From positions 2,604,001-2,668,000 of the forward strand of contig NC_019567.1 of NCBI RefSeq assembly GCF_000317895.1: a DNA stretch of 64,000 nucleotides, in the 5' to 3' direction. The position numbers and the translations under genes were made by a program. The notes beneath the pieces are model-generated. The model did no database searches, was not told where the DNA came from, and was given only the letters and a program-made list of their open reading frames with translations. Source of the DNA: Bdellovibrio bacteriovorus str. Tiberius (GTDB lineage Bacteria > Bdellovibrionota > Bdellovibrionia > Bdellovibrionales > Bdellovibrionaceae). Shown here piece by piece: positions 1 through 64,000 of the stretch. The stretch's first letter is position 1, and every line of letters starts with the position of its first letter.

Positions 1-1326
1 ATTCAAATTCAAATAGTTCGCCAGAATCGCCGCCGCCACATAGTCCGGACGGGATCCCACCAGCGTGGATGTATCCACACTCTGATCCGTCAGGTAATGA
101 CCGATCTGAGTACCACTGGAAGTCACTTTGCCCTTTGGATCAAAAGCAATAATGAACTGCAACGAAGACGAATAGTCACTGGACCAGATGCTGGAAGAAG
201 TGTCAGACACTTCCGAAGAACAAGCTCCATCAGTGGTCACCATAATGAACAATGGTTTTTTCATCTGACTGGCAAGTTCCAGCATGTTACCGATCTGCAC
301 ACCCGCAGCGAAGTCTTTCGCATCGGCAGCAGTACGCACACCCGGAGAATGATAGTCATAACCACCCAGCGTGATACGACCGTGGGCGATATTGCCATTC
401 AATGCATTGTACACCACACCCGCCGTCACCGCTGTTGCGTTGTTGGCTGCTGTTGCCGTATTGATTTTATAAACATTTTGCACAATGGTGTCTTTGCGTG
501 GATCCACGCCGGAAGCACCACCGGCCGCGATAATATCACCGGACTTCACACCGGCTTCCTGCAAGGCCAGCTTCAAACCGTCATTTTTGGAATTCAGTTT
601 TGCAACCTGGGACTTGGTCATTTTAGCAACGAAAGAAGCCAGAGTTCTTTTTTGTTTGGCATTCAAAATACCGTTGTCTGCCAAAGTACTGGAATAATTC
701 AAAGCACCGAACATGTTGTCCAGACTTGCCAGCTCCAGGGAAGAATTGGGAGCTGAAAACACCGGACGGATATTTTCAGCGGTAGAGCCCTGATGCACAC
801 CCGGCAAAACCTTGCCGATCAGACCTGCTCTTTCCAATGGACCGGAAAGATCATAGAACGGACGAAGAGCGGCCTGACCGTTGGTGTCGTTGGCCGTGTC
901 CGTGCAAAGAGCCACAAGACGGGCTTTACCCAAAGTCGCAGCACTGGCCACAGACTTGATACCTTTATGCAATTGGGAGCTGGAGGCAAAGTCTGCGCCC
1001 ATCACTTTTTCAGTGGCAAAGCCGGATTTACCCAGACCCAGCTTGGTGTAAGCACCCAGCAGATTGTTGCCTTTGTCTTTCACGACAAAGTTTCCGTGCA
1101 GGGCTGCGCCACCACTCAGACTTAATGTGACAAACGGAATCATCGGGTCGCCTTCGGCCGCTACGGCCTTACTTCCCATGGTCAGAATAGAAGTCACCGC
1201 CCCGGGCACCGCCATGCGGGCCGCGAAGGAGATCACACCTGTTTCAAGCAATTCACGGCGTGAAAGCTTCAGGCTGGAAACGTCGGTTTTTTCATCCAGG
1301 ACTTTTTGCAGTTTATCGTTTTTCAT
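1..1326 (-). CDS. Tat-exported DUF1501-like protein (3' end outside window)
   Basis: 442 codons are visible, with no stop before the window edge, so the C-terminus is missing. Residues 22-27 read SRRELL, a twin-arginine motif, followed by a hydrophobic stretch and an Ala-rich cleavage region, so export through Tat is likely. The body is Gly/Ser/Ala rich. A GGYDYHSPG segment followed by a KPLFIMVTTDGA segment resembles the GxDxHS region of DUF1501 proteins, though my assignment is by eye. It is the last gene of a three-gene minus-strand operon behind a lipoprotein-like gene and a CxxCH gene. In other phyla DUF1501 proteins are also paired with cytochrome-like partners. The ATG at 1326 follows a G-rich ribosome site. 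Substrate unknown. Confidence 0.8.
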   Translation of the reverse strand, partial: MKNDKLQKVLDEKTDVSSLKLSRRELLETGVISFAARMAVPGAVTSILTMGSKAVAAEGDPMIPFVTLSLSGGAALHGNFVVKDKGNNLLGAYTKLGLGKSGFATEKVMGADFASSSQLHKGIKSVASAATLGKARLVALCTDTANDTNGQAALRPFYDLSGPLERAGLIGKVLPGVHQGSTAENIRPVFSAPNSSLELASLDNMFGALNYSSTLADNGILNAKQKRTLASFVAKMTKSQVAKLNSKNDGLKLALQEAGVKSGDIIAAGGASGVDPRKDTIVQNVYKINTATAANNATAVTAGVVYNALNGNIAHGRITLGGYDYHSPGVRTAADAKDFAAGVQIGNMLELASQMKKPLFIMVTTDGACSSEVSDTSSSIWSSDYSSSLQFIIAFDPKGKVTSSGTQIGHYLTDQSVDTSTLVGSRPDYVAAAILANYLNLN

Positions 1327-1351
1327 TTTCCCCCCAAATCCCCATTGTCCG

Positions 1352-2029
1352 TTACAGAAGGTAAGATTCCGGCACGGACAACATGCCTGAACAGATAAAG
1401 ACCGCCAGTTTGTCAGACTCTGTAGCTTTCCCCAAAGCCGCAGAATCCAAAGTGCTGTAGTACTCGTCCACAGCTTGCGTGATGAAGGACAACTCTTCAC
1501 TGGATGGTTTGCGCATCCAGAAACGGTCAATCATCAGAATATACGTATTGATGGCGCCCATTTTTCCATAAGTGCCAGGACCTTTTGCAAAATCCAGATA
1601 CTTAAAGATGTCACGAGTGCCTTTTTTCTCTTTATTCACGGCTTGCTGACAGACCACACCCGCCAGGGACGTCGTGGCGATGATGCTTGGTGAGTTCACC
1701 AAAGTCAGATCATTCTGCGGAACCAGCAAGTTGCGGCGATAGTTGATCTCGGCGTTCACCGTACCCATATTGATGTCAGCACTTTTCAGATTCAAAAGCG
1801 ACATCATGGATTCCAGGGTTTGCTTCGCATCCACCGGAGCCCCGTCAATATCCGACTGGGTCTTGCTGCTCACGCTGCTGTTGCTGCCATCAACGCTGCC
1901 ACCATTCAAGGTGACTTCCTCAAGGCTGGCAAAATCAGTCTGCTGCGCACAGTTTTGAAAGCCCATTGTCACAAACAGGAAAGAGAAGCTCACACCGATT
2001 ACTGCGCCAATTTTTTTCTTAGCATTCAT
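1352..2029 (-). CDS. Putative lipoprotein, middle gene of the DUF1501-like operon
   Basis: 225 residues. A Lys-rich N-terminus (MNAKKK) and hydrophobic helix end at Cys27 in the context GFQNC. This is not a canonical LAGC/LAAC lipobox, but the layout (basic start, about 15 hydrophobic residues, one Cys, then polar sequence) fits a lipoprotein signal. The rest has no domain I recognise. It starts 3 bases after the stop of the CxxCH gene, and its GAGGAG ribosome site overlaps that stop, so the two are probably translationally coupled. The DUF1501-like gene starts 25 bases downstream. Context suggests an envelope-anchored accessory subunit of the same exported complex. Confidence 0.85.
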   Translation of the reverse strand: MNAKKKIGAVIGVSFSFLFVTMGFQNCAQQTDFASLEEVTLNGGSVDGSNSSVSSKTQSDIDGAPVDAKQTLESMMSLLNLKSADINMGTVNAEINYRRNLLVPQNDLTLVNSPSIIATTSLAGVVCQQAVNKEKKGTRDIFKYLDFAKGPGTYGKMGAINTYILMIDRFWMRKPSSEELSFITQAVDEYYSTLDSAALGKATESDKLAVFICSGMLSVPESYLL

Positions 2030-2032
2030 GGT

Positions 2033-3883
2033 CTACTCCTCTTTCACCACGCCACAGACCGGGTCCAGGGCGACTTCTGTATAAAGGCTTTTCAAATTAT
2101 AATTTACTGCTTCGAAACGGTCGCCCAGACGAACCAGCGTCGTGTACTGGGTGGATTCAAGCTTCTTCAGGCACACGCTTTCATAAACGCGTTTGGCCAT
2201 GCACTGGCTGAAACGACGGCTTTGAGAAAGCATTTTACCGAAGTCCTTCACGCCCTGACCGCCGCCGGCGTTACCGCCTCTCCAGCCAAAGAATGTGGAT
2301 TTGCTGCCCAGGACCGCGTTATTCACGAAGTTATCACCCGTAACAACGAAACCGTAAGGATAAGAACCCTTGTTCATTTTCGCCGCGACACCCGTGCTGG
2401 AATCAAATGCATTTCGTGGGAACAGACGCAGTTCCTCGCGGGCTTCCAGATATGGAGTCACCAAATTGATATTGGCTGGACGGCCTTTGTTAATCAGCTT
2501 GCCTAAAAGGCGGGTTTTCTCAGCATCGGTGGCTTTTGCCGCCGTCAAAGACGCGCCATAGTACTCATAAAGCACTGACATTTCTTTCTTATTGTCCAGA
2601 TTGCAAATCAGGAACAGGCGACGCTGCTCTGCCACCGCTGTATTGGCCTTGACCAGATTATTCAGGCAACCTGCCACATACTCTGTTTTATAGGTATCGA
2701 CCGCACGATTTGCTTTCAAGTCTTCCAGGAAGGCCGCTTTCTTCGCACTGAAATCAGCTGCAATCGCATTGGCAGCAGCCGGATCACGAATCGTGTTCAG
2801 GGTCCCCATCAAAGTATTGCGGGCCGACGCTTCTGCCGTACCACGTTTGATCAGGTAAGCCAGACGTGTCGTGAACCATGTGGAGTTTTCCTGCCTGTTC
2901 ACCAGGTCCGGAAGAATCTCGTTGGTCACTTTGGTGATATAGTTGGTGCTGTAAGTGCTGTATTCAGCCTGGATACCATGCTGATTGAAGAAGTCCCCGT
3001 TCATCTGGGAATAAGTGCCTGTCGCACCACCCGTCGTGAAATTCGTATAGTCCATTTTGGCAAAGGCTCCACGCATACCATCCATCACCGAGTGGCAGCT
3101 TTTACAGCTGGTCAGGTATTTATTGTGGTCCCCGGCCGGGAAACGTTCCACGTCGCGGCCCACATATTGATCTGAAGCAGAAGAATCTGCCGCTTCAGCC
3201 ATGGACACACACAGAAACTGTTTTAAAGAAAACTCAACGGCACGACGGTTTGTACCACCGCTCAGGTTTCTTTCCGCAAATGTGCGGGTCGAGAAAACAC
3301 CGGCTGGTTCCGGATTGTCAGCCAGATTCACCAGGTCAAAGCTTTTGTCTGTTTGCTGATACGGAGTGCTCCATGCGGATTTCACCAGCTTTTGGCGGGA
3401 TTGAAGCTGCAAAGAGGTCTGCAGGTCCATATAAGCTGTTTCAACCGGAGTGAAGTTTTCCTGCGTGAAATAGCGCGTTCTGTTGTCCGTTACCTTCGGT
3501 ACATTCTTCACATCATAGAAATAGTCAGCCGTCAGAATTTCACGGAAGTCCTTGCCGTCACGAACAACCCCGGCAATCAACGCCGAGAAATCATTGAAAG
3601 GAACTTTCACGGATTCATCTTTGTTTGAAAGCTTCAAAGACAGATTCTTGATCTGTACATTCAAAAAGTCCGAAGTGCCGGTAATATAATTGGCTGCACC
3701 ACGGGTGTCCCCGTTTGCAATGAGCTCCGCCACTTTCTTAAGTTCGGGCTTGGTGGACGACACCTTAACGCCTGTCATTCTCTCGTAGAGTTTCTTGGCC
3801 TTAAGCATGTCTGACTCTGCAGCATGAGCGTTTATAATAGAAAACGCTGACGCCACGACAACAAGATATTTGTAGCCCCTCAT
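2033..3883 (-). CDS. Exported protein with a single CxxCH motif
   Basis: 616 residues from the ATG at 3883, chosen because GGGGG lies about 8 bases upstream. A TTG two codons earlier is the alternative. The N-terminus is a signal peptide ending near AHAAES. A CKSCH motif at about residues 260-264, followed by a conserved-looking MDGMRG segment, could bind one c-type haem, as in DUF1588/DUF1592-type proteins encoded beside DUF1501/DUF1552 genes. No second haem motif and no obvious distal ligand were identified. It is the first gene of the operon, with a 394-base gene-free region upstream that must hold the promoter. Haem attachment is inference; the enzymatic role is unknown. Confidence 0.85.
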   Translation of the reverse strand: MRGYKYLVVVASAFSIINAHAAESDMLKAKKLYERMTGVKVSSTKPELKKVAELIANGDTRGAANYITGTSDFLNVQIKNLSLKLSNKDESVKVPFNDFSALIAGVVRDGKDFREILTADYFYDVKNVPKVTDNRTRYFTQENFTPVETAYMDLQTSLQLQSRQKLVKSAWSTPYQQTDKSFDLVNLADNPEPAGVFSTRTFAERNLSGGTNRRAVEFSLKQFLCVSMAEAADSSASDQYVGRDVERFPAGDHNKYLTSCKSCHSVMDGMRGAFAKMDYTNFTTGGATGTYSQMNGDFFNQHGIQAEYSTYSTNYITKVTNEILPDLVNRQENSTWFTTRLAYLIKRGTAEASARNTLMGTLNTIRDPAAANAIAADFSAKKAAFLEDLKANRAVDTYKTEYVAGCLNNLVKANTAVAEQRRLFLICNLDNKKEMSVLYEYYGASLTAAKATDAEKTRLLGKLINKGRPANINLVTPYLEAREELRLFPRNAFDSSTGVAAKMNKGSYPYGFVVTGDNFVNNAVLGSKSTFFGWRGGNAGGGQGVKDFGKMLSQSRRFSQCMAKRVYESVCLKKLESTQYTTLVRLGDRFEAVNYNLKSLYTEVALDPVCGVVKEE

Positions 3884-3889
3884 ACTCAA

Positions 3890-4283
3890 TTCCCCCTTGA
3901 GTGATTACATTATCGTCTAATTTGGGAAAAATTGTGATGCTCCGACAAAGAATTTTTGACCACTCGTCCCTGTAGAAGACATTGACGATGTTTCGCAGTG
4001 AAACGTTTTTCACCTTGTAAATGACTTAACCCCTTGAAGTCAGGTGCGCCCTTTCCCGGTATGAAACAGCCTCGGACGAAAACAAAATGAAAACTAACTG
4101 TTCCCCACGGTCAAAAAAACACGATATCCCCGGAAAAATTGGTTCAGAGCGAGACATCACTCACTGGACCTCTTGCCTTCCCATTGAATTTCAGAGTTTT
4201 CTTCCACATTTAGACAGTCGCCAACCCGAACCTGGGGAACATCTTTTCCTTTAGTTCCGTTTCAAATTGTCGATAAAGTCATT
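3890..4283. other. Gene-free divergent intergenic region
   Basis: About 394 bases separate the minus-strand CxxCH operon from the plus-strand barrel gene. Promoters for both must lie here. I see no convincing -35/-10 pair, hairpin or RNA gene. A 55-codon plus-strand reading frame (4087-4254) has no good ribosome site and an unremarkable composition, so it is not called. Confidence 0.5.
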
Positions 4284-5126
4284 ATGAGATTTTTGATTGC
4301 AACACTATTGATATCATCTTTGGTTTCACCAGCTTGGGCACTTAAGGCCGTTGTGGTTAAAGGCGATCGCGCCTTGATCGACATGGAAGGTGAAGACCTT
4401 CAGGTGGGCGACAAGCTCGGAGCCCGCAATGCCGAGGGCAAAGCCCGCGCCCTGCTTGAAGTAAAGCAAATCAAAAATGGAAAGGCCGTAGCCGCCGTCC
4501 TTAAAGGACAGATGACTGCGGATCTTAGCGTTGCAAAGATCGGCGGAGGCAAAGCGGCCTCCACCGCCAAAGCTGCGGCACCGGAAAAAGCCGGCAAAAG
4601 CAAATCATCCTGGGGTGTGACAGCAGGTTACGCCATGAACAACATGACAGTGAAACCAAGCTCCAGCTCTTCCGTGGCGTTGAGTGGCAGCAGCATCAAT
4701 GCTTCTGCCTTTTATCAGATGCCGCTGGACGGAAACATCAGCGCACGCATTCTGGGCGGCTATGAAACCCTGAGCGCCAAAGGCAGCTCTTCGACAGTCA
4801 GCTGTTCTGGTTCTGACTGTACCGTGGACATCAGCTATCTGGGCGTTGAAGCCCTGGTTCGCTATTCTTATCTTCGCAGTGCCAAGTTTGATGCCTGGGT
4901 GGGCGGCGGTCTGGGCTTCCTGTTTGCGATTGGCAAATCCAGTAACGTTCTGGACACCAGCAAAATCAGCACGAACCAAACGATCGTGGGTTCTTTGGGC
5001 CTGGATTATCATCTGGACCGCAAGAGCTTCATCCCAGTGCAATTGGATTATGCCATGTTCCCGGATAACAACACGTCTTCGGCAAATCAAATCATCATCC
5101 GGGCTGGATGGGGTTGGCAGTTCTAA
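4284..5126 (+). CDS. Putative outer-membrane beta-barrel protein
   Basis: 280 residues. A signal peptide (about residues 1-19, cleavage after SPAWA) is followed by a small domain of about 70 residues, an Ala/Lys-rich linker (about 80-105), and a C-terminal region of alternating strands. That region ends in the aromatic WGWQF, the terminal Phe typical of barrels inserted by the Bam complex. It resembles small eight-strand OmpW/OmpA-like barrels, but no family is certain. A CSGSDC pair may form an extracellular disulfide loop. Its stop overlaps the start of the Asp-box protein (TAATG), so they form an operon. No clear Shine-Dalgarno precedes the ATG. Confidence 0.85.
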   Translation: MRFLIATLLISSLVSPAWALKAVVVKGDRALIDMEGEDLQVGDKLGARNAEGKARALLEVKQIKNGKAVAAVLKGQMTADLSVAKIGGGKAASTAKAAAPEKAGKSKSSWGVTAGYAMNNMTVKPSSSSSVALSGSSINASAFYQMPLDGNISARILGGYETLSAKGSSSTVSCSGSDCTVDISYLGVEALVRYSYLRSAKFDAWVGGGLGFLFAIGKSSNVLDTSKISTNQTIVGSLGLDYHLDRKSFIPVQLDYAMFPDNNTSSANQIIIRAGWGWQF

Positions 5127-6769
5127 TGAAGAAGGTCGTCTTCTTTCTTTTGATCGCCTTCATCGCGGTGTCGGCCTATTACAAAGACAAAGAAGGCCAG
5201 GCCGACTTTGCTTCCACCAGTCGTACATTCACTCCAATTAAACTTCCGGCATTGCCTAAAAGCGGTTTGAACAACTTCAACACCGCCGCAGAAGCTTATA
5301 ACTTTCAGGAATCCCAGCACGAAAGAAACGTCTTTCACTGGACACCGGGCTTCCCCGTTTATATTCCCACTTTTGACAGCCAGAACCGCCCTTACCTGCG
5401 CCAGCATGAGCGCAGTCAGACCACAGCCCTTACCAGCGGCTTTGTTCGCTATGACGGTGGTGGCTGGACCGAGTTGTCTTTGGGGTCTGACTTTCTAAAA
5501 GATCTCTTTCCAAAATCAAATATCGAAGAACTGACCCGCGCCAATCGCCAGGACCTTTTGTGGGATCCAAAGATGGCGGTATTTGACCGGGACGACATCA
5601 TGTACACGCCTTTGCGAATCAAAGACGGCTTGGACAAAAGCTATGTCGTGGCCTATTCCAAAGATTATGGTCGCAGTTGGAAAGCTTTGAATCTGCTGAC
5701 TGAAACCGCTTTGCCTGAATGGTATGACCTGGAAAGACCCACTTCGGTGGACGCCCTGCCCGGTCCTCCGGCATTCTTGTACTATCAAGCCACGGGCAAA
5801 GCCCCGGGTTACGAACGCGGCTTTGAATACTGGCAAGGCACCGTCGGCAAATTGACTTTCCAGATGACTCATTTCGAAAAAGACGAACTGGTCAGGGATC
5901 TGCCCGTGGTGCTTTCTGAAAATGCCCAGCCCATAGGTTATCGCAGCGGCAGCGGCGTTAAAATCCTGCGTTCCAAGGACAAGTATTTCATCACTTGGCT
6001 GGAAGCGACGCTGGATCATAAAATGGAAAAGAACGAGCGTGGCCGTGTGACAAACTCCAAGCCTGACAAGGCTGGCAATCCCTATTCTGCCATCTGGATT
6101 GCGGAAGTGGACGTGAAAACCCGCAACTTCAAAAAAACCGAGATTCTGAAAACCTGGCCACTGAACGACAGTCACAATCAGCCGGCCATCGTGCGCAGTC
6201 AGGATGGGACTTTGCATGTGATTGGCGGTGCCCATGGGGCCCACTTCACTTACACCCGCAGTTTGAAGCCGGACTCGATCGACAGCTGGAGTCCGGCAGA
6301 ATTTGTGAACACCACGGACAGCGGCTATTCAGCAAACTTCAACATCCCAGGCGTTCAAGGTGGCAGTCAGACTTATGCCTCTTTGGTGATCGATTCCCAG
6401 AACCGTCTGCATCTGGCTTACCGCCTGTGGGCCCATGACAAGTCTGTATTTGATTTTGAATACTTCGGTGCCCTGGCGTATCAGAGCGCAGAACCTGACA
6501 GCAGCGAAAAAAAATGGAAGTGGTCTGAACCCAAGATTCTGGTGTATCCGAATGCTCAGGAATACACGCACTATTACCAAGTGCTGACCATCGACCGCAA
6601 AGGCAGCCTGTATCTGGAATACAGTCAGATGCGGCCCTATGCGCCTTATTACTTTAAATCCCCCAGTGGCGAGGCCATCAACACCTCCCCGATGCTGAAC
6701 TCAGCCTTGTTGAAATCAGAAGATCAGGGCAAAAACTGGTTCCTGGTCAATGACAAGGACTTCAAATAA
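5126..6769 (+). CDS. Exported Asp-box (BNR-repeat) beta-propeller protein
   Basis: 547 residues. The ATG at 5126 overlaps the upstream stop (TAATG), and the next residues, MKKVVFFLLIAFIAVSAYY, form a signal sequence or anchor, which fixes the start over an ATG six codons earlier. Two Asp-boxes of the form SxDxGxxW are visible: SKDYGRSW in the first half and SEDQGKNW near the end. Length and layout match the BNR_4 family with a sialidase-like six-bladed propeller. No full sialidase active-site set was identified, so glycan binding or hydrolysis is only a suggestion. It is co-transcribed with the barrel protein, and an intrinsic terminator follows the stop directly. Confidence 0.87.
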   Translation: MKKVVFFLLIAFIAVSAYYKDKEGQADFASTSRTFTPIKLPALPKSGLNNFNTAAEAYNFQESQHERNVFHWTPGFPVYIPTFDSQNRPYLRQHERSQTTALTSGFVRYDGGGWTELSLGSDFLKDLFPKSNIEELTRANRQDLLWDPKMAVFDRDDIMYTPLRIKDGLDKSYVVAYSKDYGRSWKALNLLTETALPEWYDLERPTSVDALPGPPAFLYYQATGKAPGYERGFEYWQGTVGKLTFQMTHFEKDELVRDLPVVLSENAQPIGYRSGSGVKILRSKDKYFITWLEATLDHKMEKNERGRVTNSKPDKAGNPYSAIWIAEVDVKTRNFKKTEILKTWPLNDSHNQPAIVRSQDGTLHVIGGAHGAHFTYTRSLKPDSIDSWSPAEFVNTTDSGYSANFNIPGVQGGSQTYASLVIDSQNRLHLAYRLWAHDKSVFDFEYFGALAYQSAEPDSSEKKWKWSEPKILVYPNAQEYTHYYQVLTIDRKGSLYLEYSQMRPYAPYYFKSPSGEAINTSPMLNSALLKSEDQGKNWFLVNDKDFK

Positions 6770-6800
6770 AAAAAGCTCCCCTTCGGGAGCTTTTTCTTTT
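6770..6800 (+). terminator. Intrinsic terminator
   Basis: An 11-base stem (6770-6780 with 6785-6795) around a CTTC loop ends in a T-run. It follows the propeller gene immediately, and its A-run side can serve the convergent protease gene. Confidence 0.9.
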
Positions 6801-6820
6801 TCAAACTTTTAAAATTTGAA

Positions 6821-7621
6821 TTATTTGATCGCCATCAACAGGTCAGATGTTTCTGCGATCCATGGAGTGTAGGAATCCACACGAGTGAAGATCGACATCA
6901 TGAAGCAGTCTGGAGTCAAAGGAATCGGCAAAGAGTCACCACGGCTGGCAACACCCATCAGATAAAGACGTCCGTCTTTCTGAACATAAGCCGGGCCACC
7001 GGAATCACCACTGCAGATACCTTTACGAATGGACTGATCCAGCATGATTTCAGTCGTCCCATACAAGGAACGTTTTACTTTCAGCTCAGTCGTGCGCAAA
7101 GTGCCTGCACCTTTTTTAACACCCCAAGCCCAGTTCAAACCAAAGCCCGCCACCACAACGTTAGAGCCTTTTTGCAACTGGTTGAAGTCAGTATACAATG
7201 GAGCTGGGGCATAACCTGCCGGAGCTGCACCTTCAAATCTTACCAAAGCCACGTCAGCGGTGTCTTCCACGCGCTCAGGATTGTAGTCTTTGTGCTGAAG
7301 AGCTTTCACCGTCTTACGAACCTTCGCAGGATCAAGACCCTTCATTTCCTGACCGAAGAAGACAATCAGCTTGTCAGAGTTCGGATCCACGCAGTGAGCA
7401 GCCGTCAGAACCAATTGTGGGGCAATCAAAGTCCCAGAGCACAAAGCACCGGCTTTTTCATCGTAAAGACCCACTGTAGAGCGAGCAATGATATCGTTGG
7501 CAGAAACCTTATCACCACCAATAACATCCTGACCTTGCGTTTGAATTTGCGCAGCATTTTGATCCGCACAAGCAGCCAACATCGCAGCAGAAACCATCAT
7601 CAAAGAAATCTTTTTGAGCAT
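6821..7621 (-). CDS. Secreted trypsin-like S1 serine protease, lipoprotein signal
   Basis: 266 residues. The catalytic triad is complete: His76 in LTAAHC, Asp123 in DTADVAL and Ser207 in CSGDSGGP. A signal sequence ends at MLAAC (Cys18), a good lipobox, so the enzyme is probably a lipoprotein on the outer or inner membrane. Mature sequence begins near IGGDKVS, but a classical IVGG activation site is altered, so zymogen cleavage is uncertain. A strong AAAGGAG ribosome site precedes the ATG. It is monocistronic, convergent with the propeller gene. Predatory bacteria carry many such proteases for prey digestion; that role here is inference. Confidence 0.93.
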   Translation of the reverse strand: MLKKISLMMVSAAMLAACADQNAAQIQTQGQDVIGGDKVSANDIIARSTVGLYDEKAGALCSGTLIAPQLVLTAAHCVDPNSDKLIVFFGQEMKGLDPAKVRKTVKALQHKDYNPERVEDTADVALVRFEGAAPAGYAPAPLYTDFNQLQKGSNVVVAGFGLNWAWGVKKGAGTLRTTELKVKRSLYGTTEIMLDQSIRKGICSGDSGGPAYVQKDGRLYLMGVASRGDSLPIPLTPDCFMMSIFTRVDSYTPWIAETSDLLMAIK

Positions 7622-7847
7622 TTGAGCACTCCTTTAAAAGCGCTCCCCTTCTATCAAAGAAAGTCCCGCAACGCCTCTAATTAAAAGTGTTCCCAGATGT
7701 TTTTACCCTACCGTCCTGATTTTTGACAATTTTGGGCCCACCGCCACAACCACAACAGCCCAGATCGCAATGGCTCATAAACCGCGGTGGTCCCCACTTT
7801 GAAGTATTTCAATCCGTTCAAAGATTTACCCTCCAAAGGATAAGAAA

Positions 7848-8516
7848 ATGAAAATGACTAAGATTGCGGTGCTTTGTCTGATGTTCGGCTCTTCCCTGTC
7901 CCAGGCGGCGGGCCTTGATGTATCCCAGATCCAAAACTGTCTGCATCAGGAACAGTCCCTGTACAGCTCCCAGCATCCCCTGAAAGCCCAGTACCTGCTT
8001 CAGGAGGTGGAAGGTTCGGTTCGCGATCTTATCCTGACGACAGCGTCCCACAAAGAGCACACCGCGGCCGTGCAAGAGATCCTGAAAACCTCCGGGTCTT
8101 GCGCCGAAGCCCGCACGCGTGCCCTGAACTTTGCGAAGGCCCAAGACCTTGCGGCACTGCCAATGCTGCAAGCCCTGGTCGACACCAAAAAATCTGATAT
8201 GGAAGAACTGAAACTGTGGGATGCCGAAGCCCGCAAGGCTTTGAAAGAGGCCTCTTATGTTCAAGCGGAAAGCTCTTTCCAGGCCGACCGTCACCCATCC
8301 TTGGCGCTGTTCATGGCTTCCGGTGAAACGACCTCCATTCTGGAAGAACAGTTTGAATTTGCCGCGGGCAGCACAATGAAAAACTCCTTGGAAACTTTGG
8401 CCGGGGCTGATGCCAACGCGGATCTGCTGGAAGCGCGTCTGTCTGAAAGAATCCGCACTGAAGCCGACCAGAAAATGGAAAAGGCCTTGGCTCTTAGCGC
8501 AGGCCTTCTGAAATAA
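7848..8516 (+). CDS. Secreted alpha-helical protein of unknown function
   Basis: 222 residues with a signal peptide (MKMTKIAVLCLMFGSSLSQAAG). The mature part is Ala/Glu/Leu rich, predicted mostly helical, with two cysteines (QNCLHQ and GSCAEA) that could form one disulfide. No domain is recognised. An AAAGGATAAG ribosome site lies just upstream. It is 157 bases ahead of the TULIP-like candidate on the same strand and may be in the same unit. Confidence 0.85.
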   Translation: MKMTKIAVLCLMFGSSLSQAAGLDVSQIQNCLHQEQSLYSSQHPLKAQYLLQEVEGSVRDLILTTASHKEHTAAVQEILKTSGSCAEARTRALNFAKAQDLAALPMLQALVDTKKSDMEELKLWDAEARKALKEASYVQAESSFQADRHPSLALFMASGETTSILEEQFEFAAGSTMKNSLETLAGADANADLLEARLSERIRTEADQKMEKALALSAGLLK

Positions 8517-8673
8517 GTTTAAAAGTGCGCCGCTAAAAGGCGCCTGTATCAATTTTGGACACGTCAAGAAGCTTCTGCCCCCTATAGATTGCTTCTGAGG
8601 ACGTCTCAAATTGGAATCCGCTTTGCAACTATTGGCTGAGGCCCCCAGAGCCCCTAACCATGAGGACGAAAAA

Positions 8674-10389
8674 ATGGTACGTCGGTTTCATACATCCAAG
8701 GTGCTGATCCCACTTCTGCTGACTTTGCAGAGTTTGAATGCCCATGCTGTCACGGACGCCAATCCGCAGATTGCAAACAAGCATCTGATGCCCAATGCCG
8801 TGCGCGTGCAAATCACTCCGCGCGGGATGAAATATTTCGACAACCGTCTGAGCGACATCCTTGGAAACGTGGGTGTGAAGCTGGATGAGGGTTACTTCCC
8901 TGCCATGAGCTACACCGCTGAAAAACCCATCAATATGGACGAGTTCATGGATGCAAATCCAGAGATGGTCAAAATGTACCAGCAGGTGCGCGGTCTTTTG
9001 ACTCGCTGGCTGGTGGGCTTCTCTATGAATGATCACCAACCGACTATTGAGATCGGTGAATCCGGTTACGTTGCAAAATTCTCGCGCTTTGGTCTGGTCA
9101 CCGACGAAATTCTGATGGAGGCTCTGGGGAAACGTGATGGCGCCATTTTGGCGATTGAACTTGAAGTCAAAAAACTGACGATCTCCACCAAATCCGTGGT
9201 GGCGTGGGATACACAAAACGAATTCCTGGGTAAAGCCGGTTTTGAAGACGTGACGTTGCAGGCGGCTGACGAGGAAATGCCTCTGAAAATCCGTCTGCCA
9301 TTCTATCTGCGCATGAACAACATGGGCGGACTTGAATTTGAAGCGCTTGAAATTTCCAATAACTTCGACTCCATCCCACTGGGCTTGAAATACGGTCGCC
9401 TGATCGTTCCTCAGTTTGCAGTGGAAGTGAATGGCAAGAAATTCTATGTAAACAACGAGGAACTGGAAAGACTGTTCCAGTCCCAGGCTCCGATGATTCT
9501 TGAAAAAGTTCGCGGCAGCATCGGGGACTTTGCGCGCACGCAACTGCCGGCCATGCTGAATCAGAAAGCCAAGGAATTCCTGGGTGGATCTTTGGAACAG
9601 GTTCAGGACATGGCAGCTCCGGGTCAGGAACCCACTGACACCCGTCCCGCTTTCAAGTGGGGCTTGCAGCTGCAAAGCCTGAATCTTAAGAAATCCTTGA
9701 ATGTTGATCTGACCACTTATGTGGAAGACCCGATCAACTCGCAGAGTGCTCCGGTGAAGTCGCACGCTTCCCGTGGGGCTCCCTCCTTCACCGCGGTGAC
9801 TCAGGAAAACTATGACATCGGGTTGAGCGTGGACCGCGCCCTGATCAACCGCGTGTTGCAATTGGCTTTCGAGCGCAAAAATTTCGAACAGATCAAACAA
9901 AGTGATGGTTCCGTTTTGAAACTGGTCGCGACTCCTTTGATCGACTATGTAAAAACTCCAGCAGGTGTGGCGGTTAAGCCTACGGAAACCTTCGTTAAAC
10001 TGAGAGTTTCAGTCGAAATTCAGCCCGGCAGCATGTTCTTGAAAAAGACCATCGTGGTGGACTTCGATATCATTGCAAAATTGCGCCAATTGAGTGATAA
10101 GACCGGCATGCAGTTGCTGATGTATTCCATCGACACTGACAGCATGTACCTGGATGACAAGTACATCTCGACAGCCGGCAAGCTGTTCAAAGGCAAAGTC
10201 CGTGAAGGTGTAAAGGACGAGCTGAAAAAACGCAGTGCCAACTGGGCCAAAACGGAAGAATCCCTTCCGGGTGGGCTGCCACTGCCACCGCAGATTTTGG
10301 GAATTAAACTGGATATCAATCGCGTGATGATGGATCCAAATGGTCACCTGATCATGTATCTGGATTACGCGAAAACAGGAGCAAACTAA
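8674..10389 (+). CDS. Exported protein, possible TULIP/BPI-like lipid-binding fold
   Basis: 571 residues from the ATG at 8674, which has GAGGACG upstream and begins a signal peptide ending at LNAHA; a TTG 21 codons earlier is rejected. The mature protein shows two long alternating-strand regions. Each has an amphipathic helix and a Pro/Gly turn; the second half begins DIGLSVDRALINRVLQLAF, which resembles the start of BPI C-terminal domains. This two-lobe layout suggests a tubular lipid-binding (TULIP) protein, but only by eye. Its stop overlaps the next ATG (TAATG), so the two products probably work together in the envelope. Confidence 0.87.
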   Translation: MVRRFHTSKVLIPLLLTLQSLNAHAVTDANPQIANKHLMPNAVRVQITPRGMKYFDNRLSDILGNVGVKLDEGYFPAMSYTAEKPINMDEFMDANPEMVKMYQQVRGLLTRWLVGFSMNDHQPTIEIGESGYVAKFSRFGLVTDEILMEALGKRDGAILAIELEVKKLTISTKSVVAWDTQNEFLGKAGFEDVTLQAADEEMPLKIRLPFYLRMNNMGGLEFEALEISNNFDSIPLGLKYGRLIVPQFAVEVNGKKFYVNNEELERLFQSQAPMILEKVRGSIGDFARTQLPAMLNQKAKEFLGGSLEQVQDMAAPGQEPTDTRPAFKWGLQLQSLNLKKSLNVDLTTYVEDPINSQSAPVKSHASRGAPSFTAVTQENYDIGLSVDRALINRVLQLAFERKNFEQIKQSDGSVLKLVATPLIDYVKTPAGVAVKPTETFVKLRVSVEIQPGSMFLKKTIVVDFDIIAKLRQLSDKTGMQLLMYSIDTDSMYLDDKYISTAGKLFKGKVREGVKDELKKRSANWAKTEESLPGGLPLPPQILGIKLDINRVMMDPNGHLIMYLDYAKTGAN

Positions 10390-10904
10390 TGAGATCCCTC
10401 AAACTTATCATCATCAATGCTTTGACTCTGATCATCGGTCTGGGCCTTATGAGTGGTTCGGTTTCACAAAGAAGTGCGGAAGCTGCACGCTTTGAAACGA
10501 TCCCGTCCCTTCAGGTGAACAAACTGGGTAACTATCGCGGTCAGTACCTGACAGTTCTTTACGCTGTGGGTTCCCGCCCATTCATCTCCACCGACAATTC
10601 CTCTATCTCTATTTCTCAGGTGAAAGAGGCGCGCACGGTTTACATCTCTGCTGATGCCATGAGCCTGCCATCCGTACAGGTTGAAAAAGAGGGCTTCCGC
10701 CCTTCTTACAACATCGTGGTGTTTGTGGTTTCCCCGCAGGCCAATTACAGCTGGGTGAACGCGGACGGTTCTGTGCCTCAGGGCATGACTTCCACGGGCA
10801 ACCGCCTGAGCTCTTTGATCAATGCGATCAATAAGACAGATGTTGATGGCTTCATCACCTCTCAGGGTGAAAACGGAACTCTGCAAATCAATCTGGTGAA
10901 ATAG
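10389..10904 (+). CDS. Small exported protein coupled to the TULIP-like gene
   Basis: 171 residues with an N-terminal hydrophobic signal (about residues 5-24, then SQRSAEAARF). The mature part is beta-rich with no cysteine and no recognised domain. The start overlaps the upstream stop by one base, implying translational coupling and matched expression. A strong bidirectional terminator follows. It may be a partner or chaperone of the upstream protein; function unknown. Confidence 0.85.
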   Translation: MRSLKLIIINALTLIIGLGLMSGSVSQRSAEAARFETIPSLQVNKLGNYRGQYLTVLYAVGSRPFISTDNSSISISQVKEARTVYISADAMSLPSVQVEKEGFRPSYNIVVFVVSPQANYSWVNADGSVPQGMTSTGNRLSSLINAINKTDVDGFITSQGENGTLQINLVK

Positions 10905-10927
10905 TTCAGAACTGAAAAATCAAAAAA

Positions 10928-10960
10928 AGAAAAAGGCCCTGAATCAGGGCCTTTTTTTAT
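10928..10960. terminator. Bidirectional intrinsic terminator
   Basis: Stem GGCCCTG/CAGGGCC with a three-base loop, flanked by an A-run on the left and a T-run on the right. It serves the plus-strand gene ending at 10904 and overlaps the stop of the convergent amine oxidase gene. Confidence 0.9.
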
Positions 10961-12465
10961 CCCAAGGACACAGAGGCCGCAGCTTTCTGCCCGGTTTCAA
11001 TCGCCCCCTGCAGGGTTCCGGCAAAACGCAGGCTGGTGTGTTCGCCGGCGAACAGCAACTGCCCGTTCAACTCCGGATCGGCGGCGGCTCCGCGGAACTT
11101 CATATACTGACCAGGCTTAAACACCGCCATGGATCCCAAAGACCACTTGCGCTGCTTCCAGTTCACCATCTGGTCCCGGCCGTGAAGTTTCGCCGGCACT
11201 TCGCCATAGAACAAGCCCAGATCTTTCAAGGTGTCTTCAGTGGCGGAGGCCCCGGCCTTCAAACCGGAACTGCCTGCGCGCTGCCACGTCAGCAAGCCTT
11301 GCGTGCCGGCTTGTGAACGCCCGGAATCCCAGATTTTTTCCGTCAGGAAATCACCCGTGAAATTCCCCAGGTTCGCCGGGGTGGAACCGCTGCGCGTGCT
11401 CCAGAATGGGTTCGCAAACGGAATCAGACCTTTCGAGTGAGTCGCGTATTCCTGAGTGCGCACGGCTTCTTTTTTAAGATTGGAAATTTCCAGATCCATA
11501 AAGCCCTTCACTTCACGCAACTTCGAGAACGGAATTGTGCAGATCACGCTGCGCGTGCGGAAGGTTTCTTTGCCTTGCGCCCCCTGGAAAGTCAGTTCGA
11601 AGGTTTCATTTTCAAACGACATTTCCACCAGCGCCATGTTCATCTTCACCGAATAATCCGGGATGACCCCGGCCACTCGCGAAGCCAGCGTCTGCATCAG
11701 ATTCGACAGCCCGCCTTCCATGCGGTATGTGGTGCGCGCACCCAGCAGCGAGCTGCCTTCGGCGTCGACAGTGGAAAGGAAATGCAAAGACGACTGATCG
11801 GCGGCATCCACACCAAAACGGCTAACCGCCTGGGTTTCGATCAACTGACGCAGCACCGGGTCCACTTCCGAAGACCAGGATTCCAAAAGATCCTTCAACG
11901 ACAAGGTGTCATAGTAAGCAGCGCGCTCGTACTGGAATGAATTTTTGTAACTTAGCACCACATCCTGATCACGATACAGATCCAGACGCACACGGCGCAA
12001 TGGCGCTTGCAGGGTCTTCATTCGCGGCAGCAGGTCTTTCACGCGGTACTGTTTACCATCAAAGGAAAACAGGTGTGCTTCCACATCCGTCGGGGTTTTG
12101 ATCTCGCGCACCGGCAGATTCAGCTCTTTGGCAAGGCTCAGCAGCTGCACGTGGGAGTTGTCAAAAAACTCGGCCCCCAGCTCGCCCACGGGGCCGGTTT
12201 CACCGAACACGGGAACGCTTTGCACGCGGCCGCCCACACGTGAGGATGCCTCAAAGATACGGAAAGGGATTTTCTTCTTTTTCAGCTCAAAAGCCGCCGC
12301 CAGGCCGGCAGCGCCAGCCCCCAGAATGACAACTTCACTGCGCAGATCGCGGGCATCACCCATGAAGAATCGCTCGGCACTGGCGCAGCCGCCCCATGCC
12401 AAAGCCGAAGACCCCAGGGCCGAGATTTTTAAAAACTCGCGACGAGTAAAAGAACTTTTTGCCAT
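10957..12465 (-). CDS. Tat-exported flavin amine oxidase
   Basis: 502 residues from the ATG at 12465 (GGTGAGGG upstream); a longer start 10 codons earlier lacks support. Residues FTRREFLK are a twin-arginine signal and GGCAS may be a lipobox. The mature protein opens with a Rossmann dinucleotide-binding motif (VILGAGAAGL) and the EASSRVGGRV segment. It closes with LLFAGEHTSLRFAGTLQGAIETG, the C-terminal FAD signature of monoamine oxidases. It should load FAD in the cytoplasm and oxidise an amine in the periplasm with release of hydrogen peroxide; the substrate is unknown. It is divergent from the oxygenase/ABC exporter operon, sharing a 70-base intergenic region. Confidence 0.9.
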   Translation of the reverse strand: MAKSSFTRREFLKISALGSSALAWGGCASAERFFMGDARDLRSEVVILGAGAAGLAAAFELKKKKIPFRIFEASSRVGGRVQSVPVFGETGPVGELGAEFFDNSHVQLLSLAKELNLPVREIKTPTDVEAHLFSFDGKQYRVKDLLPRMKTLQAPLRRVRLDLYRDQDVVLSYKNSFQYERAAYYDTLSLKDLLESWSSEVDPVLRQLIETQAVSRFGVDAADQSSLHFLSTVDAEGSSLLGARTTYRMEGGLSNLMQTLASRVAGVIPDYSVKMNMALVEMSFENETFELTFQGAQGKETFRTRSVICTIPFSKLREVKGFMDLEISNLKKEAVRTQEYATHSKGLIPFANPFWSTRSGSTPANLGNFTGDFLTEKIWDSGRSQAGTQGLLTWQRAGSSGLKAGASATEDTLKDLGLFYGEVPAKLHGRDQMVNWKQRKWSLGSMAVFKPGQYMKFRGAAADPELNGQLLFAGEHTSLRFAGTLQGAIETGQKAAASVSLG

Positions 12466-12535
12466 CAATCCCTCACCTGCATAGAATGGCAACACTTTGA
12501 AGCAGAATCAAATCAATCTCACAAATCTCGATAGA

Positions 12536-13126
12536 ATGTTTGATGTCCTCGAGGACCATCACTGGTCCGTTGCAACTGAGGTTTTCTCAGAGGATTTCTG
12601 TCGGGCACTCGCCCAAGAGTGTCAAAATCTTCATGCTGCCGGGGCCCTGAACAAAGCCTCTATCGGACATTCAAACACGAAGACCGTGAATACCGGGATT
12701 CGGGGTGATTTCACTCTGTGGCTGGAGCAGGACACGGGCTCGGATTTGCAAAAGCAGTTCCTTGCCGAGCTTGAAATTCTGCGCCAGAAACTGAATAAGA
12801 ATTTTTATTTGGGTCTCCAAAGATTTGAATCTCACTTTGCTCTGTATCCTCCCGGCGGAGGATATGATAAGCATATCGACAACCACCGCGGTTCCGGCGC
12901 AAGACGGATCACTTTCATCCTCTACCTCAATGCCCACTGGCAAAAAGGCGACGGAGGAGAACTGAGTTTGTACAGCCCCGAAGATGAAAACCTTCTGCTG
13001 GCGCAAGTGCAGCCCCGCCTTGGAACATTTGTCCTTTTCCGCAGCGATCTCTTTCCCCATCAGGTGGAAAAGAGTCATTCACCCCGGCTCAGTCTGACTG
13101 GCTGGTTTAGGAACGACGCATCATGA
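12536..13126 (+). CDS. 2-oxoglutarate/Fe(II) oxygenase, prolyl-4-hydroxylase type
   Basis: 196 residues from the ATG at 12536; an in-frame TTG at 12497 is possible, and neither has a clear ribosome site. The iron triad is visible: HxD at about 113-115 (YDKHIDNH), distal His at about 175 (LFPHQVEKS) and the 2-oxoglutarate Arg at about 184 (RLSLTGW). No signal peptide, so it acts in the cytoplasm. Its stop overlaps the start of an ABC exporter half (ATGA), linking oxidation and export. The substrate may be a peptide, protein or small molecule. The family assignment is firm; the pathway is inference. Confidence 0.9.
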   Translation: MFDVLEDHHWSVATEVFSEDFCRALAQECQNLHAAGALNKASIGHSNTKTVNTGIRGDFTLWLEQDTGSDLQKQFLAELEILRQKLNKNFYLGLQRFESHFALYPPGGGYDKHIDNHRGSGARRITFILYLNAHWQKGDGGELSLYSPEDENLLLAQVQPRLGTFVLFRSDLFPHQVEKSHSPRLSLTGWFRNDAS

Positions 13127-14916
13127 AGTCATTGTTTGCAGAAGTTGTTTTCACTCGTATCCACGCCCGCCTCACCGTTCTGTTATGTTCTTTGGTAGCG
13201 GCGGTTCTGGGCTTGATGGGTCCTTTCTTTCAGAAGGAATTCATCGACCAATTGACCGGAGTCGAAAGCAAGCTGCACTTCATCCAGTTTGATCACACCC
13301 TGTCTTACATCATTGGCGCCTTCTTCTGTGTTTTGCTGGCCCAGGCTTTCTCGCAACTGACAAACTTTCTGAGCGTTCGCGAAGCCCTGCACATGCAAAA
13401 GGTCTTTGCCAAACGTCTTTACAATAAAACCTTGCATCTGCGTGTCGACACCATGAGCGGCCGCCCGGTGGGGGAAATTGTTTCCCTGTACGCCACCGAC
13501 GTTCAAGGGGCCACCGTGTTTTTGGATCAGACGCTGCCGGCCGGCGCTTCCACGATCTTCCCCCTGATTCTGGCACCCTTTGCAATTTCGCTGCTGTTTG
13601 ATATTCCGCTGTGGCCGACCGTGCTGGTGATGCTGGGAATTTCCTGTTTGAACACTTTCATGGCGTTTCGTCAGTCGAAGTTCTTTTTCAATTTCAAGCA
13701 ACTGGCAGCAGAACGCATTGGTCTGGTGAATGAGTGGATTCAGAACATTCGCACCATCCGCATCTTAAGCTGGACCCATCACTTTGAAAGCAACATCTTC
13801 GCCAAACGTGAAATCGAAACCAGCAACCGTGTTTCCATGGTCACCAACGGTCAGATGATGAACTCGATTTCCACTTCCATCACGTTCTTCCTGAATGTGG
13901 TGGCATTGGCAACTTTGGTGTTTTACTCCAAACACACCCTGACCAGCGGTGAACTTTTGGCGTTGCTTTGGATTGTGGCGGTGTTCCTGACCCGTCCCTT
14001 CCGTCAGATGCCGTGGTTCTTTACTTTTGCCTTTGATTCCTGGACATCGCTGCGCCGTCTGGAAGAATTCTTCTCGACCCAAAACAATGAAACCGCGGAA
14101 AACTCCCTGGAACGTCGTCAAGCCGAACTGGTTGACAAATATGCCCTGCAGGTGCGCGGCTTAAATCTAACGGTAGCACAAAGAAAAATTCTTAGAAATG
14201 TGGATCTGGATATTGCCCACGGGGAATTTGTCGCCGTGGTCGGCGAAGTGGGCGCCGGTAAATCCATGCTGCTTTTATCATTGCTGAAAGAAACTGGAGC
14301 CCACTTTGACTTCTATCACCTGGGTGGCAAAAACGCCCTGAATGTTCCAGTTGATGAAGTTCGTGCGCACTTTGCCTATGTCCCGCAGGAAGGCTTTATC
14401 ATGAACGCCACCTTGCGCGAAAACGTGGCCTTCTTATACGACATTGAAGCGGAGCGGGACCCGATGGTGGAAGAATCCTTGCGTCTGGCGCAGTTTGATC
14501 TGGACACCGAGCGTGTGGAAAAAGGCCTTAACACCGAGATCGGTGAGCGCGGCGTGAATCTTTCCGGCGGCCAAAAACAGCGTGTGGGACTGGCGCGTGT
14601 GCACTATCACGAAGCGCCGATCATGCTGCTGGATGACTGCCTCAGTGCCGTGGATGTCGACACTGAACATAAATTATTTGAACAACTTCTGCTGGGTGCC
14701 TGGGCGGACCGCACCCGTCTATTGGTGACTCACCGTCTCAGCGCGCTTCATCGAGTGGACCGTATTTTGTTCATGGAAGACGGTCAGATAATTGATTCGG
14801 GCACTTATGAAGAACTGCTGTCGCGCAACGAAAAATTCCGCGAATACACGACCAGCGTTGCCAAAGAAGCCACTGAAAAAGAATCCGCAAAGAAGGCGGA
14901 GGTGTCTCATGTCTAG
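13123..14916 (+). CDS. ABC exporter half-transporter, ABCC type, first half
   Basis: 597 residues: a six-helix exporter membrane domain (about 1-320) then an ATPase domain with Walker A GEVGAGKS, signature LSGGQKQR and Walker B IMLLDDCLSAVD. The residue after the Walker B Asp is Asp instead of catalytic Glu, as in the degenerate first ATPase site of ABCC/MRP transporters. It should pair with the next gene, whose ATPase keeps the Glu, giving one active and one weak site. It overlaps the oxygenase by four bases and its partner by eight. The cargo is unknown. Confidence 0.92.
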   Translation: MKSLFAEVVFTRIHARLTVLLCSLVAAVLGLMGPFFQKEFIDQLTGVESKLHFIQFDHTLSYIIGAFFCVLLAQAFSQLTNFLSVREALHMQKVFAKRLYNKTLHLRVDTMSGRPVGEIVSLYATDVQGATVFLDQTLPAGASTIFPLILAPFAISLLFDIPLWPTVLVMLGISCLNTFMAFRQSKFFFNFKQLAAERIGLVNEWIQNIRTIRILSWTHHFESNIFAKREIETSNRVSMVTNGQMMNSISTSITFFLNVVALATLVFYSKHTLTSGELLALLWIVAVFLTRPFRQMPWFFTFAFDSWTSLRRLEEFFSTQNNETAENSLERRQAELVDKYALQVRGLNLTVAQRKILRNVDLDIAHGEFVAVVGEVGAGKSMLLLSLLKETGAHFDFYHLGGKNALNVPVDEVRAHFAYVPQEGFIMNATLRENVAFLYDIEAERDPMVEESLRLAQFDLDTERVEKGLNTEIGERGVNLSGGQKQRVGLARVHYHEAPIMLLDDCLSAVDVDTEHKLFEQLLLGAWADRTRLLVTHRLSALHRVDRILFMEDGQIIDSGTYEELLSRNEKFREYTTSVAKEATEKESAKKAEVSHV

Positions 14917-16771
14917 TGCTCCAATCAAAGCCAAATACCTCAGCGATGGCGACACCAAAAAAGACGGCGGCTATAACAAGACCATTTTCGAAACCCTGAA
15001 GTTTGCCTACAGCCCGTTCTTCACCCGCATCATTCTTTGTCTGATTCTGGGGATCACAGGGCGCGGCTTGCTTTTGGCCAACACCAACGTGATCGGCTAT
15101 TGGGTTGATACCATTGTCGGCAAAGAAAACATTCTGTCAGGCTTAAGCTCCGCCCAGTTGATCACCCTGCTGGCGGTGATGGCGGTGACGGGCTTCGTTC
15201 TGACCATGACCTTCCGGGTGAGCTTCTCGCGCCTGTCGGCCCAGGCGATTTCTTCATTCTATGATGAAGTGACCCTGCGCACGTCCCGCCTGCCGATGAG
15301 TTTCTTTGACAACACTCCGGCCGGAAGAATCATCACACGTTTTTCCAGTGACTATGGCAACGTCTTCCGTTTGTTTGGCGGACCTTTGGCCGAATTTATT
15401 TCCATCATTTTTGATCTGACCATGATGATCATTCTGATCACCGTGGCAAATCCGGTGTATCTGATCTTTGTGGTCTTTATCGCGTTGATGAACTATCTGA
15501 TTTACAAACTGAATCAGGAAAAACTGCGCACGGCTCGTCGTGAACTGTCAGCCAGCCGTTCTCCAAGCATCGCGCATTTTGCCGAAACCACCCAAGGGGC
15601 CAGCACGATTCGCTCGTTCCGCCGTCAGCAGTCATTCAGTGAACGTTTTGAACGCCTGGACAGCCACTTCCTGACGCAAAAGATGGACACCACAAAAAGT
15701 CTGCTCAGCTTCTCGTTGCAGATGAACAGTCTGACGGCCTTACTGCTGTTGGTAACCGGCGTGTCGGCTTATTTTATGGTTGAAAAAGGCTGGGCGACGG
15801 TCGGATCTGTCGGTGTGGCCTTTGCATTTATCGCGCTTTCCGGCAACACCGTGCAGATGTTCTTTGAATGGTTGACCCAGTTTGAAGAAGCCATGATCGG
15901 CGTTGAAAGACTGGATCAGTACATGCGCATGAACATCGAACAAGGCAGCTTGCTGCCTTCAACGGCCACCTTTGCCACGGGACACCCGACTTATTCTCCG
16001 AGTGTGGAAAAGTACCTGTCCACGCGCCGTCTGACCGAAGAACGCAATGCCTCTGTCCAAGTACAAGACGTGTGGTTCCGTTATCGCGAAGACCTGCCAT
16101 GGGTTCTTAAAGGCGTCAACTTTGACGTGAAGGCCGGCGAACGCCTGGGTATCGTGGGACGCACGGGTTCAGGCAAATCCAGCCTGATTCAGGCTTTGTT
16201 CTATTTGTACCCGATCGACAAAGGCCAGATTGCCATCAACACCCACCAACCGAAACTGACCGCGGCGACCAACGGCGTGGATCTGAACCTGTACCGCAAA
16301 TCCATGGCCTTTATTTCCCAGGAACCGATTCTGTTCCAGGGAACATTGCGCTTTAATCTGGATATTGAAGGCACCCTGACGGAAGAAAAACTGCTTTCCG
16401 TTTTGGCACAGGTGGGCTTGCGCGAATGGGTGCTGGCTCAGCCCGGTGGCCTGGATATGCGCATTGAGGAACGCGGTAAAAACCTGTCCCTGGGGGAACG
16501 TCAGCTTCTGTGCATGGCGCGCTGCCTGCTGCAACAAGCCCCGATTGTCATTATGGACGAAGCCACCAGCTCGGTCGATCCCCAGTCTGAAGAAATCATG
16601 GTCCGCGCGACTGAAGAATTCTTCTCGGACCGCACCCAGATTATTATTGCCCACCGTCTGTCCACGCTTGCAAAGTGTGATCGAATCTTATGGTTACAGA
16701 ATGGCGAGATCAAAGCTTTGGGGCCGACATCGGAAGTGCTGCCTCGCTTTAAAAATACAGAACTGGTCTAA
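14909..16771 (+). CDS. ABC exporter half-transporter, ABCC type, second half
   Basis: 620 residues from the ATG at 14909, preceded by GGCGGAGG inside the upstream gene; an earlier ATG gives an implausible basic N-terminus. It has a membrane domain (about 30-330) and a C-terminal ATPase: Walker A GRTGSGKS, signature LSLGERQLLCMAR (close to the LSxGQRQL of ABCC second sites) and Walker B IVMDEATSSVD with catalytic Glu. It forms an asymmetric heterodimer with the preceding product. A paralogous exporter elsewhere in the window (46623-50309) has both halves fused. Confidence 0.92.
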   Translation: MSSAPIKAKYLSDGDTKKDGGYNKTIFETLKFAYSPFFTRIILCLILGITGRGLLLANTNVIGYWVDTIVGKENILSGLSSAQLITLLAVMAVTGFVLTMTFRVSFSRLSAQAISSFYDEVTLRTSRLPMSFFDNTPAGRIITRFSSDYGNVFRLFGGPLAEFISIIFDLTMMIILITVANPVYLIFVVFIALMNYLIYKLNQEKLRTARRELSASRSPSIAHFAETTQGASTIRSFRRQQSFSERFERLDSHFLTQKMDTTKSLLSFSLQMNSLTALLLLVTGVSAYFMVEKGWATVGSVGVAFAFIALSGNTVQMFFEWLTQFEEAMIGVERLDQYMRMNIEQGSLLPSTATFATGHPTYSPSVEKYLSTRRLTEERNASVQVQDVWFRYREDLPWVLKGVNFDVKAGERLGIVGRTGSGKSSLIQALFYLYPIDKGQIAINTHQPKLTAATNGVDLNLYRKSMAFISQEPILFQGTLRFNLDIEGTLTEEKLLSVLAQVGLREWVLAQPGGLDMRIEERGKNLSLGERQLLCMARCLLQQAPIVIMDEATSSVDPQSEEIMVRATEEFFSDRTQIIIAHRLSTLAKCDRILWLQNGEIKALGPTSEVLPRFKNTELV

Positions 16772-16780
16772 CAATTAGGG

Positions 16781-16818
16781 TTGCCCCTGCCGATGATAAG
16801 GGGTATTTCATCGGGCAA
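16781..16818 (+). ncRNA. Possible pseudoknot or switch leader upstream of mgtE
   Basis: In the 75-base gap before mgtE, CCCCT (16784-16788) can pair with AGGGG (16799-16803). The seven loop bases 16790-16796 (CCGATGA) are perfectly complementary to 16808-16814 (TCATCGG), giving an H-type pseudoknot. The outer TTGC/GCAA pair (16781-16784 with 16815-16818) supports a competing plain hairpin. No T-run follows, so it is not a standard terminator. A magnesium M-box is much longer and does not fit. Confidence 0.4.
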
Positions 16819-16846
16819 AGCATAAATTTTCAACTGGTGGGGCGAG

Positions 16847-18190
16847 ATGGACAGCAACAACAACCAGAACAACATCGAAGTCCAGGATCAAGACACAGTT
16901 CTCATTCTATCCGAGAGCTGGTCTGCCCTTAGTCCGGCCGAGCGCCGTGAAAAATTCAAAGACCTGCCCCGCACCGATGCTGAAGAGCTTTTCCTAAGCC
17001 TTAAGACCCACGATCAGGCCGAACTGATCGAAGAAGCGACTCATCTTGAAAAGAGATCCTGGATCCGCCTGCTGGCCCCCGATGACGTGGCCGATTTGAT
17101 CCAGGAAATGGGCGGCGACCACAAAGAAGACATCCTGTCTTTGCTGGACCCGCAGACCAAACGTGAAGTCACGGCCCTGCTGGCTTACGCGGAAGACGCC
17201 GCCGGGGGCTTGATGAGCTCCCGTTTCGTGCGCCTGCGTCCTGACATGAGTGTGGATGAAGCCATCAGCTACATCCGCATTCAGGCCAAAACCCACGTTG
17301 AAACGATTTATTACGCTTACGTGCTGGATTCCGACCAGAAGCTTCTGGGCGTGGTTTCCTTCCGCGAGTTGTTCCAGTCTTCACCTGAAAAAAAGATCGC
17401 AGAGATCATGCACACCGATGTTCTGAAAGTTCCTGTTGAAATGGACCAGGAGCAAATCGGTCGCATCTTCTCGCAACAGGATCTGATGGCCGTCCCGGTT
17501 GTCGATGAAAACGGTATCATGAAAGGTATCGTTACGTTCGATGACGTGGCCACGGCCATTCAGGAAGAAGCGACCGAAGATATTCATAAAATCGGGGGTG
17601 TTGAATCCCTGGATGCCCCGTACCTGAAGATCTCGATGCTCGAGATGTTAAAAAAGCGCGGTGGCTGGCTGATGATCCTCTTCCTGGGGGAAATGTTCAC
17701 AGCAACGGCCATGGCATTCTTCGAGGATGAATTGTCCAAAGCCGTGGTGCTTTCCATGTTCATCCCGCTGATTATCAGCTCGGGTGGTAACTCGGGTTCT
17801 CAGGCTTCCACTTTGATTATTCGTGCGATTGCTCTGCGCGAGGTGCGCTTGCGTGACTGGTGGCGTGTGCTGGGTCGAGAGATCATGACCGGGGCCTGCC
17901 TGGGTCTGGTGCTGGGTGCGATCGGTTTTATCCGAATCATGCTGTGGCCGAATCGTGAAACACTGTACACCGCTCACTACATGCAAGTGGGTCTGACAGT
18001 TGCCGCCAGCGTCGTGGGTGTCGTGTTGTGGGGAACTATTTCCGGATCGATGCTTCCCTTCATCCTGAAAAAAGTCGGCTTTGACCCCGCTTCTGCTTCG
18101 GCCCCGGCCGTCGCCACTTTGGTCGACGTCACAGGCTTGGTGATCTACTTCTCGGCCGCATCCTTCTTCCTGTCAGGAATTCTGCTCTAG
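16847..18190 (+). CDS. mgtE: Magnesium transporter MgtE
   Basis: 447 residues, the usual length. The N-terminal helical MgtE_N domain (about 25-130) and a pair of CBS domains (about 135-255) are followed by a plug helix and five membrane segments (about 285-447). These contain the conserved IPLIISSGGNSGSQAST pore motif. Magnesium binding to the cytosolic domains normally closes the channel. It starts 75 bases after the exporter operon with a GGGGCGAG ribosome site; the gap holds the possible pseudoknot. A terminator follows. Confidence 0.96.
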   Translation: MDSNNNQNNIEVQDQDTVLILSESWSALSPAERREKFKDLPRTDAEELFLSLKTHDQAELIEEATHLEKRSWIRLLAPDDVADLIQEMGGDHKEDILSLLDPQTKREVTALLAYAEDAAGGLMSSRFVRLRPDMSVDEAISYIRIQAKTHVETIYYAYVLDSDQKLLGVVSFRELFQSSPEKKIAEIMHTDVLKVPVEMDQEQIGRIFSQQDLMAVPVVDENGIMKGIVTFDDVATAIQEEATEDIHKIGGVESLDAPYLKISMLEMLKKRGGWLMILFLGEMFTATAMAFFEDELSKAVVLSMFIPLIISSGGNSGSQASTLIIRAIALREVRLRDWWRVLGREIMTGACLGLVLGAIGFIRIMLWPNRETLYTAHYMQVGLTVAASVVGVVLWGTISGSMLPFILKKVGFDPASASAPAVATLVDVTGLVIYFSAASFFLSGILL

Positions 18191-18232
18191 AAAAAGGTTC
18201 CCGGTTCTTTTCCGGGTCTACACCGCAGCAAT

Positions 18233-18266
18233 AAAAAAAAGGGAGTCTTTCGACTCCCTTTTTTAT
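18233..18266. terminator. Bidirectional intrinsic terminator
   Basis: Stem GGGAGTC/GACTCCC (18241-18247 with 18252-18258) with a TTTC loop, an eight-A run before and a T-run after. It separates mgtE from the convergent protease-PilZ gene. Confidence 0.92.
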
Positions 18267-18283
18267 TTCTTAACTTCAGTACT

Positions 18284-20158
18284 CTAAGTCTTAATAAGTC
18301 CCGATGTCCAGTCGCGGATCATCGCCAGGGTTCCGGTTCGAGCGTTCTCGAAGGCGACCCCGTAGGCTTTGTTTTCTTCGCACCAGACCACTTGACCCTG
18401 CACCTCGATGACTTCGTGGCCATCCGGGCTTTGGATGCGCATGGTGACGATACCGCCTTTTTCCAGAGCCTGATCTGTATTGAATGACAAACCACCCTGA
18501 GAGATCGTGTTCACAGAACCCACCAGTTCACGCTCACCGACCTGAACGCGGATTTCTGAACTCATCTTGAAGCGATCATGCTTACGGCGCGCTTTCGGAT
18601 CACGAGCACGCAGAACCTGCCACAAGATCAAAGGCACCATCAGCAATCCGAAAACAACACCCGCAGCACTGCCGCCGGATCCACCGCCCGCTCCCGGGCC
18701 CTGGTTGACAACGGATCGAACCAGGCCACAACCGCCGCCGCCAGCAGCAGCATCAGAAGCCACACCTCGTTCAGACAAATAAGATGGCTTGTACGACGGC
18801 TGAGAAGCCATCGTCGACGACATGCTTTGCGCCCCATTCAGCAGACTTAAAGCATCAATACGCGCACTGGAAGAAACAATGCCGTTCAGGGAGTACACCT
18901 GATCCGCGGACTGCAACACCAGTTGTTTGATCTGATATCCGGAAAGACTGGTCGCTTCGCGCAAGGCCAAAGCCGCCATCCCCGCCACAAACGGAGCCGC
19001 CATACTGGTGCCGGACATTTTCATTGTGTCGTTACCAGGAACGGTACTTTCAATATATTCACCCGGACTGCCCACATGAACGGTGTAACTGCCATAGTTC
19101 GAGAAGCCCGAGCGGTCATCCCACTTGGAAGTCGAAGCCACAGCGATATTGCTTGGAACATCATAGTTGGCCGGATACATCGGAGCCGAGTCATTGTTAC
19201 TGCCATAGTTGCCGGCAGCCGAAACCACCAGCACGTGATGGTCGTAAGCGTATGTGATCGCATCATGCAAAGAGCGGCTGTAAGTCGAACCACCCCAGGA
19301 ATTATTGATCACGCGCGCGCCATTGTTCACGGCATAATAAATAGCTTTAATCGCATTGGCTGTGGAACCGGAACCACCCGCCCCCAGGAATTTCAAAGGC
19401 ATCACCTGGATTTTGGATTCTGCCAAAGGACGGGCAAAGATATTCTGGCCCGCACCCACCACGATCCCCGCCACGTGGGTTCCGTGGTCGTCGTCGTCAT
19501 AGAAGTTTCCGGTATTGGAAATAAAGTTCCAGCCGTTGATGTCATCAACATATCCGTTTTGATCGTCATCAACCCCCGGAGTTCCGTTGGCCTCGATCTG
19601 GTTGATCCAAAGCGCGCCCGTACCGCCCGAGCTGTAAGGCTTGAAAACATCATGGGCTTTGTCCAGCCCGGTATCCACCACCGCGACAATCACTTTGCCA
19701 TGGGATGAATCCAGCGCTGATTGCTGAGACCAGGATTCAGCAACACGCGTGTCGGCCGTGGACTGGGAATAAACGGAAGGATTTGAGGACACATAACCTG
19801 ACGCCACGACGTCTTCATAAGACAGACGTTCGACAGGACCGTTGGGCTCCACTTCGTTCTTTTTCAAAATGAAGTTGGGCTCAATATATTCAACATCCGG
19901 GTCATTCTTTAAAGCCTCGTACATGGCTTTTTCGTCCATGTCAGACTTCATAGACACCTGGAACACACCCAAGCCCGGAAAGGCGGACTTAAAGTTGGCT
20001 TTCCCCTGCAATTTGGTCTGAGCCAGCCCGGATCCTCCAGCGGAGGCCTTGAACTTGATCAGATACTCGCCAGGAACAGCTTCAGGAGCTGACTGCGCCC
20101 CCGCATTCCACCCAATCAGAATCAATGAAATAAAAAGACCTCTTAGAATCGGCGTCAC
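18284..20158 (-). CDS. Subtilisin-like S8 protease fused to a membrane helix and PilZ domain
   Basis: 624 residues, GTG start behind AAAAGGAG. Signal peptide (1-22), an I9-like propeptide (about 28-100), then an S8 domain with Asp162 (VVDTGLD), His225 (DDDDHGTHVAG), Asn317 (AAGN) and Ser385 (SGTSMAAP). After a linker comes a Gly-rich stretch with one Cys (GGGGCGLV, about 473-480), a single membrane helix (about 497-516), a basic stop, and a PilZ domain (about 524-615) with RKHDR (525-529) matching RxxxR. The second PilZ motif reads TISQGG instead of [DN]xSxxG, so cyclic-di-GMP affinity may be reduced. Predicted topology: protease outside, PilZ in the cytoplasm. Confidence 0.93.
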   Translation of the reverse strand: MTPILRGLFISLILIGWNAGAQSAPEAVPGEYLIKFKASAGGSGLAQTKLQGKANFKSAFPGLGVFQVSMKSDMDEKAMYEALKNDPDVEYIEPNFILKKNEVEPNGPVERLSYEDVVASGYVSSNPSVYSQSTADTRVAESWSQQSALDSSHGKVIVAVVDTGLDKAHDVFKPYSSGGTGALWINQIEANGTPGVDDDQNGYVDDINGWNFISNTGNFYDDDDHGTHVAGIVVGAGQNIFARPLAESKIQVMPLKFLGAGGSGSTANAIKAIYYAVNNGARVINNSWGGSTYSRSLHDAITYAYDHHVLVVSAAGNYGSNNDSAPMYPANYDVPSNIAVASTSKWDDRSGFSNYGSYTVHVGSPGEYIESTVPGNDTMKMSGTSMAAPFVAGMAALALREATSLSGYQIKQLVLQSADQVYSLNGIVSSSARIDALSLLNGAQSMSSTMASQPSYKPSYLSERGVASDAAAGGGGCGLVRSVVNQGPGAGGGSGGSAAGVVFGLLMVPLILWQVLRARDPKARRKHDRFKMSSEIRVQVGERELVGSVNTISQGGLSFNTDQALEKGGIVTMRIQSPDGHEVIEVQGQVVWCEENKAYGVAFENARTGTLAMIRDWTSGLIKT

Positions 20159-20232
20159 CGGTTCTCCTTTTCCACTCAGTTACTATTCGGCCGGAAGTCG
20201 AGGAGGATTTAGACAAATTATTTTTATTCTGC

Positions 20233-20247
20233 GTCTCACAGTGAGAC
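20233..20247. promoter_or_regulatory. 15-base palindrome, candidate operator
   Basis: GTCTCACAGTGAGAC is a perfect 7+1+7 palindrome between the divergent protease-PilZ and DUF502 genes, 81 bases before the latter. A near copy (GTCTCAAGGTGAGAC) occurs at 45336-45350 upstream of the fibre gene. Confidence 0.4.
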
Positions 20248-20327
20248 AGCGTCAGAACTTGAAGCCCGCGGGCTTAGCTGATATCTATTTAATGCCGATA
20301 GGTCATCAGAGAACAGGACATCTAGCT

Positions 20328-20939
20328 ATGAAACAACTTCAGAAGATCTTCTTGCAGGGCCTCGTTACATTTTTGCCGATCGCACTGACAATCTATATCA
20401 TTTACGCCGGCGTCGCGATTGTAGACAGCTTCCTTGGGGACGCTCTTCGCCAGATTCTGCCAATCTATATCCCGGGATTGGGGTTCCTGATCACGATTGT
20501 GCTGATTCTTCTTTTGGGTCTGATGCTGAACAACCTTCTGGCGGGCGGTATCTTCCAAAAGCTGGAACAAAAGCTGACCAAAGTTCCCTTCATCAAAGCC
20601 ATCTACAGTCCCCTGCGCGACCTGATGAATCTGTTTTCCAAGGGTGGAGGCCCGGGCGGTCTGCAAAAAGTTGTCTTGGTGGATATTGGTGAGGGCGAAA
20701 CCCCGATCCGCGCCATGGGCCTTGTGACCCGTGAAAGCTTCAAAGACGTTCCTGCCATTGAACAAAATGCCGGGGACCGCGTCGCAGTTTATATTCCAAT
20801 GAGCTATGGTTTGGGTGGATTCACTTTGATGATTCCAAGAAATCGCATCACTCCGCTGGATATGCCGATTGAAAAAGCCATGAGTCTTGCCATCACCGGC
20901 TGGGTGAAGGCCGACAAAAACGAAGGCGAGAAAAAGTAA
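20328..20939 (+). CDS. DUF502 family membrane protein
   Basis: 203 residues from the ATG at 20328 (AGGAC upstream); longer in-frame starts extend into the region divergent from the protease and lack support. Two N-terminal membrane helices (about 10-30 and 48-72) are followed by a soluble domain with KVPFIKAIYSPLRDLMN and PIRAMGLVTRE segments typical of DUF502. The family is widespread; its function is not established. Its stop overlaps the next start (TAATG). Confidence 0.9.
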   Translation: MKQLQKIFLQGLVTFLPIALTIYIIYAGVAIVDSFLGDALRQILPIYIPGLGFLITIVLILLLGLMLNNLLAGGIFQKLEQKLTKVPFIKAIYSPLRDLMNLFSKGGGPGGLQKVVLVDIGEGETPIRAMGLVTRESFKDVPAIEQNAGDRVAVYIPMSYGLGGFTLMIPRNRITPLDMPIEKAMSLAITGWVKADKNEGEKK

Positions 20940-22345
20940 TGTCTGATTCTTCTGAAAACACCCTGAGCAAAGCCCGTCGTATCAATCAGGACACCAGTCG
21001 TTACGGCGTGTTTGCTGAAATCGGCGCCGGTCAGGAAGTGGCCCGCCACTTCTTCCAGGCTGGTAAAGCGTCTCAGACCATCGCCAAAACCATCTCGGCC
21101 TATGACATGGTTGTCAGCGATGACATCTATGGCAAAGAAGCCAACGGCCGATATGTATGTGAACCGCGCCTATACAAGATGCTGGATCACGAATACAGCC
21201 TGTTGATCGATCGACTGACAGGCCCGCGCGGTGCCACGTCCCGATTCTTCGCTTTGGCCAACACTGTGGCAACAGCCTCTTCCAGCAGCAATAAACAGTC
21301 CCATGGCTGGATGGGTGTGCGCTTCCAGGCGGAACCCGGCGGCCCGGCCAATGAAATCATTCTGCATGTGCGCATGCTGGATCGTCATCGCCTGCAACAA
21401 CAGGAAGCTCTGGGCATCCTGGGTGTGAATCTTTTGAATTGTGCATTTTATCATCTGGATAAACCCGAAGACTTCATTCCTTTGCTGGCTGAGGGCCTGA
21501 AGGACGGCCAGATCATTATTGATGTGATCAAATTCTCGGGCGCAGCCGTGAAGCATTTCGACGTGCGCCTGATGAATCTGGAACTGGTTCGTCGTGGCTT
21601 GGCGGAAGCGATCTTGTTCTCGCCTAAAAACGAGATCCTGAATGTGTCTGACGCCATCTATGGCAAATCGCTGCTGATTCAGCGTGGAACCTATCGCCCG
21701 GTCACAGTGACCCACATGGATGTTCTGAAAAAAGGCCTTGAGCAGATGAAGGGCGACGTTCTGGCAACCGAGGGCAAAGCCCTGGAAGTTCTGCCGATCA
21801 TGGAACTGACCATGCACAATCTGACCACTGACGGACACGTCAATGAAAAGGACTTCCTGGAGCGCGTGGAAACCCTGACCAGTCAGGGTGTGCACGTCAT
21901 GATTTCCAATTTCTTCCTGTTCTATGGACTGAAACGCTTTATCCGTCGCTACAACCCGCACTTTATGGCGCTGGTTGTGGGTGCAAGCCACTTGAACAAG
22001 CTCTTCACAGAAGAGCACTACAGCAACCTGCAAGGTGGTCTACTGGAAGGTCTTGGCAAACTGTTAGAGCAAAAAACCAAACTGTATATCTATCCGCACA
22101 AGACACCGAATCTGTGCCTGACGGCAAGAAGCTTCTTCCCGTCCCCGCACCTGCGCCATATCTATGCTCATTTCATTGAAAACAAGCAGATCGTGGACAT
22201 CTCAGGCTGTGACGAGACTGGTGACTATTTGCATTCTGCAGATGTGATGAAGATGATTGAATCCGGTGATTCTCAATGGGAGCAACTGGTCCCGCCAAGT
22301 GCTCGTGATCTGATCAAGTCTAAAAAACTATTCGGCCTCAGATAG
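20939..22345 (+). CDS. Conserved cytoplasmic protein of unknown function
   Basis: 468 residues with no signal peptide or membrane segment. It opens with a RYGVFAEIGAGQEVARHFFQAG region and a TIAKTISAYDMVVSDDIYG segment. I recognise these as a conserved bacterial family that is often mislabelled (for example as TonB-dependent receptor), although the sequence is clearly soluble. No catalytic motif can be assigned. It is translationally coupled to DUF502, and a hairpin overlapping the stop codon ends the unit. Confidence 0.88.
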   Translation: MSDSSENTLSKARRINQDTSRYGVFAEIGAGQEVARHFFQAGKASQTIAKTISAYDMVVSDDIYGKEANGRYVCEPRLYKMLDHEYSLLIDRLTGPRGATSRFFALANTVATASSSSNKQSHGWMGVRFQAEPGGPANEIILHVRMLDRHRLQQQEALGILGVNLLNCAFYHLDKPEDFIPLLAEGLKDGQIIIDVIKFSGAAVKHFDVRLMNLELVRRGLAEAILFSPKNEILNVSDAIYGKSLLIQRGTYRPVTVTHMDVLKKGLEQMKGDVLATEGKALEVLPIMELTMHNLTTDGHVNEKDFLERVETLTSQGVHVMISNFFLFYGLKRFIRRYNPHFMALVVGASHLNKLFTEEHYSNLQGGLLEGLGKLLEQKTKLYIYPHKTPNLCLTARSFFPSPHLRHIYAHFIENKQIVDISGCDETGDYLHSADVMKMIESGDSQWEQLVPPSARDLIKSKKLFGLR

Positions 22346-22353
22346 AGGCCGAA
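22331..22353 (+). terminator. Hairpin at operon end
   Basis: Perfect eight-base stem TTCGGCCT/AGGCCGAA with a seven-base loop that includes the TAG stop. The downstream T-tract is weak (GTTCCTTTC), so termination is probable but not certain. Confidence 0.5.
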
Positions 22354-22380
22354 GTTCCTTTCAAATTAAAATTTAAATTC

Positions 22381-22926
22381 TTAGAAAGTGTCGCAGCGAA
22401 CGTTCGGCACACAGTAAGATGGGTGCACCTGATCGCCACAGGATTTGCGTGCATTGAATTCAGCCTCTACCAATGATTTCCCCTCCCCTTTGAATGTTTT
22501 TCCGTAACCGGAATCAGTTAACATGCAAATAGCCCCGGCAATCGGGCGCTCGGTGCGCGGGTCAGAACACTTCACCGCCCCTTGGCAGTAGCTGGCGTGA
22601 ACACCCTTGCCACAGGCTTCACGAGCGGACGCTTCCGCCTCTAGTTTGATACGTCCTTTTCCCAGAAAAACTTTGCTGTAGCCGGAATCAGTGATCATGC
22701 AGGCCACCTCCAAAGCAGCTGGAGGTGGGTATGGTTCCGGTCTTTGATTGTACTCAAGATTGGAAACGCGCTGATTGATCTGGCTGATGACGCCTTCCAA
22801 TTGATTCACGCGGGTTTCAAGAATGCGGATGCGTTCAGCCGATCGATCCTGCGCCCCGGCGCTGTGGGCAAAAAGAAAACAGGATGCAGAAAGAACCAGA
22901 ACCAAAGAACTTCTTATAAGCGACAT
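22381..22926 (-). CDS. Secreted protein with coiled coil and two tandem Cys repeats
   Basis: 181 residues from the ATG at 22926; a GTG two codons upstream is the alternative. Signal peptide ends near HSAGAQ. A short coiled coil (ILETRVNQLEGVISQINQRV) is followed by a Pro-rich spacer and two copies of a module of about 46 residues. Each runs from CM[IL]TDSGY through a basic/acidic helix to a C-x6-YC-x5-C pattern. The even, matched cysteines suggest disulfides and extracytoplasmic folding. Domain family unknown; it could bind a ligand or protein in the periplasm or on the surface. Confidence 0.85.
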   Translation of the reverse strand: MSLIRSSLVLVLSASCFLFAHSAGAQDRSAERIRILETRVNQLEGVISQINQRVSNLEYNQRPEPYPPPAALEVACMITDSGYSKVFLGKGRIKLEAEASAREACGKGVHASYCQGAVKCSDPRTERPIAGAICMLTDSGYGKTFKGEGKSLVEAEFNARKSCGDQVHPSYCVPNVRCDTF

Positions 22927-23002
22927 AATCACAACCCCCGGTGTTTTTCTTCTCCCCCATTGAGAAGACGGAAGTTACAAAAGCAAGATCCAGGCCAAAA
23001 AA

Positions 23003-23767
23003 TCAGGAGTCAGAATGGCCCCGGAGAGAGGTTTGGAATTTTTTGGCAAACCGGAAGTAAGTCATCGCCACGAACAAAATCCCAGAGCTGCAAACGGGCA
23101 ACAGAAAACCCAAATGCCCGTATCTGGAAAAAACATACCCGCCCAACACCGAGCCCAATCCGAAAAACAGAATGATCCCCAAGCGCATCAAGGTGGCCTT
23201 TTCTTCATTTTCCACATCATGCAGCTTGTGCCGGTTCAGAATACGCACCAAGCCAATCCCCAAATCAGTGGTAATCCCCGTCAAGTGTGTCGTTCGAATC
23301 ACAGAGCGGGACACGGTGGTAATGGTGCCATTCTGAACTCCACAGACCAAACACAACAGAGCCAGTAGCACAAAATCCCGACGAGCCCCCAAAGGCTCAC
23401 CAAATGTGCCAAAAAAGCCCAAGGCTCCCCCGACAAAGACCACCAAAGTCAAAAAGAAGATGAAACCGAAGGCGATATAGTATTTTGGCTTCTTTCGGAG
23501 CTTCAGGCGGATATCCACCAGTTGACCGCTCAACATGGCCCCAAACAAAAAGAACAAAGGCACCAGCAACATGCCCCAGGCATATCGCGGTCGCCCCTTC
23601 GCCAACTCCAAACCGAAAAACGTGGCAAAACCGGTCACATGAGAAACAAAACGATGGCAGGCCATAAAGCCCCCGATATTGAGAACCCCCGCCTGCAAAG
23701 CCATCAGCATCCATACGGAAATATTACTTTTGGTATAGTGGGAAATGGACTCGTTGCCGTAGATCAT
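23003..23767 (-). CDS. DUF1275 (YoaK-like) membrane protein
   Basis: 254 residues from the ATG at 23767; a TTG 13 codons earlier overlaps the divergent gcvH leader and is less likely. Six to seven hydrophobic segments are spread over the length, with family-like features: GGFMACHRFVSHVTGF near the start and CGVQNGTITTVSRSVIRTTHLTGITTD mid-protein. DUF1275 proteins are predicted transporters of unknown substrate. It is divergent from gcvH with about 80 bases between starts. Confidence 0.88.
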   Translation of the reverse strand: MIYGNESISHYTKSNISVWMLMALQAGVLNIGGFMACHRFVSHVTGFATFFGLELAKGRPRYAWGMLLVPLFFLFGAMLSGQLVDIRLKLRKKPKYYIAFGFIFFLTLVVFVGGALGFFGTFGEPLGARRDFVLLALLCLVCGVQNGTITTVSRSVIRTTHLTGITTDLGIGLVRILNRHKLHDVENEEKATLMRLGIILFFGLGSVLGGYVFSRYGHLGFLLPVCSSGILFVAMTYFRFAKKFQTSLRGHSDS

Positions 23768-23848
23768 AACACTCTTTGCTATACTCACTATTGCAACATG
23801 ATGCAATTACAACTTGACTCTTCGGCACAAAAAAGGCACGAAGACGTC

Positions 23849-24235
23849 ATGCCCTATTTCTTGCCCGAAGAACTGTATTACACGACCAATCACGAGTGGC
23901 TGCACGTCGATGAGAATCTCGCGACAATCGGCCTGACCGAATATGCCCTGGAACGCCTGGGCGAAATTCTTTACATGGAGCTTCCTGAAGAGGGTCAGCA
24001 CACCACCCCGGGCCACACCTTGAGTTCCATTGAAAGCGTGAAGAACATCCATGATCTGATCTCCACCATCAATGGCACAGTGCTGGAGATCAACGCCTCT
24101 CTGATTGAGGACCCCACGCCTCTCAATGACGATCCAATGAGCGAAGGCTGGCTATTTCGTATCGAAATGGACAACGAGCGCGACCTTTCCAGTCTGATTC
24201 GCTCCCGGGACTACAAAGCCCTGATCAGCAAATGA
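23849..24235 (+). CDS. gcvH: Glycine cleavage system H protein
   Basis: 128 residues, normal length. Lys65 in ESVKNIHDLISTINGTV is the lipoylation site, and the flanking NHEWL and DPMSEGWLF segments are diagnostic. GcvH shuttles the aminomethyl group between the P, T and L proteins, and can also act in lipoate transfer. No gcvT or gcvP lies nearby; instead it overlaps a Fur-family regulator by four bases. A longer start at about 23800 is possible but adds a non-conserved N-terminus. Confidence 0.93.
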   Translation: MPYFLPEELYYTTNHEWLHVDENLATIGLTEYALERLGEILYMELPEEGQHTTPGHTLSSIESVKNIHDLISTINGTVLEINASLIEDPTPLNDDPMSEGWLFRIEMDNERDLSSLIRSRDYKALISK

Positions 24236-24657
24236 AAAAGCACCGCGACTTAGTTCTTTTTTTAAAGTCTCACGGCCTGCGCATGACCGCTTCCAAAAAG
24301 CTGATGATCCAGTTTTTCCTGGATCATCAGAATCACCCTGTCCGCCCCCAAGATTTGCAAAGCTTCATGACCAAGCATCTGCCCAAAGCGGACCGCACGA
24401 CGATTTATCGCAATATTGAAAAATTGATTTCTTTGGATGTTATTCAGGAACTGCATATTCCGCAGAAGGGAAAAGTCTTTAAGTACATCTTCGACAAAAA
24501 GCCACATCACTACTGCATCTGCAAGTCCTGCGGTAAAGTGATCAAAGGCAATGAGGACCTTTTCAAACGCATCGAAAAGACATTGAAGGAAATCCACGAC
24601 TTCGCCAAAGCCAATCTGTCCGTCGTCTTTTATGGCCACTGTTCCCAGTGCGAATAA
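24232..24657 (+). CDS. Fur-family metal-responsive regulator
   Basis: 141 residues. Winged-helix DNA-binding half (about 10-80) with ADRTTIYRNIEKL as recognition helix, then a dimerisation half with PHHYCICKSCGK and a C-terminal HCSQCE. The two CxxC pairs form a structural zinc site. The sensory histidines are too sparse in my reading to separate Fur, Zur and PerR. Translation is coupled to gcvH through ATGA. A bidirectional terminator follows. Confidence 0.92.
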   Translation: MKKHRDLVLFLKSHGLRMTASKKLMIQFFLDHQNHPVRPQDLQSFMTKHLPKADRTTIYRNIEKLISLDVIQELHIPQKGKVFKYIFDKKPHHYCICKSCGKVIKGNEDLFKRIEKTLKEIHDFAKANLSVVFYGHCSQCE

Positions 24658-24669
24658 ATCCCATCGACT

Positions 24670-24703
24670 AAAAAAACCCGCACTTATCAGGTGCGGGTTT
24701 TTA
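24670..24703. terminator. Bidirectional intrinsic terminator
   Basis: Stem CCCGCAC/GTGCGGG with a seven-base loop between an A-run and a T-run. It separates the convergent Fur-family and aminopeptidase genes. Confidence 0.9.
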
Positions 24704-24709
24704 AAAGAA

Positions 24710-26251
24710 CTATTTCAGACGGGAGTTCAGGAACTCAATCAAGCACTGAACCGGCTGACCGCTGCCGCCGCTGGAAAGCAAAGCCCCCTGAGCCTTGTCC
24801 GTCCATGCATACACATCCAAGTGCGCCCATTTTTTTCCACGCACGAATTTTTGCAGGAACAATGCCGCCGTAATAGCGCCACCGAAACCGCCGCCGGAAT
24901 TTTTGCAATCCGCAAACGGTGAAGACAGATCGCCCCAGTACTTTTCAAACAAAGGCATGCGCCAGTTCAAATCACCGGAACGCTGACCGGCTTTGGTCAA
25001 AGCCGCGGCCAGTTCATCATCGTTCGAGAACAGACCGGCAATTTCAGCCCCCAAGCCCACCTTGATAGCACCCGTCAGGGTCGCAACGTCAATCACCAGC
25101 TCGGCTTCTTCTGTGCCTTTTTGCGTACAGGCCACATCCAAAACATCCGCCAGAACCAAGCGGCCTTCCGCATCGGTGTTGTCGATTTCAACTTTCATCC
25201 CACTGCGGGCCGTGATCACATCCCCCGGACGGAAGGACTTTCCATCCACCGCATTTTCAGCCAAGGCCAGATAGAAATCCAAAGGACCCGGATAGTTGCT
25301 TTCCGCAGCCCACTGAGCCAGGGCGATCACGCTGGCCGCGCCACCCATGTCTTTCTTCATCAGACGCATTGCTGAGCTTGGTTTAATATCCAAGCCACCG
25401 GTGTCAAAAGTGATCCCTTTACCGACAATAGCCACCGGCTTCAAAGCCGATCTCTTCGCCGGACGGTATTTAAGGTGAACCATGCAAGGACCGTTTTCAG
25501 CTCCCTGCCCTACGGCCACATGCAGACCCATTTTTTCGGAAACCAGCTTTTTGGTGTCCCAAACAGTGACTTTGGTGTTTTTCGGGAAGCCCAGGCGTTT
25601 GGTTGCCATTTCCGCGAAAGATTTCGGATTCAGATCATTCGGTGGCAAGTTCACCATGTGACGGGCCACGTTAACCGCGCGCGCGCGCAACATTGCATCC
25701 TTCACGACCGCTTTATCCCAAGAACCCAGAGATTTTCTCAATGCCACTTTTGGCAGATCGGTCAGTTGCTTGCCGTCAACGAACTGACGGAAGTTATAAA
25801 CTGCCACATCCAAACCAACCAAAGCACCCAGATCCTGAGCTCCTTCAGTGCCATGGAATTCCATTTGAACTGCTTTCAGGTGGTGAGCTTTCAACTGGCT
25901 CACCAAAGTGCCGAACTGATCACGAGCCCAGGAATAAGCTGCTTCATCAATCAGACCGTCATGGCCAACGCTGGCTTTTTTGCGTGGACGAAGAATCCAA
26001 ACCGGGCCGTTGCTGCCTGCGAAATAAACAACCTCACGGTCGTTCTGTTTCAGGGTCTTTGCCTGCCAAGCCAAACCATGCTCTTCAATCAGGGAAGCGA
26101 ACTTTGCAGAGTCATCCACCCCTAGGAAATAGACAAAGCCTGTCATTTCATTTTTTACTTTAAGTTCTTTTCCGAAGTCGAAAGTTTCAATCCAGGAATG
26201 GAATTGAAGCTTCCCCGCCGCCTTTGCTGCTGGAGTCGCTTTTTTAGCCAC
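24710..26251 (-). CDS. pepA: Leucyl aminopeptidase, M17 family
   Basis: 513 residues, matching family length. The C-terminal catalytic domain carries GKGITFDTGGLDIKPSS and the signature NTDAEGRL, which provide the two-metal site and bicarbonate/Arg region. Lys and Asp ligands are present, so it should be active. The N-terminal domain is divergent and starts with an Ala/Lys-rich tail. Cytosolic removal of N-terminal residues from peptides suits amino acid supply from prey protein. Single gene. Confidence 0.94.
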   Translation of the reverse strand: MAKKATPAAKAAGKLQFHSWIETFDFGKELKVKNEMTGFVYFLGVDDSAKFASLIEEHGLAWQAKTLKQNDREVVYFAGSNGPVWILRPRKKASVGHDGLIDEAAYSWARDQFGTLVSQLKAHHLKAVQMEFHGTEGAQDLGALVGLDVAVYNFRQFVDGKQLTDLPKVALRKSLGSWDKAVVKDAMLRARAVNVARHMVNLPPNDLNPKSFAEMATKRLGFPKNTKVTVWDTKKLVSEKMGLHVAVGQGAENGPCMVHLKYRPAKRSALKPVAIVGKGITFDTGGLDIKPSSAMRLMKKDMGGAASVIALAQWAAESNYPGPLDFYLALAENAVDGKSFRPGDVITARSGMKVEIDNTDAEGRLVLADVLDVACTQKGTEEAELVIDVATLTGAIKVGLGAEIAGLFSNDDELAAALTKAGQRSGDLNWRMPLFEKYWGDLSSPFADCKNSGGGFGGAITAALFLQKFVRGKKWAHLDVYAWTDKAQGALLSSGGSGQPVQCLIEFLNSRLK

Positions 26252-26305
26252 TTTAAATCCTCACTTTTAGTTTGTGATTAGGGTGATATTCCGTAGAATC
26301 ATAAT

Positions 26306-27337
26306 ATGACGTGGACAGAGACCACAAACCTAAAATTTTGCTTACTCAATGCAGAGAACCTGTTTTTGATGTTTGATGGAATCCCGTCCAAGGATGCTCT
26401 GAACCTGAAAGAAGCTCACTGGCAGCGTCTGTCCACGTCGGTCTATGAAAACAAACCTCTGAAGAAGACTCAGGATATCGCCAAAGCCCTCAAAGAGATC
26501 AACGCCGACATCATCATGCTGTGTGAAGTGGGCGGACTTGAATCACTGAATAACTTCAACCTTCTCTTTATGGATGAAGCCTATTCCCCTTGTCTGATTG
26601 AGGGAAACTCGGAACGCAACATCGACGTGGGGTTTTTGATCCGCAAAGGGCTGCCGTTCTATTTTGACCTTCAGTCCAACAAGCACCGCCTGATCAACTA
26701 CCTGTATCCGCACGAGCGCGACAGCTTGGCTCACGGCTATCCGGTCAAGGGCGGTAAGATCACCACCAGCCACAAGTTTTCCCGGGACGTCGTGGAACTG
26801 AAGCTTTTCAAAACGGACCGGGACAAACCGTTCATGATCATCCTGCTGACGCACTTAAAGTCCCGGCTGGATCCGGAGCGAATTGACCCCAACGGTTTTG
26901 AACGACGTCAGGCCGAGCTGCGCACATTGATCGAAATCTATCAGGAACTGGAAAAAACCCACCCGCAGGTGCCGGTCATGGTCGCGGGCGACTTTAATGG
27001 CAACGCCAGCGTCACCGGCACCGATGAAGAGTTCAAAGACATCTATAGCCTCACTTCGCTGCGCGACGTGTTGGAGGTAGCGCAGCTGGAGTTTGAGGAA
27101 CGTGCGACCTTTTATCAAGTCCGCAATTCTTCACGGGCCGACGGGCGGCAAATTGACTTTGTTTTCATCCCACCCCTGCTGCACCCTTATCTGAAGCCGG
27201 TGTCGGCTTATGTGCATCGCTACAAAGATGAGTTCGGAATGGCTCACGACATCCCCCGCAATATGGATGCCAAATTAAGTCTGCCTTCGGATCATTATCC
27301 ATTGGTGTTCGAAATTGAGAAGCTTCCTTTGAAATAA
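26306..27337 (+). CDS. Endonuclease/exonuclease/phosphatase (EEP) family hydrolase
   Basis: 343 residues without a signal peptide. EEP landmarks in order: LLNAENLF near the start (metal-site Asn), IIMLCEVGG (catalytic Glu), LLTHLKSR (His), VAGDFNGNA (Asp/Asn) and SDHYPLVF (terminal Asp/His). The substrate could be nucleic acid, a phospholipid or a phosphoester; the sequence does not say. It precedes apaG by 51 bases on the same strand. Confidence 0.9.
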   Translation: MTWTETTNLKFCLLNAENLFLMFDGIPSKDALNLKEAHWQRLSTSVYENKPLKKTQDIAKALKEINADIIMLCEVGGLESLNNFNLLFMDEAYSPCLIEGNSERNIDVGFLIRKGLPFYFDLQSNKHRLINYLYPHERDSLAHGYPVKGGKITTSHKFSRDVVELKLFKTDRDKPFMIILLTHLKSRLDPERIDPNGFERRQAELRTLIEIYQELEKTHPQVPVMVAGDFNGNASVTGTDEEFKDIYSLTSLRDVLEVAQLEFEERATFYQVRNSSRADGRQIDFVFIPPLLHPYLKPVSAYVHRYKDEFGMAHDIPRNMDAKLSLPSDHYPLVFEIEKLPLK

Positions 27338-27388
27338 GAAGCCAACATATTGACGTTTTTCACGGTCAAATTTATTCTAAATGTCACT

Positions 27389-27778
27389 ATGGCAATGCAA
27401 AAAACTTCAATCCCTGATTTCCAAATCACCGCGAAAGTCGTCTACGTCCCTACAGAGTCGCGACCCGCTGAAGGCTATCATTTCTTTGCCTATAAAATTG
27501 CCATCACCAACACCGGATCAACTCCTGCCCAACTGATGAGCCGTCACTGGGTTATCACCGATGCTTTGGGCAAAAAAGAAGAAGTCCGCGGCCCTGGCGT
27601 TGTCGGATTACAGCCCAAAATTCAGCCCGGTCAAACCTTTGAATATGACAGCGCTTGCCCTCTGACAACGTCCACCGGCAGTATGGTGGGACGTTATTTC
27701 TTCGTGGGTGAAAGTGGCGAGAGCTTCTCGGTGGAAGTACCGGAGTTTTATCTGATCGCTCCTTTGGCGCTGCATTAA
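27389..27778 (+). CDS. apaG: ApaG domain protein
   Basis: 129 residues from the ATG at 27389 (another ATG two codons later). The whole sequence fits the ApaG fold: YKIAITNTGSTPAQLMSRHWVITDALG, then the GVVGLQPKIQPGQTFEY loop and the GSMVGRYFF segment. The biochemical role is unsettled (a link to cation efflux and Ap4A metabolism is known only genetically). It sits alone, away from apaH/ksgA. Confidence 0.92.
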   Translation: MAMQKTSIPDFQITAKVVYVPTESRPAEGYHFFAYKIAITNTGSTPAQLMSRHWVITDALGKKEEVRGPGVVGLQPKIQPGQTFEYDSACPLTTSTGSMVGRYFFVGESGESFSVEVPEFYLIAPLALH

Positions 27779-27893
27779 TTCCCTGCTGTTCCTAAATCGC
27801 TTTTGAACATTACATGGTCCAGTTTTCAGTTTTTGGCTGGAAATTGCGAAGAAAGCCGTGCTAAACCCTCTGGCAATTCGTTGGGGGCGTTTT

Positions 27894-28202
27894 ATGACGT
27901 GGTTTAAAAATCTCAAAGAACTTCTGGGCCTTGAAAAACCCGATATGTGCCTGTGCATGGTCGTCTCTGAACAAGAAGGCGCCGAGATCTGGGTTGAAGG
28001 TCAAAGAACCAACTATTTCACTCCGAAACTGGTCGCGATCAAAAAAGACCATCCGGTGAAAATCACCGTGAAAATGATCGGTCACGAATCCCATACTGCC
28101 GTGGTGAAAAGCTCGCACAATCTGACCTATTATTATTGCAACCTGGAGCGCATCCCGCTTAGACTCGTCAGCAATGAAGTCTATAGATCTGCCCATCGTT
28201 AA
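27894..28202 (+). CDS. Small protein with a possible PEGA-like segment
   Basis: 102 residues from the ATG at 27894 with GGGGGCG upstream; a GTG 12 codons earlier is an alternative. The core (GAEIWVEGQRTNYFTPKLVAI, then KITVKMIGHES) resembles the PEGA pattern of xVxVxG...TP...G. Assignment is tentative. No signal peptide is seen. Its end overlaps the start of the GNAT gene by 29 bases in a different frame. Confidence 0.75.
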   Translation: MTWFKNLKELLGLEKPDMCLCMVVSEQEGAEIWVEGQRTNYFTPKLVAIKKDHPVKITVKMIGHESHTAVVKSSHNLTYYYCNLERIPLRLVSNEVYRSAHR

Positions 28203-28740
28203 AAAAACATCCCGCCTGATCCTGCGCCCCCTTGAAGTCACTGATTATGAAAACTGGGTGCAGGCCTATTCCAGCATGCGAGATCCGCAAAATGAATGGG
28301 ATGAAACCAACTGGGCAGAATCCGAACTGACCCCCAGGAAATTCAAAGAACTTCTGAAATCCGAAAAAGACCAGCGCGCACGTGATCACTTTTATTCTTT
28401 CGGTGTATTTTTGAAAGACGACGGCACGCTGATTGGTCTTGTCACCCTGATGGATATTTCCCGCGCGGTCTTCCAAAACGCCTATGTCGGCTATCGTATT
28501 TTCAATAACTACTGGGGTTATGGATTTGCTCAGGAAGCAACCCGTGGCTGCATCGACATCGCCTTCAAGAAATTAAAACTTCACCGCGTGGAAGCCGGCA
28601 TCGCGCCGACAAACAAAAAATCCATCAAAGTCGCCAAGGCTTTAAAGATGCGCAAAGAGGGCTTAAGCAAACGCCGCCTGCTGGTTCATAAAAAGTGGCA
28701 GGACATGGAAATCTGGGCCCTGACCAAAGAGGAAGTTTAA
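28174..28740 (+). CDS. GNAT N-acetyltransferase, RimJ/RimL type
   Basis: 188 residues. The start TSRLILRPLEVTDYENW and the acetyl-CoA region YRIFNNYWGYGFAQEATRGCIDIAF, followed by RVEAGIAPTNKKSIKVAKALKM, are typical of RimJ/RimL-like acetyltransferases. Such enzymes acetylate protein N-termini or small amines; the target here is unknown. It overlaps the preceding small gene by 29 bases, so both are in one unit that ends at the hairpin at 28801. Confidence 0.9.
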   Translation: MKSIDLPIVKKTSRLILRPLEVTDYENWVQAYSSMRDPQNEWDETNWAESELTPRKFKELLKSEKDQRARDHFYSFGVFLKDDGTLIGLVTLMDISRAVFQNAYVGYRIFNNYWGYGFAQEATRGCIDIAFKKLKLHRVEAGIAPTNKKSIKVAKALKMRKEGLSKRRLLVHKKWQDMEIWALTKEEV

Positions 28741-28800
28741 CCCCTCAAACCCCCGATTATACAAGATCATTTCTGCGAATGAAAACCGGGTGAAAAAGAA

Positions 28801-28843
28801 GTGAGAAAAGCATGATCAACATCATGCTCTTCTCACAGTTTTT
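28801..28843 (+). promoter_or_regulatory. Inverted repeat: terminator and/or FNR-like operator before pseudoazurin
   Basis: Two 16-base arms (28801-28816, 28821-28836) match at 15 positions around CAAC and are followed by a T-run, as in a terminator for the GNAT gene. The centre (28812-28825) reads ATGAT-CAAC-ATCAT, containing the TGAT-N4-ATCA core of FNR/DNR sites. TTGACG follows at once. Both uses are possible. Confidence 0.6.
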
Positions 28844-28900
28844 TTGACGAATACGAAATTTAAGAGCGAAATCTCAGTCAAGAAATGAAAGAGGTTTCCC

Positions 28901-29341
28901 ATGCTAAAACAAACCGTACTCGCAACCGCACTGATCCTGGCCGCCGCATTGAATGCAGAAGCCGCCACCCACGAAATCAAAATGCTTAACAACGGCAAAG
29001 AAGGCATCATGGTCTTCGAACCGGCTTATCTGAAAGCAGCCAAAGGCGACACCATCAAGTTCGTCCCAACCGACCCGTCCCACGACGTGTCTTCCGTGGT
29101 AGTTCCAAAAGGCGCCAAAGCCTTCAGCGCCCCACTGAACAAACCGCTGACAATCAAAGTCACTGAAGAAGGCGTCTACGTCTACGAATGCAAAATCCAC
29201 CTGCCAATGGCCATGGTCGGCGTCATCCAAGTGGGTACTCCAACAAACTTAAAAGAAGCCCAGGACAAATCAAAAGAAATGTCCAAAACCTTCGCCATGA
29301 ACAAAGACCGCCTGGACAAATATTTGAACCAAGTAAAGTAA
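28901..29341 (+). CDS. Pseudoazurin-type blue copper protein
   Basis: 146 residues with a signal peptide (1-21, cleavage AEA-ATHEI). All type 1 copper ligands are present with pseudoazurin spacing: His61 (PSHDV), Cys97, His100 (YECKIH) and Met105. It is a periplasmic electron carrier, commonly a donor to nitrite or nitrous oxide reductases. The C-terminal helix extension is normal for the family. The TGAT-N4-ATCA palindrome upstream suggests control by an Fnr-family regulator, like the island at 57-64 kb. Confidence 0.94.
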   Translation: MLKQTVLATALILAAALNAEAATHEIKMLNNGKEGIMVFEPAYLKAAKGDTIKFVPTDPSHDVSSVVVPKGAKAFSAPLNKPLTIKVTEEGVYVYECKIHLPMAMVGVIQVGTPTNLKEAQDKSKEMSKTFAMNKDRLDKYLNQVK

Positions 29342-29408
29342 CCAACCCTCTGCGCGATGCTACCTAACTAACGCAGCATCGCCAGAAAAAACAACCAGGC
29401 ACCTTTTC

Positions 29409-29448
29409 GGGGCGTCGACATAAGCACAAAGGTCGACGCCCTTCTTTT
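29409..29448 (+). terminator. Intrinsic terminator of the pseudoazurin gene
   Basis: Ten-base stem GGGCGTCGAC/GTCGACGCCC (29410-29419 with 29432-29441), 12-base loop, then TTCTTTT. Confidence 0.85.
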
Positions 29449-29569
29449 AAATAAAAAGCCCCTACCTGTCCCGTCGGCAAGTTCCGCAGCAGCTCATCCC
29501 AACGGGATGGCGTCCGCGAGGACTGTTCGCAGCCGAGGGGGCAGGTAGGGGCTTTTTATTTAAAAGAAG
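29441..29569. repeat. 129-base structured element with perfect 28-base inverted repeats
   Basis: Bases 29441-29468 are perfectly complementary to 29542-29569. Inside, CCC/GGG and TCGGC/GCCGA extend the stem. The centre holds two small hairpins: CATCCC-AAC-GGGATG (29495-29509) and GTCC-GCGA-GGAC (29512-29523, a GNRA loop). Either strand ends in GGGGCTTTTTATTT, so it can terminate both convergent genes. It could also be a mobile or repeated element or a stable RNA. Confidence 0.75.
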
Positions 29570-29572
29570 GAG

Positions 29573-30163
29573 CTAAGGGCTTCGTAGGAATGTCTTCCAG
29601 CCACCGTCCTCGGTGCGCTGATAGACATAGCGTTCGTGCAAACGGCCGTTCAGGCCGAACCAGAATTCGATTTCGGTGGGAATGACTCTCCACCCGCCCC
29701 AGTGTGGCGGACGTGGCACAACTTGGCCGTCGAATTGTTTTTCGTATTCTTGAACCCGGCGGGACAACCAGTCGATGGCCGGAATCGTTTCACTCTGATG
29801 GCTTGCCCAGGCACCGATTTGGCTTAAGCGGGCTCGTGTCGCAAAGTAAGCGTCACTTTCAGCCGCCGAAATTTTTTCAGCTTTGCCGGTAATGCGGATC
29901 TGTTGCCAGATCGCGGGCCAGTGAAAATTCAGACAGACAACCGGATTAGTCTCGATGTCTTTGCCTTTATGAGAACTGTAGTTCCCATAAAAAACAAAGC
30001 CCCCCTTGCTCACCTCTTTAAGATAGACGATGCGCACGGAGGGCACACCCTTTTCATCCACGGTGGCCACCGACATTGCGTTGGCTTCCGGGATCTGCTT
30101 TGTGACCGCCTCTTTCATCAGGCGGTCAAAATGCTCAAAAGGGTCTTTGTTAATGTCGAACAT
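29573..30163 (-). CDS. pdxH: Pyridoxamine 5'-phosphate oxidase
   Basis: 196 residues, typical length. FMN/PLP-site landmarks: SVRIVYLKEV, FYGNYSSHKGKDI, LNFHWPAIWQQIRITG and the C-terminal signature beginning RPPHWGGWRVIPTEIEFW and ending RLHERYVYQR. It oxidises PNP or PMP to PLP using FMN and oxygen in the cytoplasm. It starts 3 bases after the FKBP gene stop, so the two are cotranscribed. The 129-base palindrome begins just past its stop. Confidence 0.96.
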   Translation of the reverse strand: MFDINKDPFEHFDRLMKEAVTKQIPEANAMSVATVDEKGVPSVRIVYLKEVSKGGFVFYGNYSSHKGKDIETNPVVCLNFHWPAIWQQIRITGKAEKISAAESDAYFATRARLSQIGAWASHQSETIPAIDWLSRRVQEYEKQFDGQVVPRPPHWGGWRVIPTEIEFWFGLNGRLHERYVYQRTEDGGWKTFLRSP

Positions 30164-30166
30164 TAA

Positions 30167-30862
30167 TTACTTTTTCTTTTTAGTGTCTTGTTTAACGATG
30201 TCGATCAACTCAACATCGAACACAAGAACAGAGTTTGGCGGAATGCCAGGGCGACCGGATGGACCGTAAGCCAACTCAGGTGGAATGAAAAGCTTGGCTT
30301 TGCCGCCAACTTTCATCAACTGAAGAGCTTCTGTCCAACCTGGGATCACGCCACCAACTGGGAATTCAGCCGGTTGACCACGATCGTAGGAAGAGTCGAA
30401 CTGTTCGCCGTTAGTTAAAGTACCTTTGTAGTGAACTTTAACAACGTCTTCTTTTTTCGGAGAAGCGCCAGTGCCTTCTTTTTCAACGATGTATTGCAAA
30501 CCGGAAGCAGTTGTTTTCACGCCCGCTGCAGATTTGTTTTTCTCCAGGAAGTCTTTACCAGCTTTAGAATTACCTTCAGCTTGTTCCTGTTGTTTTTTCA
30601 TCGCCATTTCTTGAAGTTTCATCATAGCAGCTTGCATGTCTTCTTTAGACATTTCGTTTTTACCTGCTGCTGCGTCTTTCAAAGCCATCGCCAATGCATC
30701 TGCATCGAAGTCGATGTTTTGTTGTTTCAAGTTACCACCGATTTGTTGACCGATAGCATAGCTCGCTTTTTTCATATCAGTGTCGAGCTTAACTTTCTTT
30801 TGGCAAGCTGTTGTGAAGGCCATAGCCGCAACAACCAGACCACCAAGGACCAATTTATTCAT
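30167..30862 (-). CDS. FKBP-type peptidyl-prolyl isomerase, lipoprotein
   Basis: 231 residues. A signal ends at FTTAC (Cys20), a plausible lipobox. An N-terminal helical dimerisation domain (about 25-115, YAIGQQIGGNLKQQ, Met/Gln-rich helices) is followed by an FKBP domain (about 125-222) with VHYKGTLTNGEQFDSSYDRG, IPGWTEALQLM and IPPELAYG. This is the Mip/FkpA layout: a V-shaped dimeric chaperone and isomerase in the envelope. AAGAGGAGA ribosome site. A basic KKKK tail ends the protein. Confidence 0.94.
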   Translation of the reverse strand: MNKLVLGGLVVAAMAFTTACQKKVKLDTDMKKASYAIGQQIGGNLKQQNIDFDADALAMALKDAAAGKNEMSKEDMQAAMMKLQEMAMKKQQEQAEGNSKAGKDFLEKNKSAAGVKTTASGLQYIVEKEGTGASPKKEDVVKVHYKGTLTNGEQFDSSYDRGQPAEFPVGGVIPGWTEALQLMKVGGKAKLFIPPELAYGPSGRPGIPPNSVLVFDVELIDIVKQDTKKKK

Positions 30863-30965
30863 GCTGTCTCCTCTTAAGGGGTTTTGTTTTAAATACTAAA
30901 GGCTTTATCTTGCGCTCGTTTCTTTTATTTTCAAATAGATAACGCGCAGTGAAATGAGCCTTAGT

Positions 30966-32105
30966 TCAGCGCAAGCCGTGGACGAACTTTTCAGCCTCGA
31001 TGCGGGTTCCCTTGAACAGAACCGTCACGTGACGACGGTCCAAAGAGCCCAGATACATCGGGTCGTAGTAATATTGCAGCAGCTTTTCTATCCACACTTT
31101 ATTGCCTGAAAGCTCGGCATGATTCAGGTACTGCAGCTCGGCGTTTTCAAGATCTGCCATGACTTCCTGAGTTCTCAATCCCCCCAGCTTACGGTGGATT
31201 GCCTGCAAAGACTGGCGATACCGGGCAAACAATTGCAATGCCTGCCCACGAAGGATGTCGTTTTCCTCGGCACAGCGAGGTGTCGAAGCCAAACTCTGCC
31301 CGATCGAGGAATTCAAAATGTAGTCTTCAAAGACATTGTCGGTTCGCACTTCCAAAGGCTCATCAATCCAGATCACTGGTGACGACCGCAACCGAATAAA
31401 GAACGTCGCCGGCTGTGAGATTCGCCCGATCAGACGACTTTCATCCTCCACCAGCGGTTTGATTTTTCCTTGAATTTTGTCCTCAAGAAGCAGGATTTCA
31501 CGGGCCAGATGGTTTTCATAATCCACCTGGGTGGGCTGCGGAACTTCCCAATTGCCAAAGGCCGAGCCTCGGTGCCGAGCCAACGCCTCCAGATCAATTA
31601 TCGGATGGTCCTTCAGTCCACGCAGAAAATGCGTCTTCCCGCTGCCAGTGGGACCGGACACTGCGATCAGCTCTTGTCTGACGGAAAATTCCTCAATTTG
31701 TTTGATCAGATAATTGCGGGCGGCCTTATAGCCTCCGGTCAAAAGCGGACGTTCAATCCCGGCCTCTTTCAACCAGGCCTGAGAAATGCGCGAACGCTGA
31801 CCGCCCCGGAAACAGTAAAAGACCGCTTCGGGATTGGCCGTGACAAAACTTTTCCAGGCGTTCACGCGCTGCTCTTTCACGGCGCCGGAAACCAGCTCAT
31901 GCCCCAGCTTGACGGCCGCTTCATTTCCCTGATTTTTGTAAACCGTTCCAACCCGGGCCCGCTCTTCATCCGTCATGATTGGCAGATTGACGGCTCCGGG
32001 AATTGAGCCCTGCTGAAACTCCACAGGGGCGCGAACATCCATCAACGGGATGTTTTGCTGGAACAGTCGTTTTAATTCATCGGGCTTGATGTTTTTAAGG
32101 CTCAA
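30966..32105 (-). CDS. mnmH: tRNA 2-selenouridine synthase
   Basis: 379 residues (also called SelU/YbbB). N-terminal rhodanese domain with Cys98 in YCFRGGQRS, then a P-loop (GPTGSGKT, about 151-158) domain. It replaces sulfur by selenium at the wobble 2-thiouridine of Lys, Glu and Gln tRNAs through a geranylated intermediate, using selenophosphate. It overlaps selD by 11 bases, so donor and user are coupled. Confidence 0.95.
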   Translation of the reverse strand: MSLKNIKPDELKRLFQQNIPLMDVRAPVEFQQGSIPGAVNLPIMTDEERARVGTVYKNQGNEAAVKLGHELVSGAVKEQRVNAWKSFVTANPEAVFYCFRGGQRSRISQAWLKEAGIERPLLTGGYKAARNYLIKQIEEFSVRQELIAVSGPTGSGKTHFLRGLKDHPIIDLEALARHRGSAFGNWEVPQPTQVDYENHLAREILLLEDKIQGKIKPLVEDESRLIGRISQPATFFIRLRSSPVIWIDEPLEVRTDNVFEDYILNSSIGQSLASTPRCAEENDILRGQALQLFARYRQSLQAIHRKLGGLRTQEVMADLENAELQYLNHAELSGNKVWIEKLLQYYYDPMYLGSLDRRHVTVLFKGTRIEAEKFVHGLR

Positions 32106-33147
32106 AGATCACCGCTTTATCCTGGCGAGGCAAAACCTCTCCAATGATTTCAGCAGATTTGAATTTGGCGCGCAAGGCTTGAACCATGTCGGCACTGACC
32201 TCGCGGGAAACGGACAACAACAATCCACCGCTGGTCTGCGGATCATGCAACAAATGCTGTTGCAGGGATTCAAGACCCGACACCGAAATGGATTCTTTGG
32301 TGTATTCCGCGTTTGAACGATGCGCTTTGGTCAAAAAACCTTTTTCCAGGAATGACAACGCCTTGGCAAAGCGCGGGATTTTACCAAAAGAAATTCGCAG
32401 ACTGACTTGGCTGGCATTGGCCAGCTGCATGCCATGGCCGGACAAACCAAAACCCGTGATATCAGTCGCCGCATGCACTTCAGCCTTCAACACGTCAGTC
32501 ATATAGTCCACGGCATTGTTCACGGTAGCCATGCTTTGCAAAGCTTCCATGATGTCAGCTTCCTGAACTTCCTGGCGTTTCAGTCCCGCCGTCAAAGTCC
32601 CTGTGCCCAAAGGCTTGGTCAGGATCAGATGATCCCCGGCTTTGGCTCCGGCATTGGTCCACACCCGTTGCGGGTTTACAAAACCTGTTACAGACAGACC
32701 GAACTTCAGAGTGTCGTCATCAATGGAATGTCCGCCCACGAAATTGGCGTCAGCTTCAGCGATCTTGTCGCTGGCCCCTTGCATGACATCAACGATCACT
32801 TCCTTAGGCAAAGTCGCCAACGGAAATGCCAGAATGCCCATGGCCGTCTTGGGCTTTCCGCCCATGGCATAGACGTCGCTCAGCGCGTTGGCCGCCGCGA
32901 TTTCGCCAAACAATTTCGGGGTGTCGACAATAGGAGTGAAAAAATCAAGAGTTTGCACGAGGGCGATTTCGTCGTTGATCTTGTAAATCGCCGCATCGTC
33001 AAAAAGACCGCCATCCACCATCAAGGCCGGATGAGCCGCCGGGAATTTCACCTGCCTCAGAATTTCGCGCAGTTCGGAGGCCGCCACTTTCGCAGCACAC
33101 CCCCCTTTTTGCACCGTCTGAGTCAGGGAAATTTTACTGGAAGTCAT
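32095..33147 (-). CDS. selD: Selenide, water dikinase
   Basis: 350 residues. The Gly-rich N-terminal loop carries Cys17 and Lys20 (GGCAAK), so this is a Cys, not a selenocysteine, enzyme. The PurM-like ATP domain continues with DDAAIYKIND, ALVQTLDFFTPIVDTP and AANALSDVYAMGG. It makes selenophosphate from selenide and ATP. It overlaps tatA upstream (ATGA) and mnmH downstream. No selA, selB or selC is visible here, so tRNA modification is the only selenium use shown. Confidence 0.96.
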   Translation of the reverse strand: MTSSKISLTQTVQKGGCAAKVAASELREILRQVKFPAAHPALMVDGGLFDDAAIYKINDEIALVQTLDFFTPIVDTPKLFGEIAAANALSDVYAMGGKPKTAMGILAFPLATLPKEVIVDVMQGASDKIAEADANFVGGHSIDDDTLKFGLSVTGFVNPQRVWTNAGAKAGDHLILTKPLGTGTLTAGLKRQEVQEADIMEALQSMATVNNAVDYMTDVLKAEVHAATDITGFGLSGHGMQLANASQVSLRISFGKIPRFAKALSFLEKGFLTKAHRSNAEYTKESISVSGLESLQQHLLHDPQTSGGLLLSVSREVSADMVQALRAKFKSAEIIGEVLPRQDKAVIFEP

Positions 33148-33389
33148 GAGTTGTGCGTTTCTTTTTTCTCTTCAGTTTGTGGCTGCTGCTCAGTCATCGG
33201 TTTTGCCGGATTCTGAGTGATCTGCTGTTTAGCTTCCTTTTCGTCAGCGGCAGGATCTTCATTCAAACCCTTCTTGAAGCCACGGATGGATTCACCCAAA
33301 GAACGTCCCAAATTGGGAAGTTTGCTTGGTCCAAAAAGAAGCAAAGCGATACCACCGATAAGCAGGATTTCTGTCCAACCCAAATTCAT
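33144..33389 (-). CDS. tatA: Twin-arginine translocase subunit TatA/E
   Basis: 81 residues: one membrane helix (about 6-21, LLIGGIALLLFGPSKLP) with the conserved FGPSKLP hinge, an amphipathic helix (NLGRSLGESIRGFKKG), then a polar Gln/Glu/Lys tail. It forms the protein-conducting oligomer of the Tat system. CGAGGAG ribosome site. It heads the tatA-selD-mnmH run; tatB and tatC are not in the window. The window holds two likely Tat substrates (1-1326 and 10957-12465). Confidence 0.95.
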   Translation of the reverse strand: MNLGWTEILLIGGIALLLFGPSKLPNLGRSLGESIRGFKKGLNEDPAADEKEAKQQITQNPAKPMTEQQPQTEEKKETHNS

Positions 33390-33481
33390 AAGGTCTCCTC
33401 GTTAGAACACCGAAACCCTAGCATAAGGCCTATTGCGCGGCAACAAAAGGAGGTGCATTATATTGAGAAAGGGGAAATACG

Positions 33482-33892
33482 ATGCTGAGTTTCATCATGC
33501 TACTGGCCTTAGCTGGTAATGCACAGGCCCAGAACCCACCTAAAGCCAAGAAAATGAACACTTCCATCTATGAACAGGAAGCCGAAGAGGAAAAATCAGA
33601 GAGTTTTTCCGCCAAAGTCCGCGTTGTTCGCGAGATTTCCGATGAGGTCGAGGTCTTCTTTGAGGGCGAGAAAGCCAAAGGTGCCTACACCCTGCCGCGC
33701 TCCCTGCCGCAATATGGCGCACTGCTAAAGATCCTGGAGAAATCCCGCAAGCCGGGCGGCCCTCCGGTGCAGATCTCTGCTGACGGCGATAAACGCATCA
33801 AAACCGTCGAGGCGTCCGCCGCCCCGAAATCCACGGTGATCGTGCCTGACGACCCAAACAAGAAATGGGATTTCGGTAAAATTCCAGATTGA
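33482..33892 (+). CDS. Small exported protein of unknown function
   Basis: 136 residues with a short signal peptide (cleavage near NAQAQ), a charged Glu/Lys segment, and a domain of about 70 residues with mixed strands (KVRVVREISDEVEVFFEG). No known domain. GAAAGGGG precedes the ATG. It lies 35 bases before the LtaS-like gene and is probably cotranscribed, so an envelope role is plausible. Confidence 0.82.
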   Translation: MLSFIMLLALAGNAQAQNPPKAKKMNTSIYEQEAEEEKSESFSAKVRVVREISDEVEVFFEGEKAKGAYTLPRSLPQYGALLKILEKSRKPGGPPVQISADGDKRIKTVEASAAPKSTVIVPDDPNKKWDFGKIPD

Positions 33893-33903
33893 TCCTAAGC
33901 CCG

Positions 33904-33924
33904 GGAAGTGAGATTTTCACTTCC
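33904..33924 (+). promoter_or_regulatory. Hairpin directly before a start codon
   Basis: Perfect eight-base stem GGAAGTGA/TCACTTCC with a five-base loop ends 3 bases before the ATG at 33928. It contains the only purine-rich tract that could act as ribosome site, so it may restrain translation. Confidence 0.45.
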
Positions 33925-33927
33925 TCA

Positions 33928-36045
33928 ATGAAAAACACTCGGGCACTTTGGTTCAATCAATCCTGGCTATACCTTAAGCGCATTCTGATCGTGAATGTCG
34001 CTTTTCTGATTATCGGTTCCGTCTGGCGCTGGGCATTTATGGCCACCTTCGGCGATGCCCGCGAACTGTCCCAGCTGGCACCCGCGGTTTTCAAAGCCTT
34101 CGTTCTGGGCTTCCGCTTTGACAGCACCGTCCTTTTTTACGTGAATGCCATTCCTTTGCTGATTCTGCTGTTCTTAAGCTTCTTCACTTTCTGGAAGGGT
34201 TTTGAATCTTCACTTTCAAAAATCTATTCCCGCTTCACCGCTTTCCTGGTTCCCTACTACACCGTGATGCTGTTTATCGTGATGTTTGTCACGGCCGTGG
34301 ACTTTGGTTTTTACAGCTTCTATCAGGACCGCATCAACGTTCTGATTTTCGGATACTTTGAAGACGACACCGTCGCCATCACCAAAACAATCTGGCGCAA
34401 CTATCCGGCCGTGTGGATTTTCCTGGGGCTGGGGCTTTTCACCTATCTTTTGTGGAAGGGTCTTAAGATCAACTTCACTCAAGGTCGTGAGTGGCTTCCG
34501 TGGCGCGCGCAAAAAATCTCTTACCCGGTGTTTGTGCTGTTCTTCTTCGTATTGTTTGTCTTAAACGGCATCGGAGCCCGCGGATCTTTGGCGCTGTTTC
34601 CACTGAGCGAAATGGACACCGGGATTTCCAAAAGCATCTTCGTGAATCATCTAAGCTTTAACGGTGTGCGCGCTTTCGGTCGCGCGGTGGAACTTAAGGC
34701 CCAGCAGATTTCCCAATGGGACAGCAATCTGCGCCACTATGGTTATGGCGGCAATTACCGTCAGGCCTTTGCGGATTTCTATCAGATCTCGGTGGATCAG
34801 GTGCCGGCCGACCCGCTGGATCTGATGAAGCGCCAGACACCGAAAAATGCGTGGGCAGAAAAGAACCGCCCCCATGTGCTGTTGCTGGTGATGGAATCGA
34901 TGGGGGCTTACTGGTTTAACTATAACAACCCGGAATTCAATCTGCTGGGCGACTTCAAAAAACACCTGAACGAAGACACCTATCTGACAAACTTCCTGTC
35001 CAGCACCAACGCAACGATTGGCAGCCTTAGCTGTTTGATGATTGGCTCTCCGCAAAGACCTATTGGCGAGTTTTTGACGGAAAGTGATTACCTGCAGGTG
35101 CCGTTCCGTTCCAGCACCGCAAGAGTTTTCAAAAGTGCCGGCTACAAAGCCCGCTTCCTGTACGGTGGAAACCCCGGCTGGCGTGAAGTGAACAAGTTTG
35201 CGATCAAGCAGGGCTTTGACACCGTCGAGGGCGAAAGCGAAATGGCCGAGGCTCTTGGCGGACTTAAAGAACGCCACGACTGGGGCGTTTATGATGAAGA
35301 GCTGTTTGACTATGTCTATAAGACATTAAGCGAAAGCACCCAGCCCCAGTTCATGCTGACCATGACCACCACGAACCATCCGCCCTATCAGCTTCCGCAC
35401 TCTTATCAGGTGCCGGATCTGAAAACCCCGGATGAACTAAAATCCCGTCTGATCGGTGACGCGGCTTTGGCGGAAAAGCGCTTTAAAACCTATCGCTATT
35501 CTTCTGATCAGCTGGCGAAGTTCATGACGAAACTTAAGAACTCGCCGTTGAAAGACAAGGTCATCGTCGCCATCACCGGAGATCACACCTTCTGGATTGT
35601 GAACTTCACCGAACAAGAGCTTTTGCAAAAAGGCTCGGTTCCTTTCTATCTTTACCTTCCAGAACCTATCCGCAAAAAAATGGATCCTGAGACCTTTGGC
35701 TCCCAGGCGGACATTGCGCCGACACTTTACAATCTGGCACTGTCGGAAGTTCCTTACTCGGCGCTGGGCCGTGATCTGTTTGAAAAGAACGGCGACTTTG
35801 CGGTGAATGCTTTCAACCTGATTGCTGATCGCACGGGCGGAGTTCTGACAACCAGCAAACCCGAAAATGACATCTCTTTGGACTGGGAAGGCCACTATGA
35901 GCGCCTGGTCCGTGGTGAAAACACCGAGCACAAAAAACAACTCGCCGTGAAATACAAATCCTTGATGAGTGTCCTGGATTATTATTTCATGAAAGAAAAG
36001 CAAGATCAGAAAGGGCCCGTGGATCATGCGGATTCTAGTCGTTGA
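33928..36045 (+). CDS. LtaS/sulfatase-type phosphotransferase, membrane protein
   Basis: 705 residues from the ATG at 33928; a TTG at 33889 overlapping the upstream stop is an alternative. About five N-terminal membrane helices (to about residue 235) are followed by an alkaline-phosphatase-fold domain: PHVLLLVMESMGAYW (metal Glu), STNATIGSLSCLM (candidate nucleophile Thr) and IVAITGDHTFWIV (Asp/His). The family moves phosphoglycerol or phosphoethanolamine onto envelope polymers. In a Gram-negative cell the acceptor may be a glycan or lipid A. It overlaps the response regulator by 20 bases. Confidence 0.9.
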   Translation: MKNTRALWFNQSWLYLKRILIVNVAFLIIGSVWRWAFMATFGDARELSQLAPAVFKAFVLGFRFDSTVLFYVNAIPLLILLFLSFFTFWKGFESSLSKIYSRFTAFLVPYYTVMLFIVMFVTAVDFGFYSFYQDRINVLIFGYFEDDTVAITKTIWRNYPAVWIFLGLGLFTYLLWKGLKINFTQGREWLPWRAQKISYPVFVLFFFVLFVLNGIGARGSLALFPLSEMDTGISKSIFVNHLSFNGVRAFGRAVELKAQQISQWDSNLRHYGYGGNYRQAFADFYQISVDQVPADPLDLMKRQTPKNAWAEKNRPHVLLLVMESMGAYWFNYNNPEFNLLGDFKKHLNEDTYLTNFLSSTNATIGSLSCLMIGSPQRPIGEFLTESDYLQVPFRSSTARVFKSAGYKARFLYGGNPGWREVNKFAIKQGFDTVEGESEMAEALGGLKERHDWGVYDEELFDYVYKTLSESTQPQFMLTMTTTNHPPYQLPHSYQVPDLKTPDELKSRLIGDAALAEKRFKTYRYSSDQLAKFMTKLKNSPLKDKVIVAITGDHTFWIVNFTEQELLQKGSVPFYLYLPEPIRKKMDPETFGSQADIAPTLYNLALSEVPYSALGRDLFEKNGDFAVNAFNLIADRTGGVLTTSKPENDISLDWEGHYERLVRGENTEHKKQLAVKYKSLMSVLDYYFMKEKQDQKGPVDHADSSR

Positions 36046-36712
36046 AGATCAGATAAAGATGGCGAACTTTTTGAAAAAAGGCCTCAATGAGGTTGGCTAT
36101 GCCGTGGACCTGGCTGAAAGCGGATCTGCCGCTGAATCTTACATGGCCCAAGGCGACTATGATCTGGTGATTCTGGACGTGATGCTGCCTGATCAAAGTG
36201 GTATTGATACCGCCCGCCACATCCGTCGTGACGGCTATGAAGGTCCGATCCTGATGCTAACGGCCCTGTCCACCACCAAGGACAAAGTTCATGGACTGGA
36301 TGCCGGTGCTGATGACTATCTGACCAAGCCCTATTCTTTTGATGAACTGCACGCCCGCGTGCGCGCGCTGCTTCGCCGAAAGGCCCCGTCCCAAGGCGGT
36401 GCTGTCAGCAACATCCTGAAATATGCGGATCTGGAACTGGATCTGATCCAGCGCAAAGCCCGCAGAAGTGCGCAAGAAATCTCACTGACTTCCAAAGAGT
36501 TCGCTCTGCTTGAATACTTCATGCGAAATCCTGAGCGCCCGTTGGGCCGCGTTTCCATTGCCGAACATGTCTGGGACATTCACTTTGATTCTGAAAGCAA
36601 CGTGATTGACGTCTATATCAATTTGCTGCGAAAGAAAATCGATGTCCCGTTCCCGAAACGTCTGATTCATACGGTGGTGGGTACAGGCTATGTTCTTAAA
36701 GAAAATCTATAA
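36026..36712 (+). CDS. OmpR-family response regulator
   Basis: 228 residues. Receiver domain (1-120) with acidic pair near Glu7-Asp8, phospho-acceptor Asp51 (VILDVMLPD), Thr in LTALST and Lys in TKPYSF. Winged-helix DNA-binding domain (about 130-226) with SLTSKEFALLEYFMRNP and NVIDVYINLLRKKID. It overlaps the LtaS-like gene upstream and the kinase gene downstream (23 bases), forming an operon that probably senses envelope state. Confidence 0.95.
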   Translation: MRILVVEDQIKMANFLKKGLNEVGYAVDLAESGSAAESYMAQGDYDLVILDVMLPDQSGIDTARHIRRDGYEGPILMLTALSTTKDKVHGLDAGADDYLTKPYSFDELHARVRALLRRKAPSQGGAVSNILKYADLELDLIQRKARRSAQEISLTSKEFALLEYFMRNPERPLGRVSIAEHVWDIHFDSESNVIDVYINLLRKKIDVPFPKRLIHTVVGTGYVLKENL

Positions 36713-38147
36713 TTTCTTTCAAAGTTTCAGCATTCGTCTGCGCCTGTCGCTGATCTTTGTGCTGATCTTTGGCGCTACCACCGTTTTCTTTAATATGTTC
36801 CTGTTCCAAATGATGATCGACACCCTTCAACAGGATTTCGACGATGCTTTATTCAATTACTGCGTCGACGTTTCCGACGGGATTGAAATCGGCATCAAGG
36901 GGGACCTCAGCTTCCCTCCCCTAAGACTGGATCACGGGAAAATCCTTCCGTTCCCGCTGGGAACAGCGCTGATTCAGGTGCGTCACAGTTCTGGCGCCGT
37001 GCTGGCGCGCGTGGGAAATTTCGGCGAGTTCAGCCCGCCCTACAAAAAAGACTTCGAACGCATCTGGAAGGGCGAAGAAGCCACCTATCGCACCATCGAA
37101 CACATCCGCAATATTCCCTCGGCCGAGGCCGATTCGTACCGCCTGATTTCATTCCCGCTGGATAACGCCGCCAAGCCCCAGTTGATGCTGCAAATTGCCG
37201 TGCCAATGACCTTGATGGAAACCCAGATTCAAAAGCGTCTGACGCTGTTGCAACTGGGTATTCCGTTTGTTTTGTTCGTGGCAACCCTGGGCGGAATGTT
37301 CCTGTCGGCGCGCGCTTTGAACCCGGTGAATAATATCATTAAGATCGCCAAGGAAATCAAAGTCACCGAGCTTTCCAATCGCGTCCCCGTTCCCAATGCC
37401 AACGATGAAATCAAACAGCTGTCACTGACGCTGAATGAAATGCTGGATCGTATTCAGCAGGCCTTCCAGTCCCAGGAACGGTTCGTTGCGGATGCCTCGC
37501 ACCAGTTGCTGACACCACTGACAATCATGCGCGGTGAAATGGAACTGCTGCAGAAAACTGAACAGCGCGATGTCGATCAATTTATCAAAAGTGCTTTGCA
37601 GGAAGTGGACAATCTTTCCAGTATCGTGCAGGAAATGCTTTTGTTGGCTCGTGTGGATGCGGGGATTGGCGCCTTGAATCTGGAAGATCTGAATTTTGAC
37701 GAACTGGTTTTTGAAGCCCTGACTCGGGTTGAGAAACTGGCAAAATCAAAAGATATCAAACTGAAAGTCACAATTAATAATGAAACCGGCGAAGAACACA
37801 AACCTATTCGTGGCGACAACGACCTGCTGACGAATCTCATTGTGAACATCGTTGAAAATGCCATCAAGTATTCACCCAATCAGGAAGTGGTCTCTGTGAC
37901 GGTCAATCATGGCCGCGAGACAACAGAGCTGCTGGTTGAAGACAATGGCCCGGGCATCCCGGAAGAACAACTGCCGTTCATCTTTGAACGCTTCTCACGC
38001 GGTTCCAATATGGAGACTCGTGTTAAAGGCTTTGGTCTAGGTTTAGCAATCGCGCAAAAAATCGCCATTCTTCACAATGCCAAGCTAAGTGCTCAGAATC
38101 ATTCAGGGTCAGGTGCGAAGTTCGGGTTTGAAATTAAAAACATTTAA
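36690..38147 (+). CDS. Membrane sensor histidine kinase
   Basis: 485 residues. Two membrane helices (about 18-42 and 186-208) enclose a periplasmic sensor of about 140 residues. HAMP (about 210-260) is followed by the H-box DASHQLLTPLT (His271; Gln replaces the usual Glu after His) and an ATPase with NIVENAIKYSP, DNGPGIP, FERFSRG and GFGLGLAIA. It should phosphorylate the overlapping OmpR-type partner. The Gln may alter phosphatase activity, since that position takes part in dephosphorylation in HisKA kinases. Confidence 0.95.
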   Translation: MFLKKIYNFFQSFSIRLRLSLIFVLIFGATTVFFNMFLFQMMIDTLQQDFDDALFNYCVDVSDGIEIGIKGDLSFPPLRLDHGKILPFPLGTALIQVRHSSGAVLARVGNFGEFSPPYKKDFERIWKGEEATYRTIEHIRNIPSAEADSYRLISFPLDNAAKPQLMLQIAVPMTLMETQIQKRLTLLQLGIPFVLFVATLGGMFLSARALNPVNNIIKIAKEIKVTELSNRVPVPNANDEIKQLSLTLNEMLDRIQQAFQSQERFVADASHQLLTPLTIMRGEMELLQKTEQRDVDQFIKSALQEVDNLSSIVQEMLLLARVDAGIGALNLEDLNFDELVFEALTRVEKLAKSKDIKLKVTINNETGEEHKPIRGDNDLLTNLIVNIVENAIKYSPNQEVVSVTVNHGRETTELLVEDNGPGIPEEQLPFIFERFSRGSNMETRVKGFGLGLAIAQKIAILHNAKLSAQNHSGSGAKFGFEIKNI

Positions 38148-38175
38148 TCTGCTTTTAATCAAAGATTTAACCCCG

Positions 38176-38228
38176 TTTGTTAGCCTTTTCTAGTTCGCAA
38201 TTGAAGCTAACAAAGAACCATTAGGAGG
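38176..38228 (+). promoter_or_regulatory. 5' leader hairpin and strong ribosome site
   Basis: TTTGTTAGC (38176-38184) and GCTAACAAA (38206-38214) form a nine-base stem, followed by AGGAGG at 38223-38228 and the ATG at 38234. The layout suits an mRNA-stabilising leader of an abundant transcript. Confidence 0.5.
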
Positions 38229-38233
38229 TTACT

Positions 38234-38455
38234 ATGAAATTCGCTTCTATCTTGATGACTATCGCTTTCGCAGGTGTTGTTGCTCACGCTAACGAAACTG
38301 CTCCAGCTGCTACAACTGCTGCTCCTGCTGCTCCAGCTCACGCTGAAGTTAAAGCTGAGAAAAAAGCTGCTAAGAAAAAACACGCTAAAGAAGCTGCTCC
38401 TGCAGCGGCTGCAGCTCCAGCTGCTCCTGCTACTACAGCTCCTGCTGGTCACTAA
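38234..38455 (+). CDS. Small exported Ala/Pro/Lys-rich protein, likely abundant
   Basis: 73 residues: signal peptide (1-19, cleavage VAHA-NE), then a low-complexity chain of Ala, Pro, Thr and a Lys-rich centre (EKKAAKKKHAKEA). Nearly every Ala codon is GCT, unlike neighbouring genes, which points to strong translational selection. A full AGGAGG, a leader hairpin and a UUCG terminator also point to high expression. No domain; it could bind nucleic acid, peptidoglycan or lipopolysaccharide through its cationic centre, which is speculation. Confidence 0.85.
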   Translation: MKFASILMTIAFAGVVAHANETAPAATTAAPAAPAHAEVKAEKKAAKKKHAKEAAPAAAAAPAAPATTAPAGH

Positions 38456-38485
38456 TCTTTCGCTCTCACGAGCAAAAGATGTGAT

Positions 38486-38514
38486 AAAGGGAACCTTCGG
38501 GTTCCCTTTTTTTA
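38486..38514. terminator. Intrinsic terminator with TTCG loop
   Basis: Stem AAAGGGAACC/GGTTCCCTTT with a TTCG tetraloop and T-run. Strong for the plus-strand small gene, usable by the convergent fibrinogen-like operon. Confidence 0.92.
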
Positions 38515-38534
38515 TTTCTGAATGTGTTGCTGAA

Positions 38535-40004
38535 TTATTTCACCCAAAGTTCCACACGCGGAACACCGATAGAGCCTGCGCCCGTCACCGCATCTGATGC
38601 CGGAATCCCCGACGGAGTTCCATAGGTCGCACTTGCCAGCATTCCCACCGCATAGAACCAGTTCGAATGCCCGACCGAGCCTTCAGCCAGCGCCGATGTC
38701 ATGGCCCCGTTATATTCAAGACCGCCCCAATAGTTGGTGGTTGATTCCACAGTCACTGCCGTGTAGCCAGCAATCGCCTGCGAAGTGAAGTTGCTGGTCT
38801 GAGTCCACCAGTTACGAATTGAACTGCCCGAACCCGGCCAGTTGATTCGAAGCTCCAGTTTACCCGAACGATAGAAACCACCCACGCGTCCCATGATGGA
38901 ATAACGACCCGCCTGAGGTGCGCCTGAATTATAACTGAGTGCCTCTGCCGTGCTGGCAAACAGACCATCGGAAAAATTGTGATTCAGGATGCGTGTCCAG
39001 CCGCCACCATCTGTGGTCATGTCACAGTAAACCGGAATCGCACCGCCACCACCAGGGTTGATTGTGTATAATCCTGATCCGATGGATGCCCCGGCATCCA
39101 GAATGGCTTTGCAGGAATTGTAAGTCGTGTATGTGTCATCTTCCTTGATCCAAAGATTCACTTCCGCCACGCCAGCACCAGTTCCCAGAACTGCACCCGC
39201 AGAAGGAATACCTGCGGGCGTTCCATAAGCAACCGTGGATCCGATCGCGTACCACCAGTCCGGATACTGTACCGAACCATCCAGCAAAGAGTTATTATTG
39301 TTCACCGGACCGTGAGCCCCGTTCCCCAACTCCAAACCACCCCAACGATCAGTAATGGCCGTTGCCATGATCGGCACCCAGCCCGCAACTACAACGTCGT
39401 TCAAAGGATTTGTCGTTTGCAGCCAGATATTCTTATAAGCTGAATAGCCCGGCCAGGTCTGACGGAAGCGATACTTTCCGTTCGTCACAAAATCAGGAAT
39501 CTTCGTTAGTTGAGAGTAAAGATTTCCCGTCGGGGCACCGGTATTTTTCGACTGAGCATCTGTCGTACTGGCAAAATATCCACCGGCAATATTGTGGCGG
39601 AAGATCCGTGTCCAGCCACCCCCATCAGTCGTCATGTCACAATACGCTGAATAGGATCCATTTGCACCGGTACCATCGGAATCAATCGTGTAAAGCCCGT
39701 CCGCCGGGCTTCCCATCAGATCTTTGATCTCTTTGCAGGATTTTGGGTAACACTGGGTCGCGACAATAAACGCCGGCTTTGAGGCTCCGACAAACGTGGT
39801 CCATTCCGTCGATGTTTTTGTGGGCACAAAAAGATCACTGCTGGCGTGGTTGTTGGTAACAATGTAACAGGACCCTTGCGAAGAAACGTAAGGCAGATAA
39901 AGCCGTGTCGAGCCCCCGACCGGAATACGATAGCCTTCACTGAGAGTGTTTATTCCCAGCACAAATGGCACCATCATAATCATCAAGGCAATTCGCATTT
40001 TCAT
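38535..40004 (-). CDS. Secreted protein with two fibrinogen-like domains
   Basis: 489 residues with a signal peptide (about 1-18). Two tandem copies of a fibrinogen-like module each begin CK[EA]I, pass through GLYTI and reach the hallmark YCDMTTDGGGWTRI. Each continues to an RWGGLE or YWGGLE segment and a W[WF]YA[IV]G...YGTP end. Fibrinogen-like domains in animal lectins bind acetylated sugars and calcium. It is the last gene of the fibre operon, 18 bases after a paralogue, with a weak ribosome site. Probably a surface or secreted lectin; its ligand is unknown. Confidence 0.9.
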   Translation of the reverse strand: MKMRIALMIMMVPFVLGINTLSEGYRIPVGGSTRLYLPYVSSQGSCYIVTNNHASSDLFVPTKTSTEWTTFVGASKPAFIVATQCYPKSCKEIKDLMGSPADGLYTIDSDGTGANGSYSAYCDMTTDGGGWTRIFRHNIAGGYFASTTDAQSKNTGAPTGNLYSQLTKIPDFVTNGKYRFRQTWPGYSAYKNIWLQTTNPLNDVVVAGWVPIMATAITDRWGGLELGNGAHGPVNNNNSLLDGSVQYPDWWYAIGSTVAYGTPAGIPSAGAVLGTGAGVAEVNLWIKEDDTYTTYNSCKAILDAGASIGSGLYTINPGGGGAIPVYCDMTTDGGGWTRILNHNFSDGLFASTAEALSYNSGAPQAGRYSIMGRVGGFYRSGKLELRINWPGSGSSIRNWWTQTSNFTSQAIAGYTAVTVESTTNYWGGLEYNGAMTSALAEGSVGHSNWFYAVGMLASATYGTPSGIPASDAVTGAGSIGVPRVELWVK

Positions 40005-40022
40005 GTCTGTCCACGTCCCGTC

Positions 40023-41450
40023 TTAGCGAAGATAGAATTTAAAATTACACGCGTTACCCTTGCCACTGTAACACACTTCCGTCGCTTTATACGATGGCAC
40101 AATGCCTTCGTTACCTGAATTGAAGGCGATGTTAAAGGCATCCGAAGCACTGTAATTGTCATTGGCAGTTTGTCCCGCACAGCCGGCCGTCCGGCTGGTG
40201 TGACGAAGGTTCCCGGCACACTTGGTGCTGTTATAATTCCAGTTTCCGCCGGCCAAATCAATGATCGCAGCGCCCCCATTGTATGATGGAGACACAAACA
40301 TGGCATCCGTCGTGTTCACGGCAATTGAAAATGCCTCGACATTCACCGACGCCTGCTGAGACGCCATCACGTGTTTACCAGCCGCGGCCAGGTTGTAGGT
40401 GTTCACAAAAAAATCATTCGGCGTGGTGCCAGTCACCGCACCATTGGAATATGCCACCAACGTCCATCCGCCACCGGATGTCGTCATATCACAGTAAACA
40501 TCATAGGGTGCAGTGGCCCCGGCGCCATCAATGTCAATCGTATACAGTCCGTCGCCCTTGGAGGCTCCGGCTGCCAGGATCGCCTTACAGGAATTATAAA
40601 CCGCGTGGGTGTCATCGTCCTTCATCCACAGATTCACTTCGGCGACACCGTGGCTGGTTCCCAGCATTTCAGACGCGGGAATACCCACCGGTGTCGTGCC
40701 CCAGGACACATACGCCCCCACAGCATAATACCAGTTGGCATGATTGACAGAACCTTCGATATAAGCCGACGTCTGCGCCGGCCCGTGGGCACCGTTACCC
40801 AATTCAAGACCACCCCAATAGTTGGTATATCCCTGAACAAAAACTGTTTTATATCCTGCCACCACCACATCCGCAGTGGGATTGGTCGTCTGGAACCAGA
40901 TGTTTTTCAGGTCTTCCCCAGGCCAGGTCAGGCGGAACTGGTATTTGTTCCCGGCAGTTTTAAAATGATCGATTTTATTTAGAATAGAATACAGGTCCGC
41001 CGTCGGAGCCGTCGTATTTTTACTGCTGGCGTCCGTGGCATCGGCAAAATACCCGCCTGCGATATTGTGTTTGAACACGCGAGTCCATCCGCCACCATCA
41101 GTGGTCATGTCGCAGTAAACCGGATACGGAGAACTTCCCGTGGGATCGACGTAATAAATGCCGTCCCCTTCGGAACCATTGTTGTTCAAAATATCCAAAC
41201 AGGATCCACATTTAGTCAAAGAGACATTTGTGAGGGTGGCTGCACGGAATGCCGTCCATTCGGCAGCTGTTTTAGTGGGAACAAAAAAGTCCTTGTCCGC
41301 CGTGGCATTTACCACTTTCTTACAGACGCTATGAGCATTGATGGCCTTGGTCGTGCCACGATTCACCCGGTGACCGGTGTCCTGGGTGTTCAGTGCCACC
41401 AGCAACGGTGACACGGCTAGAATAAGAATGATCTTTCCAATGATCTTCAC
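40023..41450 (-). CDS. Secreted fibrinogen-like protein, paralogue of the next gene
   Basis: 475 residues, GTG start four bases after the fibre stop, so translation is probably coupled. Signal peptide (about 1-20). The first module has YCDMTTDGGGWTRVFKHN and aligns along its length with both modules of the downstream paralogue. The second has YCDMTTSGGGWTLVAYSN, but its C-terminal half differs (CSGKGNACNFKFYLR-like end), so it has a different second lobe. Many paired cysteines (CGSC, CKAI) suggest disulfides outside the cell. Confidence 0.9.
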   Translation of the reverse strand: MKIIGKIILILAVSPLLVALNTQDTGHRVNRGTTKAINAHSVCKKVVNATADKDFFVPTKTAAEWTAFRAATLTNVSLTKCGSCLDILNNNGSEGDGIYYVDPTGSSPYPVYCDMTTDGGGWTRVFKHNIAGGYFADATDASSKNTTAPTADLYSILNKIDHFKTAGNKYQFRLTWPGEDLKNIWFQTTNPTADVVVAGYKTVFVQGYTNYWGGLELGNGAHGPAQTSAYIEGSVNHANWYYAVGAYVSWGTTPVGIPASEMLGTSHGVAEVNLWMKDDDTHAVYNSCKAILAAGASKGDGLYTIDIDGAGATAPYDVYCDMTTSGGGWTLVAYSNGAVTGTTPNDFFVNTYNLAAAGKHVMASQQASVNVEAFSIAVNTTDAMFVSPSYNGGAAIIDLAGGNWNYNSTKCAGNLRHTSRTAGCAGQTANDNYSASDAFNIAFNSGNEGIVPSYKATEVCYSGKGNACNFKFYLR

Positions 41451-41454
41451 TGTC

Positions 41455-44400
41455 TTATTTTCCGTTCAGCATTGCTTTTTCAAGACGCTCCAGACGTGCT
41501 TTCAAATCCTGATTTTCCTGTTCAAGTTTTTTCAAACGACTGTCCGAAGATTCATTCACGCTAGCCAAACCACGGGACACCTGAGAAATCTGTCCCTGAC
41601 AAAGATCTTTGTCCTGCAGACGCTCTGCGTGTTCCTGCTTCAGAGCTTCCACCAAAACCGCCACGATGTTGCCGTACTGAACGGCCTTATAGCCAGACTG
41701 TTTGTCGGTGCGAACCAGTTCTGGATACACTGCTTCGACTTCCTGGGCGATGAAACCCATCGTTTTTTCGCCGTTGTTTTTCCAGACGAAGTTCACCCCG
41801 CGAAGTTTCAGAACGTTTTCCAGTGCCATCGGCAAAGTCACAACGTCTTTTTTCAGGCGCGCATCGGAAGTATACAGATACGAAGCAGCTTTGACGTTGC
41901 CATTGACTTCCAAAGCCTCGCTTGGCGCCGTGGTGTTGATACCGAAGAAACCTGTCGTCAGAATGGTCATTTTGGCCGTATTGCTCACACCGATTTGCAT
42001 CGAAGTTGCCACGCTGTTGGTGATACTTTTACCGACCGTGACTGTGTTGCCGGCAGAAACAATGTTGTCACGGCCCAAAACTACGGCGTTGCCCGAGTTG
42101 TTATTCACTGTATTACTGCGTCCGAACAAATCCAGAGCGATACTGAAGTTAAACAAACTGGTCGTAATGGCATTGTTCGAGCCAATAATGTTCATTACCG
42201 AAGCATTACCACCGCCAGAGTTCGTGATCGAGTTGGAGGCTCCAATGACATAGTTACTGGCGTCAGTAAACGTGGTATTCCCCGAACCAATGATCCCCGC
42301 ACCATTTACGTGCAAATGTGTGATCGGAGAGCTGACGCCGATACCCAGCTTACCTGCGGACGAGAGACGCATTTTTTCCGCGTTGCTGGTGTCAAAGATG
42401 ATATTACCGGCAACTCCATTGCTGATAAACAAATCATCCGAAGCTCCATCGCTATAGCCCACGGTCCCTTTCCAGGTGCCATTGCGAAGCATGTCGATGG
42501 AAGGAATACCCGACGCCACCGTATCCAGAATCAAAGGAGCCTGAGCCGCAGATGTCGTCTTGATGGCGATTTTGGCATTGGCATCCGGAGCCTGCCCCAC
42601 GCCCACATTACCTGTGGTGTCGACTGTGATACGAGTCGTACCCCCAGTTTCAAACTGCAGGCTTTGTGCATCGTTGGTACCGACTGTGGCTGCAGCACCA
42701 AAGCTGTTACCACCATTAACTAGAGCACTTGGGAAGTTGGCAGCACCGACGGCAATCGTCTGGCAAAGGAACGTGTCTGTGGCCGCATTATAATACATGG
42801 TTTGAGAAGTCGTACATGCCGAGTTTGCAAACACTCCGCCAAAGGGTGTGATCGTCGAACGGATGTCACCCACTTGCAGGAAGGATGGAGCGTACTGAGT
42901 GGTGCCATTGTAACGAAGCACCTGACCAGCGGCCGTCGGCGCCGTCGCACTGACCGCTGTGCTTTGAACTTTTGTCACGGTGAAAGCACCCGCATTGGTC
43001 ATGGTCACATCACCACTTGGTGCCACGGCTGTCGCCACGTTGGAAACGTTACCCACGCGGATATTCCCCGAGGTCAAAGTCGCTGAAAGTTTATTATTAA
43101 AGGTCGTCCAGTCCGCAGAAGCCAAATAACCATTTTGAGTTCCATTGGCCACTTGAATGCCAATATTTGGAGCTGCCGCCGTACCAGAATTCACAATCGG
43201 TGAAGTCACCGCCACACCCGACGTCACCGCCGGTGATGTCCAGGAAAGATTTCCAGAAGCATCCGTGGTCAGGACCTGATTGGCTGAACCCACCGCTGCC
43301 GGGAATCTAAGAACATAAGAAGTCGTCACCGTGTTCGGTGCCTGCAAAGTTACGGTGTTTGCACCCGTGTCCCGTAAAACCACAGAACCCAAACTTGCCG
43401 CTCCGGCAGCAAAGTTACCGGATCCATCACGTTTTACAATGGCGCTGGCTGTATTCAGATTTGTCGCCGCATTTGCAGCCACCGTCGCGGAATTCACGTT
43501 CGCTGCTGTTGAGCCACCAACAGAATTCACTGTCGCACTGACCGTGCCGTTACCGGAAGCGGTCACATCCCCCGTCAAAGCCGCAATCGTACCACCGGCC
43601 CCAGCCGAGGAAGCAATCGCCACCCAGGCCCCTGAGTTATATTGATAGATAACTTTCGTATCAGCGGCGAAATAAATCGCCCCGGCTGCCGGACTTGCAG
43701 GCTTGGCGGCGTCGTTACCTGACTGAATGCTTGGTGAACCTCCGGCATTCCCCACAAGAACTGTCGAATTCAAGGTGGCTGCAGAGCCCAACCCCAGATT
43801 AGTACGGGCTGTAGCGGCTGTTGCAGTCAGCTCACTCAAATTGTTTGCAGGATTCAGCGGTGTGAATCCCAGCGCATTTTGTTTGCCGTTAAAAGTGTTC
43901 CAGTCCGCAGAAGAAAGATAACCATTAGTTGACGTATTCGCTTGAGAAATCGAGATCACCGGGGTCGTCGTGCCTGTCGCCACAGAAATCGGCGCAGTGC
44001 CGGTCACATTCGTCACGGTACCGCCCGCATTGCTGTCAGCCGCGGCATACCAGCTGGTGCCATTGAATTTCAAAACCTGATTGTTCGTCGGTGCCACTGT
44101 GAAATCCAGCGGGTAACCTTTAATCTGAGCAACAACCGTCGCGCCTTGAGTGCCCGTCACATCACCAGCAAGACTTCCCAGGAAGTTCGTCGCCTGAGTT
44201 GCAGACCCCACAGCCAATGAAGATTGATTTGTACACTGCCAGCCCAAAGCCACAGACCAGGTCAGTAATTGATTGGCACCACAAGAAAGCGGCGCCAGCG
44301 TCGCCCCCGTTGAAGAATCCGTCATCACCAGACGACTGATTCCAGGGTTTGCAAAAAGCTTTTCCGTAGTCACTGCACCCGCAGCAATTTTAGGTGTTGT

Positions 44401-45231
44401 CACCGTATTGTCAGCAAGGCCAGGATTTGGATATGTACCCGTCAAAGCCCCACCCGCAGCCCCATTGGGCGCACGAGAATCAGTGAAACGCGCATCATTA
44501 CCCGCAGCCACAGTGCCCGCCACCGTGCCAACGTTCAAGGTGATCAACGGTGTGACCGTGTCAGCAGAAACTGTCAGATAAGGGTTGCTGCCCGCAGAAG
44601 CTGCCACGGACTGAACCGTACCGCCGCTGGCACCAGAAACACCCGCACAACCAAATTCCTTGGTCGCGGCATTCCAGGTCAGGAAGCTGCCAGCACCGCA
44701 ATCAGCACCCGCATTGACTTCGGTCTTCATCACAAAGTCAGTTGCCACATGCGAACCCAACGTCGCCGCGGAAGAAGCAAAACCTGCGAAAGGAACGGTG
44801 CGAATTTCATTGTCCGGAGAAATCGTCTGCCATTGGGAACCATCATGGAATTTCACACGCAGGAAGCGGCCATCAGTCAGACCCGGATTGTAAGGTGAAC
44901 CCCCGTCACACACGAAGGGATTGCCGTTGTTAAACGCATCCAGGATCGTGAAGGTCGGAGCCCCAGGGTAACTGTGCGAAGATCCGATCTTGACGTCGAA
45001 CACCCCGCCTGAGTTTGTCATGTCGATGTGATTCAGTTGTTCCCGGTAAAGAACGCAGACCTTGTTCGGCGCCAGAATTTCAAACTGGAAGGCGACCGCG
45101 TTGTATTCCAGCGGTGCTCCGCTGCTTTTAACGATGCGTCCTTGATAAGTCAGCGCCGCCGGGCTGGCATAAGCCACCGTTGTTAAAAGGCTAACAAAGA
45201 AAAGTGCCGTTAACGTTCCGTAGTTTTTCAT
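41455..45231 (-). CDS. Phage-tail-fibre-like trimeric adhesin with S74 chaperone domain
   Basis: 1258 residues. Signal peptide, then an N-terminal domain (ALTYQGRIVKSSGAPLEYNAV) and a long Gly/Ala/Thr/Asn-rich fibre. Repeated segments of the form YL[SA]SADW[NT]TFN and G[ND]VT-type strands resemble phage fibre shafts. The C-terminus is an S74 intramolecular chaperone beginning SDARLKKD (Ser at about 1122, the expected self-cleavage point), with MGFIAQEVEAVYPELV and a final coiled coil. This matches the mosaic trimeric fibres described in Bdellovibrio. It heads an operon with two fibrinogen-like genes. No Shine-Dalgarno is visible. Confidence 0.92.
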   Translation of the reverse strand: MKNYGTLTALFFVSLLTTVAYASPAALTYQGRIVKSSGAPLEYNAVAFQFEILAPNKVCVLYREQLNHIDMTNSGGVFDVKIGSSHSYPGAPTFTILDAFNNGNPFVCDGGSPYNPGLTDGRFLRVKFHDGSQWQTISPDNEIRTVPFAGFASSAATLGSHVATDFVMKTEVNAGADCGAGSFLTWNAATKEFGCAGVSGASGGTVQSVAASAGSNPYLTVSADTVTPLITLNVGTVAGTVAAGNDARFTDSRAPNGAAGGALTGTYPNPGLADNTVTTPKIAAGAVTTEKLFANPGISRLVMTDSSTGATLAPLSCGANQLLTWSVALGWQCTNQSSLAVGSATQATNFLGSLAGDVTGTQGATVVAQIKGYPLDFTVAPTNNQVLKFNGTSWYAAADSNAGGTVTNVTGTAPISVATGTTTPVISISQANTSTNGYLSSADWNTFNGKQNALGFTPLNPANNLSELTATAATARTNLGLGSAATLNSTVLVGNAGGSPSIQSGNDAAKPASPAAGAIYFAADTKVIYQYNSGAWVAIASSAGAGGTIAALTGDVTASGNGTVSATVNSVGGSTAANVNSATVAANAATNLNTASAIVKRDGSGNFAAGAASLGSVVLRDTGANTVTLQAPNTVTTSYVLRFPAAVGSANQVLTTDASGNLSWTSPAVTSGVAVTSPIVNSGTAAAPNIGIQVANGTQNGYLASADWTTFNNKLSATLTSGNIRVGNVSNVATAVAPSGDVTMTNAGAFTVTKVQSTAVSATAPTAAGQVLRYNGTTQYAPSFLQVGDIRSTITPFGGVFANSACTTSQTMYYNAATDTFLCQTIAVGAANFPSALVNGGNSFGAAATVGTNDAQSLQFETGGTTRITVDTTGNVGVGQAPDANAKIAIKTTSAAQAPLILDTVASGIPSIDMLRNGTWKGTVGYSDGASDDLFISNGVAGNIIFDTSNAEKMRLSSAGKLGIGVSSPITHLHVNGAGIIGSGNTTFTDASNYVIGASNSITNSGGGNASVMNIIGSNNAITTSLFNFSIALDLFGRSNTVNNNSGNAVVLGRDNIVSAGNTVTVGKSITNSVATSMQIGVSNTAKMTILTTGFFGINTTAPSEALEVNGNVKAASYLYTSDARLKKDVVTLPMALENVLKLRGVNFVWKNNGEKTMGFIAQEVEAVYPELVRTDKQSGYKAVQYGNIVAVLVEALKQEHAERLQDKDLCQGQISQVSRGLASVNESSDSRLKKLEQENQDLKARLERLEKAMLNGK

Positions 45232-45335
45232 ACGAAACGTATCGGCATTTATAATCCGACTCTAAATTACATTCACAAAATCCTAGGAAGATCTCGCTAT
45301 TTACGAACCTTTGTTACATATTTCAGCACATTTCA

Positions 45336-45350
45336 GTCTCAAGGTGAGAC
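45336..45350. promoter_or_regulatory. Palindrome upstream of the fibre gene, candidate operator
   Basis: GTCTCA-AGG-TGAGAC lies 105 bases before the fibre start and differs from the palindrome at 20233 only in its centre. It is too short and lacks a T-run to be a terminator. Confidence 0.35.
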
Positions 45351-45379
45351 ACAAACCCCGACTTAAATTGAGAATCAAC

Positions 45380-46498
45380 CTAGTCCATCGACGGGGCCTC
45401 AACATGAACGGTGTAAGGCTTTTCAACCGCCGGACGGCGAAGAGCCTGTCGCAAAGTGGGATGCAAAGTCTTGCTAAGCGCTGTCAGGGTGACTGGTTTT
45501 CGCAACTTCACCGACTTCATGATGGCCTCAATCACCATCAGATCCAGCACTCCTTCTGTGGCATTGGGTTCAGGATGTTTTTTATTGATCAGGCAGTCGG
45601 AAAAATACACGATCTCAGGCCCGAACTGATCGCTCTTTTTGAATTTGTATTTACGGGTGGCGGCGTTCACCCGGCTGAAATACAAAGTCATATCGTCAAA
45701 GTATTCATAGGCATTTTCCAGGCGCAGGCACCCCGTTGTTCCCACCACATCAAAGGCCGCCTGATGCTGACCACTGAAGCTGCAGATGAAAGTCGCCATT
45801 CGGCCCCCGGAAAACTTCATCACCACGGACAGCATTTCATCCACTTCTTTGGAACGCTGATCGAATCCCTGATTGGCAAAAGCAAAAACCTCTTCCGGCA
45901 GTTCACCAAAGAAACCGCGGACGGCGTTAATACAATAGATGCCGATGTCGTAAAGCGGGCCTCCGCCCTTGGTGCGACTGGTGCGCACATTCCCCTCTTT
46001 CACACGCATGCTAAAAACAGTGTTGAAAAAGCGAACTTCCCCGATCTGGCCAGATTTGGCAATTTCGATGGCTTTTAAATTGGCGCGCTGAAAATGCAGA
46101 CGGTAAGCCGTCATCAAACGGCTGCCGGTCTTTTCACTGACCTGGGCCATGATCTTGGCATCATCCACCGACATGGCCAAAGGTTTTTCACACAGAACGT
46201 GAACTCCGGCCTGCATGGCTTCCACCGCAAAGCGCGCGTGCATGTCATTGGGAAGCGAAATATAAACCGCATCGATAAGCCCGGAATAAAGCATCTTGCG
46301 ATAATCAGAATAATCAAAGGTGTAATCGACGTTGTATTCTTTGGAAAGCTTCTGAAGTTTGACTTCGTCGCCTGACACCAAGGCCACCAGCTCCGAGTTG
46401 GCGGTGGACTGAGTAAATCCAGGCAAAACAGCATTCTGAGCAATATGCCCCAGACCCACTACCGCGTACCGAATTTTTTCACTTTGTTTTACGGCCAC
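45380..46498 (-). CDS. Gfo/Idh/MocA-family NAD(P)-dependent oxidoreductase
   Basis: 372 residues, GTG start seven bases after GGAGG. N-terminal Rossmann fold with YAVVGLGHIAQNAVLPGF, then VYISLPNDMHARFAVEAMQAGVHVLCEKPLAM, whose EKP motif contributes the catalytic Lys. The C-terminal sheet domain has GGGPLYDIGIYCINAVRGFFG. Closest by eye to glucose-fructose oxidoreductase-like dehydrogenases acting on sugars or inositols. No signal peptide. It is flanked by an exporter terminator and the fibre operon, with 148 bases before the latter. Confidence 0.92.
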   Translation of the reverse strand: MAVKQSEKIRYAVVGLGHIAQNAVLPGFTQSTANSELVALVSGDEVKLQKLSKEYNVDYTFDYSDYRKMLYSGLIDAVYISLPNDMHARFAVEAMQAGVHVLCEKPLAMSVDDAKIMAQVSEKTGSRLMTAYRLHFQRANLKAIEIAKSGQIGEVRFFNTVFSMRVKEGNVRTSRTKGGGPLYDIGIYCINAVRGFFGELPEEVFAFANQGFDQRSKEVDEMLSVVMKFSGGRMATFICSFSGQHQAAFDVVGTTGCLRLENAYEYFDDMTLYFSRVNAATRKYKFKKSDQFGPEIVYFSDCLINKKHPEPNATEGVLDLMVIEAIMKSVKLRKPVTLTALSKTLHPTLRQALRRPAVEKPYTVHVEAPSMD

Positions 46499-46544
46499 CG
46501 AAAACCTCCTTTAGGGATCACATCCCGAAATTCTAAAAGGCTTT

Positions 46545-46600
46545 CGCTGCCATAAAAACAACAAGGCCCCCGGGTTTGCCAAGAAACCAGGGGGCCTTGT
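46545..46600 (-). terminator. Intrinsic terminator of the fused ABC exporter
   Basis: A 17-base stem with one mismatch (46561-46577 with 46584-46600) followed on the minus strand by TTGTTTTT. It lies between the exporter stop and the oxidoreductase gene. Confidence 0.85.
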
Positions 46601-46622
46601 GTTTATCTGCAAAAATCTGAAA

Positions 46623-49600
46623 TTACACCAGACTTTCTTCGATCTCTTCCTGTGAAAATTCCGTGGGACGACGAATGGATTTCACTTCGCCCGCAGAAAT
46701 CTCAACGATCTGATCACAGTCCGCAATCGTTCCCAAACGGTGAGCAATGATCAACATCGTCACGCCCGCAAAGGATGTACGAATGACTTTTTGCAAAAGA
46801 GCATCCGTCTGCACATCCACGCTGGCGGTGGCTTCATCCATCACGATCACCCGCGCCTTGGTTAGCAAAGCTCTTGCCAGACACAGCAACTGACGCTGTC
46901 CCTGACTTAAGTTCAAGCCACCTTCGGCCACCGTCGAGTTCATGCCTTCAGGCAGGCTTTGTACATATTCCCACATGGAAGCATGCCTCAACGCGCCCGT
47001 GACCTCGTCATCTGAATACTCGTTGTAACGATCCAGATTGTTTCGGATCGTTCCCATAAACAGAGTCGGATCCTGCGGAATGATCGCCAGACTGCGACGC
47101 AGCTTTTCCAGCGGCACACTGGCAGTGTTCACGCCGTCAATACTGATGCTGCCTTCTTCCGCCTCAATAAAGCGGAACAAGGACTGGAAGAACGTGCTTT
47201 TTCCCGAGCCCGTACGACCGATGATACCCACGCGGCTTCCCGCCTCGACCTTGAAAGTGATTCCTTTCAAAACCTGCGGCAGATGGTTCGCATAGCGCAC
47301 CTTCAAACCCTCGACGGAAATCTCGCCAAACTCCGGCCATGTCGGGCGCAGTGGTTCAGGCAAAGGTTTCAGTACGGACACTTCACCCGGCAGATTCGAG
47401 AAGAACTTCAGACGTTCAATCGAAGTCATGCGCGATTCAATATCGGCAAAGATACGAACACCCCAGTTCAGGAAACCCCAGAACGACAGCGAGTACAACG
47501 TCACCAGACCGGCCGTTCCGGCATCCATCACGCCGTAGTAAGCCGACAAACTGACACCCACGGCCGTCGCCATGGAAATCAAGCCCCCCACCAGCGGAAT
47601 GCGCGACGAAAACCAGCGGTTGATCATATAGTGTGAATAGAACATGCGATTGCTGTGCGAAAGTTTCGCATAGAAATTCTGCATGAACCACGGTGCCTTG
47701 TTAAAGCTGCGAATGACCACCAGACCCTGCAGGCTTTCCTTGAAGTGCGCATAACGAGGAGACCTCGCCACACTGTCAAAGCGCTTCACTTCACGAGCCG
47801 GACGGCGATAATCCCGTTGCAGCACATAGTAAAGAACCATCACCGGAACAATCACAAACGCCATCAAAGGCATCAGGCCCAGAATAAGCACGATCGACAC
47901 AATCACCTGCAACGCACAGTGAACGGCTGAATCAAAGCTCCATTGCAGGTACACATCCACCGATTCCACATCTCGCGAAAAACGCTGAATAATACGCCCC
48001 ACCGGAGTCGAATCAAAGAAGCGCACCGGGGAACTCAAAACACTTTTCAGCATCTTATCGTGCATGTTCTTGCCGGCGCGAATACCGCGATCCAGCCAGA
48101 ACAGATGATTCAGCAATGAACCCACCAGAACCATCACACCAATCAGCCCGTAAATCCCGATGGCGGTCAAAGCCAGCCACTCGGTCTGATGTCCGGAATA
48201 ATAAGACAGCCAGGCTTTCTGCGCCAAGGGCAGAACCGTCACGCCGGTAGCACCCAATAACAGCGTCGCCAGAATCAAAGGCTTGGTGTATTTGCCATCC
48301 CCCCCCAGGGAACTAATATAGTCCCAGTATACAGAGCCCTTCACCGCCCCCACTTCACGATCCTCGTCTTCCGTCACGCGGGTGGTTTTGGCTTCCAGCT
48401 CTTCATTGATGGACGCTGCTTCCTGAGCCGTGTCTGCCGGTCGGGATTCATGCTCTTCACCTTGAGTTTTGCCGTGCTCTTTATAGAACTCTGCAAACGG
48501 CGCACAAGATTTCACCAGTTCTGCGAAAGTACCTTGCCCCTGCACACGTCCGTGCTGGATATAAATCACTTGATCAAACTGCGCCAAATGTTCCAGTCGG
48601 TGCGTCACAACAATGCGGGTCACATCCTTCCACGCGCCAAAAATCAGACGCTCACAAAGCAGATTTTCCGTATCGGCATCCACCGCTGACAACGGGTCAT
48701 CCAAAAGCACGATCTGTGGTTTACGCAAGAACGCACGGGCCAACGCCACACGCTGCTTTTGCCCTCCGGACAGATTCACGCCTTTTTCACCGATCTCGGT
48801 GCGAAGTCCCCCGGACCATTCCTTCAGGTCTCGGCTTAAACAGCTGTTGTGCAAAGCACGACGAAGCTCTTCTTTGGAAACCTCTTCACCGAACTGCAAG
48901 TTTTCCAGCAGTGATGTATTAACGATGTAAGCTTCCTGAGGCACATAGGCCATGCGCGGACGTCCCGGCATTTCCGGTGTAAAATGCAACGCACCTTCAC
49001 GCGGAGCCACTTCCCCCAATAAGGACATCAACAGCGAGCTTTTCCCCGCCCCGACCGGTCCAACAATGGCCAATGAGCTTCCCGCCGGAACATTCACGTT
49101 CACATCGTGAAGCACATCAGAAACCGCTCCGTCATGACGAAGGCTCAGGTGCTGCAGGTGCAGCCCCACGGCCGCACCATCGGTGCGTTCTTCGGTGGAG
49201 ATTTCAACTTCATCCTCATTCAGGTATTCCAGGATACGACGAGCACCCACTTTGGCATTGGTCGCACGGGAAATCAGTCGCGACAAATCACCAAACGGAC
49301 CTTCCAGCAAACCAAACAAAGAAATACAGGTGAAAATCACCGCGGCATCCAGCTTTTCCCCGCGCCAGGCATGCACCGCCAAAGCCACAAACAAAACCAG
49401 TGTGGATACTGCCAGATAACCCAGGCTTGAAACCACTTCCGCTTTCGCCAAACGACGACGGCTGGTCAGTTCCTTTTCACGAACTTCAGTCACTTCTTTG
49501 GCAACACTTTTTTCCCAGGCAAAGTATTTCACCACGCGGATCGCATTCATCGCCTGAGTCATCAGGGTCACACGACGGTCGCGGTGTTCCATCATCTCTT

Positions 49601-50309
49601 CATCAAGATGGGTGAACTTTTTTGCCACGTAATTGGTTAATGGCGCCAAAGTGAAAAGTACGGCCAGGGCCGCCAGTGCGGACCAGCCGATATAATAGAA
49701 CAGCATCGCCACCACACCGACGATCAGGAAGCTTGCCGAAATCAGATCCCCGAATACCAATGGGAAGTCCGACACGTTGTCACTGTCCGTGCTCATGTGG
49801 TTGACGATATCGCCGACCTGATTTTTCTGGCGCGCCTTCTGACTGAGCTTCAAACTGTGTTTGAACAGACGCTCATTCAAAATATTCGTCGCGACCTGAT
49901 AGGCCTTCAAAGAATTGAAGAAATAGTGCTGCATGCAAAGACCGGAAAGGAATCCACACAGCCCCAGCGCCACACCATAAATCAATGCCGTCGGCAAAGT
50001 TTCGGCCGTCACTCCGGCAGAAATAGTCCCGACAAAGCGATTCACAAACACCGGCGACAGCAGGGCCAGCACCGAGCTTGCCAGATACCACGTGTAAGAA
50101 GGTCTGGTGAAATCACGCAAAGCGCGGATCAAAGAAAACAGCAAAGCCCTTGGGGACTTCCAGCTGATTTCCTGCATATCAACCTTAATATGCTGAGGAT
50201 GCAGTTCTGGTGGCAGAGCCAGCAGATCACTTTCCTCGATATTTTTCGTTTTCGCTAACTTCACCAGGGGCGTGACATCAGTGAACAACAAACGTCTGAA
50301 AAAATTCAT
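46623..50309 (-). CDS. Full-length ABCC/MRP-type ABC exporter
   Basis: 1228 residues with two membrane domains and two ATPase domains in one chain, as in eukaryotic MRP proteins. First ATPase: GPVGAGKSS, LSGGQKQR, IVLLDDPLSAVD (Asp in place of catalytic Glu). Second: GRTGSGKST, LSQGQRQLLCLAR, VIVMDEATASVD (Glu kept). The linker (about 625-680) is acidic. It parallels the split pair at 13123-16771. No ribosome site is visible at the ATG; a small frame with a perfect one lies 93 bases upstream. Substrate unknown. Confidence 0.94.
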   Translation of the reverse strand: MNFFRRLLFTDVTPLVKLAKTKNIEESDLLALPPELHPQHIKVDMQEISWKSPRALLFSLIRALRDFTRPSYTWYLASSVLALLSPVFVNRFVGTISAGVTAETLPTALIYGVALGLCGFLSGLCMQHYFFNSLKAYQVATNILNERLFKHSLKLSQKARQKNQVGDIVNHMSTDSDNVSDFPLVFGDLISASFLIVGVVAMLFYYIGWSALAALAVLFTLAPLTNYVAKKFTHLDEEMMEHRDRRVTLMTQAMNAIRVVKYFAWEKSVAKEVTEVREKELTSRRRLAKAEVVSSLGYLAVSTLVLFVALAVHAWRGEKLDAAVIFTCISLFGLLEGPFGDLSRLISRATNAKVGARRILEYLNEDEVEISTEERTDGAAVGLHLQHLSLRHDGAVSDVLHDVNVNVPAGSSLAIVGPVGAGKSSLLMSLLGEVAPREGALHFTPEMPGRPRMAYVPQEAYIVNTSLLENLQFGEEVSKEELRRALHNSCLSRDLKEWSGGLRTEIGEKGVNLSGGQKQRVALARAFLRKPQIVLLDDPLSAVDADTENLLCERLIFGAWKDVTRIVVTHRLEHLAQFDQVIYIQHGRVQGQGTFAELVKSCAPFAEFYKEHGKTQGEEHESRPADTAQEAASINEELEAKTTRVTEDEDREVGAVKGSVYWDYISSLGGDGKYTKPLILATLLLGATGVTVLPLAQKAWLSYYSGHQTEWLALTAIGIYGLIGVMVLVGSLLNHLFWLDRGIRAGKNMHDKMLKSVLSSPVRFFDSTPVGRIIQRFSRDVESVDVYLQWSFDSAVHCALQVIVSIVLILGLMPLMAFVIVPVMVLYYVLQRDYRRPAREVKRFDSVARSPRYAHFKESLQGLVVIRSFNKAPWFMQNFYAKLSHSNRMFYSHYMINRWFSSRIPLVGGLISMATAVGVSLSAYYGVMDAGTAGLVTLYSLSFWGFLNWGVRIFADIESRMTSIERLKFFSNLPGEVSVLKPLPEPLRPTWPEFGEISVEGLKVRYANHLPQVLKGITFKVEAGSRVGIIGRTGSGKSTFFQSLFRFIEAEEGSISIDGVNTASVPLEKLRRSLAIIPQDPTLFMGTIRNNLDRYNEYSDDEVTGALRHASMWEYVQSLPEGMNSTVAEGGLNLSQGQRQLLCLARALLTKARVIVMDEATASVDVQTDALLQKVIRTSFAGVTMLIIAHRLGTIADCDQIVEISAGEVKSIRRPTEFSQEEIEESLV

Positions 50310-50402
50310 AACGAATCCATAACTGCCCTAAATGGGCGTAAAAACAGTCAAATATTTAATTGTGCAGAAGAATAAGATCCGTTCTTAAATGAACAAGTGA
50401 CC

Positions 50403-50465
50403 TTAGAACTGTGACAGAAGAAGGCCCAACATTGAATTCAATGAGCTGATATTCATCATAATCAT
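50403..50465 (-). CDS. Possible 20-residue leader peptide
   Basis: ATG at 50465 preceded by GAGGAGG with five-base spacing, the best ribosome site in the region. It encodes a short hydrophobic peptide (MIMMNISSL...LLSQF) ending in TAA, with GTTCT overlapping its stop able to pair with AGAAC downstream. It sits 93 bases before the ABC exporter, whose own start lacks a ribosome site. This fits a translational attenuator, but could be a chance frame. Confidence 0.4.
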   Translation of the reverse strand: MIMMNISSLNSMLGLLLSQF

Positions 50466-50505
50466 GTGGTCCTCCTCTCGTGTGAGATGTTTTAAAGCCT
50501 AACCA

Positions 50506-50530
50506 AAGAAAAAGGGCTTGTCTAGCCCCC
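50506..50530 (-). terminator. Short intrinsic terminator of the PAS kinase gene
   Basis: Minus strand GGGCT-AGACA-AGCCC followed by TTTTTCTTT. Five-base stem, so moderate strength. Confidence 0.6.
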
Positions 50531-50554
50531 TCCTAAAATAAAAACCAAAGGATC

Positions 50555-52366
50555 TTATTTTGATCCCAGAGGTAGCGTAAAATAAAAGACTGATCCATGG
50601 CCGATTTCACTGGTAACTCCAATAGTTCCGCCCATTTTCTCGACCAGCTGTTTGCTGATACTCAAACCCAGTCCGGTACCGCCGAAGCGCCGCGTGATCG
50701 ATGAATCCCCTTGTGAAAAACGTGTAAAGAGCCACTGCATTTGATCTGGCGCCATGCCAATGCCTGTGTCCTTCACACCGACCCACAATTGATCATCGCT
50801 CACCTTCATCTGCACTCTGACTTCCCCGTGGGTGGTGAACTTCAAACCGTTCCCGATCAGATTGATCAGCACCTGCTGAAAGCGTGAGGCATCCCCGTTA
50901 ATCTTCTCGGGCACCTGCGGGTCGATATCCAATTTCAGATCCAGTTTCTTTTCCACGGCCTTGATCATCAGAATTTCAAAAGCCCGGCGGACGGATTCCC
51001 GTACGTTGAACGGAACTTTTTCAATCACCATCAAGCCGGACTCAATTTTGGAAATATCCAGAATATCATTAATCAAATTCAACAGGTTCGAGGAAGCCCG
51101 GGTCAGAATTGTCACAAACTGGCGCTGATCAGGGCTTAACTCTGTATCCAGCAACAATTCGGACATCCCCATGATTGAATTCATCGGGGTGCGAATTTCA
51201 TGACTCATATTTGCCAGAAACTCGGATTTGGCGCGGGTTCCGGCTTCGGCGGCCTCTTTGGCAGTTTCCAGCTCTTGCTGGTAACGATGAAGTTCGGTGA
51301 TGTCGGTGGACACCCCGGCAATGGCAATCAGATGGTCCCCTTCATCACGCAGCGGGAACTTTTCTGACAGATAATATCTTTGCGAGCCATCCACGAAAGT
51401 CAGACTTTCTTCATAGCTGCGCGGGCGCTGTTCTGCGATCAGCTGACTGTCGGAATCAGAAAAACGTTTTGCGTCTTCAACACCGAAAATTTCCTGGTCT
51501 GTTCTGCCAACCAGATCCGCACTGAGTTTTCCCACCAGCTGTTCAAACGTGGGACTGACCAGCAGATAACGACCGCCCAAGTCCTTGACGTACACAATGG
51601 CTGGCGACGACTGCAAAAACATCTTCAACAGGAACTGTTGATAGCGCAGCTCTTTTTCAAAGCTGCGTTTTTGCGCGACATCATACATCAGACCATAAAT
51701 CTGAACGATCTGCCCTTCTTGGCGCAAAGCTGTTCCCATCACTCGCGCTGGGAACACCCGCCCTTTGCCCGACCGAACCAGAACCTCGATATCATAATCT
51801 GTTCCGTGCTCCATCAGACGCTGATGGGTTTCGATCATCAGGGCGCGGTCTTTTTCCGCGATCATTTCAAAACCGCGCAAACGATCCAGATCGTAGGTTT
51901 GCGGATCCACCTCAAAAATGTCGTAAAGAGCGCGGGACCAGAAATGCCGGCCCGTAAGAACATCCATGCTCCAGGTTCCAATGGGACCTTCGGCGTTGGC
52001 CTGACCAGATATTTCGGTAAAGATTTTTTGTGGACTCGTGTCCTTCGCCACACAAAGAGCATCGTTGCCTGTCGGATCGTACTGATAGTTCCAGGAAAGA
52101 AACTTGTATTGGCCGTCCTTGCAACGATAACGCAAAAGGAAGTTTCGAATCACTTCGCCTTTTTGAATCTTGTCGTAACGACTGACAATGCTTTTGATAT
52201 CGTCCGGATGGATGAGGTCGCTGAAGCGCATTTGCATCAGCTCTTCGGTGGACCATCCCAGCACATCAGACCAAACATGATTCAGTTTCGTCGGACGCCA
52301 GTCTTCTCCAAAGACACCAACCATGTCATTGGACAATTCAAAGAGAGCGTCGTAACGGGATTCCAT
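50555..52366 (-). CDS. Soluble PAS-domain sensor histidine kinase
   Basis: 603 residues without membrane segments. Three PAS modules: about 1-115 (ELSNDMVGVFGEDW), 130-245 (WSMDVLTGRHFWSRALYDIF) and 255-370 (SSPAIVYVKDLGGRYLLVSPTFEQLVG). Then a short coiled coil and H-box SHEIRTPMNSI, with ATPase motifs NLIGNGLKFT, VKDTGIGM, FTRFSQGDSS and GGTGLGLSI. There is no receiver domain and no adjacent response regulator, so its partner is elsewhere. Signals are probably cytoplasmic (redox, ligand or light); no haem- or flavin-binding residue could be assigned. Confidence 0.93.
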   Translation of the reverse strand: MESRYDALFELSNDMVGVFGEDWRPTKLNHVWSDVLGWSTEELMQMRFSDLIHPDDIKSIVSRYDKIQKGEVIRNFLLRYRCKDGQYKFLSWNYQYDPTGNDALCVAKDTSPQKIFTEISGQANAEGPIGTWSMDVLTGRHFWSRALYDIFEVDPQTYDLDRLRGFEMIAEKDRALMIETHQRLMEHGTDYDIEVLVRSGKGRVFPARVMGTALRQEGQIVQIYGLMYDVAQKRSFEKELRYQQFLLKMFLQSSPAIVYVKDLGGRYLLVSPTFEQLVGKLSADLVGRTDQEIFGVEDAKRFSDSDSQLIAEQRPRSYEESLTFVDGSQRYYLSEKFPLRDEGDHLIAIAGVSTDITELHRYQQELETAKEAAEAGTRAKSEFLANMSHEIRTPMNSIMGMSELLLDTELSPDQRQFVTILTRASSNLLNLINDILDISKIESGLMVIEKVPFNVRESVRRAFEILMIKAVEKKLDLKLDIDPQVPEKINGDASRFQQVLINLIGNGLKFTTHGEVRVQMKVSDDQLWVGVKDTGIGMAPDQMQWLFTRFSQGDSSITRRFGGTGLGLSISKQLVEKMGGTIGVTSEIGHGSVFYFTLPLGSK

Positions 52367-52387
52367 TGAGAAATCTTAACAGGGTAA

Positions 52388-52421
52388 AAAACAAAAAAGC
52401 CACCTCATAATAAGATGGCTT
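52388..52421 (-). terminator. Intrinsic terminator of the antiporter gene
   Basis: Minus-strand stem AAGCCA/TGGCTT, extended by an inner pair, followed by TTTTTTGTTTTTT. Confidence 0.85.
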
Positions 52422-52450
52422 CCCAAGTTAGGACCTCTGAATTTCAGTGT

Positions 52451-53740
52451 CTATAACATCCATAAACAAATCACCGCCACCGCCGTAGGCACCAGGGCTG
52501 CAATCAGCAGGTTCAATGGCTTAATACCACCTGGGAACTTATGGCTTAAGATGGAATACCCCGCTGCGTTCGGCGCATTGGCAATAATCGTAAGTCCACC
52601 CCCGGCGATGGCACCTGCGACCAGTGCGTATTTGCTGGCATCAGTTAGCCCTTCGACCTGTGACCCCAGATACGTCAGTGCCGCATTATCGGTGATAGCA
52701 GTCAAACCCACCGCACCTTTGAACAACAAAAGATCACTCATACTGCCCAGCAAGGGAGCCAGCCACCATTTCTGGAACGCACCAAACTGAATGATACCAC
52801 CCAGGAACATTGCCACCAGCAGACTTTCCTTCAAGCGCAAAGAATCCTGATAACGCTGAGTCACCGCCGCCACGCCCAGGAACAGCAGGAAGATTCCCAT
52901 AAAGGCATTCTGATAGTGGGCCGTCACCACAATCCCCGTCAGAAACAACAAATGAACCAGTGTCACCGGCACCGGGATCGCCGCCTGCGAACCAGCCAGA
53001 CGAGTTTCCACTTCACGCAAAGTGATGCAGCCTTCGGTCAGCTGTTTGCGGAAGACCGCAATCAAAAGAACCGTGTTGATCACAACCGCAATCGCACTTT
53101 TCCATCCGAAATGAGACATGACAAAAGCAAAGTCCCAGTTCCACTTACCGGCCACCATCAAAATCGGAGGTGCTGCAAACGGAGTCAGCGCACCGCCAAT
53201 GGAAATATTCACGAACAGCACGGCAATAAGCCCGTAAATCAGTTTGCTGCTTTCTTTTTGCAGCATCGAGTTCAGCATAAATGCCGTCACGGTCATTGCC
53301 GCAGGCTCGGTGATGAAACTGCCGCTCAAAGGCCCCAGAATCAGCACGACAAAAATATCCGTCAGAACCGCTGGCGTGCGAAAGACTTTTTGAATCAAAG
53401 ATGAAATGAACAAAATACCTTTGCGTCCCGCCGCCAGAACCGGCCGTGTTGAACACACAACCATGATGGCAAAAATAAAGAACGGCTCAATAAAGTTCAG
53501 CTTGCTCTGATAATCCAGTGCGGTTGTCCAACCCTCCAGACTGATAAAAATCGCCATGAAGATGGCAGCCCAGATGGCAAACACCGCCTCGATTTCACCT
53601 AATAGATGAAGAAAATTGCTCCACAATGAATCTTTGGGAAAGTGATGGGACCAGGCCAAGATACGCCCCACCATGAAGGTGTGAATGACCGCCAGTGCAA
53701 ACAAAATAGTTCCGATGAGTTCAATCGTTGTGTATGTCAT
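52451..53740 (-). CDS. Putative Na+/H+ antiporter family membrane protein
   Basis: 429 residues with about 10-12 hydrophobic segments. The GPLSGSFITEPAAMTVTAFML and GAVGLTAITDNAALTYLGSQ repeats, each with an acidic residue in a broken helix, resemble the ion-transporter superfamily and the putative Na+/H+ antiporter family (Na_H_antiport_3). Transport of sodium or another ion is inferred from family only. It lies between the PAS kinase and the Cys-rich secreted genes, monocistronic. Confidence 0.88.
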   Translation of the reverse strand: MTYTTIELIGTILFALAVIHTFMVGRILAWSHHFPKDSLWSNFLHLLGEIEAVFAIWAAIFMAIFISLEGWTTALDYQSKLNFIEPFFIFAIMVVCSTRPVLAAGRKGILFISSLIQKVFRTPAVLTDIFVVLILGPLSGSFITEPAAMTVTAFMLNSMLQKESSKLIYGLIAVLFVNISIGGALTPFAAPPILMVAGKWNWDFAFVMSHFGWKSAIAVVINTVLLIAVFRKQLTEGCITLREVETRLAGSQAAIPVPVTLVHLLFLTGIVVTAHYQNAFMGIFLLFLGVAAVTQRYQDSLRLKESLLVAMFLGGIIQFGAFQKWWLAPLLGSMSDLLLFKGAVGLTAITDNAALTYLGSQVEGLTDASKYALVAGAIAGGGLTIIANAPNAAGYSILSHKFPGGIKPLNLLIAALVPTAVAVICLWML

Positions 53741-53823
53741 TCAGACATACTACACAGAGACAAAAACCCGTGCCAAACAGAACCGGAAAAACCCGGTGCG
53801 ATTTTGCTCCGAGTCCAATTCCG

Positions 53824-54120
53824 CTATTTCTTGACACAAGCTCCCTGGCGGCAGGCCTGGTCAGGCGCGCACAGGATTTCTTTTTCGATGATTTCGCCCT
53901 GCTGACACGCAAACTCCAAAAGTTTCTGCGAATCCAGGCATCGATCAAATTCTTTCACCACCTGACGATAGCAGCTGTCCCCAAGGCAGTTTTCATCACC
54001 CAGTGAATAAATGACTTTACCTGCGGATTCAGGAATCAGGCCCTGATCTGAGTCCTTGCAGACTTTGGCGTGAGCCACCGACGCCGACATCACCAATGCA
54101 ATCAACAGGGTTCTCATCAT
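53824..54120 (-). CDS. Small Cys-rich secreted protein
   Basis: 98 residues: signal peptide (1-18), then 80 residues with eight cysteines (KVCKD, NCLGDSCYR, DRCLDS, EFACQQ, LCAPDQACRQGACV), an even number consistent with four disulfides. No family recognised. Its start overlaps the stop of the next Cys-rich gene (ATGA), so the two are made together. Confidence 0.83.
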   Translation of the reverse strand: MMRTLLIALVMSASVAHAKVCKDSDQGLIPESAGKVIYSLGDENCLGDSCYRQVVKEFDRCLDSQKLLEFACQQGEIIEKEILCAPDQACRQGACVKK

Positions 54121-54848
54121 TGTGCCACCTCACAGCTGAAAGTTTTGGTCAGCTTGGCTTGAGTCTGCCACTCACGATCCTTTTTCGGAGAACCGCACTG
54201 CACTGCCAACTCCAGATCCACCGCACACTCGCCTTTGCCCGTACTTTGGGTTTTCAGGCGGATGACGGAGGAATACGAACACGGTGATTTGCACTTGGAG
54301 TCTTCCAGAAAAGAACCCAGTTCATTTTCACCCATCAATGTTTCCTGTGCATAAGTGGTGGCCGCTTCCTGACACTTTTTAGAATCCGCACGCATCCGGA
54401 ATGATTTTTTGAAATAGTCCCCGCTCTGCCCGATGGCGAATCGCTGCTGCTCTGAAGAACTGAGCTTCAGGGCTGTGTATTGATCCGGACACGATGCGTG
54501 CTTCACCACTGCGGTGGGCTGTGTGGCAATCTCAACCACTGGTGCATTGATGCGTGAGCAGCCGCCAGGACAGCCACCCGCCTCTGCCAAAAAGGCTTTC
54601 TGCATGCCTTCCATTTTCTCAAACAGAGACTTCATCTTGCCCGAGGCACTTAAGATGCCATAGGTGATGGCTGGCACCGAATCGGTTTTGGCCGGCGCAT
54701 TCACTTTGCAGTGAGACTGATTGGATTTATTAAGTTCGTCGCAAATACTTTGCAGATCCTTGACCGTGCTTTTGGACTGAGGGCAGCTTTCCTGCGCTTC
54801 CGCTGCGAAGGCTGCAATGAGGACCAGTAAAATAAGAACTGTTTTCAT
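54117..54848 (-). CDS. Cys-rich secreted protein
   Basis: 243 residues with a signal peptide (about 1-19). Many cysteines in pairs (GGCPGGCSR, SKCKSPCSY, ESCPQ, SICDEL, QSHCKV) and a beta-rich C-terminus. No known domain. It is the upstream member of a two-gene unit with the 98-residue Cys-rich protein, and 98 bases downstream of the secreted nuclease gene on the same strand. A shared extracellular role is plausible. Confidence 0.84.
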   Translation of the reverse strand: MKTVLILLVLIAAFAAEAQESCPQSKSTVKDLQSICDELNKSNQSHCKVNAPAKTDSVPAITYGILSASGKMKSLFEKMEGMQKAFLAEAGGCPGGCSRINAPVVEIATQPTAVVKHASCPDQYTALKLSSSEQQRFAIGQSGDYFKKSFRMRADSKKCQEAATTYAQETLMGENELGSFLEDSKCKSPCSYSSVIRLKTQSTGKGECAVDLELAVQCGSPKKDREWQTQAKLTKTFSCEVAQ

Positions 54849-54946
54849 GGGGTTCTTATCGGCACCCCGACCGCGGATTTAAGGGATTTCAGGCCGAAAT
54901 CCGTTCCTTATTGGTTTCTTAATCTTTCCATATTCTCAGAGCGAAC

Positions 54947-55792
54947 CTATTGGCACAGAGCCATATTATCACTCATAAACTGACGCTGATTCTGAAGGTC
55001 GGCTTCGCTATAAACGAATTCATTCAAATCACAGCGGTTCTCGCTGGCCAGTCGTAAAACGGTGTCTTTTTCAGGTGGTGTTAACCCCAGGGACCAGATC
55101 ATTTTCACTTTCAACCACTGCACCAGGTACTGACAACGATAGGCCGGATTCGGTGGCATGTAACCTTCCGGAGTTTTATCACTCTTGGAGGCGTTTTCTT
55201 TTCCGAACACCGACAGCAGATGGAATTCATTGCCCAGATAATTGGAATAAAGACAGCGCTTCGTGCGATTCCATTTGTGGGCTCCGCTGATGTAAGCATT
55301 CTTCAGCGGAACGAAGTGATCAACCTGAATGTCACTGGCGCGGGAATACTGACGATCCCCATACGGATCCTGCCACTTCCCCGTGGAGACCGTGCAACCG
55401 TTAGAGGCAAAATCCACCGGCACATCTGAATCACGCATCAAAACTTTGGCGCGTGTGTTGTAGCAGTTTTCATCGCGATGATCATTCAGCCAGCCACCGA
55501 AGTGTTTGGCGCGATTGTAGCGTTCCCCGACATTTCCATATCCATCGGTGTGATGATCAAAACGCACCAGTGAATAAATTCGGCTGCGCAGTTCAGTGAA
55601 AAATTCTTCGTTTTCGTGCAGCAGATTTTGAGCTGCTTCCCAGGGGCCCGTGAAATTTTCAGAATTAGCAGAAAGGGATTCCCTGACTGTGTAATAGTCA
55701 TCGAAACGGGGGTTGGCGAGATTTTCTTCTGCCAGGGCCTTTGAAATTCCCGAGGTGGCCACCAACATCATCACAAGAAACGTTTTCTTCAT
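54947..55792 (-). CDS. Secreted HNH nuclease, DUF1524 type
   Basis: 281 residues with a signal peptide (1-21). The DUF1524 HNH core is visible: DIQVDHFVPLKNAYISGAHKW, then NEFHLLSVFGKENASKSDKTPEGYMPPN. It has the Asp-His pair, central Asn/His and the SKSDK-x-P-x2-Y-x-PP end. Several cysteines suggest an oxidising compartment. Such enzymes degrade DNA outside the cytoplasm; in a predator this could recycle prey DNA. GGAGAC ribosome site. Confidence 0.92.
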   Translation of the reverse strand: MKKTFLVMMLVATSGISKALAEENLANPRFDDYYTVRESLSANSENFTGPWEAAQNLLHENEEFFTELRSRIYSLVRFDHHTDGYGNVGERYNRAKHFGGWLNDHRDENCYNTRAKVLMRDSDVPVDFASNGCTVSTGKWQDPYGDRQYSRASDIQVDHFVPLKNAYISGAHKWNRTKRCLYSNYLGNEFHLLSVFGKENASKSDKTPEGYMPPNPAYRCQYLVQWLKVKMIWSLGLTPPEKDTVLRLASENRCDLNEFVYSEADLQNQRQFMSDNMALCQ

Positions 55793-55908
55793 GAAGTCTC
55801 CAAATCCTTTTAGAGCATCGTTGTTTCCTTATTAGAAAAGGGATTCGGGGCCTTGGCAAAGAGTTTATTTGTTAGACTTCTGTTAACGGCTCCGCTACAA
55901 ATCCAATT

Positions 55909-56901
55909 ATGTTACGCGTCGGCCGATTCCGCCATCGTCTGTTGGAAGACGAATTCCTCCAAAAACAAAGCCCGCTGGCCCACAAGTGCCTGCAGGTTTT
56001 CATGCGTCTGTGGCAGAGCAAATCCTTGTCTGACGCGGAAATCGCGGCAATTTACATTTTGATATTCAGCTTTTTGCGCCGCCCGAAAGACTTTCTGGGG
56101 GGCCCGCACAACCAGCCGCTGGCAACCCTTCCGGTCAATTCACGAATCAGCTGTCAGACCTTTTTCGAGTTGCTGCAAAAAGAGCTTCCTGAAGACCTGC
56201 GTCAGGCCAAGTCCCTGGCCCGCTTTCAGCGCCCCGACGATCTTTTAAGCTATTTCTGTGCCCACAGCTGGCGCTCTATTCCACTGTCCGTCGCGCAATC
56301 ACTGATGGCGTGGGAAAACGGCCAGTACCCGCTGCGTCTGCTGTCTTATGTCCCAACACCAAAAGAGGTCTTGAGCATGCAGACCGAAGGGCAACGCTGC
56401 GTTTCGATGCTGCAGGATCTGACGGAAATGCAGGAATTCGTCGAAGAAGGCCGTGATGTTCTGGGTTTCATTGTGCATGACCTGATTCACGCGGATCATT
56501 TTTTTGCAGATCCCGTGAAGGCCCGCGCACAAATTGAATTCAGCCGCCGCTTGATGGTGGTGTTTGGTTTCCACGACATTCAGGGGATGCTGCAAACCGA
56601 TGCCGTCTTTAAAAAGGAGTTTGAGTATCTGATGTCAGATATGAACTCTTTCCCGCTGCATTTGCTTAAAACCTTCAAGGCCGTACTTTTGGGCTACTTC
56701 AAACGGCGTGAAGGCTTGGCCATGACTGAGGCACTTTCAGAGGCCACAGAAGCTGAATTTCAGCGTTTGTACGAGTCCAGCCTGAAAATCTGGGAATTGC
56801 CGCTGGAAGCTCACAGTGCGGCCCAGCGCTTGAATACGCCCCTGTTCCAAGGTCTCGATGACAGCCTTTTGTTGCACTCAGCCCTGCTGCAGTATCAATA
56901 A
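55909..56901 (+). CDS. Conserved-looking cytoplasmic protein of unknown function
   Basis: 330 residues, mostly helical, no signal peptide. The only striking motif is VLGFIVHDLIHADHFF (about 185-200), with three His and two Asp in a helix, which could bind a metal. Coding character is good across the whole frame. No ribosome site is visible at the ATG. It is 41 bases ahead of the first Crp/Fnr regulator; a functional link is possible but unproven. Confidence 0.78.
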   Translation: MLRVGRFRHRLLEDEFLQKQSPLAHKCLQVFMRLWQSKSLSDAEIAAIYILIFSFLRRPKDFLGGPHNQPLATLPVNSRISCQTFFELLQKELPEDLRQAKSLARFQRPDDLLSYFCAHSWRSIPLSVAQSLMAWENGQYPLRLLSYVPTPKEVLSMQTEGQRCVSMLQDLTEMQEFVEEGRDVLGFIVHDLIHADHFFADPVKARAQIEFSRRLMVVFGFHDIQGMLQTDAVFKKEFEYLMSDMNSFPLHLLKTFKAVLLGYFKRREGLAMTEALSEATEAEFQRLYESSLKIWELPLEAHSAAQRLNTPLFQGLDDSLLLHSALLQYQ

Positions 56902-56942
56902 ACTTTCATGACGAAAAAGGCTTTTTCTGATAGACTGCCCCT

Positions 56943-57644
56943 ATGTCGATCAAAAAAGAATGCAGCCCTCAATCCACCCCAGAAAACTGCAAAACATGTG
57001 GCAACCGCCTTGATAGCATCCTGTGCTCCAATCCGGATGTTTTGCTTATGGTGGAAAAGGCGCGCGTTTCCTGCCGCTTTAAAGCAGGTCAGATGATCTT
57101 CTATTCCGGCAACGATCCGCTGGGAATTTTCACCATTCAGTCCGGCCTGGTAAAACTGGAAGTGACGTCCGCCTCGGGCGCGGCGCACACTCTGCGTTTG
57201 GTGGGTCCTGGCGGCACCCTGGGTTACCGCTCGCTGTTTGCCAACGAGCCTTATCACGCTTCTGCCGTCGCGGTGGAAGACTGTGAACTCTGCTTTGTTC
57301 CCAAAGCCGAGATCATGAACATTTTCAAAAATCATCCTGATCTGGCGATGAAACTTTTGTCCCATATCTCCAAAGACCTGCGTCTGGCTGAAGAAAAATG
57401 GATGGATCAAATGGACAAAGGAGCTTCCGAGCGTATCGCCGAAGCTTTGTTGTTCCTGCAAGATCATTTCGCCCATCAGAACTGGACCCGCCGTGAAATC
57501 GCCCAGTGGGCCGGGACGACACCTGAAACCGTCATCCGCACTTTGTCGCAATTTGAAAAAGACGGCCTGATTGACCAGACTGATGGTCGCAGCATCCGCA
57601 TTCTGTCCAAAGATAAACTGCGCGATCGCGCGGAAATCCGCTAA
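56943..57644 (+). CDS. Crp/Fnr-family regulator with N-terminal cysteine cluster
   Basis: 233 residues. Cys7, Cys16, Cys19 and Cys28 precede a cyclic-nucleotide-like beta-roll (about 45-130), dimer helix and a helix-turn-helix (about 175-205, REIAQWAGTTPETVIRTLSQ). FNR carries a similar N-terminal cluster plus one internal Cys for an oxygen-sensing [4Fe-4S] centre; internal Cys residues here lie in EDCELCF. Spacing differs from E. coli FNR, so cluster binding is inference. It is followed 12 bases later by another regulator of the same family. Confidence 0.92.
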   Translation: MSIKKECSPQSTPENCKTCGNRLDSILCSNPDVLLMVEKARVSCRFKAGQMIFYSGNDPLGIFTIQSGLVKLEVTSASGAAHTLRLVGPGGTLGYRSLFANEPYHASAVAVEDCELCFVPKAEIMNIFKNHPDLAMKLLSHISKDLRLAEEKWMDQMDKGASERIAEALLFLQDHFAHQNWTRREIAQWAGTTPETVIRTLSQFEKDGLIDQTDGRSIRILSKDKLRDRAEIR

Positions 57645-57656
57645 CGGCAGGTTGTT

Positions 57657-58301
57657 ATGGAAAAGCGCTTTATCGACAACTGTCCGATCTGCTCCACTCA
57701 GGAAGAAAACGTCACTGAACAAATCCTTTCTGTGATTCAGAAAAAAACCTTTGCCAAGAATGCCTTGGTTTTTGAGCAGGAAGAAGAATCCAGAGGTTTG
57801 TTCTTAATCACCAAAGGTGTGGTGAAAATCTCCAAGATCTCCCCTGCCGGAAAAGAAATTGTTCTGGGCCTTTTGAGTGCCGGAAAAACTTTTGGTGAAG
57901 GCAGTCTGCTGGGGCAGGATCGTCAAGCCGACACCGCCACAACCACCGAACCCACCGAAGTTCTTTATCTGCCGAAAAAAGACCTGCAGGCCATTCTGGA
58001 CAAGAACCCCCTGCTGTATCAATCCGTGGTGGCTTCTTTGGTCCGCTGGATGGCAAACCTGAATAACGTCATTGAAAACATCAACACACCTTCCGCAAAA
58101 GAACGTGTGTGGACTTATCTGTGCCGACTGCAATCCGAGCAGAACAAAGATCTGCTGCAATTAAGCGGCAAAAAGCACGAAGTGGCCCTGATGCTGGGAC
58201 TCAGACCCGAAACATTTTCACGTGCCCTGGCGGAACTTGAAAGTGACGGCCAGATCAAGATGAATCACAAACAGATTCAAATTCTGCAAAGCTCCAAATA
58301 A
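57657..58301 (+). CDS. Crp/Fnr-family regulator
   Basis: 214 residues. Cys9 and Cys12 (NCPIC) then a beta-roll domain (about 30-120) and helix-turn-helix EVALMLGLRPETFSRALAELE. The recognition helix ETFSR keeps the Glu, Ser and Arg positions by which FNR reads TTGAT half-sites. Two N-terminal Cys are too few for a classical cluster without partners. It precedes nrdG with a TGAT-N4-ATCA palindrome between them. Confidence 0.92.
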   Translation: MEKRFIDNCPICSTQEENVTEQILSVIQKKTFAKNALVFEQEEESRGLFLITKGVVKISKISPAGKEIVLGLLSAGKTFGEGSLLGQDRQADTATTTEPTEVLYLPKKDLQAILDKNPLLYQSVVASLVRWMANLNNVIENINTPSAKERVWTYLCRLQSEQNKDLLQLSGKKHEVALMLGLRPETFSRALAELESDGQIKMNHKQIQILQSSK

Positions 58302-58307
58302 TTCTTC

Positions 58308-58327
58308 AGGATGATGCCGATCATCCT
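58308..58327. promoter_or_regulatory. FNR-like palindrome before nrdG
   Basis: AGGATGAT-GCCG-ATCATCCT, a perfect 8+4+8 palindrome containing the TGAT-N4-ATCA core, about 75 bases before the nrdG start. It may double as a weak terminator for the regulator gene. Confidence 0.55.
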
Positions 58328-58391
58328 TTCCCCTTTTTAGGGATGCCACGAAAGTCCGGCCCGATATCCTTGTTGTATCGGGAGGCTTGCA

Positions 58392-58859
58392 GTGAACATC
58401 TACAAGTACGACATCGTCTTCCAGGAAGTGCCGGATCATGTGTCCCTGGCGTTCTATGTTTGTGGCTGCCCGCTGAAATGCCCGGGCTGCCATTCCCCCG
58501 AGCTATGGACTGAAAAAACCGGCACGCCTTTAACCACGGAACTGCTGCAGCAGCTGATCACACGTTACCGTGGCAGGATCACTTGCGTTCTGTTTCTGGG
58601 TGGAGAATGGCATGAAGCCGAGCTCTGTCAGTTTTTAAAAGTCTGCCATCACAATCATCTTCACACGGCCCTTTACACGGGCCTGACCGAGGTTTCAGTT
58701 CGTTTGCTTGAAGGTCTTGATTACCTGAAGACCGGCCCCTGGGTCCGCGCTTTGGGTGGCCTTGATTCCCCCACAACAAACCAGGTCTTTCGGGATCTGC
58801 GCACCGGTAAAATTCTAAATCATCTTTTTCAACACAACACAAAGGAGCCCTCCCTATGA
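58392..58859 (+). CDS. nrdG: Anaerobic ribonucleotide reductase activating enzyme
   Basis: 155 residues, GTG start behind GGAGG. Radical SAM motif CPLKCPGC (CxxxCxxC) near residues 26-33 binds the [4Fe-4S] cluster that cleaves S-adenosylmethionine and installs the glycyl radical on NrdD. FLGGEWHEAEL is the typical GGE segment. It overlaps nrdD by four bases (ATGA); the order nrdG-nrdD is reversed relative to E. coli. Confidence 0.95.
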   Translation: MNIYKYDIVFQEVPDHVSLAFYVCGCPLKCPGCHSPELWTEKTGTPLTTELLQQLITRYRGRITCVLFLGGEWHEAELCQFLKVCHHNHLHTALYTGLTEVSVRLLEGLDYLKTGPWVRALGGLDSPTTNQVFRDLRTGKILNHLFQHNTKEPSL

Positions 58860-60757
58860 TCAGACTCACTGAAGAACAAATTCAGAAAAAGATCGCCTTC
58901 GTCCAGCAGTACAAATCCGCCGCCAATGCCGCGGAAGGTTCCAGACTGGACGCCAACGCCAACGTCACTTTAAAGAATATTGCGACGCTGGAGGCAGAGA
59001 TCAACAAGGACATCAATATCCAGATCAACCGCAGCCTGGTCGCCGGAAAAATCGCCGCATTGTTCGGGCCCGAGCTTTCCGCCGAATATGTACGCCAGAT
59101 CGAAAGTCATGAAATCTATGTTCATGATGAAACATCGCTAAAGCCCTATTGCGCTTCCATTTCCATGTATCCTCTGCTGCTGCAAGGTCTGCGCGATCTG
59201 GGCGGTGAATCCAAAGCCCCCCAACATCTGGAAAGCTTCTGTGGCTGCTTTGTGAATCTGGTTTTTGCCGTGTCTGCCCAGTTTGCCGGGGCCGTCGCCA
59301 CGGTGGAATGGTTGATGTACTTCGATCACTTTGCCCGCAAGGACTATGGTGATGACTATTTGAAAACCCACCAACGCCTGATCAATAATCACCTGCAGCA
59401 CGTGGTTTATGCTTTAAACCAACCCGCAGCTGCCCGCGGATACCAGTCCGTCTTCTGGAATATTTCTGCTTATGATGAATACTATTTCAAATCCCTGTTC
59501 GGTGACTTTGTATTCCCGGATGGTGATCTGCCCCGCTGGGACAGCGTTGAAAAACTTCAGGCGCACTTCATGTCCTGGTTCAACGAAGAACGTAAAAAAG
59601 CGATTCTAACTTTCCCTGTGGTGACCGCCGCCATGCTGATTGATGAACAAGGTCCGCGGGACACAGCCTTTGCCACCATGTGCGCGCAAGAACTCAGCCG
59701 CGGCAACAGCTTCTTTATGTACATGAGTGATTCCGCCGACAGTCTGGCCAGCTGCTGCCGCCTGCGCAACGAGATTTCCGACAACACCTTCAGTTATTCC
59801 CTGGGGGCCGGAGGTGTTGCCACGGGGTCGATTAATGTTATCACCATCAACATGAACCGCCTGGTTCAAAAGAACCTGGATCTGGCCGGGATGGTGGACA
59901 AGGTGCAAAAGTATCAGGTCGCCTATCGTGAGCTGATGCAGGAATACTTTGAAGCCGGACTGCTGACGGCATACACTGCCGGATTCATTTCCCTGAACAA
60001 GCAATTTTTGACGATCGGAATTAACGGCATGGTGGAAGCCGCTGAATTCAGCGGGCTGAGCGTCGAAAATTCCGGCCCGTACAAGGACTTTGTGCGCGAA
60101 AAGCTGAAAGTGATTTATGATGCCAACCGCAAAGCCCGTCAAACTTATGGCTATATGTTCAACACCGAATTTGTGCCGGCTGAAAATCTGGGGGTTAAAA
60201 ACGCCCAGTGGGACCGCAAGGACGGATTGTTCGTCCCGCGGGACTGCTACAATTCCTATTTCTATGTGGTGGAAAATGATTCTGTGAATCCTCTGGACAA
60301 GATGGATCTGCACGGCAAAGAGATGATGCAGTACCTTGATGGTGGATCCGCATTACATCTTAATTTGGAAGAAAGGCTGACCGCCGAAGGTTTCTTAAAA
60401 CTGATCCGTGCGGCGGCATTGTCGGGCTGCAACTATTGGTGTGTGAATATCAAAATCACCATCTGCAACGCCTGTGAACATATCGACAAAAGAACGCTGT
60501 ACAAATGCAGCGACTGTGGAAGCCACGATGTTGATCACGCCACCCGGGTCATTGGTTATTTGAAACGTGTTTCCGCCTTCAGCAAGGCACGCCAGACTGA
60601 GGCGGCAAAACGTTTCTATCACCCTACTCCTTCACGCGTATCATCTTTGGCAGGAAAATCCAGCCCCACACCAGCAGCCCCAGAATCCAGGTATATGCCG
60701 CATACACCAGATGGGACTGATAGATATGCGGAGCAAAACCCGCCGACAGGCGTGTAA
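58856..60757 (+). CDS. nrdD: Anaerobic ribonucleoside-triphosphate reductase
   Basis: 633 residues. Active-site Cys region SLASCCRLRNE, a ten-strand barrel core, zinc site CNAC...CSDC (from 537) and the glycyl radical loop RVIGYL (Gly about 567). It reduces ribonucleotides without oxygen. Conserved sequence ends near residue 589 (KRFYH). The remaining 44 residues are encoded entirely opposite the 3' end of nnrS and look like read-through of a lost stop. AAAGGAG ribosome site. Confidence 0.95.
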   Translation: MIRLTEEQIQKKIAFVQQYKSAANAAEGSRLDANANVTLKNIATLEAEINKDINIQINRSLVAGKIAALFGPELSAEYVRQIESHEIYVHDETSLKPYCASISMYPLLLQGLRDLGGESKAPQHLESFCGCFVNLVFAVSAQFAGAVATVEWLMYFDHFARKDYGDDYLKTHQRLINNHLQHVVYALNQPAAARGYQSVFWNISAYDEYYFKSLFGDFVFPDGDLPRWDSVEKLQAHFMSWFNEERKKAILTFPVVTAAMLIDEQGPRDTAFATMCAQELSRGNSFFMYMSDSADSLASCCRLRNEISDNTFSYSLGAGGVATGSINVITINMNRLVQKNLDLAGMVDKVQKYQVAYRELMQEYFEAGLLTAYTAGFISLNKQFLTIGINGMVEAAEFSGLSVENSGPYKDFVREKLKVIYDANRKARQTYGYMFNTEFVPAENLGVKNAQWDRKDGLFVPRDCYNSYFYVVENDSVNPLDKMDLHGKEMMQYLDGGSALHLNLEERLTAEGFLKLIRAAALSGCNYWCVNIKITICNACEHIDKRTLYKCSDCGSHDVDHATRVIGYLKRVSAFSKARQTEAAKRFYHPTPSRVSSLAGKSSPTPAAPESRYMPHTPDGTDRYAEQNPPTGV

Positions 60758-61757
60758 GTCCGGCCAGCGCCATCAGGAAGGCTCCAAGGAACAAACCCTT
60801 GGAGCTTTTCTCTATGATCATGTCATGCTTACCATGGGACAAAGTCACGCGTGTTGCGATCATGAAGGTCATCAGACCCAAACCTGAAACCAGAATCACA
60901 TGCAGCAAATGCACCCGGAAAGACGGAACAAATACGGTTGCGGCCTGTCCCACAAACATCAACCAGGCGGAACCCCACAACCACCAGCTTTGAAAAGCCC
61001 GGCGCTGCGGAAGACGATGAAGCTTCCAGAAAGAAAACACGATATAAGCCATGACGGCTGTGCGCAGAATCTGACCGGCTTGCGCGTTGACCAGCACTTC
61101 CAAAACGAAGCTTGCCACAAACAGAACCGCCAGCGACGAGAACAGTTTAATCCGCGGTGCTGCTTTGCCAGCTTCAGTAGGCAGCGGAGCCCAGCCCAAA
61201 AGTGCGGGAATCAAACGGCTGCCCACACCCATCACCAGACACAGAACATAGACCTGCAACAAGAATGTGCGTGCCAAAGAATACAGCGGACCTGGAATAT
61301 TGATGAATTCACCGGCCAGTAAAGCCATACAGCCCAACAACCCCGCCCCTAAACCCACACCGACAAAAAGAAATGAATCCGGCGGATTGCTTTTACGATT
61401 CAAAAAACGGCGGGCCATATAGAAAATCAAAAACACGAAAAGCGCAGTGACGCTCACATAAAACAGGGTCTTGCCTGCTGGCAGCAGGGATGCGAACAAC
61501 ACACCGATCAGCAACAACGATACTTTCTGTTCACCCGCAGTCGGGCCAAAAGTGTTGGTGAATCGCGGAGCCGCCGTCATTAAAAAGCCCGCCACAAAAC
61601 AAAGAAAGAATCCACCGGACATGATTTCCGGATGATGAAGTCCCGGATAGGAAACCAGATTCCACGGGAACAAAATCCACAATAAAACTCCCCAGATGGC
61701 CATCACCCATCCTGCAGGAAAGAAATACCGGTAAGCATCCATTGAAGTCGTACTCAT
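60624..61757 (-). CDS. nnrS: NnrS-family haem-copper membrane protein
   Basis: 377 residues with about 12 membrane helices. The HHPEIMSGGFFLCFVAGFLMTAAPRFT start and the LHVILVSGLGLMTFMIATRVTLSHG segment carry the family's conserved His and Arg residues. NnrS proteins protect against nitric oxide stress and accompany denitrification genes. The 3' end overlaps nrdD by 134 bases, convergently. An FNR-like site lies about 71 bases before the start. Confidence 0.92.
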   Translation of the reverse strand: MSTTSMDAYRYFFPAGWVMAIWGVLLWILFPWNLVSYPGLHHPEIMSGGFFLCFVAGFLMTAAPRFTNTFGPTAGEQKVSLLLIGVLFASLLPAGKTLFYVSVTALFVFLIFYMARRFLNRKSNPPDSFLFVGVGLGAGLLGCMALLAGEFINIPGPLYSLARTFLLQVYVLCLVMGVGSRLIPALLGWAPLPTEAGKAAPRIKLFSSLAVLFVASFVLEVLVNAQAGQILRTAVMAYIVFSFWKLHRLPQRRAFQSWWLWGSAWLMFVGQAATVFVPSFRVHLLHVILVSGLGLMTFMIATRVTLSHGKHDMIIEKSSKGLFLGAFLMALAGLTRLSAGFAPHIYQSHLVYAAYTWILGLLVWGWIFLPKMIRVKE

Positions 61758-61821
61758 AACTGCCTCATTTCACCCTTCGCGGGTCTCAGAATCAAACTAC
61801 TCCAACTGCACGGCTGATCAC

Positions 61822-61835
61822 ATGATCGGGATCAA
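61822..61835. promoter_or_regulatory. FNR/DNR-like site upstream of nnrS
   Basis: ATGAT-CGGG-ATCAA, nine of ten consensus half-site bases, centred about 71 bases before the nnrS start on the minus strand. Confidence 0.65.
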
Positions 61836-61857
61836 TATTGGGTAAAAAGTGGCGAAG

Positions 61858-61871
61858 TTGATCCGGATCAT
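61858..61871. promoter_or_regulatory. FNR/DNR-like site upstream of the third Crp/Fnr gene
   Basis: TTGAT-CCGG-ATCAT, nine of ten consensus half-site bases, centred about 50 bases before the regulator start, suggesting autoregulation or cross-regulation. Confidence 0.65.
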
Positions 61872-61914
61872 GTTGTTACCTGCGAAAGCACCGCATTCTA
61901 AGTAAGAGGGTCCT

Positions 61915-62643
61915 ATGAAAGACATTATTGCCATTTTAAAAAAACAAGACTTTCTGCGCCACCTGAACGACCGTGATCTTCGTTCTTTGTCCCCTTATTT
62001 TGAGCTGATTCACATTTCTCATCGCGAGATCCTTTTCAAAAAAGGCCAGCCCATAGAACACATTTATCTGGTGCTATATGGATCATTCAAAATTCAGGAG
62101 TCCATCGAAAAAGGAGCGGTGAAAATCTTTAATTTCTTAAGCCAGGGTGAATTCCTGGGCGTTGCCATGGCCGGCCTGCCGCAGCCCCGTTACCCGACTT
62201 CTGCGGTCGCCAATGAAGACAGCACTCTGCTAAAGATCCCCATCGGCATTTTCTTTGACCGCCTGATGCTGATCCCGGAACTGCGCCGCAAGGTGAACCG
62301 TCAGATTTCCGAGCGTTTTCTGGAGTTCCAGAATGACATCTGCAAATCCCACAAACTGGCCCCCTATCGAGTGGCGGACTTTTTACTGCGCCTGCTGGAT
62401 CGCCAAGATTCGAACAAAACCTATATTCAGCTTCCCCTGACCCGACTGGATATTGCCGATCGCACCGGCACCCAGAGCGAAACCGTCATCCGCATTTTAA
62501 GCCAATGGACCAAACAAGGCTGGATCCGCACCGTAGACCATCATATTGAAATTCTGGATCCCCAAGCCCTGAAGGAGGTGGAAAGTGAACGCCCTTCTCG
62601 AAAAACTGCGACAGGAACATCAGATCATCCTGAAAATGTTTGA
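61915..62643 (+). CDS. Crp/Fnr-family regulator, possibly DNR/NnrR-like
   Basis: 242 residues without an N-terminal Cys cluster, which argues for a DNR/NnrR-like (nitric oxide) or other non-FeS sensor. Beta-roll (about 20-125), dimer helix, helix-turn-helix TRLDIADRTGTQSETVIRILSQW. The single Cys (NDICKS) is in the dimer helix. Divergent from nnrS with two FNR-like boxes between, and overlapping a hemerythrin-like gene by 59 bases. Context makes it the best candidate controller of the island. Confidence 0.92.
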   Translation: MKDIIAILKKQDFLRHLNDRDLRSLSPYFELIHISHREILFKKGQPIEHIYLVLYGSFKIQESIEKGAVKIFNFLSQGEFLGVAMAGLPQPRYPTSAVANEDSTLLKIPIGIFFDRLMLIPELRRKVNRQISERFLEFQNDICKSHKLAPYRVADFLLRLLDRQDSNKTYIQLPLTRLDIADRTGTQSETVIRILSQWTKQGWIRTVDHHIEILDPQALKEVESERPSRKTATGTSDHPENV

Positions 62644-63100
62644 AGAACAAGTTTCCATTCTGGAAATCATCCATTTCGTCGAAAAAGTGCATCATCCCCT
62701 CGAGGAACAGGAATTGTTCCCCGCAGTGGCGGGTCACCCGCTGCTGCGCGAAGGCGGACCGTTATGCACTTATTTCCGGGGCATGGAACTGGATTTAAAT
62801 CCGCAGGAAGCCCCCCGCCAGCATCTGCGAAAGCTGTATGAAGAAGGCTTCCCCAAAGCCTGTGCTTACGCCAGTTTCAACTGGTTGAACCCACAAAGTC
62901 CCTTAAGTCTTCCGATGGATGAGCATGAACTGGGTCATGAGTTAGCCGAAGCTTTGAAGATTCTGGTAAATCCTGACATGCAAAAAATCTATCCGGGATA
63001 TTTTGAAGTATTAAAGGCCGACTATGAAAGCTTGCTTCGCCGGCATATCGCCAAAGAGGATGGGTGTCTGTTTGTCTTGTGTGAAAAACTGTTAAGCTGA
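62585..63100 (+). CDS. Hemerythrin-like (HHE) protein
   Basis: 171 residues, GTG start behind GGAGGTG inside the 3' end of the regulator gene. HHE pattern: EHQ near residue 12, KVHHPLEEQELFP (about 35-47), then DEHELGHEL (about 113-120) and RRHIAKEDGCLF (about 155-165). These give a four-helix di-iron site that could bind nitric oxide or oxygen or repair Fe-S clusters. Co-expression with the regulator is likely. A strong terminator follows. Confidence 0.92.
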   Translation: MNALLEKLRQEHQIILKMFEEQVSILEIIHFVEKVHHPLEEQELFPAVAGHPLLREGGPLCTYFRGMELDLNPQEAPRQHLRKLYEEGFPKACAYASFNWLNPQSPLSLPMDEHELGHELAEALKILVNPDMQKIYPGYFEVLKADYESLLRRHIAKEDGCLFVLCEKLLS

Positions 63101-63101
63101 T

Positions 63102-63142
63102 CCCTGTTGCGCTGTCGCGGGCGCAACAGGGGGCTTGTTTCA
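63102..63142 (+). terminator. Intrinsic terminator
   Basis: Perfect 11-base stem CCCTGTTGCGC/GCGCAACAGGG (63102-63112 with 63121-63131), eight-base loop, then GGCTTGTTT; the T-tract is short. Confidence 0.7.
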
Positions 63143-63144
63143 GG

Positions 63145-63402
63145 CTACTCGCAGAAACCGCAGCAGCCTTCTTTTTTCTTTTTCGTCAGGCGCAGCTTCC
63201 AAACCGCCGGACCTTTTTCAAGATACTCATCAACAAACTGATTGGGACGGGCTTCACCGAACTGGCGCAGCAGCGGAAGCGGATCATGGTTGTTCACGAT
63301 CAGCAGGCTGTCGCCGCCTTCCAGCTTGTCAAAACTTTCGAAAATAAAAGAATGGCGGGTCGCTGGTTCAATTTTCTGAGCTTCAATGACTAGTTCTTTC
63401 AT
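63145..63402 (-). CDS. DUF2249 domain protein
   Basis: 85 residues. PATRHSFIFESFDKLEGGDSLLIVNNHDPLPLLRQF fits DUF2249, a small SirA/TusA-like fold often found with hemerythrin and denitrification genes. A C-terminal GCCGFCE adds three cysteines that might bind metal or take part in redox chemistry. AAAGGAG ribosome site. A perfect FNR-type palindrome lies 58 bases upstream. Confidence 0.92.
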   Translation of the reverse strand: MKELVIEAQKIEPATRHSFIFESFDKLEGGDSLLIVNNHDPLPLLRQFGEARPNQFVDEYLEKGPAVWKLRLTKKKKEGCCGFCE

Positions 63403-63453
63403 GGAATCACTCCTTTGTTTTCCCCAATTTAGGATGAAAACTCAGCGCCCGCC

Positions 63454-63467
63454 TTGATCAGGATCAA
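63454..63467. promoter_or_regulatory. Perfect FNR/DNR-type site upstream of DUF2249
   Basis: TTGAT-CAGG-ATCAA matches the full ten-base consensus and is centred about 58 bases before the DUF2249 start. It overlaps the stop of the Sco gene. Confidence 0.75.
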
Positions 63468-64000
63468 GGGATGAATTTTATCAGATCTTTTGGATCCCCC
63501 GCAGCACCCACCTGGCGGCCACGTGGAACACCGTCGGCGTCAAGCACAGTGATAATGAAAGAATGATCATAGTCGCCGCCCTCTACTTTGCTGTACTTGA
63601 TTCCCAGCACACTGGCGATTTCGCGTGGTTCTTTGTCAGACTTGGAAGTCAGCAGGCTCCACTGTCCACTGAGGTCTTTCTTTTTACCAAAGGCCTTTAA
63701 CACCGCGGGCTTGTCTTTTTCCGGATCAAAGCTGACCAGAACAAAGCGCACGTCTTTTTTACCTTTGGCCTGCAGGGCTTTTTCAATCTGCTGCATTTGC
63801 GCCACAATCAGGGGGCAAGTGTACACACAGCTGGTATAGGCCATGGAAATCACCACGGGCTTCCCTCGAAGGCTTTCCAGATTCACTTTCTTCCCGTCAG
63901 TATCAAGCAAGGATGAATTCAAATTATAGATTGAGTCCTCGCTTAAAGCCGGACTCTTTTCCGCGGCCGCGGGGGCGGCGTGATGATGATGGTCATTGGC
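63464..64000 (-). CDS. Sco1/SenC-family copper protein (5' end outside window)
   Basis: The reading frame is open to the window edge, so the N-terminus is missing; the first visible residues are ANDHHHHAAPAA, a His-rich linker that may bind copper. The thioredoxin-like Sco domain has CVYTCP (CxxxC) and the distal His in DYDHSF, the three Cu ligands, plus VLVSFDPEKDKP. Sco proteins deliver copper or reduce thiols for cupredoxin oxidases or nitrous oxide reductase. Position beside NO-response genes suggests further respiratory genes beyond the edge. Confidence 0.92.
   Translation of the reverse strand, partial: ANDHHHHAAPAAAEKSPALSEDSIYNLNSSLLDTDGKKVNLESLRGKPVVISMAYTSCVYTCPLIVAQMQQIEKALQAKGKKDVRFVLVSFDPEKDKPAVLKAFGKKKDLSGQWSLLTSKSDKEPREIASVLGIKYSKVEGGDYDHSFIITVLDADGVPRGRQVGAAGDPKDLIKFIP

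Follow-up and report, generated by a model that had tools for sequence, protein, structure and literature searches.

Fibrinogen-like partner proteins encoded behind an S74-type MAT fibre of Bdellovibrio bacteriovorus as candidate tips of the fibre

The locus analysed here raises the question of what two predicted secreted proteins with fibrinogen-like (FReD) modules might do directly behind the gene of a trimeric-fibre-like protein in a predatory bacterium. It lies within a 64,000-nucleotide stretch of the B. bacteriovorus str. Tiberius genome (hereafter the window; contig NC_019567.1, positions 2,604,001 to 2,668,000); all genes and domains below are on its minus strand. We confirmed the three-gene operon that the original prediction had described, running from 45231 down to 38535: an S74-type MAT fibre gene (41455..45231; 1258 aa, one of 17 MAT genes) is followed after 4 bases by partner 1 (40023..41450; 475 aa, GTG start) and after a further gap of 18 bases by partner 2 (38535..40004; 489 aa). 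Behind the third gene, a terminator-like inverted repeat of 10 pairs (38486..38509, no strand assigned) is accompanied by a T run on the plus strand and, on the operon strand, by an A-rich stretch before the stem; judged by its sequence, it can serve as a putative intrinsic terminator of the operon. We counted 17 MAT domains in the complete 3.99 Mb genome and just four GGGWT modules; a chance adjacency of FReD modules and MAT is excluded because all four of these modules are found at this operon.

The N-terminal part of the fibre matches NCBIfam Bdello_MAT_N (NF053851; 215 bits, cut-off 60), and this domain (residues 12-170, 44722..45198) is presumed to form the predator-proximal end, a role taken from PMC10769870. 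The C-terminal part matches Pfam Peptidase_S74 (57.5 bits, cut-off 22) and contains the SDxxxK motif of the S74 subgroup, here SDARLKK. The predicted self-cleaving chaperone domain starts at the serine of this motif, S1122 (41704..41868), and the segment shows similarity to the gp37 chain in PDB entry 6F45 (E 0.0013). It is followed by a C-terminal tail with a coiled-coil-like end (41458..41703), of a subtype that sequence comparison finds to be common to partnered fibres; S74 and tail together are the most conserved region among these. Matches to both families thus support the 1258-residue fibre with an S74 end that had been anticipated. The protein shares its MAT N-terminal domain, trimeric-fibre-like repeats and S74 end with SDxxxK with MAT fibres of the S74 subgroup such as Bd3182, for which PMC10769870 demonstrates trimerisation and a self-cleavage that cuts the S74 domain off. 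By analogy, the window's fibre is predicted to trim its own end through S74. If cleavage proceeds here as in Bd3182, the stretch preceding the cut, APSEALEVNGNVKAASYLYT (residues 1102-1121, 41869..41928), a candidate docking end identified by motif comparison, would become the distal end of the mature fibre. The MATs described in that source have their tip in the same chain, whereas the window's operon has a separately encoded tip candidate; the text covered says nothing of a tip partner with a gene of its own.

Each partner contains two modules that match NCBIfam GGGWT_bact (132 and 116 bits) and each also matches Pfam Fibrinogen_C (59.8 and 54.1 bits, cut-off 22), so that the four fibrinogen-like modules of the original prediction are indeed present, two per protein, the profile matches spanning about the first 46-50 residues of each. 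In partner 1, module 1 covers residues about 83-281 (40608..41204) and module 2 (40026..40598) is of a divergent type ending CYSGKG...FYLR; in partner 2, the modules lie at 39132..39743 and 38538..39122. A structure model of partner 1 built from 41 aligned sequences reached a mean pLDDT of 89.3 and a pTM of 0.86 (a shallower alignment of 21 sequences gave a pLDDT of 62). When this model was aligned with VIA-align, module 1 superposed on the angiopoietin-1 FReD over 191 residues (Z 15.1, rmsd 3.2), and on the FReDs of angiopoietin, tenascin, FIBCD1 and ficolin with Z 14-15, matches that Foldseek also returned; the VIA rows mainly cover residues 41-281 of the protein. As modelled, this first module adopts the complete FReD fold, beyond the 46-residue motif. 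The likeness to ficolins, FIBCD1 and tachylectin 5A resides in this fold (Z 14-15). In contrast to those lectins, the modules of the partners stand in tandem behind a different N-terminal domain, and a search at the level of sequence patterns found no calcium-loop pattern DxDx[DNS] in orthologous partners. The suggestion that the modules bind acetylated sugars therefore keeps its fold, at least for module 1, but is unsupported as to ligand, and ficolin-type recognition of acetyl groups by the partners seems a weak proposition from their sequences. The YCDxxxxGGGW domain is common to the partners and to the proteins of NCBIfam NF040941 (GGGWT_bact), but in related genera most of the latter are built as lipoproteins or as repeat proteins, with neither the N-terminal domain of the partners nor a fibre neighbour. 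A 993-aa lipoprotein-like repeat protein with a single terminal GGGWT module (L045:1676-4657, L058:1762-4743) lies outside the fibre system.

Both partners open, after a signal-peptide-like stretch, with a conserved domain of about 62 residues that had escaped the original prediction (the N-domain, an adaptor candidate; INTxxxGYxV...C...FVPTKTxxEWxxF...C). Alignments place it at residues 20-81 of partner 1 (41208..41393) and 18-85 of partner 2 (39750..39953). In both proteins it had zero matches in Pfam and NCBIfam scans, and none by sequence among PDB chains (6F45 included, E up to 10), among 50,697 phage records or in IMG/VR. A phage or prophage origin was rejected, since the N-domain is without a match in the phage records and IMG/VR; the only phage resemblance is limited to a short C-terminal segment of the FReD module, which is similar to gp35 of KVP40-like Vibrio phages, and in KVP40 itself (AY283928.2, 240048-240206) this gp35 hinge connector shares 48% over 54 aa. 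The cargo behind the N-domain varies from locus to locus and includes FReD modules, poly-glycine (Gly_rich_2), TIG, LVIVD beta-propeller and cysteine-rich segments (the Gly_rich_2, TIG and LVIVD domains were identified as such), in partners of up to 1200 aa with signal-peptide-like N-termini. It is the N-domain that defines the wider system. It is not specific to MAT fibres, since it occurs in Patescibacteria, nor strictly tied to S74, since many solo N-domain genes exist.

We analysed the recurrence of the gene pair within the genus. One or two partners directly follow a MAT gene in nine genomes and five genomic contexts, three of them with the order of the window (G000, G005, G023) and six with a single partner (G001, G008, G018, G017, G004, G019). 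In G012 the order is reversed, with a small lipoprotein gene between partner and MAT, and in G015 both partners are kept, whereas only the tail is left of the MAT gene. There, a regulator-like ORF start is joined to the MAT coiled-coil tail (L054:5806-6510), which is the scar of the deletion that removed the fibre and left the partners. The S74-plus-tail subtype of the window occurs, above a clear score gap, in 12 of the 24 genus genomes, ten of which have it adjoining a partner, while the partners of the other two (G006, G020) are unlinked. With G015 counted as a remnant, 13 of the 24 genomes have both the subtype and N-domain FReD proteins and 11 have neither, so that presence of the two agrees in 24/24 genomes, a count in which kinship is ignored. 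Two other genomes (G002, G013) encode a MAT with a FReD as its own C-terminus and no S74, and have no N-domain gene; fibres of this build, which the original prediction had also missed and whose own tip is a FReD domain, lie at L046:3530-6745 and L053:3625-6882. The idea of fibre and fibrinogen-like partners as a unit whose gene order recurs in other predators is borne out by this pairing: far from lacking a fibre in most genomes, the partners adjoin an intact MAT at ten genus loci and a MAT remnant at one, and two genomes have the FReD-MAT fusion. Small lipoproteins with a C-S-x-E-A-x-L-like start are encoded beside several MAT genes, often with an overlap of the MAT start (L012:1713-1997, L013:1390-1956, L010:11667-11945, L002:10731-11081, L052:7612-7893), and are candidates for the surface anchor of MAT fibres.

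The pairing extends beyond the genus. In a second, Bacteriovoracaceae-like family (f16), whose named records are MAGs of Bacteriovoracaceae and Halobacteriovoraceae, every one of the 17 multi-module FReD loci directly follows a same-strand fibre gene, and the two genes often overlap by 4 bases. All 17 of these fibres proved to have an S74 end, and some of them match the MAT domain weakly (24-30 bits). In each of the ten f16 genomes tested, it was the partnered fibre that matched the S74 end of the window's fibre best. N-domain genes with cargo other than FReD stand directly behind S74 fibres at 11 loci in Bdellovibrionota, and about 29 of the 40 such loci examined there have no adjoining S74 fibre gene. 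Of about 20 N-domain loci in a Gracilibacteria-like class of Patescibacteria, 15 have an S74 gene in front of the N-domain gene; these add to the Patescibacteria loci found first. Each of eight Patescibacteria genomes examined contains one or two S74 genes, and the domain is rare in the group, occurring in 1 of 287 evenly drawn genomes and in 17 of 242 from the richer class. Single-chain fibre-like proteins with GGGWT modules were also seen in Myxococcota and Patescibacteria (L125:5038-7143, L148:4675-6693, L117, L122); L125 gives a match to the MAT domain (38.6 bits) as well as to a collagen-like pattern, and collagen-like repeats are present in L117. Four contigs titled as Klebsiella pneumoniae MAGs (L121, L145, L150, L152) encode GGGWT or MAT-like proteins unlike that species and are probably mislabelled bins.

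The solo genes bear on a first alternative, which takes the partners to be secreted lectins, free or with an anchor of their own, that are linked to the fibre only by co-transcription, the N-domain being a generic surface module. In Bdellovibrionota, N-domain genes are often preceded by unrelated genes, and solo FReD partners are present in G012, G017, G006 and G020; the N-domain may hence also act by itself or with fibres encoded at a distance. The close pairing in different phyla, the fibre-end motif described below and the covalent FReD-MAT fusions all go against this alternative, which we regard as unlikely. The fusions, which lack S74 and occur in genomes without N-domain genes, would by their sequence architecture count in favour of the partners being fibre tips.

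We compared the fibre ends just before the cleavage serine. The pattern [YF][LE][YT]T is present there in all 29 fibres partnered with GGGWT proteins and in 1 of 74 first-pass unlinked fibres. A broader pattern, [FY]x[YT]x|SD, was found in 56 of 58 linked against 3 of 71 unlinked fibres, the linked class here including three first-pass unlinked fibres that adjoin N-domain genes without FReD, those of G006 and G020, whose partners are elsewhere in the genome, and that of G017, of which only the C-terminal part was used (its gene was joined across contig ends). By class, the pattern was present in 29/29 fibres with FReD cargo, 9/11 with other cargo and 18/18 from Patescibacteria. Clustering at 60% identity left 30 of 32 linked against 3 of 43 unlinked (Fisher 3e-15, a descriptive value given that the pattern was derived from the same sequences). 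Most unlinked controls had been picked by similarity to the window's own end, and the contrast is conservative in that respect. The N-domains diverge most in two f16 units, the same two whose fibres deviate in ending with YLTT. The motif could be an ancestral S74 state that was lost in tip-swapped fibres.

A precedent for a separate tip protein exists in phages. In T2-type phages and S16, the adhesin gp38 caps the gp37 fibre, sitting on its tip and contacting gp37 through its N-terminus (PMC12892980, PMC10175313). The likeness to this pair (PDB 6F45) lies in an S74-like fibre gene followed by a separately encoded partner gene, and some N-domain partners elsewhere have a Gly_rich_2 domain. The differences are that the window encodes a bacterial surface fibre with FReD cargo and an N-domain without phage or PDB match. 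Together with the pre-cleavage motif, this precedent makes the separate tip subunit of the original prediction the best reading, in which the physical docking itself is a step that we infer. The fibre would be exported and folded with the help of the S74 chaperone, which would then cut itself off at S1122, leaving distal chains that end in ...NVKAASYLYT. The N-domain of a partner would dock on this exposed end and present its two FReD modules as a prey-contacting head, the two partners serving as alternative or joint tip proteins of the trimeric MAT fibre. Cleavage of the window's fibre, docking, surface display and receptor binding are all inferred here.

Where on the fibre the N-domain would dock is less clear-cut, since its divergence correlates with that of the S74 domain (Mantel r 0.55-0.77), a correlation no weaker than that with the tip 20-mer; this could come from docking on S74 or simply from co-inheritance. 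The partner might accordingly bind an S74 domain that is uncleaved or kept on the fibre, or its coiled coil, rather than the trimmed tip, a reading that draws on the same correlation and on the conservation of S74 and tail among partnered fibres. In Bd3182, however, the S74 domain is cut off (PMC10769870), and the aromatic motif belongs to the part that the cut would leave on the fibre, and we hold this second alternative to be distinctly improbable. The covariation with S74 would also suit a partner acting as an assembly chaperone, with its modules serving another role, much as T4 gp38 is a chaperone encoded beside gp37 (PMC12892980, PMC10175313). But S74 is itself already a chaperone, and the partners have signal-peptide-like N-termini, reach 1200 aa and bear very varied cargo, which makes this third alternative very doubtful. 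We conclude that the operon probably encodes a MAT fibre, trimmed at its own end by S74, together with two partners that dock through their N-domains as FReD tips. With the same adaptor and other cargo in other bacteria, tips would be exchangeable without change to the fibre. We also lean towards the view that these loci represent an undescribed general two-gene adhesin system of predatory Bdellovibrionota and Patescibacteria, made up of a self-trimming S74 fibre with an aromatic C-terminal motif and of exchangeable tips joined to it by the adaptor of about 62 residues.

Each of the parts, the MAT fibres, the FReDs and the tip adhesins of phages, is already known; in the literature searched, we found no description of the pair of fibre and FReD partner, of the adaptor domain or of the predictive motif. 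To the question of how predatory bacteria recognise varied prey, MAT fibres currently offer the answer with the best support. If the proposed docking is true, non-covalent change of the tip would widen the fibre repertoire and explain the presence of fibrinogen-like proteins in predators, and a short motif and a small domain would predict which fibres bear separate tips. Many Patescibacteria live on other bacteria, and the same pairing in this group suggests a shared attachment device. Docking of this kind would extend the gp37/gp38 principle of phages to the surface fibres of cells.
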